Source: a bacterium
GTDB taxonomy: Bacteria; JAJRZV01
Assembly (NCBI GenBank): GCA_024275095.1
Contig: JAJRZV010000102.1
Location: 1 to 46,502, forward strand
Reading direction: 5' to 3'
DNA: 46,502 bases
Shown here: positions 1 through 46,502 of the stretch, one piece after another
Layout of the letters: every line of letters begins with the position of its first letter
Position numbering within the stretch: position 1 is the first letter of the stretch
Position numbers and translations under genes: made by a program
The notes under the pieces: generated by a model
Told to the model about the DNA's origin: nothing
Databases searched by the model: none
The model's input: only the letters and a program-made list of their open reading frames with translations

Positions 1-2
1 GG

Positions 3-889
3 AACTTCCGGAGTGTGCTTTTGCCATACAGGAAGAAATACACGGCAGACGTAGAGGAAGTGATAAAAGCGCTGTTCATAGCGGGGATATCGCAGCGGAA
101 ACTGGCTCAGGTGCTTGAGATATTATACGGGTCTAAACTTTCAGCATCTACCATAAGCAGGATGGCAGAGGTGGGCTCAGAAGAGGTGGAAAAATGGAAG
201 AAGAGGCCTCTTGAGGAGAGATACGCAGTGATATTTCTTGATGCTACGTATTTTTCGCTGAGGAGGGCAAAAATATCAAAGGAGCCCATATATGTGGCTT
301 TAGGGATAAAAGAAGATGGCAGGAGAGAAATACTGGGGTGGTGGCTTGGAGGAAGTGAAGGAGAAAGTGCCGGGATATGGGATGAGATACTTGAGGAACT
401 TAAGGAAAGAGGTGTGAAACAGGTTCATCTTTTTGTAACCGATGGGCTCAAAGGGCTTAAGGAAGCCACCCAGAGGCATTTTCCTTCTTCCGGGTACCAG
501 AGATGCATAATGCATGCTGTGAGATACACATTAACCAGGGTAAGGTTATGTGACAGGGAAAAAGTGGCTCTTATGCTCAAGAGAATTTACAGGGCTGGAA
601 CAAGAGTTGAAGCAGAAAAAGCTTTTGAGAGATTCAAGATCAAATTTCAGCGCATTTATCCGCGTGAAGATTCATTTACACCACAAATCAACTTGAAAGA
701 CTGTTCAAAGAGGTCAAACGCAGACTCAAGGTTATGGAAATCCTGCCTGATGAAGAAAATGCTGATAAAATCCTCTTCCTCATATTCCTGGATGGGGTGA
801 GAAAATCTCAAAAAGAAAACTTCCAAGCTTTGAATTTGTTTTTTCTGATACTTTCCATTCTCTTGCCCACAAGACAATGTAATGATTAA
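3..889 (+). pseudogene. IS256-family transposase remnant, 5' end outside the window
   Basis: The reading frame is open to the window edge and encodes the helix-turn-helix and DDE core of an IS256-type (Mutator-like) transposase. The first Asp sits in FLDATYF (codon 240-242), the second in FVTDGLKGL, followed by the family's typical QRCIMHAVRY. Near 655-667 the frame breaks. The C-terminal part, beginning FIYTTNQLERLFKEVKRR and carrying the third acidic residue in LPDEENADK (about 746-763), continues in another frame from about 668 to the stop at 887-889. The stretch normally found between the YP motif and IYTTN is missing, so a short deletion accompanies the frame change. In the original frame, translation runs out of homology and ends at 800. 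The element is therefore inactive. No flanking inverted repeats or target duplication could be defined, because the left end is outside the window. Confidence 0.85.
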
Positions 890-950
890 ATATTCAAAGA
901 CACAATTGAAGAAACACCATGTCATTTTCTCAGCAGTTCAGGTGGAATCC

Positions 951-972
951 CATAAAAGAGATGAAAAATCTC
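951..972 (-). terminator. weak possible terminator of the Ig-like lipoprotein gene
   Basis: Read on the minus strand, a 5-bp stem GAGAT/ATCTC with a five-base loop is followed by TTTTATG. It lies about 60 bases after the stop of the gene at 1030. The stem is short and not GC-rich, so this is only a candidate. Confidence 0.25.
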
Positions 973-1029
973 CTCGCAACCTAAAATCAAGCCCCCGCAG
1001 TCTTCAAGTCGCAATCGAGCTTATTTCTC

Positions 1030-4000
1030 TCACTCAGTAACAAAGGTCGCGCTGAACGGGAATGACATTGGAGTCCCTCCGAGGTCAGTGACATCCGTTG
1101 ACACATAAATGGTGTACTCTGTGGAGTTTTTCAGGGAGTCAACGGGATCAAAGTAAACCTTTGAGCCCTGAACCGAGATGCAGCCGTAAACCTGATCTCC
1201 TGTGTCACTTTCGAACACCTGAACTGAACCTGTAACCGGGCTGGGACCGTCAACACTTCCTGTAACCGTTGATGGATCAACGGGCTCACTGAAGTATATG
1301 ACAATCTGCGGGCTCACGGACACGCCTGTTTCTCCATCTGCCGGAACACTCGCAGTAACCGAAGGCGGTGTGCTCTCGGTGGTAAAGGTGAAGGTGCTCC
1401 ACGTATCTAAGGAATTTCCAGCATAATCGGTGATAGTGGAGGAAAGGACAGCAGTGTAAGTTTCTCCGCCTTTAAAAGGTGCTGGCGGATAGTATATGAC
1501 AACAGTCCCCGATGTCACATAACTTCCACCTGTGAGCCTTGTGCTGTCACTGCGGAGGAGGTAGAACGATGTCTCGTTAACGCTTGCCGGGTCTATCCCG
1601 TCTCCGGGCGTCGCATCGCTGAAGTAAGCTTTTACAGGAACGGTTACAGAAACGTCAGCAGAACCATCAGCAGGATCACTTCCCGCAAAGACGGGAGCTG
1701 TTGTCTCAATGGTGAACGAGAACTGCGCTCCGCCGAAAGCGGTGGAGGCAAGGTCAGCAATTTTGTCGGTAAGGGTCATGCGGTAGGTCAGACCGCTTTT
1801 AAGATATTCCTTTGGTCTGAATATCACGGTGGTTCGGTAGTTTACGTGGTCAAACTCAAAGGAAATTTCTCCTGCAATGTATGTGGCTCCTCCACCGTAG
1901 TCAAGGAGTATTGTATCGTAGGAAGGATCAGGGGGATCAGATGCGCGGATGCTTTCGGGAATGATGTGCTCGTCAAAGGTTACTTTGATCTCCACATTAC
2001 CCGGGATACCACTTTCACCATCAGCGGGGCTCGTTGAAAAAATGCTGGGAGCCGCCTGATCCGTCTGTGATGCCGTCCGGAAGCCGAAGCTCTGCAGGGA
2101 GGGATAGGGATTTCCCGTGAAATCAAGAAGTCCCTGGGTGAGCACAATGAGAAAGTCAGTCTGTGTGTCCAACTCGGGAACCGGTGAGATTGAAATCAGC
2201 CTCCTGTTCCTTGAAATTGAGATAAGCCCGCCCACCTTTTCTCCTGTGCTCTGATTGTAGAGATAAAATGTGGTGTCATTGACCTGAAGGGGATCAAGAG
2301 GGCGTGAAAGCACCACTGCCACAGCCCAGTCAGTTGGTGCATTGAGAATCTGATAAGGGACAGCATCTGCAGTATTTGCCGGACTTGTTCTGAAGGAAAT
2401 GATGTAGTCGTCTTCAAGAAAGTTTCCCTGAGTGTCCCTGACCCCATTCATTCCGCCACGGAGGGTGAGCGTGTAAGATGCCTCAAAGGCGAACTCAACT
2501 CCCGGATAAAGGGTCAGTATTCTTTCGGAATAAACAGCCGTTGCTGGAATGGCACTGGTTTCATCGCTCACATAACCCTGATTGATGAAGACATTGTCAG
2601 GGACTCCGTTGCCGTTAGAGTCAACCAGGAGGCTAAGTGCATCCATATCCCTGGAGAATATCACGGTCACATGAGAATTTACGGGAACGTCCTGAGCATT
2701 TTTGAGGGGTGATACCTTTGTGTGGGTGTTTTCTGCGTATATTTCCTGGATGAGAGGAGGGTCTCCGGTGGTGAAGGAAAAGTTTGTATCAGGAATGGAT
2801 GCGGCTGCGTCCTCTGTGGTGATCTGAGAGGTGAGGTGAACTGTATAGGTGGTGTTGTAAAGAAGGGGATGGAGCTGGTTGAGACAGTTGTATCTTCCGG
2901 GGTCGGGAGTGAACACTGCTTCGTTTACCCCAGCCAAGCCGTCACCGCTGATGTCGCTGCACCCTGCGGTATTGTTGAAAGTGATGGTTCCGGGAAGTAC
3001 AACCGTTCTGGAGAATGAGTCCTGAAATGTCACATAAAACGAAGAAGACGTGATGGTGCTGGGGTCCATGCACTCGGCAAATATCACGGTGATTGAAGTG
3101 CTCACGCTCACCCCGGTCTGCCCTGACTGGGGATCTGTACTGAGGATAAGGTTTGAGACACGGGTGCGAAAGGTGGAGGTGAAATCAGCAGGAAGAATCT
3201 GACCCTGGAGTCCGGTAATGCCGGCAGAACCGCCCCTCACAAAAATTTTGTAGAGAGTATCAAATGAAAGCGGAGCCGGGAATGTTAAGATAGCGGTATA
3301 CGTCGTATGGTCATATGAGGCAAAAGCGGTCAGGGGAGCATCCCAGCTGGTACAGTCCTGATTGAGGCACGGTACCACGTAAAAATTGTCCGGGACTGCG
3401 TCACCATCGGCATCCCGTGTAACAGAATTTTCGTACACTCCTGCGTTGAACGTTACCTTCACCTGGGTCCACAGGGAGACACCAACTGCACCGCTTTCAG
3501 GTCTCACCTCCACCACTGAAAGCGGAGGTACTGGCATGGTGTGGAAAACAAATGAAAAGGGCTCTGCAAGATACCCTCCTTCAGGGGTGGCTATTTTGCT
3601 GCGGATAGAGGAACTGAGAGAAACAAGGTAATAGGAATTATACTCCAGGGAGCTTTGAGGAACGAGTGAAGCTTTTGTTTCGGGCACGTCTGGAGGCAGA
3701 AGAAGCGTGCATGTGAGAGGATCTGGAGAAAGAAAGGACGTACATGAGGCATCTGCACACTTTCTGAGGATAAAAGAAGCTCCCGCATCATTTGTGGTGA
3801 AGGATCCGGAATCAATAGCCTGATCAAATATCACCTCAATGCTAGTGGTAACATCAACGTTTTCTCCGTTCGGGGAGGGCTTCACTGCTACAATGCGAAG
3901 AGGAGGAGGGTCAGATGTTTTGAAGTTGAGCACATATCTTTCAGAGAGAAACCCCCCCTCTGCAGTTGCAATGGTGCTTTCCACTCCCTGCTCCAGAATA

Positions 4001-5001
4001 ATCGTATACGTAGTGGATGCATCAAAGTCTGAGGAAGGATTGATAAAAACCCTTGTGGAATCAGCACTCAGGGTAATGACATAAGGAAAAGGAGGATCAA
4101 GGATTAACGTGGTTCCTTCAATTAAGGTGGCAGGGTCCACAGGCAGAGAAAATGCAATTTCAATCGGGGACAGCTTCACTTTACCTGTTACAAGATCAAC
4201 CTCTCCCACATTATCAGCAAAGGGCGAAGGGCTTGAATAAATTATCTGGAGGGGTGGAGGATTTACAGTTTTAAAGGAAAAAGAAACGTCCTCAGTAAGG
4301 CTTCCCCCGCTTTCAGTTGCAATGGCACTTTTTATTGTTCGGGAAAGCCACACCGTGTACCAGGTGGATGCATTGAGTCCTCCGGAAGGAGAGAATGTAA
4401 GTTCAGTATAATTCTCCGTAAAGGCTATGGTACCGGAAACGTCTGCTGATGGATTTGAAGAAGGATAAACCCTGAAAGTCTCACCTGCGCGAACTGATTG
4501 AGGGTCAACAGGCTCAGAAAAGAGAACTTTCACGTTCAAGTTAACCTTTCCATCAGATCTCAGCGAGCCAGCTTCTGTGCTCTCAGGAGAAGGAGAAACT
4601 GAGATAATGAAAAGAGAAGGAGGATCAACTGTCCGGAAAGTAGCCCTCACCTCTGCGGGAAGCCTTTTTCCGCTTCTGCTTTTCACATTTCTTGTAATTA
4701 CAAATGTGTAGGAACGAGAATAGCTGAGAAGCACGTCCGGCTGATAAAGCGCTGTGAAGGTTTCTGGATTATATGAAATGGAACCGGGAACAGGCTCGCC
4801 CGTCTGAGAGTCCAAGAGAAAAATGTTTTCAGGTGTGAGTGTTCCTTCATCCACAGCCTCAGAAAAAATAGCCTCTATCTGCACATCCCTTGCCACATTT
4901 CCACTTCCACCAGAAGGACTGATGCTTACCACCGTAAAGTGATATCTCACTTCAGTACATCCAAATAAAATCAAAAGGAGAAAACTTACGACTTTTCGCA
5001 T
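1030..5001 (-). CDS. Giant surface lipoprotein with about 11 bacterial Ig-like (Big_5/SbsA) repeats
   Basis: This 1323-residue protein starts with a lipoprotein signal (MRKVVSFLLLILFGC, acylated Cys at residue 15), so it is probably anchored in the outer membrane or periplasm. The rest is a string of about eleven domains of 90-130 residues. Each opens with a P-S/A-x-G-x-x-x-V-x-V segment, continues with a V-x-F-S-x-P/A-V/M-D-P-x-S/T-V motif, and closes with YT-ls-ss-I-x-d and fsF-x-T. This is the pattern of the Big_5 (SbsA Ig-like) family. The last three to four copies are the most regular (PADGE-TGV-S), while copies 7 and 8 are divergent. No catalytic or metal-binding domain was seen. A strong ribosome site (GAAGGAGGGA) precedes the ATG. 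The gene stands alone on its strand. A role in adhesion or surface structure is inferred from architecture only. Confidence 0.88.
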   Translation of the reverse strand: MRKVVSFLLLILFGCTEVRYHFTVVSISPSGGSGNVARDVQIEAIFSEAVDEGTLTPENIFLLDSQTGEPVPGSISYNPETFTALYQPDVLLSYSRSYTFVITRNVKSRSGKRLPAEVRATFRTVDPPSLFIISVSPSPESTEAGSLRSDGKVNLNVKVLFSEPVDPQSVRAGETFRVYPSSNPSADVSGTIAFTENYTELTFSPSGGLNASTWYTVWLSRTIKSAIATESGGSLTEDVSFSFKTVNPPPLQIIYSSPSPFADNVGEVDLVTGKVKLSPIEIAFSLPVDPATLIEGTTLILDPPFPYVITLSADSTRVFINPSSDFDASTTYTIILEQGVESTIATAEGGFLSERYVLNFKTSDPPPLRIVAVKPSPNGENVDVTTSIEVIFDQAIDSGSFTTNDAGASFILRKCADASCTSFLSPDPLTCTLLLPPDVPETKASLVPQSSLEYNSYYLVSLSSSIRSKIATPEGGYLAEPFSFVFHTMPVPPLSVVEVRPESGAVGVSLWTQVKVTFNAGVYENSVTRDADGDAVPDNFYVVPCLNQDCTSWDAPLTAFASYDHTTYTAILTFPAPLSFDTLYKIFVRGGSAGITGLQGQILPADFTSTFRTRVSNLILSTDPQSGQTGVSVSTSITVIFAECMDPSTITSSSFYVTFQDSFSRTVVLPGTITFNNTAGCSDISGDGLAGVNEAVFTPDPGRYNCLNQLHPLLYNTTYTVHLTSQITTEDAAASIPDTNFSFTTGDPPLIQEIYAENTHTKVSPLKNAQDVPVNSHVTVIFSRDMDALSLLVDSNGNGVPDNVFINQGYVSDETSAIPATAVYSERILTLYPGVEFAFEASYTLTLRGGMNGVRDTQGNFLEDDYIISFRTSPANTADAVPYQILNAPTDWAVAVVLSRPLDPLQVNDTTFYLYNQSTGEKVGGLISISRNRRLISISPVPELDTQTDFLIVLTQGLLDFTGNPYPSLQSFGFRTASQTDQAAPSIFSTSPADGESGIPGNVEIKVTFDEHIIPESIRASDPPDPSYDTILLDYGGGATYIAGEISFEFDHVNYRTTVIFRPKEYLKSGLTYRMTLTDKIADLASTAFGGAQFSFTIETTAPVFAGSDPADGSADVSVTVPVKAYFSDATPGDGIDPASVNETSFYLLRSDSTRLTGGSYVTSGTVVIYYPPAPFKGGETYTAVLSSTITDYAGNSLDTWSTFTFTTESTPPSVTASVPADGETGVSVSPQIVIYFSEPVDPSTVTGSVDGPSPVTGSVQVFESDTGDQVYGCISVQGSKVYFDPVDSLKNSTEYTIYVSTDVTDLGGTPMSFPFSATFVTE

Positions 5002-5158
5002 GGTGTCCCTCCTTCAACAGATTTCACTCTATAGCTTCAACGGGAAAAAGAAGGGAAAGGTTACAGATAAAATTTATTTCATCAACGACGGGGGGAAATT
5101 TTTGGGATTTTCTTCTGCGGCACCTTTGTGGGAACGTATTGAAATGGGGGTCGGGTCT

Positions 5159-5187
5159 CAACATTGGACATTCGGGGTTCAATGCTG
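5159..5187. repeat. Small palindromic repeat, copy 1
   Basis: Arms CAACATTGGAC (5159-5169) and GTTCAATGCTG (5177-5187) flank a 7-base loop ATTCGGG. The arms pair over 11 positions with one A/C mismatch and one G-T wobble. About ten upstream bases (ggGTCgGGTCTC) are also shared with the second copy near 36398, so the repeat unit is roughly 40 bases. Loop and arms are conserved between the two copies. Confidence 0.7.
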
Positions 5188-5267
5188 GGGGGATGGGGGA
5201 GGTAGGGTATGTGGAATGGGGATTGCTTTGGTCATCCCCACGCTGTGTGGGATTCGCTTGCAAGGAC

Positions 5268-5386
5268 TGGTGCCCCGGAGATTGCTTCGCCGCTCGCCCG
5301 CCAGAGGCGTGCTCACTCCTCCCAATGATACAAGAAACCGTCATTATGAGCGCTGCTATGGCAGTGCGAAGCAATCTCGGGGACTG
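5268..5386. repeat. Long imperfect inverted repeat, REP/BIME-like
   Basis: The left arm begins CCCCGGAGATTGCTTCGC (about 5274) and ends ...TCCTCCCAATGA (about 5328). The right arm begins CGTCATTATGAGCG (5338) and ends GCGAAGCAATCTCGGGG (about 5382). The two arms are reverse complements over their ends, so the block can fold into one long hairpin. Further partial copies of the arm follow (CTCCTCGCAGTGAC near 5470 and TTCCTCGCAATGAC near 5511). Similar 'gcaatgac...gaagcaatctc' elements are common intergenic repeats in many bacterial genomes. Confidence 0.65.
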
Positions 5387-5845
5387 CTTTGTGTTCCGCC
5401 GAAGGCGTAACTTCTCACAGTGACTGGTGCAGAACGCGACCGCTTCGGTCGACTTGTTGTTTCGCAGGACTCCTCGCAGTGACCGGCAAGGGGGGTTTTG
5501 CTTCGCATGACTTCCTCGCAATGACTGGCATGAGAGTGACTGGTTCTTGGTTTGCGGTTTGGAGTGTGGCACTCCTTCCTGGATTCTCCCTTCTCAAGGG
5601 GGAGATGGAGGGGAAGCTCTCATCAAAGGTGGAAAAGAAAGGAAGGATGTTCACCTGTCGAGGGTAGAGTTTCAAAAAAAAGGGACTTTTTGGCCGATGT
5701 CACTGTGATATTTTGTTTCTCGGGAAAGATAACCTCAAAAGCGTGGAACCTCCACCATGCCCCCTCCACCCCCTGAGGGAAAATCAAGAAGGGGGAATGC
5801 AGAAAGATTATTGCTTTTTCAGCTCAAACGGGAAATACTATTTTC

Positions 5846-6400
5846 ATGCATGCCGAATCCAGGAGCTCATGCGTTAAAAGTGTAATTGTTGTTACATTTA
5901 TCGCATTTGTTGTTTGTTCCTGGAGCGCATTTGCAGGAGAAAAGTTCTATCGCTACAAGGATGCAGACGGGAATGAAATTATAGTAAATGACCCTTCCAT
6001 TATTCCTGAGCAGTATCGCAAAAGTACCAAACCATATGTGCCGCCGCCGTTAGCGCTGGGTAAAGATGACTCGAAATCCGTTGTTATATTTAATGTGAAA
6101 AAACGTAAAGATTTGGCGAATCTTCTGAACAAACTAAGGACGATTTTACAAAATGCTTCTTCCAGGTCCGGAAATAAATCTAAACGTGAGAACCGGAACA
6201 GCCTGCAGGCAGGACAGGTTCTCTCCTTTTATGAGGGCAATATGTACGGCTTTATCAATGTAAACAAACTTTCAATGTTTCTTGAACAGCACCCTGAGAT
6301 TAAGAGAAAAGTAATTGAAATACTTCGACGCTTACTACCACCTGAAGCTAAACGTCATCCTCTATTTGCTGAATTATTGAATGAAAAGCCTGACAGGTAG
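5846..6400 (+). CDS. Secreted DUF4124-like protein
   Basis: This 184-residue protein has a signal peptide (hydrophobic core VIVVTFIAFVVC, probable cleavage after SAFA at about residue 30). It is followed by a short module, FYRYKDADGNEIIVNDPSIIP, that resembles the DUF4124 domain, a small beta domain found just after the signal peptide in many proteobacterial envelope proteins. The remaining 110 residues are charged and mostly helical, with no recognised domain. The protein is therefore probably periplasmic. It stands alone between a repeat-rich region and the permease gene. The function is unknown, and the DUF4124 assignment rests on the YRYKDADGNE signature only. Confidence 0.65.
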   Translation: MHAESRSSCVKSVIVVTFIAFVVCSWSAFAGEKFYRYKDADGNEIIVNDPSIIPEQYRKSTKPYVPPPLALGKDDSKSVVIFNVKKRKDLANLLNKLRTILQNASSRSGNKSKRENRNSLQAGQVLSFYEGNMYGFINVNKLSMFLEQHPEIKRKVIEILRRLLPPEAKRHPLFAELLNEKPDR

Positions 6401-6523
6401 AAAATAGCGTCAGTATCTGAAGCCTGGAAGATAGAAAAGAAATACGTGTGAGAGATAAATGTATTCGTACGTGCCTTTCACAGCATTTTTTTTGATGTAC
6501 CTTTTGATAATCCTTAAGAGCAC

Positions 6524-8773
6524 ATGATGAGTAAGGAGACAGGATTAAAACTCAGTCGGAATATGAGTCTTTTTTCCGTCACCATGATCGGTGTCGGTGC
6601 CATGATTGGAGCGGGAATATTTGTGCTCACGGGAATCGCCGCTGGTCTTGCCGGCCCTGCAATAATACTGGTTTTTATATTTAACGGGATAGTCGCGTTT
6701 TTTACGGCCTCAACATACGCAGAACTGGGAGCTTCTCTTCCTGAGGCAGGCGGCGGATATTTGTGGGTCAAGAACAGCTTACCTCATCCTTCCGGTTTTC
6801 TTTCGGGGTGGATGTCCTGGATGGCGCACTCCGTAGCGTGCTCGCTGTATGCCGCCGGGTTCAGCGCATATTTCATACAATTCTTGAATTCCGTTAACAT
6901 AAAGGTGCCTCTTCCTTACGTTGTACAGAAGAGTCTTGTCGGTTTGTTCATCGTGTTTCTTTTTTCTTACATCAACTACCGGGGCGCCAAGGAGACAGGC
7001 AGAGCAGAAAGCGTGGTTACTGTGATGAAGGTGCTCATATTGCTGGTGTTCGGTGCCATGGGATTGGCTCTTATATTTAAGGAACCTGTCAGGCTGGGGC
7101 ACTTTTCCCCATTTTTTTCTGAAGGAACAAAGGGAATTCTCATAGCCATGGGTTTAACGTATATCGCATTCGAGGGATATGAAATTATTGCCCAGAGTGG
7201 TGAAGAAATTGTAAACCCCAAAAAGAACATTCCAAAAGCTATTTTTTACTCCCTTCTGATTGTGGTGCCCATTTACGTGCTGGTCGCTTTTGTTGCTCTC
7301 GGTGTGTCAAATCCTGTGGCGGGCCAGACAGCCTGGGCATATCTTGCTGTAAAGAAAGAAGTCGCAATACTGGAAGCTGCTACGAATATCAGCCAGTTTG
7401 GAGGGATAATTGTTATGCTCGGAGGTCTGCTTTCTACAGTATCCGCGCTGAATGCTACCATTTACAGCTCATCGAGGGTCGCCTTCGCTATGGGAAGGGA
7501 TTATAATTTCCCCGAATTTTTCGCTACTATCCACAAGAAATATAAAACTCCCACAGGGTCTATAATTGCATCTTCTGTGCTGATTTCCGCGATGTTTCTT
7601 TTTCTTCCCATTGAAGATATTGCTGCAAGTGCAGATGTGATGTTTTTATTTCTGTTTATACTGGTTAATTTTTCTCTTATTCACATCCGGAGAAACAACC
7701 CACGTGTCATAAAAGGTTACCGCTCTCCATTGTTTCCTCTTTTCCCGGTGCTCGGTATTCTTACTCAGATGGTACTGATCATGGTGCTTTTCTGGTACAG
7801 TCCCAAGGCATTTCTGACAACCTTCCTGTGGATTGGAATGGGTGTGTCTGTGTTCTATGGCTACTCGCGCTTTCATGAGAAAGAAGAGGTTGGTCCGCGC
7901 GTGATCATAGAGGAGAGGGAAATAGAGAAAAAAGAATACACAGTCGTTGTTGCTATTAAGGACACTTATGACATGATGCAACTTATGAATATAGCAGTTC
8001 CCATTGCAAAAGGAGAAAATGGTGATATTGTTGTCACCAGCATAATCCACTTGCCAGATCAAACCCCTCTCCACGCAGGCAAGCGGTTCATTGAAAGCAG
8101 AAGAAAGTTACTCAAGCTCGCAGATAACCTGGGGGAGAAACAAGGGGTGCCTGTGAACATCAACATTATCGCTTCTCACCGGGTGGACCAGGGGATTGTC
8201 AGTAGCGTAGAAGAATACAAGGCCGACGCTCTCATTCTCGGTATGAGTGAACGAGAGCGGAGAGGTAAGATACTCGGACGTGTACTGGAACCCACTGTAT
8301 ATAACAGCCCGGGTGATGTGGGAATTTTACAACTCAGTAACAACGCGAGGCCTCCTGTAAAGCTCCTGGTACCCACGGCAGGGGGACCAAATGCCCGTCT
8401 TGCGTTTAAATGGGCATATTACATTGCCACGCATTATAACGGCCGGGTTTCTTTGTTATACGTAGCAAAAGATCAGTCCGAGCAGCGAACTGCAGAACGC
8501 TGGCTTGCTGAAACAAAGAAAGCAATCGAATTCGACCCCGGGTATGTGGAAGAAAAGATTTTGTATCGAAAAAATATAGCCCAGGTCCTCCTGACGGAAA
8601 GTAACTCTTACGACCTTGTAGTCATTGGTGCAAGCAATGAACCTATATACCGAAGAATACGTCTCGGTACCATTCCAGAAAAGCTGGCACGACACGCGCG
8701 CCCTCCTGTTCTTATTGTAAAAAAATATGAAGGACCGATTTTATCCTGGATAAGAAGATTCGTGAGAATTTAG
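6524..8773 (+). CDS. APC-family amino acid permease fused to two universal stress protein domains
   Basis: The first 430 or so residues form an APC-superfamily permease. They contain the glycine-rich first helix MIGVGAMIGAGIFVLTGIAAG, the FEGYEIIAQSGEE motif in TM6 and about 12 hydrophobic segments. After a charged linker come two tandem UspA-like domains of about 130 residues each. The first starts near EYTVVVAIKDTYDMMQL. The second starts near VKLLVPTAGGPNARLAFKWA and contains the nucleotide-loop-like VIGASNEPIYRRIRLGTIPEKLARHARPPVLIV. Such permease-Usp fusions are known, and the cytoplasmic Usp pair is thought to bind nucleotide and tune transport; that regulatory role is inferred here. 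Two adjacent ATG codons (6524 and 6527) can serve as start, and no strong ribosome site decides between them. The substrate cannot be read from the sequence. Confidence 0.9.
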   Translation: MMSKETGLKLSRNMSLFSVTMIGVGAMIGAGIFVLTGIAAGLAGPAIILVFIFNGIVAFFTASTYAELGASLPEAGGGYLWVKNSLPHPSGFLSGWMSWMAHSVACSLYAAGFSAYFIQFLNSVNIKVPLPYVVQKSLVGLFIVFLFSYINYRGAKETGRAESVVTVMKVLILLVFGAMGLALIFKEPVRLGHFSPFFSEGTKGILIAMGLTYIAFEGYEIIAQSGEEIVNPKKNIPKAIFYSLLIVVPIYVLVAFVALGVSNPVAGQTAWAYLAVKKEVAILEAATNISQFGGIIVMLGGLLSTVSALNATIYSSSRVAFAMGRDYNFPEFFATIHKKYKTPTGSIIASSVLISAMFLFLPIEDIAASADVMFLFLFILVNFSLIHIRRNNPRVIKGYRSPLFPLFPVLGILTQMVLIMVLFWYSPKAFLTTFLWIGMGVSVFYGYSRFHEKEEVGPRVIIEEREIEKKEYTVVVAIKDTYDMMQLMNIAVPIAKGENGDIVVTSIIHLPDQTPLHAGKRFIESRRKLLKLADNLGEKQGVPVNINIIASHRVDQGIVSSVEEYKADALILGMSERERRGKILGRVLEPTVYNSPGDVGILQLSNNARPPVKLLVPTAGGPNARLAFKWAYYIATHYNGRVSLLYVAKDQSEQRTAERWLAETKKAIEFDPGYVEEKILYRKNIAQVLLTESNSYDLVVIGASNEPIYRRIRLGTIPEKLARHARPPVLIVKKYEGPILSWIRRFVRI

Positions 8774-9103
8774 AAAAAAAACGTAAATGTCTTTCTATTT
8801 TTAACAGGATTTCCGCAGCATATGAATGACACGACCCATGATGTATCATGACCCATTTTCTACAGTTGCATTCCAAAAGTTTTTATAAATCAATGTGTTA
8901 TGAGCACACGATTTTCTTTTGGCACCACAGTTCTCTGTCCGGGAAAGAAAGGGTGTTTATTTAGCTTTCTTTCTCCGGTCAGCGGAAGCCTCAAAAGATA
9001 TCGCCTGTCTTTTAATCTCACTTCCACCTGCTCCACGGAAACAACTTGGGGGATTTTAAACCGGGGAAGGCATTCACGGCTGCAAAAGGGCAACAAGATA
9101 CAA
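8774..9103. other. Intergenic region between convergent permease and nlpD genes
   Basis: No tRNA, terminator with a clear T-run or mobile element was found. The small perfect palindrome CATGATGTATCATG near 8851 has no T-tract. The only possible gene is the short minus-strand frame described separately at 8890-9096. Confidence 0.5.
8890..9096 (-). CDS. Possible small protein downstream of nlpD
   Basis: A 68-codon frame begins at a TTG (two TTGs in a row) seven bases after the nlpD stop and on the same strand, which would allow translational coupling. The middle reads like a real beta-rich protein (VSVEQVEVRLKDRRYLLRL, then LNKHPFFPGQRTVV). There is no ATG and no good ribosome site, and I recognise no family. 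The plus-strand frame over the same interval looks less protein-like. It could also be a decayed gene fragment or chance. Confidence 0.25.
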   Translation of the reverse strand: MLPFCSRECLPRFKIPQVVSVEQVEVRLKDRRYLLRLPLTGERKLNKHPFFPGQRTVVPKENRVLITH

Positions 9104-9838
9104 TTACGGCAGATATAAAAGCGGGTTTACCGGAATTTTACCCCTGCGAATTTCAAAATGCAGATGAGGACCGGTAATCCGGCCGGTCTGGCCCACGCGG
9201 CCGATAATATCACCCTGTTTTACAAAGTCACCTTCCTTCACCAAGTTTACCTGGTTGTGTGCATAAACAGTGAAAAAATTCCCGGTGTGTTTAATCACAA
9301 TTAAATTACCATATCCTTTGAGTTCATCTCCTGAATACACCACGCGTCCATCAGCAGCGGCCCTGATGGGAGTGCCTTCTGGTGCTGAAATATCTATTCC
9401 ATCGTGGGGACGGCCATTACGCCTGCCAAATCCACTGGTAATGGTTCCCACGACGGGCCAGACAAATCTGCCCTTGCCTTTTGAAGGATGCTTTTGAATC
9501 TTTGAATTAGGAGACGAGGATGATGAGCGTGGCTGCGCCCTGGATAAGGAATACGTTTGTGAATGCTTGCTTTTCTCCGGGCTCGAAGCTGTTTCAGAGG
9601 TGTATGGCTTCACATCAAGCACGTGATCGGCACCCGGAATAAAAAGCACCTGGCCTTCTTTGATTTCTTCAGGATCATCAAGCCGGTTGGCAACAATAAT
9701 ATCTTCCATTTTTACCCCGTACGTTTTTGCAATACGGTAAAGGGTCTGCCCTTTTTTAACGGTATGGTATACCCCGTATGGTGTTCCACATGAATATAAG
9801 AATATAACCGCTGCTGCAACGAAAACTGCTTTCTTCAT
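9104..9838 (-). CDS. nlpD: LysM and M23 (LytM) domain lipoprotein, NlpD-like
   Basis: The protein has a lipoprotein signal (VIFLYSC), a single LysM domain for peptidoglycan binding (YHTVKKGQTLYRIAKTYGVKMEDIIVANRL), a Ser/Pro-rich linker and a C-terminal M23 domain. The M23 zinc motifs are intact: H-x-x-x-D in PHDGIDI and HLHFEIR. It could therefore be an active endopeptidase, unlike enterobacterial NlpD, which is an amidase activator with a degenerate site. I take the ATG at 9838, with GAGGGAG about ten bases upstream. A TTG three codons earlier has poor spacing. The neighbours surE-pcm-yqaA on the same strand match the conserved proteobacterial surE-pcm-nlpD order, which supports the name. 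No rpoS follows. The likely role is cell-wall remodelling during division. Confidence 0.85.
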   Translation of the reverse strand: MKKAVFVAAAVIFLYSCGTPYGVYHTVKKGQTLYRIAKTYGVKMEDIIVANRLDDPEEIKEGQVLFIPGADHVLDVKPYTSETASSPEKSKHSQTYSLSRAQPRSSSSSPNSKIQKHPSKGKGRFVWPVVGTITSGFGRRNGRPHDGIDISAPEGTPIRAAADGRVVYSGDELKGYGNLIVIKHTGNFFTVYAHNQVNLVKEGDFVKQGDIIGRVGQTGRITGPHLHFEIRRGKIPVNPLLYLP

Positions 9839-9957
9839 GTAAGCCAACTCCCTCGTTGGGAAATTTTAGCAGCTCGGGACATAACAGGTCACATTAAACT
9901 GTCTGTTCACAACGCAAACCTCTACTTTTTATGTTCACGTGATATCATGAAAACGTC

Positions 9958-10599
9958 ATGATGTCCAAAAAGCAACTCGAGATGATACTTGCCCGGCTGG
10001 CTGTGTTTGAACGACCACGCCTTAAACTCGAACAATACAGTACAGACGCCGGTAACGCAGCGTTTCTTGTTCATCACGCGGCTGTGTGCGGCGATGTAAA
10101 GGATAAGATAATAGTTGATCTCGGCGCGGGCACAGGCATTCTCGCTCTGGGAACACTATTCTACTCTCCGGCGGAGGTTCATCTGGTTGACACAGACCGG
10201 GAAGCCCTGGACATTGCCCGGGAAAATCTGAAACAGCTTCAACAAGAATTCAGCCTTCCACATCAAAATGTGTTTTTTCACTGCGTGGACGTCCAGAAGT
10301 TCTACCGCAAGGGACATACGGTAATCATGAATCCACCTTTTGGAAAATTTCGAAAAGGAATAGACCGCCTGTTTCTTTCAAAAGCATTCTCAATTTCCGA
10401 TGTAATCCATACCTTTACAAACACAGGAAGCCAGCCCTTTGTAGAGGCATTTGCTCGAGAACACGGATTCTGCATCACTCATCATCAAGATCGTGAAATG
10501 ATGTTACCTCACTCGTTTAAGCACCACAGTCGCAGACTCTTCCGGCAAAAAGTTGACTATTACCGGCTTGAAAAAGTCATGAAAAAAGCATCATCTTAA
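9958..10599 (+). CDS. METTL5-like (COG2263) RNA N6-adenine methyltransferase
   Basis: This 213-residue class I SAM methyltransferase has motif I VDLGAGTGILALGT, an acidic residue closing motif II (LVDTDREAL) and the catalytic NPPFG motif in VIMNPPFGKFRKGIDRLFL. The N-terminal FERPRLKLEQYSTDAGNAA and the C-terminal LPHSFKHHSRR correspond to the KPKLxLEQYPT and P-x-x-(Y/F)KFHKKK segments of eukaryotic and archaeal METTL5. Members of that family methylate an adenine in small-subunit rRNA at or near the decoding site, and they are mainly archaeal and eukaryotic. The gene is the only plus-strand gene inside the minus-strand nlpD-surE block, and its last nine bases overlap the 3' end of yqaA. This is consistent with insertion by transfer. 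Its substrate in this bacterium is unknown. Confidence 0.8.
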   Translation: MMSKKQLEMILARLAVFERPRLKLEQYSTDAGNAAFLVHHAAVCGDVKDKIIVDLGAGTGILALGTLFYSPAEVHLVDTDREALDIARENLKQLQQEFSLPHQNVFFHCVDVQKFYRKGHTVIMNPPFGKFRKGIDRLFLSKAFSISDVIHTFTNTGSQPFVEAFAREHGFCITHHQDREMMLPHSFKHHSRRLFRQKVDYYRLEKVMKKASS

Positions 10600-11184
10600 C
10601 CGCCACAGCACAAAAACCACCACTATCACCATTGAAGCACCTATTACTACCTTTTCAAAGTTCTTTTCCACGAATTCACCTGCCTTTTCACCCCATATAG
10701 AAAAGGGCGTGGCCAGCAGAAAGTATCGTGAACCACGGCCCGTAAGGGATGCAGCAAGGAAAAGAAACACGTCCATTTTCACTGCTCCTGATGCAATGGT
10801 AAAAACCTTATATGGCAAAGGAGTAAAGGCCGCCAGAAACACAATATAAACACCGTGAGTGGAATACAGAGACTGAAAACGGGAAAACTCTTCGTGCAGG
10901 TGAAAAAAATCTATCACCCGGATTCCCACCGTGCCCATGAAATAATGCCCGATGATATACCCTAAGAAAGCACCTGACACCGATGCCATCGTGGTAATTC
11001 CAGCAAAAAAGAAAGCGCGCCTTGGGCGTGCCAGACACATGGGCAGAAGAAGCACCTCGGGAGGAATCGGGAAAAACGAAGCTTCGGCAAAGGCCACTGC
11101 CGCCAGCGTCACCGGGCTTGCCCGGCGCCCCAGGAAATCAACTGTCCAGTAATAAACTTTTCTCAGAAACAAAAAAGGCTTCAA
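10591..11184 (-). CDS. yqaA: YqaA-family (DedA/VTT-like) membrane protein
   Basis: This 197-residue integral membrane protein of the YqaA/SNARE-associated (DedA-like, VTT fold) group has about five hydrophobic segments. It carries the family features F-P-I-P-P-E-x-L/V-L-x-P (FFPIPPEVLLLP) and the re-entrant G-x-x-x-G-Y-x-x-G (GAFLGYIIG). Relatives in the wider DedA family act as lipid scramblases or flippases; the role of the YqaA branch is not established. The start is a TTG four bases after the pcm stop, so translational coupling with pcm is likely. Placement between pcm and nlpD is seen in other proteobacteria. Confidence 0.8.
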   Translation of the reverse strand: MKPFLFLRKVYYWTVDFLGRRASPVTLAAVAFAEASFFPIPPEVLLLPMCLARPRRAFFFAGITTMASVSGAFLGYIIGHYFMGTVGIRVIDFFHLHEEFSRFQSLYSTHGVYIVFLAAFTPLPYKVFTIASGAVKMDVFLFLAASLTGRGSRYFLLATPFSIWGEKAGEFVEKNFEKVVIGASMVIVVVFVLWRLR

Positions 11185-11187
11185 TTT

Positions 11188-11856
11188 TTACTGGCTCCAC
11201 CCATGCTTTCCTATAAGTTTCACAAACACGCACCCCCCAAGGTTCTGTATAAACACCTGGCCTTCCCGTTTCTCAACAAGCAGAAGGTCCTGTCCCATAC
11301 GATCACCTACCGGAATAACCAGCCTGCCCCCATCGGCAAGCTGGTTAACGAGCGGTTGAGGGATTTCAGGAGCACCCGCTGTCACAATAATTCCGTCAAA
11401 TGGAGCCGCCTCTGGCCAGCCCAGCGTGCCGTCTCCTACTCTTATGTAAAACCTGGAATAACCCAGAGCCTCCAGCTGTTTCTTCGCCTTTTCCGCAAGC
11501 TCCTGGACACGTTCAATGGAATACACCTCAGCACCTGCCTCCAGCAACACGGCGGTCTGATACCCCGACCCCGTACCAATTTCCAGCACCTTCATTCCAG
11601 TGCGTGGCGCCAGAGCTTCTGTCATGAACGCAACCATGTATGGCTGGGATATGGTCTGTCCGTGACCTATTGGGAGCGGGTGGTCATCGTAAGCCTGTGA
11701 ACGCACGGACTCCGGCACAAACAAGTGGCGGGGAACATTTCTCATTGCTTTGAGCACAACAGGATTTGTTACACCACGATTTCTTATCTGAGTCTCCACC
11801 ATTTGATGGCGCAATCGTGCGTAATACTTCTCTTTATCAGAATTTTTCGAGCTCAT
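11188..11856 (-). CDS. pcm: Protein-L-isoaspartate O-methyltransferase
   Basis: This SAM-dependent enzyme of about 222 residues repairs L-isoaspartyl sites in aged proteins. The family hallmarks are present: GHGQTISQPYMVAFMTEAL, motif I VLEIGTGSGYQTAVLLEAG, IERVQELAEKA and GDGTLGWPEAAPFDGIIVTAGAPEIP. The ATG at 11856 is preferred because GAGGA lies about nine bases upstream; the TTG five codons earlier has no such site. The coding sequence overlaps the end of surE by 20 bases, the usual surE-pcm coupling. The protein is cytoplasmic and linked to stress and stationary-phase survival. Confidence 0.93.
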   Translation of the reverse strand: MSSKNSDKEKYYARLRHQMVETQIRNRGVTNPVVLKAMRNVPRHLFVPESVRSQAYDDHPLPIGHGQTISQPYMVAFMTEALAPRTGMKVLEIGTGSGYQTAVLLEAGAEVYSIERVQELAEKAKKQLEALGYSRFYIRVGDGTLGWPEAAPFDGIIVTAGAPEIPQPLVNQLADGGRLVIPVGDRMGQDLLLVEKREGQVFIQNLGGCVFVKLIGKHGWSQ

Positions 11857-12601
11857 TTTTCCAGTCCTCAAGTATCCGGAGTGATTCGCGGTGGGTAAGA
11901 TCCAGGTGGAGTGGAGTTACTGAAATATATCTCCTCAAAACCATTACGATATCTGAGTTTTCTATGTACTCAAACCCGAGTTCATCTCCCCCTATCCAGT
12001 AATATTTTCTGCCACGTGGGTCAACTTTTTCCACAATGGCTTCACCATACTTACGCCGCCCCTGGACTGTAAACGCTACACCTTTTATTTCTGAGACGCT
12101 ACTTACGGGAGGGACATTCACATTGAGAAATACTCCCTCAGATGGCATACCATGTCTGAAGACAATTTCAGCAAGGCGCCTGGCGAACTGCCCGGCAGGG
12201 GTATAATTCAGGTTTTCCCTTCCCGCAAGGGATATGGAAAAAGCAGGAATGCCAAGAAGTGTTGCTTCCATTGCCGCGGAGACAGTACCACTGTACGTCA
12301 CATCATCTCCAAGGTTGCCTCCCCTGTTGATACCAGAAGCAACAAGATCGGGACGAAATTTCAGGAGTCCATTCACCGCGATATTCACACAATCAGCAGG
12401 CGTTCCATCCACGGCAAATGTTCTTTCATCCACTTCTGTCACGCGTAAAGGCCGATGTAAAGTTATTGCGTGAGACGAGGCGGACTGCTCCCTGTCAGGA
12501 GCCACGATCCAGACTTCGCCCAGCTCTTCGAGCGATTCAGCGAGGCAGCGTAATCCTTCTGCATAAATACCATCGTCATTGGTTACCAGTATCCGCCTCA
12601 T
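11837..12601 (-). CDS. surE: 5'/3'-nucleotidase SurE
   Basis: This metal-dependent nucleoside monophosphatase removes phosphate from 5'- and 3'-nucleotides. The N-terminal MRRILVTNDDGIYAEGL holds the ND-D metal ligands. Further motifs are PDREQSASSHAITLHRPLR, DGTPADCVN and SGINRGGNLGDDVTYSGTVSAAMEA. I place the start at the ATG at 12601 (MRRILV), with AGGAG eleven bases upstream. A longer frame exists to 12643, but SurE proteins begin at the ILVTNDDG segment. The tRNA-Pro gene lies 51 bases upstream on the same strand, so surE may be read from the tRNA promoter. Confidence 0.94.
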   Translation of the reverse strand: MRRILVTNDDGIYAEGLRCLAESLEELGEVWIVAPDREQSASSHAITLHRPLRVTEVDERTFAVDGTPADCVNIAVNGLLKFRPDLVASGINRGGNLGDDVTYSGTVSAAMEATLLGIPAFSISLAGRENLNYTPAGQFARRLAEIVFRHGMPSEGVFLNVNVPPVSSVSEIKGVAFTVQGRRKYGEAIVEKVDPRGRKYYWIGGDELGFEYIENSDIVMVLRRYISVTPLHLDLTHRESLRILEDWKNELEKF

Positions 12602-12652
12602 CGGATGAACAGCTCCTGAAGTTTTCCGTGAAAATTCATGCATATAAAAAAA

Positions 12653-12728
12653 TGGTCGGGGTGAGCCGACTTGAACGGCCGACCTCTCGCACCCTAAGCG
12701 AGTGCGCTAACCCCTGCGCCACACCCCG
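12653..12728 (-). tRNA. tRNA-Pro(AGG)
   Basis: The minus strand folds into a full cloverleaf: acceptor CGGGGTG/CACCCCG, D stem GCGC/GCGC, anticodon stem CTCGC/GCGAG with loop TTAGGGT, five-base variable region, T stem GGCCG/CGGCT with loop TTCAAGT, then A73 and an encoded CCA. The anticodon (12693-12695) is AGG. C1-G72, A73, G35 and G36 are the bacterial tRNA-Pro identity elements, so the Pro assignment is firm. Adenine at position 34 is unusual, because bacteria normally have it only in tRNA-Arg(ACG). Confidence 0.93.
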
Positions 12729-12739
12729 ACGCGGAAATT

Positions 12740-12768
12740 ATTATAACAAACCCATCGCTTTTGGTTAA
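12740..12768 (-). promoter_or_regulatory. Promoter of tRNA-Pro
   Basis: On the minus strand a perfect TATAAT (12740-12745) lies 17 bases after TTAACC (12763-12768, four of six to the -35 consensus). It is about 12 bases before the mature tRNA 5' end. Transcription could continue into surE. Confidence 0.6.
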
Positions 12769-12820
12769 TAGCTCCTCAACTGTTGTACCGATTACTGCCC
12801 GCAGAATGCTTACACAAAGC

Positions 12821-13195
12821 TTAATGCGAAATCTGAGCTTCAAGAGAGTCTATATTTTTTTCCACAACCCTCACCAGCTGCTCCAGCTTCTCCCGCACTT
12901 TTTTAAGGCGACCAGCAAGCGTTTGTCGCGAGTGTTTTTCACTTCCACCCCATTTCTCTTCCAGTTTCTTTCTGGCACCTTTAATTGTGAAATTTTCCTC
13001 ATAAAGGAGCTTTTTAATTTCCATTACAAGTTCCAGATCCTTCTTTTTGTAAAGTCGCCGGTTGGCCCGATCCTTTATCGGACGAAGCATGGGAAATTCA
13101 GTCTCCCAGTATCTGAGCACGTGAGCCTTTATTCCCGTAATGCGGGAGACCTCGCTGATGTTGTAGTACAGTTTATCTTTGGGAAACGCTTTCAT
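12821..13195 (-). CDS. MerR-family transcriptional regulator of the pheT-ihfA locus
   Basis: This DNA-binding protein of about 124 residues has the N-terminal MerR winged helix (YYNISEVSRITGIKAHVLRYWETEFPMLRPIKDRANRRLYKKKDLELVMEIKKLL) and a C-terminal coiled-coil-like tail (LAGRLKKVREKLEQLVRVVEKNIDSLEAQI). No Cys-based effector site is seen. This small type regularly sits after ihfA in Deltaproteobacteria. The ATG at 13195 (MKAFPKDKL) overlaps the ihfA 3' end by 23 bases. A further upstream start at 13234 would lengthen the overlap and adds unconserved residues. The target is unknown. Confidence 0.85.
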   Translation of the reverse strand: MKAFPKDKLYYNISEVSRITGIKAHVLRYWETEFPMLRPIKDRANRRLYKKKDLELVMEIKKLLYEENFTIKGARKKLEEKWGGSEKHSRQTLAGRLKKVREKLEQLVRVVEKNIDSLEAQISH

Positions 13196-13463
13196 TGAGT
13201 CGTTTTTTAAGAAGCGGACTTGTCCTGAAAACAAGGACGCGACGCTCAGAAATGGTCATGCTTTCATTTGTTTGAGGATTGCGTCCTCTGCGAGGTTTCT
13301 TGTGGCGCACTTCGAAAATGCCGAAACCTGATAGTTTCAATCTTCCTTCTTTTACAAGCACTTCTTTCATCGTTTCGAACACCAGATCCACAAGTTCCTG
13401 GCACTCTTTTTTGGAGAATCCGATTTTTTCATTAAGAATTTTAACCAGTTCTGCCTTCGTCAT
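13173..13463 (-). CDS. ihfA: Integration host factor alpha subunit
   Basis: This 96-residue DNA-bending protein of the HU/IHF family shows MTKAELVKIL, LSGFGIFEVRHKKPRRGRNPQT (the DNA-intercalating beta arm with its Pro) and ISERRVLVFRTSPLLKKRLN. Position directly after pheT is the classical place of ihfA/himA in proteobacteria and favours IHF-alpha over HU. GGAGGACGGG precedes the ATG. The gene overlaps the following merR gene. Confidence 0.92.
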   Translation of the reverse strand: MTKAELVKILNEKIGFSKKECQELVDLVFETMKEVLVKEGRLKLSGFGIFEVRHKKPRRGRNPQTNESMTISERRVLVFRTSPLLKKRLNESVSQR

Positions 13464-13473
13464 CCCGTCCTCC

Positions 13474-15873
13474 TTATCTCAAAGAGGCATTAAATTCCTT
13501 TTGAGCCATTTTAATAATAGACTCAAAAATACTCGAAATTTCTTCGGAACTCAAGGTTTTTTTCAGGCTTCTGAACCAAATCTGAAAGGTCACGCTCATG
13601 CGTCCTTGAGGGATGGCACCACCCCTGTATATGTCATAAAGCCACACTTTCCATATATAAGGCGAAACCTCATATATCCGCCTGATCATTGCTTCCACGT
13701 TTTCGCTCTCGTCAATTACAAAAGAAAGATCGCGGATCGCAGGTGGAAAACGAGGCACCTCTCTTGCTGCGTAGTGGCGTGCCTCTACAAGAGTAAGTAC
13801 CTGTTCCATATCTATTTCAGCCACAACTACTCCAGACTCAAGCTCAAGCGAACTTGCAAATTGAGGATGTAGCTCTCCAAATACAGCCACAGGCCTGCCT
13901 TCCTCTGTTTCCATCCGTGCACTTTTGGCTGGATGAAAAAGATTCCCGTGCTGAAGCCTGGTATTTGTTCGCAGGGTTGAGGGAATAACACCAACGCTCA
14001 TGAGCACGCTCTCCACAACACCCTTCACAGTAAAGAAATCAACCTCATGCACCTCATCTGTCCAGGAAATGCCAGGATACCGACCCGAGAGAATCAATCC
14101 CAGGTGTTCACGTTCTTGGAATACTGAACCATCACTGTAAAAAACGCGACCAATCTCGAATAATGCAACATTGCGTCGCAAGTTACGATGATTTTTTGAA
14201 AGGGCTCTTACAAGACCCGAGATAAGATTCATTCTCAAACATGGCTCCTCTTTAGAAAGCGGATTTTCCAGAGTCACTGGAAATGAAATGCCATCTTCAT
14301 TGAAAAAGTAAAAATTTTCTCCTGGATTTTTGGAAGTAAAAATGTACGTCATGGTTTCAAAAAAACCGAGACTCGCAAAATGCTGTTTAACACGCCTGAA
14401 GCAGGTAATACGTGAAGGAAGGCGAAAAGCACCAATTTGAACAGGGCTGAGTGCTTCTGGAACAGCATCGTATCCTCTAATTCGCAAAAGTTCCTCAACC
14501 ACATCCGAGTCCATCTGGACGTCATGCCTGTATGACGGAGGTGAGACCTTAATCGCTTCCTCCTGGACTTCCACCTGGAAATTTAATCGTTTGAGAATAT
14601 CTTCCATCTCTTCGAGGGAGAATTTCACACCCGTTGAGCGCTGGACAAAATCTCTTGAAACAAGAATCGTCGGACGCTCAATGGGGTTTGGGAAATTATC
14701 CAATGGACGAGCGGCTTTTCCTCCACAAATTCTTTCCATCAGATGCGCGGCGCGCCTCAACCCTTTCTCCACTCCAGCAAGATCCACCTTTCTCTCGAAC
14801 CGAAAAGACGATTCAGAAGATATACGATATCGACGGGACGTACGCCTGACAGACGAGGGCTCGAACCACGCGCTCTCGAGAAAAATCTGGACGGTCCCCT
14901 CATCCACAGCCGAGGCCTCACCACCCATCACACCTGCAAGTGCTACCGGCCCTTTTTCGTCAGCAATAACGAGATCTTCCTCGGTCAGCTCCAGATGTGA
15001 ACCGTCAAGCAAAAGGAGTTTCTCACCGGGTCTGGCAAAGCGCACATGAATATCACCTTCCAGCCTTGTCAGATCAAATGCGTGCAAAGGTTGACCCAGT
15101 TCCATGAGCACATAGTTGGTAATATCCACTGTATTGAGAATAGGCCTGAGCCCCATCTTTATTAATCGAGCCTTCATCCACGCAGGTGACTCTCCGCACT
15201 TAATATCAGTAATAATCAGGCCCATGTATCTGCGACAGTAAAACCCGTTATCAATATGTACATCCTTGTGAATTTCTACAGGATGTTCTGTAAAGGAAAT
15301 ATCGGGTTCTTTAAAATCGCGTCCTATAACAGCCGCTATCTCCCGGGCCATGCCCAGATGACTGAGCACATCACCACGGTTGGGAGTTACTGCAATCTCG
15401 AAAAGCGTGTCTTTAAACTCAAGTGCTTCCACCATATCAGACCCGTCAGGAGTACCGTCATTAAGCCTCATAACCCCGGGAGACTTTTCCTCAAGCCCCA
15501 GTTCTTCAGGAGAACACAACATGCCCTCTGATAAAACATCGCGGATCTTGCGGGCCTCTATTGCTGCTCCACCTTTGATGCGTGCACCAGGAGGTGCAAA
15601 CGGGCAGACATCGCCCTCTGATACGGAAAGGTCACCACAAATAATTTCGTATTCTTTTGGTCCAGCCTTTACTTTGAGCACGTGTAGCTTATCCGCCTGC
15701 GGATGGGGCGCTACTGAAAGCACCTTTGCCGCGATTACGCCTTCTATACCATCTCCCAGCACTTCATAACCCTCTACCTCAAAGCCTGCCATGGTCAAAG
15801 CGCGTGCCAGTTCTTCATCCTCCATGTCAGAAATATCCACGAAATCACATATCCAGCGGCGGCTGATCTTCAT
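13474..15873 (-). CDS. pheT: Phenylalanyl-tRNA synthetase beta subunit
   Basis: The 799-residue subunit has the normal length. The N-terminal tRNA-binding (EMAP/B1) domain is seen at VIAAKVLSVAPHPQADKLHVLKVKAG, followed by B3/B4 editing and B5 domains (TPNRGDVLSHLGMAREIA). At the C terminus is the ferredoxin-fold anticodon-binding domain (REVPRFPPAIRDLSFVIDESENVEAM). With PheS it forms the alpha2-beta2 enzyme that charges tRNA-Phe. The start overlaps the pheS stop by four bases (ATGA), so the two are translationally coupled. No defect was seen. Confidence 0.97.
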   Translation of the reverse strand: MKISRRWICDFVDISDMEDEELARALTMAGFEVEGYEVLGDGIEGVIAAKVLSVAPHPQADKLHVLKVKAGPKEYEIICGDLSVSEGDVCPFAPPGARIKGGAAIEARKIRDVLSEGMLCSPEELGLEEKSPGVMRLNDGTPDGSDMVEALEFKDTLFEIAVTPNRGDVLSHLGMAREIAAVIGRDFKEPDISFTEHPVEIHKDVHIDNGFYCRRYMGLIITDIKCGESPAWMKARLIKMGLRPILNTVDITNYVLMELGQPLHAFDLTRLEGDIHVRFARPGEKLLLLDGSHLELTEEDLVIADEKGPVALAGVMGGEASAVDEGTVQIFLESAWFEPSSVRRTSRRYRISSESSFRFERKVDLAGVEKGLRRAAHLMERICGGKAARPLDNFPNPIERPTILVSRDFVQRSTGVKFSLEEMEDILKRLNFQVEVQEEAIKVSPPSYRHDVQMDSDVVEELLRIRGYDAVPEALSPVQIGAFRLPSRITCFRRVKQHFASLGFFETMTYIFTSKNPGENFYFFNEDGISFPVTLENPLSKEEPCLRMNLISGLVRALSKNHRNLRRNVALFEIGRVFYSDGSVFQEREHLGLILSGRYPGISWTDEVHEVDFFTVKGVVESVLMSVGVIPSTLRTNTRLQHGNLFHPAKSARMETEEGRPVAVFGELHPQFASSLELESGVVVAEIDMEQVLTLVEARHYAAREVPRFPPAIRDLSFVIDESENVEAMIRRIYEVSPYIWKVWLYDIYRGGAIPQGRMSVTFQIWFRSLKKTLSSEEISSIFESIIKMAQKEFNASLR

Positions 15874-16898
15874 CGAAACTGTTCCAGAAAGTCAAGATTT
15901 CCTTCGTAAAATAACCGAATATCAGAAATGGAATACTTCAGCATGGTAAGACGTTCCACACCCACACCAAAGGCAAAGCCGGAAAATTTCTCGGGATCAA
16001 GATGCACATTTTTCAACACTTCTGGATGAATCATGCCGCAACCCATCACCTCAATCCAGCCTTCTCCGCATATACGGCAACCTTCGCCACCGCAAAAAAC
16101 GCATCCAATATCTACTTCTGCACTGGGTTCAGTGAAAGGGAAGTAACTTGGCCTGAATCGTACGGGAATATCCAGGAGAAAGAATGTTCTGAGAAACTCG
16201 GATATCACCCCTTTTAAATGCGCAAAGGAGATGTCCACATCCACAGCAAAACCCTCTACCTGATGAAACATGGGGCTGTGTGACACATCGAAATCCCGGC
16301 GGTACACCCGACCGGGAGCTATTACCTTCAGAGGCGGCGTTTTTACCTCCATTACGCGTATCTGAACAGGAGAAGTATGCGTCCGCAAGAGAAACCTGCC
16401 CCCTTCAATGTAAAATGTGTCCTGCATATCTCTCGCGGGATGGTCCTTGGGGATATTGAGGCCTTCAAAATTGTGATAGTCATCTTCAATTTCCGGGCCT
16501 TCCTCCACTTCAAACCCCATGGAAAGGAAAATATCTATTATCTCGTCCATTACCCTGGAGATGGGATGTACCGCACCCACAGGAAAGGGTCTTCCAGGAA
16601 GGTGAACATTGACCTTTTCTTCCAGGAGTTTACGTTGAACCTTTTCTTCTTGAAGCTCCCGAAGCCTTCGCGTAATTCCGTTCGTAACCTTTTCTTTGAG
16701 TTGATTAACTGCCCTACCGTAATCTTTTCTTTTAGCAGGATCTATCTGTGGTATGGCTTTGAGAAGCCCTGTAACAAGGCCTTCCTTGCGACCCAAATAC
16801 TTAACTTTCAGACGTTCAAGCTCACTTTCGTGCGATGCATTCTTTATATCGTGCTCAAACTCTTCCTCAATGCGTTTGATGGCCTCGTATTCATCCAC
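15870..16898 (-). CDS. pheS: Phenylalanyl-tRNA synthetase alpha subunit
   Basis: The 342-residue catalytic subunit has an N-terminal coiled coil that binds tRNA-Phe and a class II core. Motif 2 is RVYRRDFDVSHSPMFHQVEGFAVD. A Cys-rich turn (CVFCGGEGCRICGEGW) is common in bacterial PheS, and motif 3 is FAFGVGVERLTMLKY. The segment GCGMIHPEVL is standard. The gene lies 16 bases after rplT in the translation operon. Confidence 0.97.
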   Translation of the reverse strand: MDEYEAIKRIEEEFEHDIKNASHESELERLKVKYLGRKEGLVTGLLKAIPQIDPAKRKDYGRAVNQLKEKVTNGITRRLRELQEEKVQRKLLEEKVNVHLPGRPFPVGAVHPISRVMDEIIDIFLSMGFEVEEGPEIEDDYHNFEGLNIPKDHPARDMQDTFYIEGGRFLLRTHTSPVQIRVMEVKTPPLKVIAPGRVYRRDFDVSHSPMFHQVEGFAVDVDISFAHLKGVISEFLRTFFLLDIPVRFRPSYFPFTEPSAEVDIGCVFCGGEGCRICGEGWIEVMGCGMIHPEVLKNVHLDPEKFSGFAFGVGVERLTMLKYSISDIRLFYEGNLDFLEQFR

Positions 16899-16914
16899 CT
16901 CAAAGCTCCCCTGT

Positions 16915-17268
16915 TCAGGCCTGCGAACGAGCCAGCTCTACCACCTGTTTGAATCCCTCCGGGTCGTAAACAGCCATCTGGGCAAGAGTTTTTCTGTTAA
17001 GTTCAACGCCAGCTTTTTTAAGAGCGCCCATAAACTGGCTGTAGGTGAGGCCGTACTCCCTTACCGCCGCGTTAATCCGGATAATCCACAGCCTGCGAAA
17101 ATCGCGTTTTCGCAGCTTTCTACCAACATACGCGTATTGCATGGAGCGTTCCACCTGCTCTTTAGCCCGCCTGAAAACATTTTTCTTCTGGCCATAGTAG
17201 CCTTTCGCCATTTTTATGATTTTTTTATGTCTGCGTCGTGTCTTAAAACCACCTTTTGCTCTCGGCAT
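16915..17268 (-). CDS. rplT: Ribosomal protein L20
   Basis: The 117-residue protein has the basic L20 N terminus [39 protein letters not shown] and the conserved [39 protein letters not shown]. It is an early 23S rRNA assembly protein and, in several bacteria, an autogenous repressor of the infC-rpmI-rplT operon. The operon order is canonical. I did not identify an L20-binding leader. Confidence 0.97.
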
Positions 17269-17295
17269 GGTAATTTACCTCCAACAAATGTGTTT

Positions 17296-17496
17296 TTATC
17301 CCGAATACGGAAGAGCGGACCGAATTTTGGGGTCCCAGCTTCCGTTGACAGGTTTCCACTTACTCAAGCGTTTTTTGCGCTTCCTGCGCTTCTTTGTAAG
17401 AATGTGACTTTTACCCGATTGCATCCGCATAAACCTGCCACTGCCTGTTACTTTGATGCGTTTTTTCACTGCACGGCGTGTCTTGAGCTTGGGCAT
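17296..17496 (-). CDS. rpmI: Ribosomal protein L35
   Basis: The 66-residue basic protein starts MPKLKTRRAVKKRIKVTGSGRFMRMQSGKSHILTKKRRKRKKRLSK, the standard L35 pattern. I use the ATG at 17496. A TTG two codons earlier overlaps the infC stop but is less likely, because the ATG has GGGAGG at good spacing inside the end of infC. It belongs to the large ribosomal subunit. Confidence 0.95.
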   Translation of the reverse strand: MPKLKTRRAVKKRIKVTGSGRFMRMQSGKSHILTKKRRKRKKRLSKWKPVNGSWDPKIRSALPYSG

Positions 17497-17498
17497 GT

Positions 17499-18020
17499 TC
17501 AACCTCCCTTTTTGGTAGGCGAAAGAACAAAAGTAATCGTTCGCCCTTCAAATGAAGGTTCTTTCTCTACACGAGCAAGGTCTCGAACCTCCTCTATTAC
17601 TCTGTCAATCACCCTGTTTGCCATCTCTTTGTGTGCCAGTTCACGCCCCCTGAAGAATATGGTTACCTTTACCTTGTCGCCATCGGAGAGAAACTTTCTA
17701 ATATGTTTGATTTTAAATTGCAAGTCATGTTCATCAGTTTTGGGCCTGAATTTCATCTCCTTAACAAGAACTCTGTGCTGTCTTTTCTTAGCCTCCTTCA
17801 GCTTCTTTTTCATTTCGTACTTAAACTTCCCGTAGTCCATAATTTTACACACTGGTGGGTTGGCCATTGGTGCCACCTCCACCAGATCAAGACCGTAATC
17901 ATCAGCCATTTTAAGAGCCTCTGTTAGTGGCATGATACCCAGCTGTTTTCCCTCCGGATTCACAACCCTCACCTCTTTCGCCCTGATCTCCTCATTGATG
18001 CGATATTCTTTGAGTTCCAT
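17499..18020 (-). CDS. infC: Translation initiation factor IF-3
   Basis: The 173-residue protein has the IF-3 N domain (YRINEEIRAKEVRVVNPEGKQLGIMPLTEALKMADDYGLDLVEVAPMANPPVCKIMDYGKFKYE) and C domain (VKEMKFRPKTDEHDLQFKIKHIRKFLSDGDKVKVTIFFRGRE). It binds the 30S subunit, prevents 50S joining and proofreads initiation. Many bacteria start infC with a rare AUU codon that allows autoregulation. Here the apparent start is a plain ATG, three bases after the thrS stop. Confidence 0.96.
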   Translation of the reverse strand: MELKEYRINEEIRAKEVRVVNPEGKQLGIMPLTEALKMADDYGLDLVEVAPMANPPVCKIMDYGKFKYEMKKKLKEAKKRQHRVLVKEMKFRPKTDEHDLQFKIKHIRKFLSDGDKVKVTIFFRGRELAHKEMANRVIDRVIEEVRDLARVEKEPSFEGRTITFVLSPTKKGG

Positions 18021-18023
18021 TAT

Positions 18024-19979
18024 TTATTGCTCCTGTGGTGTGATAATCTCGGGAATTTTCGCTTCCTTCAGTACCTTTTCTTTAAATTCGGCATAACTCT
18101 GTGTCTCCACACCTTTACCTCCTTTTTTTCTTACTGCAACGGTTCCGCTTTCCACCTCGCGGGGACCAATTACAATGACATAAGGAATCTTCTGGGTCTC
18201 TGCTTCCCTGACTCTGTATGAAAGCGTCTCATTGCGTGCATCAAGATGGACACGCAGTCCTGCGGCTTTGAGGTCGTTTGTAATCTCCTGTGCTCTTGGT
18301 ACAACGTCATCTTTAAGCGGAATGGTTCGCACCTGTTCAGGCGCGAGCCATACAGGGAAATTTCCTGCGTAGTGTTCCACCAGTATTCCAAAAAAACGCT
18401 CCAGTGATCCGAACAGCGCCCTGTGAATCATGATGGGGCGTTTCATGGTATTGTCAGGAGCAGCATAGTGAAGGTCAAACCGCTCCGGCAGGTTAAAGTC
18501 CACCTGAATGGTAGTGGTCTGCCAGGCACGTCCTATTGCATCCTTTACCTTCACGTCTATCTTGGGCCCGTAAAATACTCCCTCACCAGGGTCAACTGAA
18601 TACTTGAACCCTGCGTTCTCGAGGGCAGCAGCGAGAATTTTTTCTGCGAGGTCCCAGCTTTCCGGAGAACCAACAAACTTTGAGGGGCGTGTCGAAAGAT
18701 ATACTTCGAATTCCTGAAATCCAAAAACATTCATAAACCCCTTCATAAGAAAGAGAATGTCCCGAATCTCCTTTTCCAGCTGGTCTTCGGTAAGAAACAC
18801 GTGGGCATCATCCTGGGTAAACCCCCTTACCCTGAGAAGTCCATGAAGTACGCCAGAACGTTCGAATCTGTAAACCGTGCCAAGCTCTGCAAATCTGAGC
18901 GGAAGGTCACGGTAAGATCGTACACGTGAACGATAAATAAGAATGTGAAATGGACAGTTCATAGGCTTGAGCTGATACGTTACTTCACCCATTTCCATGG
19001 GAGAAAACATGTTCTCACGGTAATAATCCAGATGGCCGCTGGTGGCCCAGAGGTCAATCCGTGCAATGTGAGGAGTATAGATAAGGTGATATCCTCTTTT
19101 AATGTGTTCTTCTTTCCACAAATCTTCGATAATTTTTCTGACCACAGAACCTCGTGGATGCCAGAATACAAGACCCGCACCTGCCTCGTCCTGAATGGAA
19201 AAAAGGTCCAGTTCTCTCCCGAGCACCCGATGGTCACGTCGTTTCGCCTCTTCCAGAAAATCCAGGTATTTTTTTAAGTCCTCATGTGTTGAAAAGGCCG
19301 TGCCGTAAATACGCTGTAGCATATCCCTCTTTTCATCACCGCGCCAGTAGGCACCTGAAGAAGAAAGAAGCTTGAAAGCCTTGATAAATCCTGTAGATGG
19401 AACATGTGGACCACGACACAGGTCCACAAAACCATTATGTTTGTAAATGGAAACCTCTGCATCTTCCAGTTCCCGGATAATTTCCACCTTGAACCGTTCT
19501 CCCCGCTCTTCAAAGAATCGTATGGCTTCCTCTTTTTTCATCGTCTGTCGTTCAAATGAATAGTCCGCCTTTACAATTTCATGCATTCGCTTCTCGATCT
19601 TTTCCAGATCTTCCGGTGAAAAAGGGCGGGCTACCAGAAAATCGTAATAGAAGCCCTCTTCTGTAGCGGGTCCGATACCCAACCGTGCATCAGGATAAAG
19701 CTCTTGAACGGCCTGAGCAAGCACATGAGAGGCGCTGTGGCGCATAATACGGAGTCCGTCAGGAGACGAAATCGTCACAAATTCCACTTCGCACGGACCG
19801 GTTATCAAATGAAACAAATCCACCAGCTCTTTTGAATCCACTCGTGCACCAACAATGGGTTCGTTTTCTTTCAGCTGGGCTACCACCATTTGAAGGAGTT
19901 CTCTCACCGTAACAGGACGTGAGAGAGCTATTTCCTGAGAGCTTTCTTTCAGTTTAACTGTGAAATGATGTGAATTCAT
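18024..19979 (-). CDS. thrS: Threonyl-tRNA synthetase
   Basis: The 651-residue enzyme has the full architecture: an N-terminal TGS domain, the editing domain beginning MRHSASHVLAQAVQELYPDARLGIGPATEEGFYYDF, the class II core with GSVVRKIIEDLWKEEH and KPMNCPFHILIYRSR (zinc Cys), and a C-terminal anticodon domain (PVWLAPEQVRTIPL, RVHLDARNETLSYRVREAETQKIPYVIVIG). It leads the thrS-infC-rpmI-rplT-pheST-ihfA-merR operon. tRNA-Val lies 131 bases upstream on the same strand. No T-box or tRNA-like leader of thrS was seen. Confidence 0.97.
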   Translation of the reverse strand: MNSHHFTVKLKESSQEIALSRPVTVRELLQMVVAQLKENEPIVGARVDSKELVDLFHLITGPCEVEFVTISSPDGLRIMRHSASHVLAQAVQELYPDARLGIGPATEEGFYYDFLVARPFSPEDLEKIEKRMHEIVKADYSFERQTMKKEEAIRFFEERGERFKVEIIRELEDAEVSIYKHNGFVDLCRGPHVPSTGFIKAFKLLSSSGAYWRGDEKRDMLQRIYGTAFSTHEDLKKYLDFLEEAKRRDHRVLGRELDLFSIQDEAGAGLVFWHPRGSVVRKIIEDLWKEEHIKRGYHLIYTPHIARIDLWATSGHLDYYRENMFSPMEMGEVTYQLKPMNCPFHILIYRSRVRSYRDLPLRFAELGTVYRFERSGVLHGLLRVRGFTQDDAHVFLTEDQLEKEIRDILFLMKGFMNVFGFQEFEVYLSTRPSKFVGSPESWDLAEKILAAALENAGFKYSVDPGEGVFYGPKIDVKVKDAIGRAWQTTTIQVDFNLPERFDLHYAAPDNTMKRPIMIHRALFGSLERFFGILVEHYAGNFPVWLAPEQVRTIPLKDDVVPRAQEITNDLKAAGLRVHLDARNETLSYRVREAETQKIPYVIVIGPREVESGTVAVRKKGGKGVETQSYAEFKEKVLKEAKIPEIITPQEQ

Positions 19980-20110
19980 TCAGGCAGACTTATCATTGAG
20001 AATTAAAATTGGTGGGTAAAAAATCGGAAATTTTTTGTGGTGTACCAGAACAGTGATTTTCGACGTGCGTTCTCACCCGCATACACCATAAACCCGTTTA
20101 AAAACGTACA

Positions 20111-20182
20111 TAGGCACGGGCGGGTTCGAACCGCCGACCTCTGCCGTGTGAGAGCAGCGCTCTCCCCCTGAGCTACGTGCCT
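20111..20182 (-). tRNA. tRNA-Val(CAC)
   Basis: The minus strand folds as acceptor AGGCACG/CGTGCCT, D stem GCTC/GAGC with a short 7-base loop, anticodon stem CTGCT/GGCAG (one G-T pair) with loop CTCACAC, T stem GGCGG/CCGCC with loop TTCGAAC, and A73. The anticodon at 20148-20150 is CAC, for valine. The CCA is not encoded (TGT follows), unlike the tRNA-Pro gene in this window, so CCA-adding enzyme is required. Confidence 0.93.
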
Positions 20183-20211
20183 ATATAAATTCATCTTCAT
20201 GGTGAAAATAT

Positions 20212-20240
20212 ATTATTGAATGCGCTCTTTCTTATGTCAA
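20212..20240 (-). promoter_or_regulatory. Promoter of tRNA-Val
   Basis: On the minus strand a consensus TTGACA (20235-20240) is separated by 17 bases from AATAAT (20212-20217, five of six). This is 30 bases before the tRNA 5' end. It is one of the strongest promoter matches in the window and could also serve thrS downstream. Confidence 0.72.
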
Positions 20241-20268
20241 GAAAGAGAAAATGCACTGAATTCAGTGC
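20241..20268 (-). terminator. Probable terminator of the divIVA-gcvT operon
   Basis: The perfect 16-bp palindrome GCACTGAATTCAGTGC (20253-20268) forms a 6-bp stem with an AATT loop. On the minus strand it is followed by ATTTTCTCTTTCTT. It lies about 65 bases after the gcvT stop and just before the tRNA-Val promoter, a sensible place to separate the two units. The T-run is interrupted. Confidence 0.45.
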
Positions 20269-20331
20269 CCACGTGAAATGCGAGCACATTTTACACACCA
20301 CTGTGATTCGTGGGCATTAATCACAACCCGC

Positions 20332-21405
20332 TTACACAAAAGGTATTGCAGTAACAGTTGCTTCAAAAGCCTTGCCGCGCACAATGATTTCGACAGTTGA
20401 GCCTTCCTCAACTTCAGCCGGTATAAATGCAAGGGCAATTCCTTTTTTCAGAACAGGAGAATATCCGCCGCTTGTTACAATTCCGTCTCCCCTGGGGGTC
20501 TTCACCGTGTAACCTTCACGCGGCACGCCCCTATCCTTCATTGCAAGTCCTCTGATCCGGTAGCTTGTCCCTTCGGCAAGATGCTGCATTATAATATCCT
20601 TTCCTACAAAGTTTTTGTTTGTATCCACGAACCTCTCCAAGGAGCACTCCACGGGGGAGCGTTCCTCCGTAAGCTCATGGCCGTAAAGAGGGAATCCCTT
20701 CTCCAATCGCAAAGTATCTCTCGCTCCCAATCCACAGGGTACCAGCTCCCATTTCTTTCCGGCATTCATCAATTCATTCCACAAATCCGTGGCAACAGAT
20801 GCATCCACAAAAATTTCAAAACCATCTTCTCCGGTATAACCGGTACGCGCGATCATAACGTCTGTTCCTTTATAGGAGACTCTTGTAAACCACCATCTTT
20901 TCACCTTGCCGACATTGTTATTCACAACAGATGAAACGATTTCCCATGCATTTGGCCCCTGCACAGAAATAATACATATCCGATCACGCAGAAACTCGAG
21001 TTTGTCACCGGGTCTCAGATGTTCACTGAAATAATCCTTTATCTTGTAAGCATTTGAGGCATTAACAACGCAGAAAAACGTATCCACTGACTCACGATAC
21101 ACAATAATATCATCCCTGACTCCACCACTTTCATTCATTACCAAAGTGTACCGCGCCCTGCCACATTCCACATCTACGTTGTTCGATGTAAGAAACTGAA
21201 GCATCGCAAGCACACCCGGGCCTTTCAATTTCATGGGAGCCATGTGGGAAACATCAAAAATTCCTGCGCTCTTCCTCACAGCAAGGTGTTCTTCGATTAC
21301 TGAAGAATACTGAACGGGCATTTCATACCCGGCAAAAGGTACAAACCTGGCACCCAATTCACAGTGCTTTTCGTAAAGAGGTGTTTTCAAAACTTCCTGA
21401 GACAT
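20332..21405 (-). CDS. gcvT: Aminomethyltransferase (glycine cleavage T protein)
   Basis: The 357-residue T protein transfers the aminomethyl carbon of glycine from lipoylated H protein to tetrahydrofolate, releasing ammonia and 5,10-methylene-THF. Hallmarks include HCELGARFVPFAGYEMPVQYSSVIEEHLAVRKSAGIFDVSHM, GGVRDDIIVYR, RTGYTGEDGFEIFV, GLGARDTLRLEKGFPLYGHEL and the C-terminal beta-barrel (GGYSPVLKKGIALAFIP). The gcvH and gcvP genes are not in this window. It overlaps the preceding unknown gene by 19 bases and shares an operon with folD, which uses the same C1 carrier. Confidence 0.94.
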   Translation of the reverse strand: MSQEVLKTPLYEKHCELGARFVPFAGYEMPVQYSSVIEEHLAVRKSAGIFDVSHMAPMKLKGPGVLAMLQFLTSNNVDVECGRARYTLVMNESGGVRDDIIVYRESVDTFFCVVNASNAYKIKDYFSEHLRPGDKLEFLRDRICIISVQGPNAWEIVSSVVNNNVGKVKRWWFTRVSYKGTDVMIARTGYTGEDGFEIFVDASVATDLWNELMNAGKKWELVPCGLGARDTLRLEKGFPLYGHELTEERSPVECSLERFVDTNKNFVGKDIIMQHLAEGTSYRIRGLAMKDRGVPREGYTVKTPRGDGIVTSGGYSPVLKKGIALAFIPAEVEEGSTVEIIVRGKAFEATVTAIPFV

Positions 21406-21977
21406 TGTAAATACCTCCTGGCCGCGTCCACCGCCTCACTGTAGCGTCCTTTAATAATCACACCGTGAAACCTTTTTATAATCTCAGGCAGTGTATCTAA
21501 ATCAAATAACCTTTTCGCTTCAATTTCAAGAAATACAGGTGAGACATGTGATGCGTGATGGGATTCACCGGTTGTAACAGTAAAATTCCAGGGATGTGCT
21601 TCAGCGACATTTATACTTCTTACACCTACAACCACATCTTTCTGCGAAAAGGCCAGCTCAGATAACCCCTGGGCCTCAGCATCGAGAAGAAAAACTCTTA
21701 CACCTGAATATAAAAGCGAATTAATAATGCGTTCTACACGCTCTTCGCTTCCAAGCTCAAGGATTACAGGCACTCCCTCCCATGCAAGAAGAATTGCACA
21801 TATTTCAGGAAGCAGCGCATTCCTTCCACCATCAGCGACAAGCACCGGGCCGTAATGCCTTGCCCATTCCGTTGCGCGCATAATCCACTGATAGAATTCC
21901 GCTTGAAGCGGGGTTACGAGACGCCAGATACACACTCCTTTTTTGTAAATGAAATCCGTAAAAAAGTGGTGCCTCAC
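21387..21977 (-). CDS. Uncharacterised protein between folD and gcvT
   Basis: The 196-residue soluble protein has no signal peptide and no membrane segment. I do not recognise a family. Visible features are a possible Rossmann-like alternation (GPVLVADGGRNALLPEICAILLAWEGVPVILELGSEERVERIINSLLYSGVRVFLLDAE), a conserved-looking H-H-A-S-H stretch (GESHHASHVSPVFLEIEAKRLFDLDTLPEII) and a C-terminal KGRYSEAVDAARRYL helix. The start overlaps the folD stop by four bases (ATGA), and the end overlaps gcvT by 19 bases. It is thus translationally coupled on both sides to one-carbon genes. A role in folate or C1 metabolism, or in sensing it, is inferred from position only. Confidence 0.75.
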   Translation of the reverse strand: MRHHFFTDFIYKKGVCIWRLVTPLQAEFYQWIMRATEWARHYGPVLVADGGRNALLPEICAILLAWEGVPVILELGSEERVERIINSLLYSGVRVFLLDAEAQGLSELAFSQKDVVVGVRSINVAEAHPWNFTVTTGESHHASHVSPVFLEIEAKRLFDLDTLPEIIKRFHGVIIKGRYSEAVDAARRYLQCLRKF

Positions 21978-22828
21978 GCCCGGGTCTGAATATACGCCGC
22001 CTGAAGGGTATTCTTCAACAACATGGCTACCGTCATGGGACCAACACCACCTGGCACGGGAGTAATGTATGAGGCTTTCTCTTTCACTTCCTCAAACTCA
22101 ACATCCCCTGTGAGTTTCCCGTCTTCCCTTCTGTTCATGCCCACATCTATCACACATGCACCTGGTTTAACCCAATCACCCCTGACAAGTCCCGCTCTGC
22201 CTGCAGCAGCAATAACAATATCTGCCTCGGCAGCAATTTCACTTATATTGGGAGTTTTGGAATGGCACACCGTTACAGTGGCGTCGTGCTTGATAAGCAA
22301 CAGAGCCATGGGACGCCCAACAATAATACTTCTGCCAATCACGACAGCTCTTTTGCCGCGCACCCCGACCTTATATTCCTCAAACATCCGCATAATCCCA
22401 AGCGGAGTACACGGCACAAAACGCGGTGTTCCTATTGAAAGCAATCCTATGTTTTCCGGATGAAAGCCATCAACATCTTTAAGCGGATTTATCATGTTAA
22501 TGAACTTGTGAGAATCCAGATGTTCCGGCAAAGGAAGCTGGAGCAAAATGCCGTGTACATTTTCGTCATTGTTGAGTTCTTGTATCAGTGACTCCAGTTC
22601 TTCCGACGAAATCGAAGACGACAAACGATGAATTGTGGACTGGATTCCGACCTCTTCGCACGAGCGTTTTTTATTTCTCACGTAGAGCTGAGAGGCAGGG
22701 TCATCACCCACAAGAATTACATTTAGTGCAGGTGCATACCCATGGCGCTGCGTAAATTCTTCCACTTCACGCTTTACCTCTGCCCTCACGCGAGAAGCTA
22801 AACTTTTCCCGTCTATGATTGTAGCCAT
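21974..22828 (-). CDS. folD: Methylenetetrahydrofolate dehydrogenase/cyclohydrolase
   Basis: The bifunctional FolD of about 284 residues converts 5,10-methylene-THF to 10-formyl-THF in two steps, using NAD(P)+. Signatures are VGDDPASQLYVRNKKRSCEEVGI (catalytic Lys in YVRNKK), GILLQLPLPEH, INPLKDVDGFHPENIG, PCTPLGIMRMFEEY, the nucleotide loop VVIGRSIIVGRPMALLLIKHDATVTVCHSKT and PVPGGVGPMTVAMLLKNT. The ATG at 22828 is chosen; a GTG directly before it is possible. Together with gcvT it links glycine breakdown to formyl-THF supply. Confidence 0.96.
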   Translation of the reverse strand: MATIIDGKSLASRVRAEVKREVEEFTQRHGYAPALNVILVGDDPASQLYVRNKKRSCEEVGIQSTIHRLSSSISSEELESLIQELNNDENVHGILLQLPLPEHLDSHKFINMINPLKDVDGFHPENIGLLSIGTPRFVPCTPLGIMRMFEEYKVGVRGKRAVVIGRSIIVGRPMALLLIKHDATVTVCHSKTPNISEIAAEADIVIAAAGRAGLVRGDWVKPGACVIDVGMNRREDGKLTGDVEFEEVKEKASYITPVPGGVGPMTVAMLLKNTLQAAYIQTRA

Positions 22829-22864
22829 CACTCAGCGTGTATATGGACGAATTCGGGCCACTGA

Positions 22865-23047
22865 TTATCCGTTCTTTCTCTTTCTACCGCGACGTTTTTT
22901 CCTTTCCACCGGACCGAAGATGCGGTTCACCATGATTTCCGGATCAATCATCTCACCACAGTTGAGGCAGTGCCAGCCTGCGAAGATGTCCGTCATCTCC
23001 TGGTACCGCTCCCACATCATCTTTCCACCACACTTTGGGCACTTCAT
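22865..23047 (-). CDS. Small zinc-ribbon protein
   Basis: This 60-residue protein has two CxxC knuckles, CPKCGG near the N terminus and CLNCGE in the middle. It ends in a very basic tail (ERKKRRGRKRKNG) that could contact nucleic acid. It lies between fmdB and folD on the same strand, 47 bases after the fmdB-like gene, and is preceded by a GGGGGGATC ribosome site. The function is unknown. The paired CxxC and the operon position make chance unlikely. Confidence 0.75.
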   Translation of the reverse strand: MKCPKCGGKMMWERYQEMTDIFAGWHCLNCGEMIDPEIMVNRIFGPVERKKRRGRKRKNG

Positions 23048-23094
23048 TTCAGATCCCCCCTGTTCTTAATAATGTATCACTCAATACGCTTAAC

Positions 23095-23367
23095 TCATTT
23101 TTTTGTTTCACCGGCCGCTCCCTTGGTAGACTTTTCTGCTGAATTTTGCACACTTTTTGAGCCCTCACCACCAGATTTTTCACTTTTAGAAGAATAACCA
23201 TCTGCATACCATCCTCCGCCTTTAAGCACAAAATGAGTCATAGAAATGAGTTTTTTAATGGACCTGCTCCCACACCGGGGGCATGTGTGTAAAGGTTCTT
23301 CTGTAATTCTCTGTTCCACCTCCATTACCTGGTTACATCCACTGCAGTAATATTCGTACACCGGCAT
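23095..23367 (-). CDS. FmdB-family zinc-ribbon protein
   Basis: The start at 23367 (MPVYEYYCSGCNQVMEVEQRITEEPLHTCPRCGSRSIKKLISMTHFVLKGGGWYADGY) gives the canonical FmdB putative regulatory domain: two CxxC pairs and the FxLKGGGWYxDGY end motif. The last 30 residues are a low-complexity Ser/Lys/Gly tail typical of the family. A longer frame upstream adds 21 unconserved residues. FmdB was named from a methylotroph formamidase operon, but its role is unresolved. It follows the DUF167 gene in the operon. Confidence 0.85.
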   Translation of the reverse strand: MPVYEYYCSGCNQVMEVEQRITEEPLHTCPRCGSRSIKKLISMTHFVLKGGGWYADGYSSKSEKSGGEGSKSVQNSAEKSTKGAAGETKK

Positions 23368-23432
23368 GATTTCACCCCCTTCTGTGAGGATGTCCGCCCA
23401 AATATTAGTCACCTCAACCATCTTCGGCAACC

Positions 23433-23681
23433 CTAACCTTTCTTAATCCTAATCTTTTTCACTTTAGCAGTAACACCGGAAATAATCTCCACGCACGAGA
23501 GGGACACATCAAAATATTCAGCTAATATACCTCTCACCTCCCGATTTGCTTTTCCTTTTTCCGGTGGTGAACTAACCTTAACAATGTAATCCTTATCTCC
23601 CATCTTCTTTACCTCTCTTTTTCTGGCCCTGGGAATAACTTTAACGTTTATAATAAACGAGTCCTTTTCGTCCTCTTTCAG
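23433..23681 (-). CDS. DUF167 (YggU-family) protein with an apparent CTG start
   Basis: Read on the minus strand, the frame encodes about 82 residues matching DUF167/YggU: an N-terminal strand IINVKVIPRARKREV, then YIVKVSSPPEKGKANREVRGILAEYF, then VEIISGVTAKVKKIRI. The invariant PPxxGKAN motif makes the assignment firm. The frame has no ATG, GTG or TTG before mid-protein. The divIVA stop overlaps a CTG at 23679-23681 (cTGA) with GGGGAGGA just upstream, so CTG, or possibly the ATC before it, is the likely start. The next ATG would remove half of the fold. DUF167 genes often neighbour divIVA or yggT in bacteria. The cellular role is not established. Confidence 0.82.
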   Translation of the reverse strand: MKEDEKDSFIINVKVIPRARKREVKKMGDKDYIVKVSSPPEKGKANREVRGILAEYFDVSLSCVEIISGVTAKVKKIRIKKG

Positions 23682-24184
23682 GATTCCTCCCCTTTTCGGC
23701 TGATGAATTCAATTCTTTCCTCTATATTTGTACCCTCTGGTTCCTCATCAACTTCGAGTAGTTTCAGATGCGTCGTGAGAATGGATTTCAATTCCTGTAC
23801 AAGCTTTATCTTCTGCCTTCGCAGTTCCTTGATTTCATCGAAAATTTCAATAGACCGAAGCTGAGCCGTGTTCACAATCTCCTGAGCCTTCATCTTCGCC
23901 TCAGCGAGAATGATCTCGGCCTCCTTTCTGGCATTCTGTTCAATTTCCTCCCGCACTTTCTGGACTGTAATCATGGTGTCCTTCAATATTTCTTCTTTCT
24001 CCTTCAATGATGCGAGTTCTGCGCTTACCCTCTGGAGTTCTTCTTTCAGCTGGTGGTTCTCTCTAATTGCAGCTTCATATTCGTTACGCACGAGTTCGAG
24101 AAATGCATCAACCTCACCAGGGTCATAACCCCAGAATCTTTTCCTGAACACATGATGTAAAATATCGAGCGGTGTCAACTTCAT
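23678..24184 (-). CDS. DivIVA-domain cell-division/polarity protein
   Basis: The 168-residue protein begins with a DivIVA lipid-binding domain (MKLTPLDILHHVFRKRFWGYDPGEVDAFLELVRNEYEAAIRENHQLKEEL). It continues as a long coiled coil (LQRVSAELASLKEKEEILKDTMITVQKVREEIEQNARKEAEIILAEAKMKAQEIV). DivIVA proteins recognise negative membrane curvature and recruit partners at poles and septa. It is the first gene of the apparent operon divIVA-DUF167-fmdB-zinc ribbon-folD-unknown-gcvT. The short Gram-negative version seen here is typical of Deltaproteobacteria. Confidence 0.9.
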   Translation of the reverse strand: MKLTPLDILHHVFRKRFWGYDPGEVDAFLELVRNEYEAAIRENHQLKEELQRVSAELASLKEKEEILKDTMITVQKVREEIEQNARKEAEIILAEAKMKAQEIVNTAQLRSIEIFDEIKELRRQKIKLVQELKSILTTHLKLLEVDEEPEGTNIEERIEFISRKGEES

Positions 24185-24279
24185 AACATATAAAATTTAA
24201 TAAAAATGAAAATTCATGTCAAGAAGAAAAAGAATTCAAGAAATAACAACCTGCTAAACTCAGAAGTTTATCTGTTTTT

Positions 24280-24855
24280 TTAGAATCCCATATTAAATTT
24301 AATTCCTCCCAGAAGGTTAAAAAATGTCATATCCGCCTCTCCGCGCCATGTATGAACTACCATTTCACCAGTAAGAGCCACTGTACGGGTCAGCCAGTAG
24401 TCAACACCACCTGAAAAAATCCAGTCGAAGCTCAGGCCTGTACCTGTTGCACACTGTGTAATTCCCCACCCAACGTCAACACATACCCTCTGTATCCCCA
24501 GAGCGAGGCCAAAACCTGTCCTCAAAAACATGCTCAGGTTTCTTATGTTCTTGGGTACCACTGCATATTTGACATTAAGAATGTCAATGTTTAAAGCCCA
24601 TATCCCTCCCTCGTACCATCCAGACGAAAAGTTGAAACCCAGGGCGAGATTTTTCAGGATGAAATATTCCGGGTATACATTAGAAAACATAAATCCTGCT
24701 GGCATGAGAAATCCAGGACCTACAGAAAAGCCAATCTGTAACTCCCGATTGAGCCTGGGCGCATTATCAGCATGGGCAAACGGGGTGGCAACTGTCCCGC
24801 CAAGTAATGCTGCTGCAATCCCAATCGTTATTCCCATTTTTTTCAAATCCACCAT
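24280..24855 (-). CDS. Outer-membrane beta-barrel protein
   Basis: The 191-residue protein has a signal peptide (MGITIGIAAALLGGTVATPFAHA, cleavage probably after AHA). It then shows alternating amphipathic strands rich in Gly and aromatics (LQIGFSVGPGFLMPAG, LALGFNFSSGWYEGGIWAL, LRTGFGLALGI, FNLLGGIKFNMGF). It ends in Phe, the usual C-terminal signature for BAM-dependent insertion. This fits a small 8-stranded OmpA/OmpW-like barrel. No ligand can be named. A GAAGGGAGG ribosome site precedes the ATG. Confidence 0.75.
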   Translation of the reverse strand: MVDLKKMGITIGIAAALLGGTVATPFAHADNAPRLNRELQIGFSVGPGFLMPAGFMFSNVYPEYFILKNLALGFNFSSGWYEGGIWALNIDILNVKYAVVPKNIRNLSMFLRTGFGLALGIQRVCVDVGWGITQCATGTGLSFDWIFSGGVDYWLTRTVALTGEMVVHTWRGEADMTFFNLLGGIKFNMGF

Positions 24856-24989
24856 TACAACCTCCCTTCGATTAATTGTGATAATTCATTCTATGTTAAC
24901 AAAGTTGTACTTTCATTAAAAATCAGGAGTCCAGCCGGGTTATGGTGTAATTGTAAACGGTCTCCCTCTTAAATTTTTATGAAAATTTC

Positions 24990-25019
24990 TTGATTTTAAT
25001 CCTCAGTAGCATATATCCT
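24990..25019 (+). promoter_or_regulatory. Possible promoter of the alpha/beta hydrolase gene
   Basis: TTGATT (24990-24995) is followed after 18 bases by TATCCT (25014-25019), and AAAGGAGGG begins shortly after. The same TATCCT hexamer is used in the better promoter at 34661. The -10 lies only about 25 bases before the GTG start, so the leader would be short. Confidence 0.35.
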
Positions 25020-25042
25020 TTGCGCCCAAAAGGAGGGATAAC

Positions 25043-25960
25043 GTGGCTTATGCACACACAGATGATGGTGTAAAACTCTACTATGAAAAACATGGCAGAG
25101 GTGAGCCGACAATTGTATGCTGCAATGGCATAGGCGTTTCTACATTCTTTTGGAAATACATTATTCAGCATTTCTCTCGTCAGGGTTCTGTCATCGTGTG
25201 GGATTACCGAGGTCACGGGCGCTCTTCATATCCACCAGACCTGAACAATCTCACCATGGAGCGAAATGCTCGAGACGTGGCCGCCGTAATGGATGCAGCC
25301 GGGGTGAAAAAGGCTGTGCTTATAGGGCACAGCATGGGCACTCAGGTAATTTATGAATTTTACCGGCTTTTCCCTCAGCGAACCCTTGCCCTTGTCCCGG
25401 TTCTTGGTACCTATAAACATCCAGCCGACACTTTCTTCAACACATCGCTCTCAAAATATGTACTGTTTTTCGTTGCAGACTTTGCAGAAAAACACCCCAG
25501 AATCACACGAAAGGTCTGGGATTTTATGTTCACTCCGTGGCTGGGGTTTCATGCAGCACGTCTTTTCATTATTCATCCCACACTTTGTTCTTTTGAAGAC
25601 ATGAAGCCCTATTTTTACCATCTTCGAGAACTTAAAATGGAAGTATTCTTCAATATGGCTCGAAAAATGCAGGAACACAGTGCAGAAAAGGTGTTGCCGA
25701 AAATAAAAGTGCCCACTCTCATCATAGGAGGAGAAAAAGATGTGTTCACGCCCTCCTATCTTTCTTATGAAATGAACCGCCTTATCCCCAATTCCCGACT
25801 TCTCATGATAAAACAGGGAAGTCACGCGGCACTGGTGGAGCAACCAGACCTTATTAACTGCGAGCTTGATCGTTTTCTAAGAGAAAACGGTATCCTCCCG
25901 CCGCTTGGAAAAAAAGCAAGACCTGTAAGAAAAAAGAAGACGCAAAAGAAACCCTCATGA
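25043..25960 (+). CDS. Alpha/beta-hydrolase
   Basis: The 305-residue hydrolase has the oxyanion-hole region around VCCNGIGVSTFFW and strand 4 VIVWDYRGHGRSSYP. The nucleophile elbow is GHSMG (Ser97), the acid is probably Asp in GGEKDVFTP and the base His in QGSHAALVE. The catalytic triad is thus complete. The C-terminal 20 residues are very basic (KKARPVRKKKTQKK), which may tether it to the membrane or nucleic acid. The start is GTG, with AAAGGAGGG at good spacing. The substrate is unknown; esterase, lipase-like or dehalogenase-like activity is possible. The AlkP-family gene follows on the same strand. Confidence 0.85.
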   Translation: MAYAHTDDGVKLYYEKHGRGEPTIVCCNGIGVSTFFWKYIIQHFSRQGSVIVWDYRGHGRSSYPPDLNNLTMERNARDVAAVMDAAGVKKAVLIGHSMGTQVIYEFYRLFPQRTLALVPVLGTYKHPADTFFNTSLSKYVLFFVADFAEKHPRITRKVWDFMFTPWLGFHAARLFIIHPTLCSFEDMKPYFYHLRELKMEVFFNMARKMQEHSAEKVLPKIKVPTLIIGGEKDVFTPSYLSYEMNRLIPNSRLLMIKQGSHAALVEQPDLINCELDRFLRENGILPPLGKKARPVRKKKTQKKPS

Positions 25961-26000
25961 TCGCGCTCATTACTTTTTAGTCCGCGCACATTGATTAACA

Positions 26001-27368
26001 ATGAACTTTTTAAAAAAAATCTTGAGTCGCCGGAGAAAGAAACGCCTGCTTGTTATCGGTCTCGACGGTGTGCCCCCGGAGATGGCGTATGATGACCCGG
26101 GTCTTCACCTTCCACACCTGAGAAATCTCTTCGCATCAAGTGCAACCTATCGCATGAAGACCATCATACCACCCATTACAGTACCTGCGTGGGCATGTAT
26201 GGTTACAGGAAAAACGCCCGGTGAACTTGGTATATACGGGTTCCGTAACCGGCGTGCCGGTGCCTACCAGCTCGACATTGTTACATCACTGGATATTCAC
26301 CACTCCGCAATATGGGATGTTCTGGGCCGAAAAGGTAAAAACGTGTGCGTTATCGGTGTGCCCCCATCCTATCCACCACGCCCTGTCAATGGAATCATGC
26401 TCGGATGCTTTCTCACTCCTGATTCAGACAGCCCATATGCCTACCCTCCAGAGATAAAATCTGAAATCGAAGCGAACGTAGGACCTTTTCAGTTTGACGT
26501 AAGAAAATTTCGAACCGATGATAAAGAAAATCTGCTTCAACAAATTTATGATTTAACAGAATACAGGTTCCGTCTCTACCGGTATTTCATCAGACGCAGT
26601 GAGTGGGATTTCCTGATGTTCGTCGATATGGGACCTGACCGCATGCACCACGGATTCTGGAAATTTTACGACCCGCATCACATCCGTTATCAAAAAGACC
26701 ATCCGCTTAACTCTGCAATGCACAGGTACTACGCTGAACTGGACAAAAAAATAGGTGAACTTCTCGAAGATGTGGACGATACCACCACAGTGGTCGTCGT
26801 ATCTGACCACGGCGCGAAACGCATGGACGGTGGCATTTGTATCAACGAATGGCTCATGAAACACGGCTATCTTCACCTCACGCGTGCGCCGGATGGCATA
26901 GAACGAGTGGATGATATCGGGATTGACTGGTCACGAACAATTGCCTGGGGAGAGGGAGGATATTATGGACGCATATTCCTCAATATCAAAGGACGTGAAA
27001 AAAACGGCGTCCTCAGTCCCAAGGATGCCGAAAAGGTGAAACGTGAAATTATCGAAGGACTGGAAGAGCTCGGCGACGAGAATGGTCAACCGATAGGAAC
27101 AAAAGTGTACAAACCCGAGGATATCTATCCTGAAGCTGCAGGTACTCCTCCCGACCTCATCGCAATCTTCGGGGATCTGCACTGGCGTTCCATTGGAAGT
27201 GTAGGGTATGGTTCATTCTGGACCCGCGAAAACGATACCGGACCTGATGATGCCAACCATTCATGGCATGGAATTTTCAGCGTCACCGCTGACACCAGCA
27301 ATCGAGGAGATGCAGGAGAAATATCCATCCTGGATATACACAAGATATTACTTTCTCATCTGGAATAA
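26001..27368 (+). CDS. AlkP-superfamily phosphodiesterase/nucleotide pyrophosphatase-like enzyme
   Basis: The 455-residue protein of the type I phosphodiesterase/nucleotide pyrophosphatase group has the first metal Asp in [13 protein letters not shown] (Asp22), the nucleophile Thr region [25 protein letters not shown], further ligands in [14 protein letters not shown] (Asp213, His217) and [14 protein letters not shown] (Asp269, His270), and a late His in ANHSWHG. No signal peptide is seen, so it appears cytoplasmic. It lies 11 bases before the APS kinase gene on the same strand. Related proteins act on nucleotide, phospholipid or sulfate esters. A link to sulfated or phosphorylated metabolites is inferred only from the neighbour. 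Confidence 0.85.
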
Positions 27369-27379
27369 AGGAGGGAACG

Positions 27380-27907
27380 ATGGCTCACAAAGGTTTTACC
27401 GTCTGGTTTACAGGGCTTCCCTGTTCCGGTAAAAGCACCCTTGCCCGGCTTCTGGAAAAAGAACTTCGAGCACGAGGTAAATACGTGGAGGTGCTGGACG
27501 GAGACGAAGTGCGGCAGAGACTCTCCAGGGGACTGGGGTTCTCAAAAGAAGACCGTGATGAAAATATCCGGCGTATTTCTTACGTGTGCAAGCTTCTCAG
27601 CCGCAACGGCGTGGTTGCCATTGCCGCCGCTATTTCTCCTTACAAAGCTGTCCGGGAAGAGGCACGTGCTGAAATCGAGAACTTTGTAGAGGTTTACGTA
27701 AAGTGTCCGGTGGAAGTATGTGCTGAAAGAGACGTGAAAGGGCTGTACAAGAAAGCACTTCGAGGTGAAATAAAAAATTTCACCGGAGTTTCAGATCCCT
27801 ATGAACCACCAGACAATCCAGAAGTAATTGTTGAAACAGACAAGGAAACAACAGAGGAAAGCGTCAACAAGATCCTTTCTAAATTGAAAGAGATGGGGCT
27901 TTTATAA
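27380..27907 (+). CDS. cysC: Adenylylsulfate (APS) kinase
   Basis: The 175-residue enzyme phosphorylates APS to PAPS with ATP. It shows the P-loop GLPCSGKST (residues 12-20), [28 protein letters not shown] and the [12 protein letters not shown] segment with the usual Ser86, ending in a nucleotide-binding [25 protein letters not shown]. Length is normal for a stand-alone CysC. GGAGGG precedes the ATG. No sulfate adenylyltransferase (cysN, cysD or sat), PAPS reductase or sulfotransferase lies in the window, so its PAPS may serve assimilation or a sulfation pathway encoded elsewhere. Confidence 0.93.
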
Positions 27908-28011
27908 TCCACAACAACTGGCGATTTCTTCGTCAGCGCTGCTAGTAATGATGATTTTGCTTGAGAAAAACACATTCTGTTGTAATATTTTTGAGTAGCG
28001 TTCATAGAAAA

Positions 28012-29043
28012 ATGAAGGAAAGAAGGAAAACAATGTGGTTGATACGGTGGGTATGTATGATTGTGGCGTGTGTCTTCTTTCCGACAGGCACTTCTTCAGC
28101 TGGTGAAAAGATTCTCATCAAATTAGCGGGTCTTGCACCTGAGGGGTCCGTGTACATGGATGTTGCGCATCAATTTGAAAAAGCAGTGGAAAAGCGCACA
28201 GGCGGGCGTGTGGACATCCGATGGTACAGCGGCGGAGTACTTGGAGATGAAAAGGACCTCATAAGGCTTATCAAAATCGGGCAGATTCACGGAGCAGCGA
28301 TTACAGGCATGGGAGCTGGTTACATTGACATGTCCCTGAGAGCGCTTGAAATCCCCTTTCTGGTGAGAAGTTACCAGGAAGCAGATTCTCTCCTGCAAAA
28401 ACTTTTACCCATCATACGCAAGCGTGCAGAAAAGCGGGGTTTTGTGGTACTCGATCCGTCCGAGGCAGGTTTCGTTTATATCTTTACCGTAAAGCGACCT
28501 TTCAGAACGTTCAATGACCTGAGAGGTTGTCGCTTGTGGATATGGGGGGATGACCCATTTGCCGTGGAACTGGGCAAGCAGTTTGACGGCGTGATTCCTG
28601 TACTTCTTCCACTGACGGATCTTTTGATGGCGCTTTCAGCCGGGATCGTGGATTGCGTGTATTTCACCCCCATGGCTGTTATCGCTTTTCAACTGCACAC
28701 CCGATTGAAATACATGACCGAACTTCCCGTCACCTACGGGAGTGGATGGTTCGTCGTCAGCAAGTCGTTCTTATACTCCCTGCCGGCCGACATCAGGGAG
28801 GCCTTTATTACAGAATCTCACAAATATTTCGGCAATATTAAACAGCAGATTCGCAAGGACAACGCGCGTGCGCTTGCAGGTCTTAAAGACATCGGTATAA
28901 AAATCATTCAACCGAACCCTGACATCAAACCCCAACTCCAAAGCCTGCGGACTACAGCGTTCAACCACTTCGGCAAAAAATTCATGCCTCCGGAAATCGT
29001 TGAGGCCGTAAAAAAGGCAATGCCCGAGCTCGCCGCTGAATAA
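28012..29043 (+). CDS. TRAP-type (DctP/TAXI-like) periplasmic solute-binding protein
   Basis: The protein carries a signal peptide (MWLIRWVCMIVACVFFPTGTSSA) and a DctP-family fold: ILIKLAGLAPEGSVYMDVAHQFEKAVEKRTGGRVDIRWYSGGVLGDEKDLIRLIKIGQIHGA, then TFNDLRGCRLWIWGDDPFAVELGKQFDGVIPVLLPLTDLLMALSAGIVDCVYFTP. The Arg of the usual R-x-P/W carboxylate-binding region is replaced by W-I-W-G in this alignment, so a mono-carboxylate ligand cannot be assumed. Starts at 28012 (ATG) and 28033 (ATG with AGAAGGA upstream) are both plausible; a TTG at 27961 is less so. No DctQ or DctM membrane gene is adjacent, so it is an orphan binding protein. Confidence 0.82.
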   Translation: MKERRKTMWLIRWVCMIVACVFFPTGTSSAGEKILIKLAGLAPEGSVYMDVAHQFEKAVEKRTGGRVDIRWYSGGVLGDEKDLIRLIKIGQIHGAAITGMGAGYIDMSLRALEIPFLVRSYQEADSLLQKLLPIIRKRAEKRGFVVLDPSEAGFVYIFTVKRPFRTFNDLRGCRLWIWGDDPFAVELGKQFDGVIPVLLPLTDLLMALSAGIVDCVYFTPMAVIAFQLHTRLKYMTELPVTYGSGWFVVSKSFLYSLPADIREAFITESHKYFGNIKQQIRKDNARALAGLKDIGIKIIQPNPDIKPQLQSLRTTAFNHFGKKFMPPEIVEAVKKAMPELAAE

Positions 29044-29141
29044 AAACACCATATCACAAATACGCTCAGTGCCTTAAAGCACATCAACGTGCTCGCTGGA
29101 TTGAACCGGCCTGAACCTATATCATTATCACAACTTCAAAA

Positions 29142-30044
29142 GTGAAAAGAGCAGTGAACAAGCCTAACTCACAGGTGAACAAAAGCGTTGAGGATCCAGA
29201 ACTGGATACCACTATTGTGGATGTACACGTCCACATTTTTCCAGACAGGTTTTTCGATCGCATATGGAAGTACTTTGAAAAACATTACTGGCCTGTAGCG
29301 TATAAAAAATATGCTCACGATCTGGCAAAGATTCTGCGCACGCGTGTGAGTCGATACACAACGTTGTGTTACGCGCATAAACCTTCTGTTGCGAGAGAGC
29401 TTAACGAATTTGTACTAAACTACGCACAAAAGCATCCAGAGGCCATTCCAGTGGGTACGTTCCACCTCGAGGACAAAGACCTGGAGAGTTACGTAGAGGA
29501 AGCTGTATCACGGGGAATAAAAGGGTTTAAGGTACACCTCGAAGTACAGAACTTTGACCCTGCACATCCACGACTGCGTTACGTTTATAAATTGATGGCA
29601 GAAGCCGGGTGTGTGCTTCACATCCACTCTGCGCGAACCCCTGTCCCATGCGAATGGACAGGGGTTGCTCATTTTCGACGTGTTGTGAAGATGGCTCCTG
29701 ACCTGAAAATCGTTGTGGCACACGGAGGGTATCCCGAATTTGAAGAATACCTTATACTCGCCAGAGACCATCCTGTATATTTTGACCTGGCCATGGTGGG
29801 GGTGGATTTTCCTCTTATATGGGATATCCCTGAGACTCAAATAGAAACTATTGCGCGATTCCCCGACAAATTTGCTTTCGGCTCAGACTTTCCCAACATC
29901 CCTTATCAGTGGGAAAAGCAGGTGGAAACCGTTCGATCGTGGAATCTGGGAGCAGAAGCAGAGTCTTTTATTTTCTGGCGCACGGCCGCTACAATTTACG
30001 GCCTGCCAAGTGGAAAAAGGATGGAGTCAAGAATCAACCAATGA
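29142..30044 (+). CDS. Amidohydrolase family 2 (TIM-barrel metal-dependent hydrolase)
   Basis: The 300-residue cytoplasmic enzyme has the N-terminal H-x-H metal motif (IVDVHVHIFPDRF), GIKGFKVHLEVQNFDP, VLHIHSARTPVP, IVVAHGGYPEF and the C-terminal GSDFPNIPYQWEKQ with the catalytic Asp. This is the amidohydrolase_2 (ACMSD/decarboxylase-like) group, which includes hydrolases and non-oxidative decarboxylases. The substrate is not deducible. The start is GTG. Its stop overlaps the ATG of the ZIP transporter (ATGA), suggesting translational coupling and perhaps a zinc supply for this metalloenzyme. Confidence 0.83.
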   Translation: MKRAVNKPNSQVNKSVEDPELDTTIVDVHVHIFPDRFFDRIWKYFEKHYWPVAYKKYAHDLAKILRTRVSRYTTLCYAHKPSVARELNEFVLNYAQKHPEAIPVGTFHLEDKDLESYVEEAVSRGIKGFKVHLEVQNFDPAHPRLRYVYKLMAEAGCVLHIHSARTPVPCEWTGVAHFRRVVKMAPDLKIVVAHGGYPEFEEYLILARDHPVYFDLAMVGVDFPLIWDIPETQIETIARFPDKFAFGSDFPNIPYQWEKQVETVRSWNLGAEAESFIFWRTAATIYGLPSGKRMESRINQ

Positions 30045-30781
30045 CACTTTTAGCATTTATTGTGCTCTTCTCTTTTCTCGCCAGCATTGGAGCTGTTACA
30101 GTAGCTGCGGTTTTGCTCCTGCTCGGCCAGGAGAAACGGGCACGGGTCGTACCTGCTTTAACAAGTTTTGCAGCGGGTGTACTCCTGGCCTCTGCTACTG
30201 TTGGGCTCTTGCCCGAAGCTGCCAGCAAAGCGGGAATTCATTATGTTATGGAGACGCTTCTTGCAGGACTTTTCTTGTTTTTTGCCCTGGAAAAATTGTT
30301 GCTGTGGCGTCACTGCCACGATGAGGAGTGCGAAACACACGGAGAAATGTCGGGAGTACTCGTTCTAATAGGAGACGCGTTCCACAATTTCGTGGATGGT
30401 GTGATCCTTTCATTGGCGTTTCTCTCGGGAAAGGAGATAGGCTACATGGTGGCTGCGGCTGTCATCGCTCACGAGGTTCCACAGGAAATAGGCGATTTTG
30501 CGGTACTGCTTCACTCTGGACTGCCTCCACGAAAAGCTTATGGACTTAATGTACTCTCAAGTACAACCACTTTTGCCGGGGCGCTGCTGGGATACTTTTT
30601 TCTCCCTCTTATAACACCCCTGCTTCCCTACGTGATGGCTCTGGCTGCTGCGAGTTTTCTATACGTGGCCATGGCCGATATTATCCCTGTCCTGCATCGT
30701 GAAACATCGACACATGCTGTGCTCATACAGCTAATGCTCATGCTCACCGGAGCCATTACAATCATCGCTATACACCATTGA
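30041..30781 (+). CDS. ZIP-family divalent metal transporter
   Basis: The 246-residue membrane protein of the ZIP family (usually zinc or iron uptake) has the TM4 signature GDAFHNFVDGVILSLAF with the His and Asp ligands, and TM5 AVIAHEVPQEIGDFAVLLHSG with HEVPQE. A short His/Cys/Glu-rich cytoplasmic loop (WRHCHDEECETHGE) lies between TM3 and TM4, as is usual. I start at the ATG at 30041, which overlaps the amidohydrolase stop; the longer frame to 29909 is an extension without hydrophobic character. Confidence 0.9.
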   Translation: MTLLAFIVLFSFLASIGAVTVAAVLLLLGQEKRARVVPALTSFAAGVLLASATVGLLPEAASKAGIHYVMETLLAGLFLFFALEKLLLWRHCHDEECETHGEMSGVLVLIGDAFHNFVDGVILSLAFLSGKEIGYMVAAAVIAHEVPQEIGDFAVLLHSGLPPRKAYGLNVLSSTTTFAGALLGYFFLPLITPLLPYVMALAAASFLYVAMADIIPVLHRETSTHAVLIQLMLMLTGAITIIAIHH

Positions 30782-30838
30782 ATTCACTGAAAAACTGAAT
30801 GTTCCCCCATTGCAGCAGCTACTGAAAATACTTGATTA

Positions 30839-30856
30839 TGAGTGAACGTTCATTCA
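30839..30856. promoter_or_regulatory. TetR/FadR-like operator upstream of the beta-oxidation operon
   Basis: TGAGTGAACGTTCATTCA is an 18-bp dyad with eight of nine pairs matching. It strongly resembles operators of TetR-type fatty-acid regulators, for example the TGAATGA-(4 to 5)-TCATTCA pattern of Bacillus FadR. It overlaps a possible -35 (TTCAAA, 30853-30858), 18 bases before TAAAAT (30877-30882). A bound repressor would therefore block this promoter until released, in that family by long-chain acyl-CoA. No tetR gene lies in the window. Confidence 0.6.
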
Positions 30857-30885
30857 AAATAAATCCCTGCCAGCGGTAAAATACG

Positions 30886-30908
30886 GGCCTGCAAAAACGC
30901 GGCAGGCC
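30886..30908 (+). other. Hairpin in the fadN 5' leader
   Basis: GGCCTGC (30886-30892) and GCAGGCC (30902-30908) form a perfect 7-bp GC-rich stem with a 9-base loop. It is followed by GAAAAAAACAG and the ribosome site AAGGAGGGG. It would sit at the start of the mRNA and could stabilise it. It is not a terminator, since no T-run follows. Confidence 0.45.
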
Positions 30909-30936
30909 GAAAAAAACAGAAAGGAGGGGTGTTGCC

Positions 30937-33339
30937 ATGAGGGATATCAAAAAAGTGGCTGTCCTGGGAGCAGGGGTCATGGGAAGCGGCATCGCCGCTC
31001 ATCTGGCAAATGCGGGGGTTAAAGTACTTCTTCTGGATATTGTACCCCCTGACCTCAAACCCGAAGAAAAAGAAGACCGTAACGCCAGAAATCGCTTTGC
31101 CATGAACGGACTCCAGAACGCGTTAAAAGCGAAACCCGCAGCCTTCTACGTGAAAGACAATGCCGAATTGATTGAAGTAGGAAATTTTGAAGATGATCTG
31201 GAAAAAATCAAAGACTGTGACTGGGTAATCGAAGCCGTCATCGAAAACCTGGAAATCAAGCGGAAGCTCTTCGAGCAGGTGGACAAACATCGGGGGGAAA
31301 ACACCATCGTCACATCCAACACCTCCGGCCTCTCCCTGGAAAAGATGATCGAAGGCAGAACCGAGGGGTTTCGCAAGCACTTCTTCATCACGCACTTTTT
31401 TAATCCCGTACGCTACATGAAGCTCCTGGAGATTATCCCCGGAAAGGACACCGATCCTGAACTGGTTGACTTCATCGTTAACTTTGCCACCTGGAAACTG
31501 GGCAAAGGTATTGTTTACGGCAAGGACACACCCAACTTTATTGCCAACCGCATTGGTGTTTATGGAATGATGAAAACCATCCACCTCATGGTGGAGATGG
31601 GCTACGAAGTAGACGAGGTTGATGCCATTGTAGGACCGGCACTGGGAAGGCCGCGTTCGGCAGCATTCGGCACGGCAGATTTAGTCGGTCTCGACACGTT
31701 TCTGCATGTTGCACATACTGTATATGAGAATTGTCCTGACGATGAAGAAAGGGATGTGTTCAAAGAACCGGATTTCCTCAAGCACATGGTCGAGAACCAA
31801 CTGCTCGGTCGTAAAAGCGGCGCAGGGTTTTACAAGCGCGAAAAGGACCCGGATACCGGCGAAAAGAAAAAACTTGTATTCGATTACAAAAATCTTTCTT
31901 ACAGGGAAGCGAAGAAATACGACTATGAGTCTCTCAAAGCAGCAAAGGGCATTCACGATGTTGATGAGCGGGTACGCAAGGTTGTGTTCGCCGAAGACAG
32001 AGCGGGACTCTTCGCATGGAAGGTAATGGCGCACACACTTATTTACGCTGCCAACCGTCTTGGCGAAATTGCTGATGATATTGTGAACATTGATAATGCC
32101 ATGAAATGGGGATTTAACTGGACCCGGGGGCCTTTTGAAACGTGGAATGCTCTCGGAGTTAAAAAAGTTGTCGAGCGCATGGAACAGGAAGGGATGAATG
32201 TTCCTGGCTGGGTAAAGGAAATGCTTGATGCTGGCCATGAAGCATTTTACGTGGAAAAGGACGGGGTCCTTCACTACTGGGACCCTCAAAGCAAATCTTA
32301 CAAGCCTGTCCCCAGGCCCAAGGAACTCATTATTCTCAAAGACCTCAAGAAGGACAAGAAACGAATCGTGGCGAGCAATATGAGTGCATCACTGGTGGAT
32401 ATTGGCGATGATGTGCTCTGTCTCGAATTTCACAGTTATCTGGTACCCAACATGAATCCCATTGACGACGACATGGTGGACATGATGGATAAAGGTGTTG
32501 AAGAAGCAGAAAGGAACTTCAAGGGTCTCGTCATACACAACCAGTCAGAAAACTTCAGTGCCGGTGCCAATGTAATGCTGCTCCTCATGTCAGCCCGCAA
32601 TAAAGACTGGGACAAAATCAACGACATCGTCAGCCGCTTCCAGATGGCAAATCTGAAACTTCGTAGGAGCAAGGTGCCTGTTGTCGCTGCTCCTTTTGGA
32701 TTCACACTGGGTGGCGGAGCTGAGGTGGTGATGGGTGCTGATAGAGTATGTGCGGCAGCGGAAACGTACATGGGTCTTGTGGAGGTGGGTGTGGGTCTCA
32801 TCCCGGGTGGCGGAGGGACATTAGACCTTCTCATAAGAAATCTTGAAGGAATAGACGAGCCAATCCTTTCAAACCTGCCTTTTATACGTAACGCTTTTGA
32901 AACCATAGCCATGGCAAAGGTGGCAAGCAGTGGTGAAGAAGCAAAGAAAATGAAGTTTCTGCGGTCAAACGACAAAATCGTACCCAACCGCGACCTGCAA
33001 CTTCACGTGGCCAAGCAGATGGTCATTGGAATGTACAACGAGGGTTATGAGCCTCCGAAGTCCGTGAAATTACACCTGCCGGGTCTGGACGGCGTGGCTA
33101 CGTTCAAGGTCGTTCTGCGCAACCTCAGGCAAACGCATCAGATCACGGAATATGAGGAAAAAATCGGTGAGAAACTGGCTTATGTACTGTGCGGTGGTGA
33201 TACACATATCAGCCATCCACTCAGTGAAGAGTACATCCTTGAACTGGAAAGAGAGGCATTCGTCAGCCTCTGCGGTGAAGAAAAAACCCAGGAGAGAATG
33301 GAATACTTCCTCAAGCACAATAAACCACTGAGGAATTAA
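30937..33339 (+). CDS. fadN: 3-hydroxyacyl-CoA dehydrogenase/enoyl-CoA hydratase fusion (FadN type)
   Basis: The 800-residue bifunctional beta-oxidation enzyme hydrates 2-enoyl-CoA and oxidises L-3-hydroxyacyl-CoA with NAD+. The dehydrogenase comes first: VAVLGAGVMGSGIAAHLANAGVKV (NAD loop), NTSGLSLEKM, the catalytic His region ITHFFNPVRYMKLLEII and GKGIVYGKDTPNFIANRIG. The C-terminal crotonase domain has NFSAGANV (oxyanion hole), TLGGGAEVVMGADRVCAAAETYMGLVEVGVGLIPGGGG with both Glu residues. This order is the reverse of E. coli FadB/FadJ and matches B. subtilis FadN. AAGGAGGGG precedes the ATG. The partner thiolase follows 51 bases later. Confidence 0.93.
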   Translation: MRDIKKVAVLGAGVMGSGIAAHLANAGVKVLLLDIVPPDLKPEEKEDRNARNRFAMNGLQNALKAKPAAFYVKDNAELIEVGNFEDDLEKIKDCDWVIEAVIENLEIKRKLFEQVDKHRGENTIVTSNTSGLSLEKMIEGRTEGFRKHFFITHFFNPVRYMKLLEIIPGKDTDPELVDFIVNFATWKLGKGIVYGKDTPNFIANRIGVYGMMKTIHLMVEMGYEVDEVDAIVGPALGRPRSAAFGTADLVGLDTFLHVAHTVYENCPDDEERDVFKEPDFLKHMVENQLLGRKSGAGFYKREKDPDTGEKKKLVFDYKNLSYREAKKYDYESLKAAKGIHDVDERVRKVVFAEDRAGLFAWKVMAHTLIYAANRLGEIADDIVNIDNAMKWGFNWTRGPFETWNALGVKKVVERMEQEGMNVPGWVKEMLDAGHEAFYVEKDGVLHYWDPQSKSYKPVPRPKELIILKDLKKDKKRIVASNMSASLVDIGDDVLCLEFHSYLVPNMNPIDDDMVDMMDKGVEEAERNFKGLVIHNQSENFSAGANVMLLLMSARNKDWDKINDIVSRFQMANLKLRRSKVPVVAAPFGFTLGGGAEVVMGADRVCAAAETYMGLVEVGVGLIPGGGGTLDLLIRNLEGIDEPILSNLPFIRNAFETIAMAKVASSGEEAKKMKFLRSNDKIVPNRDLQLHVAKQMVIGMYNEGYEPPKSVKLHLPGLDGVATFKVVLRNLRQTHQITEYEEKIGEKLAYVLCGGDTHISHPLSEEYILELEREAFVSLCGEEKTQERMEYFLKHNKPLRN

Positions 33340-33390
33340 TGGAATGAAATCTGGAAGGTTTAACAGAACAATTAGTGAGGAGGTGCCACA

Positions 33391-34557
33391 ATGAAAAATG
33401 CGGTCATCGTTGCGGCTGCCAGAAGCCCCATTGCCAGGGCTCGCAGGGGCAGCCTTAAAGATACGCGGCCAGAGGACTTTGCAGCTCAGGTTCTGCAGGG
33501 TCTCATGAAAAAAGTAGAGGGTAAGGTTGAGTACGCAGATGTGGACGACATCATCATGGGCTGTGCATTTCCCGAGGGTGAGCAGGGGATGAACGTGGCG
33601 CGTATTATTGCTTTGCACGCGGGTTTTCCCGATTCTGTTCCAGCCGAAACCATCAATCGGTTTTGCAGTTCAGGATCTCAAAGTATCGCTCACGCGGCTG
33701 ACAGTATCAAAGCCGGTAACGCTGATATCGTTATTGCAGGTGGAGTAGAGTCCATGACCATGGTGCCCATGGGTGGACTCAAGCCCATATCCAACTGGAA
33801 TGTTCTTGAAAAAGTACCTGACATGTACGTGTACATGGGTACAACCGCCGAGGAAGTTGCACGACGGTTTAACATCTCACGCGAGGAACAAGATCGGTTT
33901 GCGTATGAAAGTCACATGAAAGCCATCAAAGCTATTGACGAAGGTAAATTCAAAGACGAAATTATTCCCATTAAAACACGCGTGTTCAAAAACGGGAAAT
34001 GGGAAGAGATTGTGTTCGATACAGATGAATGTCCCAGACGTGACACAAGCCTTGAAAGTCTTGCCAAACTGAGGCCGGCATTCGACCCTACCGGAACCGT
34101 AACCGCAGGCAACTCATCACCTCTCAACGATGGTGCTGCATTCGTAATGCTGATGAGTGAAGAAGAAGCAAAAAAACGCGGGCTGGAAATTCTTGCCTAT
34201 GTGCGCAACTGGGCGGTTGCTGGCGTAGATCCGCTTATCATGGGTATCGGTCCTGTAAAAGCAGTGCCCAAACTGCTGGAGAGAACAGGACTCTCACTGG
34301 AAGATATAGACCTTTTTGAACTCAACGAGGCCTTTGCTTCTCAGTCAGTGTACTGTGTAAAAGAACTCGGGCTTGACCCTGCAAAAGTGAATGTTAACGG
34401 TGGTGCTATTGCATTGGGCCATCCACTCGGGTGTACAGGAGCTTATCTCACGGCTAAACTCGTATACGAAATGAAAAGAAGAAATGCCAAGCGCGGCATT
34501 GTAACAATGTGTATAGGTGGAGGCATGGGCTTCGCCATCCTTTACGAAAGGGAGTGA
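33391..34557 (+). CDS. fadA: Acetyl-CoA acyltransferase (3-ketoacyl-CoA thiolase)
   Basis: The 388-residue thiolase cleaves 3-ketoacyl-CoA to acetyl-CoA and the shortened acyl-CoA. Catalytic residues are visible: Cys92 in [16 protein letters not shown], the His in [18 protein letters not shown] and the second Cys in TMCIGGGMG, with NEAFASQ. It forms an operon with the fadN gene, as in Bacillus fadN-fadA-fadE, although no acyl-CoA dehydrogenase follows here. GAGGAGG precedes the ATG, and a strong terminator follows. Confidence 0.94.
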
Positions 34558-34602
34558 TAGCACAGTAAGCACATCCTGGATATCAAACAAGGCCTGTTTC
34601 TG

Positions 34603-34636
34603 AGCCGGCACCGCACGGTGTCGGCTTTTTTATTTA
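34603..34636 (+). terminator. Rho-independent terminator after fadA
   Basis: AGCCGGCACCG and CGGTGTCGGCT form an 11-bp stem with one G-T pair around a two-base apex (in practice a loop of about four). TTTTTTATTT follows at once. It lies about 45 bases after the thiolase stop and separates the beta-oxidation operon from the next promoter. Confidence 0.9.
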
Positions 34637-34660
34637 CTATTCACAATGCTGTTGAAGAGG

Positions 34661-34689
34661 TTGACATATTCATTAAAATTTTATATCCT
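34661..34689 (+). promoter_or_regulatory. Promoter of the Fe-S protein/YwiC-like operon
   Basis: Consensus TTGACA (34661-34666) is followed after exactly 17 bases by TATCCT (34684-34689, four of six). The palindromic operator pair begins at the -10 and covers the expected start point. Confidence 0.7.
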
Positions 34690-34715
34690 AATAATTAGTA
34701 ATCCTAATTATTAGG
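34687..34715. promoter_or_regulatory. Two tandem 13-bp palindromic operators
   Basis: CCTAATAATTAGT (34687-34699) and CCTAATTATTAGG (34703-34715) are two near-identical palindromes of the form CCTAAT-W-ATTAGG, centred 16 bases apart. Together they also make a perfect 12-bp inverted repeat with a 5-base spacer. They overlap the -10 and the likely transcription start, the classical position for a repressor. The 6-1-6 AT-rich shape recalls Fur/PerR-type boxes, but the protein that binds is unknown. Confidence 0.7.
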
Positions 34716-34743
34716 ACCGGGAAAATTACCACGGGAGGTTGCA

Positions 34744-35520
34744 TTGAAAGTAAAAAGGCAAATCATCGTGATTGATGAAGAAAAGTGCGATGGGTGCGGA
34801 CTCTGTATTCCAGCTTGTCATGAGGGCGCTCTCGCAATAGTGGAAACTCCGAATGGTCCCAAGGCCCGACTCGTTAAAGAAAATTTCTGCGATGGTCTTG
34901 GAGCATGTATCGGTGAATGTCCACGAGGCGCTATAAAGCTGGAGGAAAGAGAAGCTGAGCCGTTCGACGAAAAATCGGTGTTGCAGCAGCACAACACCTT
35001 TTCTGAAACACCGCTTCACGAACACTCACATGCTGAAGTTGCGGCGGAAGGCATTCAGCATCAGGCAATGGCCTGTCCGTCAGCAAGAGTTATGACCATG
35101 GAAGAGAAAAAGCCGGCACAGATTCGCTACACAACAATACAATCAGCACTGAGGCAGTGGCCCATTCAGCTACACCTCGTTCCGCCTACTGCTCCCTATT
35201 TTCAGAATGCTGATGTTATGCTCGTTGCTGATTGCGTTCCTTTTGCATATCCCAATTTTCACAGCGATTTCCTGAAGGATTACACCATTGCAATTGCCTG
35301 TCCAAAGCTCGATTACACGGATCCTTACGTAGATAAAATAGTCAAAATGATAGAACTTGGTAACATCAAAAGCCTTGCAGTGGCGATCATGGAAGTACCG
35401 TGTTGCATGGGACTTTTCCAGATGGCCCGGATGGCAGTAGAAGCCTCACACAGGAAAATACCATTGAGATTCGTGAGGGTCAGCATAAAAGGAGAGGTGC
35501 TGGAGGACCTTCAGGTGTGA
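34744..35520 (+). CDS. Ferredoxin-like 4Fe-4S protein with a conserved C-terminal Cys domain
   Basis: The 258-residue protein has a full 4Fe-4S motif (CDGCGLCIPAC, Cys15, 18, 21 and 25) and a second, altered one (CDGLGACIGECP, Cys49, 55 and 59, with Gly at the expected second Cys). After a His-rich linker comes a C-terminal domain typical of this family: LRQWPIQLHLVPPTAPYFQNADVMLVADCVPFA, IACPKLD and VPCCMGLFQMARMA. The extra Cys residues may complete or hold a further cluster. It is cytoplasmic. The redox partner is unknown. The frame starts at TTG 34744 next to GGGAGG. The next gene overlaps its stop. Confidence 0.82.
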   Translation: MKVKRQIIVIDEEKCDGCGLCIPACHEGALAIVETPNGPKARLVKENFCDGLGACIGECPRGAIKLEEREAEPFDEKSVLQQHNTFSETPLHEHSHAEVAAEGIQHQAMACPSARVMTMEEKKPAQIRYTTIQSALRQWPIQLHLVPPTAPYFQNADVMLVADCVPFAYPNFHSDFLKDYTIAIACPKLDYTDPYVDKIVKMIELGNIKSLAVAIMEVPCCMGLFQMARMAVEASHRKIPLRFVRVSIKGEVLEDLQV

Positions 35521-36383
35521 ATTGCAGTTCAACATTGTACAGACCATCGGATTGTCCTGTGAACAGAAAATTTACGGGGCTTCTTCCATCTTTCAAAAAC
35601 ATTTTTCCTGCCCAGCACGGGGCATGGGCCGTGTTTGTTTCGGGGTTGATTATCGGTTTTGCCGGTGGCGGCGGCTTTGGAATTAAAGGAGCACTGTTTG
35701 CCATTGCTGCAATAAACGGGTTTCTTTTCAGGCATGCAGCTGGTCGCGCACTTAAAGAACATTTAACTACTGGAGCACTTGCCCCAGATAAAATGGTATG
35801 GACTGTTATTTTTTTATCTCTCTTCAGCATTACCGGGGCTGTGCTTCTGTTTTACTACCAGCTATGGATGCTCATAACATTTGGGTTCCTTGCAGGATTG
35901 TTGATTCTGCTGACGCTCTACATGGAACTTAAGCGAAAACATCTTTCCGCATCAGGTGAACTTCTCGGCATGCTCAGCCTCAGCATTGTCATTCCCGCCT
36001 CATACTATGTAACCAACGAGACAGTAGATACCACCTCCTGTACTCTGTGGTTGTCCGCCCTTTTTCTATACGCAGGTAGTGTTTTTCATGTGAGATACCT
36101 GGTGCGTGGAAGAAATGTTTTGAACGCAGACCTGTCTGCCAGAACAAAGGCAGCGAAAGAAACATTGCTATTGCATACAGGAGGATTGGCCACTGCTGTA
36201 ATTCTATCTGCAGGGAATATAATCCCACCTCTCGTACCTGTTGCGTTTATTCTACCGGTAGCCAGAGCCTACATTGCCGTGTTCAAACGATGGAAAAAAG
36301 TACCTCCTTTGAAACACATCGGATATTCCGAACTGTTCCACACAATAGTGTTCACTGTATTAATCCTTATTACAGCAACATAA
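35517..36383 (+). CDS. YwiC-like integral membrane protein
   Basis: The protein of about 288 residues has roughly eight to nine hydrophobic segments. It carries the conserved N-terminal PAQHGAWAVFVSGLIIGFAGG and the following GFLFRHAAGRAL typical of YwiC-like proteins. I start at a GTG (35517) that overlaps the stop of the Fe-S gene (GTGA), with GGAGG eight bases upstream. The longer frame reaching back to 35400 lies inside the Fe-S gene and is not needed. YwiC is named from B. subtilis, where it neighbours anaerobic-respiration genes; its activity is unknown. Co-transcription with an Fe-S protein is evident. Confidence 0.8.
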   Translation: MNCSSTLYRPSDCPVNRKFTGLLPSFKNIFPAQHGAWAVFVSGLIIGFAGGGGFGIKGALFAIAAINGFLFRHAAGRALKEHLTTGALAPDKMVWTVIFLSLFSITGAVLLFYYQLWMLITFGFLAGLLILLTLYMELKRKHLSASGELLGMLSLSIVIPASYYVTNETVDTTSCTLWLSALFLYAGSVFHVRYLVRGRNVLNADLSARTKAAKETLLLHTGGLATAVILSAGNIIPPLVPVAFILPVARAYIAVFKRWKKVPPLKHIGYSELFHTIVFTVLILITAT

Positions 36384-36397
36384 ACGGGGTCTGGTCT

Positions 36398-36426
36398 CAG
36401 CATTGAACATTCGGAGTTCAATGCTG
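36398..36426. repeat. Small palindromic repeat, copy 2
   Basis: Arms CAGCATTGAAC (36398-36408) and GTTCAATGCTG (36416-36426) are perfectly complementary over 11 bp around the loop ATTCGGA. The upstream bases GGGTCTGGTCTC match copy 1 (GGGTCGGGTCTC). Compared with copy 1, two arm positions differ, and the copy here has perfect pairing. Confidence 0.75.
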
Positions 36427-36454
36427 AGGTTTTACGGGTGTGGGACACGTGGGG

Positions 36455-36620
36455 GCATTGCTTCGGTCGCTCGCTTTTGCTCGCTCCTCGCAATGACAGA
36501 TGGGGCGGTGTCACTGCGAGCCGAAGGCAAAGCATTCTCCCGGTGCATGTGGTGGTGCGTCAATGGGGGCGTTTGGACCCGAGACTGCTTCGGTCGTTTC
36601 GTTCCTTCATAATGACTTAT
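36455..36620. repeat. Inverted REP-like elements, second cluster
   Basis: The arm ATTGCTTCGGTCGCTCGC...CTCCTCGCAATGACA (about 36457-36499) is followed after about ten bases by an inverted partner, TGTCACTGCGAGCCGAAGGC...AAGCATTCTC (about 36510-36539). A third arm, GAGACTGCTTCGGTCGTTTCG...CATAATGACT, ends near 36616. The same element occurs at 5268-5530 in both orientations. Confidence 0.65.
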
Positions 36621-36789
36621 AGGGTAAGAGAAAAAAGAAGGCCCCGTTAAAAGGGAATGGAGAAAAAATCCCTGGCGCAAGAAAAAAAGGAGAAATTTCT
36701 GTCAAAAGGAAGGCGATATGATGGTTCCGGGGATGTTATAATATTGGCCCTTCCATTGCAGGAGGTAGAGGAGCCGAAGCAGGGGGGGA

Positions 36790-37728
36790 ATGAAAGAAAT
36801 GCTTCAGAAAAAGTTAGACACGGGCATCTTTTACCTGGAGCCGGGAGAGACTCCCATTCACATAACCAGTGCCGGGCTTATGCTCTGTGGTCGAAAGAAA
36901 ATTTTCATTGATATAAGCATGGAAGGTGAGCTTTCGGAACAGCTCGTGCTCCGGGAAAATCCCGACATTCTTATCGCTTCGCATTATCACCTGGACCACA
37001 GCCTTTGGCTCAGGAGGGTCGAAAAAGACAACAGAGAGGTGTGGGCTCCGCACAAAGAGGAAGGTTACTTCAGTGACATAGAGCATTTTCTTGACGGTAC
37101 CGTGGGTTATGAAAGTCAGCTCAGGGACCAGTTCAGAACGGTATTAAAGTTCTTTCTTAAATGGGAACCCGTGGAAGGGTTCAGAACATTTTCTGAGGAG
37201 AAGGTTGACCTTGGCGACTTCACTCTCCACATCATACCCTCTCCAGGTCATTCCCCCGGACACAGTGCCTTTTATATACCGGAGAGAAAAATTCTGTTTT
37301 GCTGTGATATCGGAGTCGGGCAGTACGGGCCGTGGTACGGGTGGAGGGACAGCAGCATTCTTGAACATGTGGACTCTGTACTCAGGCTCAGAACGATCGA
37401 GGCCCAAGCGCTTGTAAGCAGTCACGATGGCATATTTACGAATCCCTATGAAAAACTTACAGACCTTCTTAGAGAATTTTTCATAAGAGAGGCAAAAATT
37501 TCAGAGGCCCTTGAGAAAGGGATATCACGCGAAAAACTGGTGGAGGATGGAATTTACTTTAAAAGCAAGCACAAAGTTTCTGAACCTCAACGGACTTTCA
37601 TTACTGTTCAGGATGAAAACATGCTCAATCATCACATGAAGGTGATACAGGAAGGCGGACTCAGGACATTTTTCCCTGACATCTGGCAGGAGTTTGAAAA
37701 AGATATAAAGAACAGCGTGTCTACATGA
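36790..37728 (+). CDS. MBL-fold metallo-hydrolase
   Basis: The 312-residue metallo-beta-lactamase-fold protein has the metal motif HYHLDH (His65, His67, Asp69, His70), IPSPGHSPGHSAFYIPERKILFCCDIGVGQYGPW (third His plus bridging Asp) and VSSHDGIF (late His). The C-terminal 90 residues are helical, with H-x-x-H (NHHMKVIQEGG) as in the larger glyoxalase II or winged-helix MBL proteins. No signal peptide is present. The first ATG follows a run of seven G with very short spacing, so the ATG at 36799 is an alternative start. The substrate is unknown. Confidence 0.85.
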   Translation: MKEMLQKKLDTGIFYLEPGETPIHITSAGLMLCGRKKIFIDISMEGELSEQLVLRENPDILIASHYHLDHSLWLRRVEKDNREVWAPHKEEGYFSDIEHFLDGTVGYESQLRDQFRTVLKFFLKWEPVEGFRTFSEEKVDLGDFTLHIIPSPGHSPGHSAFYIPERKILFCCDIGVGQYGPWYGWRDSSILEHVDSVLRLRTIEAQALVSSHDGIFTNPYEKLTDLLREFFIREAKISEALEKGISREKLVEDGIYFKSKHKVSEPQRTFITVQDENMLNHHMKVIQEGGLRTFFPDIWQEFEKDIKNSVST

Positions 37729-37741
37729 CAGACGTAGGGGT

Positions 37742-37780
37742 TACTGCATCCGGGTTTCAGCATTATCGGTGCAGTATTTT
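37742..37780. terminator. Bidirectional terminator between convergent genes
   Basis: TACTGCA(T)CCG and CGGTGCAGTA pair over 10 bp with one bulged base, around a loop of about 14. TTTTGACTTTT follows on the plus strand. It starts 14 bases after the MBL gene stop and overlaps the last codons of the minus-strand DUF362 gene. Confidence 0.5.
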
Positions 37781-38848
37781 GACTTTTATATCCCAGGCCT
37801 CTGAAGGACATTGCTCATGACAGCAAAAACACGATATGCACTGCCTGTAGTCAAGCCGTGGATATTTGTCATGCATGGTCAGGGCAGAAACAGGACATGC
37901 CTTTACACAAATTTCGCATCCAGTACAGTATTTTTTTATGAGCACGGGCACACGCCTGCTCACAAAAAAGAATCCCACACTGTTAACAATACGCTGAATA
38001 ATTCCACCTGGTGCTGCGGCTGTAACAGGAAGTTTGAAGTCAAGAATAGAATGGAGCGGACCTTCCACTGAAAAATCATCTGCTTTACCCAGTTTCAGTT
38101 CTTCCGCGCGTCGAATCATGGGTAGTTCGTGGGGTTTCAGCCCTACCATCCGGGCCATTACAGCATCGAGAGCCACCACATCGTTTGATGCCATGAGCAG
38201 GCCCATGTTGCGCGGAGATCCCCCGGAGGGACCATTTCCTTCCATACCGATAATGGCATCCATAATTGTAAAGTCAGGAGGACGCACAGCACATACTTCA
38301 GCCATAAATTCAGAGAAATCTTTTGCGCTGGCATACCTGCGGTGAGCATTTGCTTTTTCACCACCTATGATAATACCGAACATGTTTTTGATGCCGCCTG
38401 TAATCATTGTAAGTGTATGAGTTTTAAACTTCGGAACATTTATAAGTACATCCGCATCCAGCACATCACGTGAGACCAGTATGTATCTATCCCTGATTTT
38501 TATTTGTACACCTTCTTTCGAAATGTTTTTATATGCATCTTTTGCTGCAGGCCCTATGCCAGAGACACGGGCCACTTTATCACTGATGGCGTATCCACCA
38601 ACTCCGGGATTATCACCTACAATAATTTGTGAAGCCCCTCTTTTTTTAAGGGCTTCAACCAGGGCGCTGATGATGGATGGATGGGTTGTGGCGGCTTTTT
38701 CAGGCTTGAAAAGCCCCAGCATGTTGGGCTTCACGAGAACCTTTCTTCCCTCTACGTTGATGTTGCCGGCGTCCAGCAACTCGTTGATGGCGGTGTTTAC
38801 GGTGGAAGAGGCGTAACTTATCGCTGATTTGATAACAACTCTGGACAA
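37763..38848 (-). CDS. DUF362 protein with C-terminal 2x4Fe-4S ferredoxin domain
   Basis: The 361-residue protein has an N-terminal DUF362 domain (VLVKPNMLGLFKPEKAATTHPSIISALVEALKKRGASQIIVGDNPG, VPKFKTHTLTMITGGIKNMFGII, MDAIIGMEGNGPSGG, NDVVALDAVMARMVG). The C terminus holds two clusters (CTGCEICVKACP and CISCFCCHEQCP). DUF362 proteins are widespread in anaerobes and have no settled function. The start is a TTG ten bases after the cobO stop, so it appears to be the last gene of the mutase operon. A redox role, perhaps reducing the B12 cofactor for adenosylation by the upstream CobO, is speculation from position. Confidence 0.87.
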   Translation of the reverse strand: MSRVVIKSAISYASSTVNTAINELLDAGNINVEGRKVLVKPNMLGLFKPEKAATTHPSIISALVEALKKRGASQIIVGDNPGVGGYAISDKVARVSGIGPAAKDAYKNISKEGVQIKIRDRYILVSRDVLDADVLINVPKFKTHTLTMITGGIKNMFGIIIGGEKANAHRRYASAKDFSEFMAEVCAVRPPDFTIMDAIIGMEGNGPSGGSPRNMGLLMASNDVVALDAVMARMVGLKPHELPMIRRAEELKLGKADDFSVEGPLHSILDFKLPVTAAAPGGIIQRIVNSVGFFFVSRRVPVLIKKYCTGCEICVKACPVSALTMHDKYPRLDYRQCISCFCCHEQCPSEAWDIKVKILHR

Positions 38849-38858
38849 TGCTTCCCCG

Positions 38859-39383
38859 TCAGAACTCGATCCCCTTTCGAGCGCTCACACCTTTTCGATA
38901 ATAGTGCTTGCGTTCGATCATCTCCGTTACGAGGTCGGCAGCTTTTATGAACGCGTCAGGGGCATAGCGACCGGTAAAAACAATTTCAGTCCCTGGCGGA
39001 CGTTTTTGAACAATATCCATCACTTCCTCAGCACTGAGAAGTCCGAAGTGAACTGTTACGTTAATTTCGTCGAACACGACAATGTCGTATTCTCCTTTTT
39101 CCACAACCTCCTGCATCCTTGCAAGGCCCTTCCGGGCCATTTCAAAATCAATCGGTCGAGGTTTTTCAGGATGTACAAATTCTTTAAGCCCGAACTGTTC
39201 GACAATGATGAGTGGGTGCAGTTTGTTTATTGCATGAAGTTCACCGTAGTCCTGACCTTTCATGAATTGGCCGATAAATGTTCTGTACCCTCGGCCTGCA
39301 GCCCTCAGTGCAAGGCCAAAAGCAGCGGTGGTTTTGCCTTTGCCGTTGCCAGTATATACCTGGATAAGTCCTTTTTCTTTCAT
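38859..39383 (-). CDS. cobO: Cob(I)alamin adenosyltransferase, CobA/CobO type
   Basis: The 174-residue ATP:corrinoid adenosyltransferase makes adenosylcobalamin. It shows IQVYTGNGKGKTTAAFGLALRAAGRGYRTFIGQFMKG (P-loop), IIVEQFG, VVEKGEYDIVVFDEINVTVHFGLL and GTEIVFTGRYAPDAFIKAADLVTEM. The start at ATG 39383 overlaps the stop of the upstream glycosylase gene (ATGA); a longer frame to 39437 lies inside that gene. Its product is the cofactor of the acyl-CoA mutase encoded at the head of the same operon. Confidence 0.94.
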   Translation of the reverse strand: MKEKGLIQVYTGNGKGKTTAAFGLALRAAGRGYRTFIGQFMKGQDYGELHAINKLHPLIIVEQFGLKEFVHPEKPRPIDFEMARKGLARMQEVVEKGEYDIVVFDEINVTVHFGLLSAEEVMDIVQKRPPGTEIVFTGRYAPDAFIKAADLVTEMIERKHYYRKGVSARKGIEF

Positions 39384-40051
39384 GGTAAAAGCACCTCCAG
39401 CGGGCATTTTGAAGCTTTCTTTTCCTGGATTTGACACAGGGGGTTGCTTTTTTTGCAGAATTCTTTTGCCGTACGAACCAGCAGTGCGTGATATTCAGCA
39501 TAAGTGCCGTGAGATGGTGTAAGACCCTGCGAGGCAACTTCCTGAAGTTCGTCATAAGAGCACGGGCCGTCGAGTGCACCATGCCTGGAGAGTATGCGGA
39601 AGGTATAAGCATCCACCACGAGTACCGGCATGTTGAGAGCGTAGCAGAGAATCGTGTCTGCTGTTTCCGGCCCTATTCCATGTACGGAAAGCAACAACTC
39701 GCGCGCTTCTGCAACATGATATTCCCGCAGTTTTTCGATAGAGCCTTCCAGATTTTTCGAAATGAACTCGCAGAATGCTTTCAGTTTTTTTGTTTTGGAC
39801 ACCGGGAATCCTGAAGGTTTGATAAGTTCTGCTATTTGCTCATCAGGGGCGTTTAGAATCTTCCGGGGAGTTAGAATTCCAGCGTTTTTGAGGTTGTTTA
39901 CAGACTTTTCTGCATTTTGCCACACCGTTCGCTGTGTGAGTATGGCACCAAAGGCAATTTCCAGAGGGGTCTCATCCTGCCACCAGTGCTGTTTTCCGTA
40001 ATGCCTGAGCAGGAGTTTAAAAGCCTGCTTATTAAATTCGGCAGCATTCAT
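39380..40051 (-). CDS. Endonuclease III-related DNA glycosylase (COG2231/MagIII-like)
   Basis: The HhH-GPD protein of about 223 residues opens with the COG2231 pattern LLLRHYGKQHWWQDETPLEIAFGAILTQRTVWQNAEKSVNNLK. The helix-hairpin-helix is LLSVHGIGPETADTILCYALNMPVLVVDAYTFRILSRHG. The catalytic Asp is kept (VVDAY), but Glu stands where endonuclease III has its catalytic Lys, as expected for a monofunctional glycosylase such as MagIII. The Fe-S loop is incomplete: C-x6-C-x9-C replaces C-x6-C-x2-C-x5-C. The likely role is alkylated-base removal. Its ATG overlaps the ABC permease stop, and its stop overlaps cobO, an odd position for a repair gene. Confidence 0.83.
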   Translation of the reverse strand: MNAAEFNKQAFKLLLRHYGKQHWWQDETPLEIAFGAILTQRTVWQNAEKSVNNLKNAGILTPRKILNAPDEQIAELIKPSGFPVSKTKKLKAFCEFISKNLEGSIEKLREYHVAEARELLLSVHGIGPETADTILCYALNMPVLVVDAYTFRILSRHGALDGPCSYDELQEVASQGLTPSHGTYAEYHALLVRTAKEFCKKSNPLCQIQEKKASKCPLEVLLP

Positions 40052-40824
40052 TTTACAATCCGTTTTTTCATTCTCCACGCTGCAATGAACGCTGCAGGAA
40101 TTGATACTCCGGCGAGAATAAGAGTTTTCAATACAATGGAGTACATAGAACCGTGAAGAGCTGAAGCCCGTGTGACATCAACAGCGTGGGTAATGGGCAA
40201 ACACTGCGCAGCGATTCTGAACACACGCGGCAGTTGCTCTACAGGAAAGAAGGCACCGCTGAAAAAGAATGCGGGTGTAACGATGACGGTGAAATAGTAG
40301 GAAAAGAAATCGAAATTTTTTGCAACAGATGTGGCTATAAGCGACAGCGAAGCAAAGAACAGACTCATAAAAAATAACGCGGGTAGTGCCAGAAGCACAG
40401 TAAAAGTATTAATGGCACCGAACACAGCAAATACCATCATCATGACCATGGCCATAATGCATGATTTAAGTGCACCCCAGAGTGCATCAGCAAATGCGAT
40501 TTCTTCGGGCATAACAGGAGTTGACGCGATGGCATCATACGCGCGGATCATTTCTAACCTGCTGAAAGATCCAAACGTGCACTCGTAGCAGGCCACGTTC
40601 ATGGCACCCACGGCGACGAGTCCCGGTGCCAGAAATAAAACATAATCGTGCCCCTGTATTCCGCCGATAAGTTTTTTGAAACCAAATCCGAAAGCCAGCA
40701 AAAACACCAGTGGTTCCCCGATTGCCCAGGCAAGAGCACTTGGCCAGGTTTTTAACCACACCAGCAGATGCCGCCTTACGACTAAAAGAGTAAGGGTTGA
40801 TATATTAAGAACGTCTTTTCTCAT
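40048..40824 (-). CDS. ABC-2 type permease (NodJ-like)
   Basis: The membrane protein of about 258 residues has six hydrophobic segments and the ABC-2 pattern WAIGEPLVFLLAFGFGFKKL...YVLFLAPGLVAVGAMNVACYECTFGSFSRLE, FSYYFTVIVTPAFFFSGAFFPVEQLP and CLPITHAVDVTRA. This is close to the NodJ/DRA exporter group. The start is ATG 40824, four bases after the ATPase stop; the longer frame to 40869 is inside the ATPase gene. With the upstream ATPase it should form an exporter. The substrate is unknown; in rhizobia NodIJ exports lipo-oligosaccharide. Confidence 0.88.
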   Translation of the reverse strand: MRKDVLNISTLTLLVVRRHLLVWLKTWPSALAWAIGEPLVFLLAFGFGFKKLIGGIQGHDYVLFLAPGLVAVGAMNVACYECTFGSFSRLEMIRAYDAIASTPVMPEEIAFADALWGALKSCIMAMVMMMVFAVFGAINTFTVLLALPALFFMSLFFASLSLIATSVAKNFDFFSYYFTVIVTPAFFFSGAFFPVEQLPRVFRIAAQCLPITHAVDVTRASALHGSMYSIVLKTLILAGVSIPAAFIAAWRMKKRIVK

Positions 40825-40828
40825 TTTC

Positions 40829-41788
40829 TCACTCCCTGATTTCCCGTCCGGTGAGCTTGATAAATACATCTTCCAGCGTGGCCTTGCGTAGACGAATGTT
40901 GTTCAACCCCATGCGCGCGAGTTCCCCGAGCAGATTTTCTCCTTCGTCAGCGTAATAAAGCGTTTTTTCAGCTGTTTGTTCAATATCAGCATTGAATTTT
41001 CTGGCCAGCTCTGTCATGCTTTTTTCTTCCTTTCCATCTCCGCGCAACATCTCTATCACAAACCTTTTTACGTGCTTTTTTATAAGTACTTCCGGGGAAC
41101 CTTCTGTGAGTATTTTGCCTCTGTCTAAAATAATCACTCTGTCAGCAAAACGGCTTGCTTCCTCGATGTAATGGGTGGTGAGTATCATGGTGAGTCCTGA
41201 TGCCTTGAAGGTCTCCAGTCGTTCCCATATAAAATGCCGTGCTTGAGGATCAAGGCCCGTTGTTGGTTCGTCGAGTATCAGCATTTGGGGTTGATTGATG
41301 AAAGCCCGTGCGATGGTCAGGCGGCGTTTCAACCCACCGGATAGATCTGCAATTTTCCATCGCTGAAAGCGCATAAGGCCAAAATCCTCCAGCAGTTTTG
41401 TGACACGCGCCTGTGCAGTGTTTTTGGGTATTCGAAAGTACGAAGCATAAACCATGAGGTTTTGCATTACTGAAAGATCTGGATCAAGACTGTTCTCCTG
41501 GGGAATGACACCGAGCACGCTTTTAATTTTTCTCCCATCTCGTAATGGGTCAAGACCCATGACCTCCAGATAGCCAGACGTGGGAGGATATACACAGGAG
41601 ATCATTTTTATAAGTGTGGTTTTCCCTGCTCCGTTGGGTCCGAGGAGCGCAAGGCATTCACCCTTTTTCACGTGGAAAGAGACCCGGTCGACAGCGACGA
41701 ACCGCCCGTATTGTTTGGTCAGGTTCTCCGCTATGACAGGGTGACCTTGTACTTTTTCAGCCCCTGAGGTGGCGGGGTTTAATTTCAT
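40829..41788 (-). CDS. ABC transporter ATP-binding protein (NodI-like)
   Basis: The ATPase of about 319 residues has Walker [11 protein letters not shown]-loop [18 protein letters not shown], signature LSGGLKRRL, Walker [12 protein letters not shown] and H-loop [10 protein letters not shown]-terminal extension of about 80 residues ends in [14 protein letters not shown], as in DRA/NodI-type exporters. I use ATG 41788 (MKLNPATSG), which overlaps the end of the B12-binding gene by 32 bases. The longer frame to 41899 would be entirely inside that gene. It pairs with the permease directly downstream. Confidence 0.92.
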
Positions 41789-42173
41789 TTTTGACGAATT
41801 CCACGATTTTGCTGAGGGGCGTACCAGGCAAAAACACTTCAAGCACTCCCTGTTCTTTGAGAAAGGGGATGTCCTCCTCAGGAATGATCCCTCCTGCAAA
41901 CACCGGTATATCTCCTGCCCCGCGTTCTCGAAGCAGTTGAATGATTCTGGGGATGTGTGTGTTATGCGCTCCTGAATGAATGCTTACGCCAATGGCGTCG
42001 ACATCCTCCTGAATAGCTGCTTCAACAATCATTTCTGGGGTCTGGTGCAATCCTGTGTAGATTACCTCGAATCCCGCATCGCGCAGGGCCCTGGCGATAA
42101 CTTTTGCACCTCTATCATGTCCATCAAGTCCAGGTTTGGCGATAAGAATTCTTACTACGGAATGATCACTCAT
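41757..42173 (-). CDS. B12-binding (small) subunit of acyl-CoA mutase
   Basis: The 138-residue stand-alone cobalamin-binding domain has the DxHxxG motif (DGHDRG, Asp17-His19-Gly22) that supplies the lower His ligand to cobalt. It is followed by [26 protein letters not shown] and [28 protein letters not shown]. It completes the mutase large subunit encoded 21 bases upstream, giving a two-chain mutase as in isobutyryl-CoA mutase, archaeal methylmalonyl-CoA mutases and 2-hydroxyisobutyryl-CoA mutase. Confidence 0.93.
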
Positions 42174-42194
42174 GGTTAACCTCCTCTCTCAAGT

Positions 42195-43790
42195 TCAGAT
42201 GTACGCAGGATCAGTGTATGCACCATAGACCTCTTTAAGCGTTTCAATGATTTCTCCTTCTGTCACGTAGTTTCTTACACAATCAAGTATATATGGAATG
42301 AGATTCTTATCTTCTTCTGCGGCCCGACGCAGACTGCGTAGACATCGCGATACAGCGGTATCGTTTCTTTCTCTTTTTACCTGATTGAGCCGCGCTACCT
42401 GCTGTTTTTCTACTTCAGGATCAATGCGTAAAATCGGTATGGATCTGTCTTCGTCTATAACGTATTTGTTAACCCCAACGATGGTCCTTTCCCCCCGCTC
42501 AAATTCCAGTTGCTGTTTGTAGGCAGCATCGGATATTTCCTTTTGAGGATAGCCGTCTTCAATAGCAGCGAGCATCCCTCCCATGTTTTCGATTTTTTCG
42601 ATGTACTGCCATGCCTTTTCTTCCATTTCACTGGTGAGCTTTTCCACAAAATATGAACCACCCAGCGGATCTACAACATCTGCCACTCCGGATTCTTCTG
42701 CCAGGATTTGCTGAGTTCGCAGCGCCACGCGTACAGCTTCCTCGGTGGGCAGGGCGTAGGTTTCATCCATGGAGTTGGTATGTAGTGACTGGGTGCCACC
42801 AAGCACTGCAGCAAGAGCCTGGATGGTTACTCGCACAATATTATTCATTGGTTGCTGGGCCGTGAGGGTGCACCCGGCTGTTTGGGTGTGGAACCTGAGC
42901 CACATACTTCTTTCTTTTTTCGCTCCAAATTTTTCTTTCATAATTCTGGCCCACATTCTGCGGGCGGCCCGGAATTTCGCTATTTCTTCAAAAAAATTAT
43001 TGTGACAGTCGAAGAAAAAGCTCAGTCGCGGAGCAAATTCGTCAACGTCCAGTCCCCGACGGATTCCTTGTCTTACGTATTCAATCCCATCTGCGAGTGT
43101 AAAAGCCAGCTCCTGCACGGCTGTAGCACCTGCTTCCCGGATGTGGTAACCGCTGATGGAGATGGTGTTCCACTTGGGGAGATGCTTGGTGCAAAATTCC
43201 ACGATGTCTATAACAATTTTTACCGATGGCTCCGGAGGAAATATCCAGGATTTCTGAGCAATGAACTCTTTAAGCATGTCATTTTGTGTGGTACCCCCGA
43301 TGCAGTCATAAGGAACACCCTGCTTTTCGGCTGCTGCCACGTAAAGTGCCAGCAGGACGGCAGCCGGCCCGTTAATCGTCATGCTTGTGGTGATTGCGCC
43401 CATATCAATACCGTCAAAGATAATTTCCATGTCCCGGAGAGTATCCACTGCCACCCCGCACTTGCCGACCTCTCCACTGGCAAGGGGAGAGTCCGAGTCC
43501 ACACCCATGAGCGTTGGCATATCGAAGGCCATGGAAAGGCCTGTCTGGCCGTTTTCCAGCAGATACTTATACCGACGGTTTGTGTCCTCAGGTGTTCCAA
43601 AGCCGCTGAACTGTCTCATTGTCCAGAGGCGTCCCCTGTACATATTGGAATGAATGCCTCGAGTAAAGGGGAAACGCCCGGGAGCGTTGAGGTCTTTCTC
43701 GTAGTCCAGGTCGGCCACATCTTCAGGACTGTAGTGCTCTTTCAGTGGAATCCAGGAAAGGGTGGTGAAAACCTTTTTTCGTTCACTCAT
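42195..43790 (-). CDS. Acyl-CoA mutase large subunit (methylmalonyl-CoA mutase family)
   Basis: The 531-residue catalytic TIM-barrel subunit of an adenosylcobalamin-dependent acyl-CoA mutase has [84 protein letters not shown] (His216) and [46 protein letters not shown]. The usual annotation would be methylmalonyl-CoA mutase. However, Phe61 stands where methylmalonyl-CoA mutase has Tyr89, and Lys191 where it has the carboxylate-binding Arg207 (P. shermanii numbering). Phe at the first position is the isobutyryl-CoA mutase state; Lys at the second matches neither family as I know them. No epimerase or MeaB chaperone gene lies in the window. It is the first gene of a seven-gene operon. Confidence 0.92.
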
Positions 43791-43916
43791 GCCACCACTC
43801 CTCGTGATTTTTACAGATTTTCTAAATAAATATTAACCCAACGGTCGACGAAATGGCCACGATTGTGTGCAATGAGGTGAATTTTATGATTGCAGGAGAT
43901 ATAAATGTTTTATGCC

Positions 43917-44759
43917 TTATTCAGCCTTCCCGGAAATGTCCACCAGTTCTTTAATGTTGAGAGTGATTTCAAGCTGATACTTTTTCCCTGTATCTGAAAG
44001 CGAAAAAATAATGGGCAGTGAAAGTGAGCCATCTGGCAGGATGCTGGGAGGCCCGGTGTCTTCTATAACAGCACGGGTGTTGGAAGAGGCCTGAGCCTTG
44101 GCTGCTGAAGTTGTATTATTCCGCTGGGCAGCCGCTTCTTCGCGTCTCATCTGTCTGACACGCTCTTCAAGGTCTTTGGCAGTGCGAAGCTTCTGTACGA
44201 CCAGTTTTGTGATACTGGTGAGGGTTTCAAGTACGCCCACTCCTTTTGTTGCAATGGCTTCAAAATACGGTACCCTGTTCTGATTCAGATGGTTGTTGAG
44301 TACATCCACGGGCAGCGCATTGTCCAGGTCGCGTTTGTTGTACTGAAATACGTGTGGAATTTTATCCAGCGAGAGCTTGTGGAAACCGAGGTTTTTATGA
44401 AGGTCCTTGAGACTGTCTATGTTTTCCTGAAGTTTATCCTCGGCTGAATCCGCCACGAACACCACGCCGTCAACGTTTTTCAATACGAGACGTCGGGTCG
44501 CACTGTAAAAGATCTGTCCCGGTACTGTATAAAGCTGGAAGCGAATACGCAGTCCCTTGATTTCTCCCAGCTCTATGGGGAGAAAATCGAAAAACAGAGT
44601 ACGCTCTGTTTGTGTGGAGAGCGTCATAAGTTTCCCTTTGTGTTCTGGTTTCAGCTTGCGATATATAAACTGAATGTTTGTTGTTTTGCCCGAGAGAGCC
44701 GGCCCGTAATATACAATTTTTGCATTAACTTCTTTAGCCTTTTCATTAATAAGCGCCAT
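43917..44759 (-). CDS. mglA: MglA-family small GTPase with a C-terminal extension
   Basis: The 280-residue Ras-like GTPase has the MglA P-loop YYGPALSGKTTNIQFIYRKL (G19-T27), TLFFDFLPIELGEIKGLRIRFQLYTVPGQIFYSATRRLVLKNVDGVVFVADS and the base-recognition NKRD. MglA sets the leading pole for motility and polar organelles in Myxococcus and relatives. A typical MglA is about 195 residues. Here a coiled segment (AKDLEERVRQMRREEAAAQ), a Ser/Ala linker and about 55 residues ending NIKELVDISGKAE are added. It lies four bases after the upstream repeat-protein gene. An MglB partner (GAP) is not visible in the window. Confidence 0.92.
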   Translation of the reverse strand: MALINEKAKEVNAKIVYYGPALSGKTTNIQFIYRKLKPEHKGKLMTLSTQTERTLFFDFLPIELGEIKGLRIRFQLYTVPGQIFYSATRRLVLKNVDGVVFVADSAEDKLQENIDSLKDLHKNLGFHKLSLDKIPHVFQYNKRDLDNALPVDVLNNHLNQNRVPYFEAIATKGVGVLETLTSITKLVVQKLRTAKDLEERVRQMRREEAAAQRNNTTSAAKAQASSNTRAVIEDTGPPSILPDGSLSLPIIFSLSDTGKKYQLEITLNIKELVDISGKAE

Positions 44760-44762
44760 TTT

Positions 44763-45872
44763 TCACGCCTTCCTGGATTTTTTTTGTTCTTTCTGTTGAA
44801 GGATCTTTTTTGCCTGGTTAAGTACAGCAGAAGGGAGATTACGATTTTTCTTCACGCTTTTCAAATCTTTTTCCATCAGTGTGGGCAGTAATTTCATGGA
44901 GATGTGAATGGGTGTTTTTGGATTGTTAACAAGGGCAAGTTTGATACTGTAGCTTTTGACCCATTTTTTGTTGGAAGCAATGTACTGGAGCACTTCCGGA
45001 ATCACACTTCGCGAAGCAGCAATGGAAACAATTTCGTCTTCACGGAGCCGCGGATTGCGCAGTACTGAAAGTGCCACGATCTTGTTGGAGTCCTTGATAA
45101 GGATGGAGCGTGCATCTTCGCCACCTGTTTCTGCAAGTCTTATTTTCTCAGGCATGCTCATACGCAGCAAGCGTTTGTATATTGGTTCGTCTTTTTCCTT
45201 GGGTTTGGCTTCCGGTTTCTTTACAGTACCTGGCGCAGATTCCTTCTTTTGCGGAGGTAATTCTTCAACCTCCACCTCTTCAGCGACATCTGTTACTTCT
45301 ACATCCATGGTAGCAGGTTCTGGTGCAGCACCGGCTTCGACTTCTTTTTCTGGTTCTTCAGCAGGTACGGGTTGAACGGATATCCCTGTTAATTCACATA
45401 TGTAGTCTTTGACATGTTGAGGTGTTCCTGGTGCGTGCAGAATAAGCTGTGCAAGCTGAGAATCCTGGAGCACATCCCTTTGGCGTTTTGAAACTGCCTC
45501 CAGCAGGCCCGGAGAATGACCGTATCGCAGTACCGCCATGCGAAGCCCTGATGTGCTCAACATTCCCCGAGCGACGGCCTCTTCCACCACATCCGCCGGA
45601 GGAACCTTCAGCTTGATAAGCATCTCCATAATTTCATTCCCTAAGGATTGCAGGTACTTTTTCCACTCTTCTCTTTTTATGGAGGAGAGGCCTGCTAACG
45701 CTTTTTTTCTTACATTTTCATCAGGGTCACTCGATGCGAGTAACGCTCTTATCCCTGTAATTTCCGTAAAAGTTCCGGGCACCAGTCCATCCGCGGCCAT
45801 CAGGCGCGCTCTGAGGGGAGCGGATGGTTCAACAAATTTACCGAATCGTGTTTTTATTTCTTTCAGCTTCAC
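44763..45872 (-). CDS. Helical-repeat protein co-transcribed with mglA
   Basis: The 369-residue soluble protein has three parts. The N-terminal 165 residues are helical, with HEAT-like units (RALLASSDPDENVRKKALAGLSSIKREEW). An acidic, Pro/Glu/Val-rich linker follows (about 170-235). The C-terminal block of 130 residues is made of LRxxxxxR-type helical repeats (MSMPEKIRLAETGGEDARSILIKDSNKIVALSVLRNPRLREDEIVSIAASRSVIPEVLQYIASNKKW). I know similar C-terminal blocks from uncharacterised Deltaproteobacterial proteins. The start is GTG. Tight spacing with mglA suggests a scaffold or effector of the GTPase; that is inference. Confidence 0.78.
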   Translation of the reverse strand: MKLKEIKTRFGKFVEPSAPLRARLMAADGLVPGTFTEITGIRALLASSDPDENVRKKALAGLSSIKREEWKKYLQSLGNEIMEMLIKLKVPPADVVEEAVARGMLSTSGLRMAVLRYGHSPGLLEAVSKRQRDVLQDSQLAQLILHAPGTPQHVKDYICELTGISVQPVPAEEPEKEVEAGAAPEPATMDVEVTDVAEEVEVEELPPQKKESAPGTVKKPEAKPKEKDEPIYKRLLRMSMPEKIRLAETGGEDARSILIKDSNKIVALSVLRNPRLREDEIVSIAASRSVIPEVLQYIASNKKWVKSYSIKLALVNNPKTPIHISMKLLPTLMEKDLKSVKKNRNLPSAVLNQAKKILQQKEQKKSRKA

Positions 45873-45898
45873 CGCGTTGCTGTTGTGTTTTTTACCTT

Positions 45899-46502
45899 TT
45901 AAAGATTTTTTACCTTCCCGCTGAAACCCTTGGACTTAAAAGTTCTAAGTGCTTTTAGAGCCTCATTACGGGTAATGAATTTTCCAGCTTCAATGGTATA
46001 GGTTGTTTCCGTTTTTGTCTTCACATCAATCCGCGTGTTGAAACCCTTTGCCTTCAATTTGTTTTTAAAAGCAGTTGCATCTGCCAGTGATTTAAATGAA
46101 CGAAGTATGATAACGTATTTACCACCTGATTTTTTCACCTGTGCGCCTTTTACACCACCCACAAGTTCTACCTTGAGCTTGGCTGCATTGGCCCTTCCCA
46201 TGCTGGGAAATGTCTCGGCAAGAAGCACCGAAAATTCCTCTTTCTTTACTGTCGCTGTTTTCACCTTTGTTTTAAGACCGAGGGATTTTGCAATATTAAG
46301 CACCCTGTTTTCCGCAGTTCCCCCTTTAACCGGACCTATTGTCAGGGTGAATTTAGGAGTCGGGGGAGATGCAGGTCGGGGTTTCGGTGCTGGTGCAGAG
46401 GCCACCTTTTGCGGCTTGGGTTGTGGAAGAGCAGGTTTTTTCTCAACCTGAGGTGGTGGAGAGGCCTGTGGTTGGGGCATTTCTGCCTTTGCCGTTTTCT
46501 GA
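45899..46502 (-). CDS. SPOR-domain protein, 5' end beyond the window
   Basis: The frame stays open to the window edge, so the ATG at 46480 is probably internal and the N terminus (perhaps a membrane anchor) is missing. The visible part has a Pro/Ala/Lys-rich linker (PQPQASPPPQVEKKPALPQPKPQK) and then two related SPOR-like units: FTLTIGPVKGGTAENRVLNIAKSLGLKTKV..., and YVIILRSFKSLADATAFKNKLKAKGFNTRI with a following YTIEAGKFITRNEALKALRTFKSKGFSGKV. SPOR domains bind denuded glycan strands at the division septum. The gene lies 26 bases before the repeat-protein gene and appears to lead into the mglA operon. Confidence 0.85.
   Translation of the reverse strand, partial: QKTAKAEMPQPQASPPPQVEKKPALPQPKPQKVASAPAPKPRPASPPTPKFTLTIGPVKGGTAENRVLNIAKSLGLKTKVKTATVKKEEFSVLLAETFPSMGRANAAKLKVELVGGVKGAQVKKSGGKYVIILRSFKSLADATAFKNKLKAKGFNTRIDVKTKTETTYTIEAGKFITRNEALKALRTFKSKGFSGKVKNL

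Follow-up and report, generated by a model that had tools for sequence, protein, structure and literature searches.

The window, by which we mean the whole 46,502-nucleotide stretch of DNA analysed here, carries an open reading frame (ORF) on its plus strand at 9958-10599 that starts with ATG, encodes 213 aa and is intact, with 0 internal stops. The gene, the motifs of its product and its nearest neighbours are listed below.

9958..10599, plus strand: METTL5/COG2263-type N6-adenine RNA methyltransferase gene (213 aa, stop included in the coordinates)
10027..10044, plus strand: LEQYST, N-terminal family motif, residues 24-29 (40-row alignment)
10114..10137, plus strand: VDLGAGTG, SAM-binding, residues 53-60 (alignment and AlphaFold model)
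10330..10344, plus strand: NPPFG, catalytic motif, residues 125-129 (40-row alignment)
10504..10536, plus strand: LPHSFKHHSRR, C-terminal segment, residues 183-193 (METTL5 has LPASYKFHKKK at the aligned place)
9104..9847, minus strand: LysM and peptidase M23 protein, divergent upstream neighbour (Pfam)
10591..11184, minus strand: VTT-domain (YqaA-like) protein, convergent neighbour with a 9-base 3' overlap (Pfam)
11188..11871, minus strand: Pcm-type isoaspartate methyltransferase (Pfam)
11837..12643, minus strand: SurE (Pfam)

The original prediction described the gene as overlapping yqaA tail to tail and as lying in opposite orientation to its surroundings. Both descriptions are accurate: the last 9 bases of the ORF overlap the 3' end of 10591-11184, and the other long ORFs taken as genes, from 9104 to about 24.2 kb, are all on the minus strand. 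MerR, IHF, PheT, PheS, RplT, InfC and ThrS, read by eye, also belong to this minus-strand block. Elsewhere in the window, 1030-5001 on the minus strand encodes a 1,323-aa protein in which 11 stretches match Big_5 (bacterial Ig-like), and at the contig edge (15-800, plus strand) lies a Mutator-family transposase that spans no more than positions 92-306 of its Pfam profile (379 positions).

The motifs quoted in the original prediction, FERPRLKLEQYST, VDLGAGTGILALGT, MNPPFG and LPHSFKHHSRR, are all found in this ORF, and VDLGAGTG is the SAM-binding motif I. In the family alignment, NPPFG is invariant in 40/40 rows, as are E25 and Q26 of LEQYST, with Y27 nearly so; H190 of the C-terminal segment is nearly invariant. 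Altogether 13 columns are invariant, including E25, Q26 and NPPFG, and the window protein breaks 0 of them, a count that asks only whether it breaks invariant columns, as the protein is itself one of the 40 rows. A catalytic role of NPPF is described in the excerpted text of a review (PMC9636144), which also places the substrate binding site of METTL5 at D185-D199; LPHSFKHHSRR lies within or adjoining the equivalent segment.

When the protein was compared by phmmer with all PDB sequences, PH1948 of Pyrococcus horikoshii came first with an E-value of 7e-42 over residues 2-209, and hence the ORF is not a product of chance. Human METTL5 (E 2e-20) and Ta1320 (E 1.9e-18) followed, after which the E-value dropped to 1.4e-3. 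In Pfam, the core is matched by the generic MTS domain at 44.8 bits, above the curated cut-off. The family reading stands, with one correction: it is the full-length match that sets METTL5 apart from bacterial enzymes, and 'NPPF' alone does not.

A structure was predicted with AlphaFold2 from the 40-row alignment, which contains the window protein and the locus proteins (mean pLDDT 94.2, pTM 0.90). In a Foldseek search of the PDB with this model, ranks 1-10 are all chains of PH1948, METTL5 or Ta1320. By VIA-align 2, the model superimposes on PH1948 with Z 32.1 (rmsd 1.6 over 196) and on METTL5 with Z 28.7 (rmsd 1.7 over 195); Ta1320 gives Z 24.5, and the next protein, a branched-chain polyamine synthase, Z 21.1. 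The window protein belongs to the class I SAM-dependent methylases. Among known systems it is most like PH1948 (PDB 1wy7, archaeal COG2263), which it matches over its full length at about 40% identity with the same motifs, although the host of PH1948 is an archaeon. With human METTL5 (PDB 6h2u, in complex with TRMT112; the 18S m6A1832 methylase) it shares the fold, NPPF, LEQY.T and the C-terminal segment, but the identity is about 30%, and the human enzyme is eukaryotic and stabilised by TRMT112. TrmM of Mycoplasma capricolum (PDB 7wm6), whose target is m6A37 of tRNA, likewise belongs to the small RNA methylases of this fold class (Z 17.5); however, its sequence match reaches an E-value of only 1.4e-3, and the structural match is far weaker than those to PH1948 and METTL5.

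An ordinary bacterial methylase of the RsmD, PrmA or PrmC type that merely resembles METTL5 would share the Rossmann methylase core and, for RsmD and PrmC, a PPY/PPF-type motif. Indeed, Pfam PrmA (29.7 bits, cut-off 22) and Cons_hypoth95 (28.1 bits, cut-off 24) both match the core domain above their cut-offs. The full-length NCBIfam models, in contrast, are all missed, at about a fifth of their cut-offs or less: RsmD (TIGR00095) scores 24.8 of 117.5 bits, PrmA (TIGR00406) 29.6 of 183.15 and PrmC (TIGR03534) 40 of 199.1. Furthermore, the genome encodes a separate RsmD (150.1 bits against the cut-off of 117.5). In a tree of 31 proteins, one branch (88/76) parts 22 family rows, the window protein among them, from nine bacterial methylases, three of which were identified by NCBIfam as RsmD, PrmC and PrmA; the same branch is recovered in 90% of 200 bootstrap trees, which is moderate support. 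Given that the tree and the sequence and structure ranks all speak against an RsmD/PrmA/PrmC identity, we rejected it and give it practically no chance. The phylogenetic check proposed with the original prediction therefore places the gene with the archaeal family, with moderate support, and METTL5-group membership is borne out by sequence, structure, invariant residues and tree. The gene is a member of the METTL5/COG2263 family in a bacterium; the kind of enzyme is not new, but the domain in which it occurs is unexpected.

The family is very rare, almost absent, in Bacteria. With the window protein as query, matches at E <= 1e-8 occur in 4/386 bacterial genomes: its own (G000) and three (G069, G211 and G341) of one other family, f70. 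A family profile finds full-length matches (232-248 bits) only in the same four, which are themselves rows of the profile; 42 other genomes match it at E <= 1e-12, but only partially and at no more than 63 bits. Among the matches listed, other bacterial genomes share only the rank of domain with the window genome. In the phylum of f70, hereafter the second phylum, a METTL5-like gene is present in 5/5 genomes examined. An alignment scan of a named genome collection (84,980 species) confirmed at least 91 relatives. The best 80 of these comprise 79 that are archaeal by title and one titled 'bacterium', with no other bacterial relative among them; the f70 genomes are likewise absent from the matches listed. 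A scan of the same collection with the single protein gave 0 relatives. In viral contigs, the family alignment gave 287 pattern matches and 0 confirmed relatives, and a viral origin was rejected on this ground.

The one relative titled as bacterial (L083; DAIDCO010000011.1, 10001-10612, 'bacterium isolate clean3188') does not count as a third bacterial case and was rejected: the tree nests it within Thermoplasmata, where it joins L080 at 100/97, and its neighbours, judged by eye, resemble archaeal ligase and exosome proteins. A search of the open-licence PMC literature by titles and abstract openings found no paper on a bacterial METTL5. The excerpted text of PMC8868631, a study that surveyed 17 bacteria, reports none, and that of PMC8481954 lists METTL5 as one of four factors whose presence in its set of archaea passes a threshold of 90%.

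Nearly all relatives seen are from archaea or eukaryotes, so the presence of the gene here is most simply read as a transfer from Archaea. That transfer would lie far enough back for the gene to have come to match its new host in base composition. In an 88-row family tree, Archaeoglobaceae are the sister group of the second phylum (94/93), with the window gene placed elsewhere (76/91); when the six bacterial rows are forced together, the AU test gives p 0.379 and does not reject their union. The 31-protein tree puts the window gene with Desulfurococcales (83/85) and the second phylum with Archaeoglobaceae (85/91). A single shared acquisition by both bacterial lineages is thus neither shown nor excluded by these trees.

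On whether the gene crossed from Archaea once or twice, the host markers are divided: the RpoB tree joins the window genome to the second phylum (100/99), whereas the RpoC tree sets it apart and joins it to G043 (100/99). In AU tests, neither of the alternative placements is rejected (p 0.0628 and 0.0925). The two markers combined (26 genomes, LG+G4 without mixture) separate the lineages, and their union is again not rejected (p 0.302). Besides the window genome and the second phylum, these marker trees hold 24 hand-picked genomes, mostly best PheT matches to the window and not a full sampling, from which RpoB was obtained in 23 and RpoC in 20. The stems of the second phylum are very long (0.9-1.4), so the trees may be misled.

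In the second phylum (the phylum of G211; L152-L156 and L173-L177), the RpoB frames (1,562-1,580 aa) and RpoC frames (1,606-1,620 aa) are longer than in most other genomes compared, and their stems are very long. In the comparison of G000, G043, G069, G211, G341, G386 and G387, RpoB and RpoC place the window genome differently, each with strong support.

The neighbourhoods of the gene differ among its carriers: an electron transfer flavoprotein lies near L003 and ATP synthase A near L004, and at L005 the METTL5-like gene is preceded by the tail of a class I tRNA synthetase, where the window has the M23 and YqaA genes instead. A hypothetical protein near leuS in the window genome, considered as a possible counterpart of one beside the METTL5 gene of the second phylum, has a match at only 1/10 loci (L007; 28% over 95 aa, E 1e-7). 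Within the second phylum, the closest pair of genes (L003 and L006) gives dN 0.08 and dS 0.51, the other nine pairs being at or near saturation. Purifying selection on the gene is thereby shown in this second bacterial lineage, from one usable pair.

A 16S gene was found in 4/5 second-phylum genomes and was not found in the window genome assembly. The place of A1500 reads GTCGTAACAAGGTA in 4/4 of these rRNAs; as this is the usual bacterial sequence, it tells us that the target exists in the second phylum and no more. RsmE scores over its cut-off in 6/6 carriers, and RsmH is present in 6/6, five of them over the cut-off, with the G211 copy frame-broken; hence the neighbouring bacterial marks are to be expected in the carriers too. 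The G211 copy (G211:C10:39858-40744) is split into two pieces that overlap but are read in different frames, owing either to a frameshift or to an assembly error. A Trm112p domain protein is encoded in 6/6 carriers, but also in 1/2 non-carriers and in E. coli, and so its presence is no evidence for a complex. The window genome's own Trm112-like copy is a 63-aa ORF, and a Trm112-like partner for the window protein is possible. The excerpted text of PMC9636144 connects METTL5 with NPPF, TRMT112 and m6A1832, and has the worm METL-5 working without TRMT112.

Taken together, these results point to a bacterial METTL5/COG2263 member of probable archaeal origin that is probably, and as its most likely activity, an m6A methylase of A1500 in 16S rRNA. 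The activity, target and effect are inferred from the family, whose role is treated in PMC2584109, PMC8481954 and PMC9636144. The methylase would bind the h44/h45 region of the small-subunit particle or its precursor, accommodate A1500 (E. coli numbering, GUAACAAGG) in its NPPF pocket and add a single methyl group at N6, the reaction ascribed to its archaeal and eukaryotic relatives; the effect would be a fine tuning of the decoding centre.

This reading has to be weighed against others in which the family assignment is kept. An N6-adenine methylase of the METTL5 family could act on another target, such as another rRNA site, tRNA or mRNA. The window protein has a branch of 1.15 in the 88-row tree and a best identity of only 42%; its specificity may therefore have drifted, and the long branch would then reflect a changed substrate. 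Bacterial 30S assembly also differs from that of Archaea. Nevertheless, the C-terminal segment that corresponds to the substrate-binding part of METTL5 is kept in pattern, and the context of A1500 is the usual one in the four rRNAs read, none of them from the window genome, so that we regard another target as unlikely. A gene that is unexpressed, or whose product is inactive, would fit with the upstream region, where a simple scan of 1,051 bases counted 3 promoter-like sites, with 1.3 expected, and no clear promoter. However, the open frame and all invariant residues have stayed intact despite long divergence, and purifying selection on the gene is seen in the second lineage, as judged from one usable pair, which makes this a very unlikely account.

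The gene could also have come from archaeal contamination or from a chimeric contig in a metagenome assembly, given that the family is otherwise archaeal and that the source genome is in 136 contigs and is perhaps a MAG. Its context argues against this: it lies inside a 46.5-kb contig whose PheT matches PheT in 353/386 bacterial genomes, it shares 9 bases with the neighbouring gene, its GC content (about 46% in the region of the gene) is level with the flanks, and the estimated contamination of the genome is 0.94%. The contig is bacterial, and on these grounds contamination was rejected as exceedingly unlikely.

We thus return to a METTL5-family enzyme acting on A1500, and lean towards a broader proposition: that two bacterial phyla make m6A1500 in otherwise bacterial ribosomes with RsmE (m3U1498) and RsmH (m4C1402) genes, after one or two ancient transfers from Archaea, and that the mark has been kept by selection. 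The excerpted text of PMC2584109 describes this archaeal and eukaryotic mark as 'never in Bacteria'; with a bacterial METTL5 in 5/5 genomes of one phylum and in a second lineage, that statement becomes directly testable. If the proposition is true, a mark by which the domains have been distinguished has crossed the boundary between them. The ribosomes of a little-sampled bacterium may bear a decoding-site mark reported only from archaea and eukaryotes, and the carriers would provide natural bacterial ribosomes for studying the role of m6A1500.

Follow-up and report, generated by a model that had tools for sequence, protein, structure and literature searches.

A close described counterpart of the gene reported here is the G34-to-A mutant of tRNA-Pro(GGG) in Salmonella (Chen et al. 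2002; PMC3617221, PMC3711424, PMC11066159), in which, as these sources describe it, this isoacceptor has undergone an identical base change. According to PMC3711424 and PMC11066159, the mutant tRNA reads CCC nearly as the wild type does, and does so without deamination of A34. That mutant is a laboratory product, in a cell which by the same accounts has a cmo5U34 tRNA-Pro(UGG), whereas the A34 tRNA-Pro that we describe is natural, apparently fixed, and found in a genome that lacks a cmoB match over the cut-off. In E. coli, an AGG tRNA with an otherwise favourable loop had no detectable inosine and gave 12.9% on CCU, 10.3% on CCC and about 1% on CCA and CCG; changes at 32, 37 or 38 blocked the editing of other tRNAs by E. 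coli TadA (PMC11066159). Another close system is tRNA-Leu(AAG/IAG) of Streptococcus and its relatives, which is likewise a second A34 tRNA besides tRNA-Arg(ACG) and likewise replaces a G34 tRNA. It differs in that it serves another amino acid and is shown to be edited to inosine by an adapted TadA. By analogy, tRNA-Pro(AGG) would work like the Salmonella mutant if its A34 is unmodified, and like the Streptococcus tRNA-Leu(IAG) if it is edited.

The gene lies at positions 12653-12728 on the minus strand of the window, by which we mean the whole stretch of 46,502 nucleotides that was analysed. It is 76 nt long with the CCA encoded, and ARAGORN calls it tRNA-Pro(agg) over exactly these coordinates. 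Against Rfam RF00005, whose gathering score is 29, Infernal gives it 56.5 bits and marks none of its pairs as non-standard, and the single strand folds into a full regular cloverleaf at -34.5 kcal/mol. The wobble base A34 is window position 12695 (a T on the plus strand), in a seven-base loop, UUAGGGU at 32-38, that has U33 before A34. The bases C1, G72, A73, G35, G36 and G37 are all kept, as they are in every one of nine aligned tRNA-Pro genes, taken from this genome and several more. The original prediction had described a perfect cloverleaf with an AGG anticodon, an encoded CCA and the tRNA-Pro identity elements, and the two programs and the nine-gene alignment agree with it; with these intact features the gene looks functional. 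By its sequence, then, the gene is a member of tRNA-Pro and also of the small group of A34 tRNAs that bacteria have besides those for arginine. One further feature argues for selection on the molecule. At the acceptor pair 6-67 this gene has U-A where the other eight of the nine aligned genes have C-G, and since both sides of the pair have changed, this is a compensated double change of the kind expected for a gene under selection. As for the CCA, it is encoded in some tRNA genes of this genome and absent from others, and of the proline genes AGG is the sole one of the three to have it.

Is the GGG isoacceptor missing from this genome, as the original prediction asked? The source genome is 2.45 Mb in 136 contigs and 97% complete, and a DNA search with the AGG gene detects exactly three tRNA-Pro genes in it: AGG, TGG and CGG. 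A scan with the GGG anticodon arm plus T arm, two mismatches allowed, found no GGG tRNA-Pro in the assembly; it returned AGG, TGG and CGG, each with a single mismatch, as well as three tRNAs for other amino acids with two mismatches. A separate tRNA family search of the genome missed the AGG gene itself and is not used here as proof of absence. ARAGORN does report a tRNA-Pro(ggg) at 14846-14930 on the minus strand, inside pheT, but this is a false positive with no Rfam match even at E = 10; a tRNA listing made by ARAGORN only would wrongly put GGG in this genome. No A34 tRNA was seen in the genome besides tRNA-Arg(ACG) and the AGG gene. Two side observations may be recorded: tRNA-Asn(GTT), tRNA-Ile(GAT) and tRNA-Ala(TGC) are absent from the genome's tRNA list, either through assembly gaps or because the search missed them, and a tmRNA with the tag AEPVALAA lies at L206:8819-9165 (G000 C86). 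For this 97% complete assembly, the best explanation is that no tRNA other than tRNA-Pro(AGG) is dedicated to CCU and CCC.

The neighbourhood of the gene tells where it probably came from. The order at the locus is pheT-ihfA-merR-tRNA-Pro-surE-pcm, all on the minus strand and all conserved context: pheT (13474-15873); a 96-amino-acid ihfA/HU-family gene (13173-13463, from its translation); a MerR-family regulator gene as upstream neighbour (12821-13234, Pfam PF13411, its start codon uncertain); surE as downstream neighbour (11837-12643, PF01975, the true start probably inside the ORF); and pcm (11188-11871, PF01135). Two genomes of our comparison set, which is a broad bacterial sample entirely outside the phylum of the source genome, have a tRNA-Pro(GGG) in exactly this place, with pheT, ihfA and merR upstream of it and surE downstream; we call these genomes G019 (locus L048) and G043 (locus L049). 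MerR is 47% and 42% identical to the same-place gene in G019 and G043 respectively, the ihfA/HU-family gene has same-place homologues in both loci, SurE is 56-59% identical to the SurE beside the GGG genes, and Pcm is 54% identical to that of G019. An arrival of the AGG gene on a mobile element is unsupported, its neighbours being conserved housekeeping genes common to the GGG-bearing genomes. Nothing similar to the region was found by megablast in E. coli genomes.

The GGG tRNAs (of the proL type) of these two loci share with the AGG gene not only the neighbours but also the proline identity bases. They differ from it in having G34 rather than A34 and C6-G67 rather than U6-A67, and in the D-loop; in the anticodon arm the G019 gene is identical to it except at position 34. 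Descent from a GGG gene predicts a shared neighbourhood and no separate GGG gene, and we find both, the latter in an assembly that is 97% complete. Because the same locus carries GGG in G019 and G043, the G019 arm differs only at 34, and GGG is otherwise absent, we strongly infer that the AGG gene is the ancestral GGG gene after a G34-to-A change, and that it replaced GGG. What can be held against replacement is that the gaps in the assembly could hide a GGG gene.

The gene has a putative sigma-70-like promoter at 12740-12768 on the minus strand, a consensus match of the form TTAACC-17 nt-TATAAT with TG before the -10 element, which matches at 10 of 12 positions and ends 11 nt upstream of the tRNA. 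It is the one promoter match in the region, which is the shuffle expectation (mean 1.1), so that what speaks for it is its position. The original prediction had likewise given the gene a TATAAT promoter of its own. Directly after the CCA there is a run of seven T (12646-12652, minus strand), which may end the transcript with the 3' part of the tRNA serving as the stem; the count of such terminator-like sites equals that in shuffles.

An A34 tRNA in bacteria was said in the original prediction to be normally restricted to tRNA-Arg(ACG). This overstates the rarity: the exact A34 tRNA-Pro pattern matches at least 118 stretches in other genomes (genome_contigs), and ARAGORN confirmed tRNA-Pro(agg) in 15 of the 15 loci checked. 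Among the matches listed, all titles are Clostridia, other Bacillota (one of them Lactobacillaceae) or Bacteroidota. In the broad sample the same pattern found nothing in 388 other bacterial genomes, its sensitivity being less than complete (relaxed to any base at 34, it detects a tRNA-Pro in 111 of 144 genomes). The decoding arrangement with tRNA-Pro(AGG) is rare, not unique. No GGG match was obtained from 35 AGG-bearing genomes or from the genome studied here, where an any-base pattern with a slightly looser variable loop gives AGG, CGG and TGG, and GGG is present in at least 30 genomes of the broad sample among the matches listed. This absence is suggestive of replacement, with the reservation that some lineages may lack GGG for older reasons.

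These counts also bear on the suspicion that the anticodon is an artefact of assembly or base calling, with a true G34 at this position or with the GGG gene missing from the assembly. The genome is a draft in 136 contigs, a few per cent of it are missing, and the locus does carry GGG in G019 and G043, all of which favours the suspicion. But the arm, the stems and the identity bases are otherwise perfect, and the same anticodon recurs in all those other stretches, with none of the 35 genomes tested matching GGG, so that an A34 tRNA-Pro without GGG is a biologically normal state. In our opinion an artefact is extremely improbable.

The tRNA-Pro(AGG) genes of Clostridia, Bacteroidota and one Lactobacillaceae are likewise natural bacterial A34 tRNA-Pro genes that go without a GGG match, in 35 of 35 genomes tested, but they are not simply the same gene elsewhere. 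Their loop is UUAGGGA, with A38, and several, position 34 aside, are identical or nearly identical over 42 bases to the CGG gene that the same genome carries, whereas the present gene has U38 and descends, as argued above, from GGG. In three of them (G396, G400 and G417, of Clostridia and Lactobacillaceae, all with the UUAGGGA loop) the AGG gene equals the genome's own CGG gene over the 42-base stretch except for position 34 or one further base. Judged by sequence, these three apparently arose separately, when a gene was duplicated and C34 changed to A. Because the CGG-like AGG genes have A38 and the present gene has U38, as do the GGG genes at its locus, there has probably been more than one way for AGG to arise.

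What is the load on this tRNA? In 330 ORFs (124,915 codons, of which 5786 are proline) CCU makes up 33% of proline codons, CCC 29%, CCA 17% and CCG 21%. CCU and CCC together come to 62% in this genome sample and to 72% in a ribosomal-protein operon, where the counts are 44 CCU, 39 CCC, 15 CCA and 18 CCG. We see no codon adaptation towards CCU: at 0.535, the U/(U+C) value of proline lies between the extremes of the other boxes (0.35-0.65) and is similar to the GGG genomes G043 (0.54) and G019 (0.43). The tRNA very probably reads both CCU and CCC, and for CCC we infer this strongly, because reading of CCU only would leave CCC, a codon common even in highly expressed genes, to near-cognate decoding. 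The original prediction also allowed that the whole CCN box might be read. That is not needed, as TGG and CGG tRNAs are present and the published AGG tRNA gave only about 1% on CCA and CCG (PMC11066159).

One may ask instead whether the AGG gene is minor or dying, with the TGG tRNA, its U34 unmodified or otherwise modified, superwobbling over all four codons so that loss of GGG is tolerated. There is precedent, since in Salmonella the GGG tRNA gene is non-essential and the TGG tRNA, by virtue of its cmo5U34, covers the entire proline box (PMC3617221), and reduced genomes use superwobbling (PMC3711424). In the present genome, however, CmoB has no match over the cut-off, and for this reason cmo5U34 is probably missing from its TGG tRNA; the CGG tRNA is retained. 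The AGG gene itself is intact, with the compensated 6-67 pair, a well-positioned promoter candidate and an encoded CCA, and the preference for CCU and CCC in ribosomal-protein genes would be odd if they were read by a near-cognate tRNA alone. We therefore consider superwobbling with a decaying AGG gene very unlikely, while noting, as a point against our main explanation, that with some U34 modification besides cmo5U the TGG tRNA could read CCC.

The remaining question concerns A34 itself, for which the original prediction offered a TadA of wider specificity or an unmodified base. This is the right pair of options; the loop and the literature favour the second. TadA targets follow YUACGAA in E. 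coli and the relaxed YUAMGRA in S. pyogenes (PMC11472039). The loop UUAGGGU fits neither, departing from them at 35 and 38, and because it fails the published consensus we do not class the present tRNA as an inosine tRNA on its sequence.

Deamination of A34 by TadA would nevertheless give a tRNA-Pro(IGG) that reads CCU, CCC and, weakly, CCA, as in eukaryotes, and the heavy use of CCU and CCC would be explained by I34 equally well. The genome does have a TadA of 158 amino acids (L193:1474-1950, G000 C73), and that of S. pyogenes has widened to tRNA-Leu(AAG) (PMC11472039). This TadA aligns well to E. coli TadA and is otherwise ordinary, but has D-E-R-Y-G where the E. coli protein has D-A-K-T-G, so that Arg replaces a Lys at about position 110. 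In the S. aureus complex it is this Lys that makes contact with the 32-38 region (PMC3711424), and the replacement could go with an altered specificity. In the alignment the same position is Gln in three other AGG-bearing genomes. Most AGG genomes keep the Lys, though, and one non-AGG genome has Glu; the alignment yields no clear TadA signature common to AGG genomes. Against editing there are also G35 and U38, both outside the two published consensus sequences, and the E. coli experiments cited at the outset, in which TadA did not edit an AGG tRNA although its loop was otherwise optimal, and in which changes at 32, 37 or 38 stopped the editing of other tRNAs (PMC11066159). Taken with the general resemblance of this TadA to that of E. 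coli, this makes the inosine reading, in our opinion, a possible but rather doubtful one.

We prefer an unmodified A34 because UUAGGGU misses the TadA consensus and because in published experiments A34 tRNA-Pro, free of inosine, is about as good a reader of CCC as of CCU; the presence of a TadA, its Lys-to-Arg change and the widened TadA of other bacteria are what stand against this. The whole explanation would run as follows. An ordinary tRNA-Pro(GGG) in the pheT-ihfA-merR-tRNA-surE setting underwent a G34-to-A change and became an elongator tRNA-Pro(AGG), predicted to be functional, which replaced GGG. At CCU its A34 would pair with U; at CCC it would rely on an A34-C wobble that the proline codon, having two strong G-C pairs, can tolerate. 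A34 would for the most part stay unmodified, as the loop sequence and the published experiments suggest. The TGG tRNA would read CCA and may help on other codons, and the CGG tRNA would read CCG. We hold this explanation, taken as a whole, to be the probable one, with moderate confidence.

If A34 is indeed unmodified, a natural unmodified A34 would sit in the main CCU and CCC reader of a bacterium with an ordinary genome size. Should the less likely case hold, in which TadA has independently widened to a UUAGGGU proline tRNA, the tRNA would be a tRNA-Pro(IGG) in a bacterium, and to Arg(ACG) and Leu(AAG) a third specificity of editing would be added; the unmodified case is also worth reporting. 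The practical stake of the finding is modest. The Clostridia and Bacteroidota supply a natural comparison, between an AGG tRNA derived from GGG (U38) and AGG tRNAs apparently derived from CGG (A38), and that comparison bears on which AGG tRNAs are edited and on whether A34 alone suffices. Evolution appears to have made here, in a genome of normal size and in its single GGG gene, the substitution that was made in Salmonella in the laboratory, and CCC is still a common codon.
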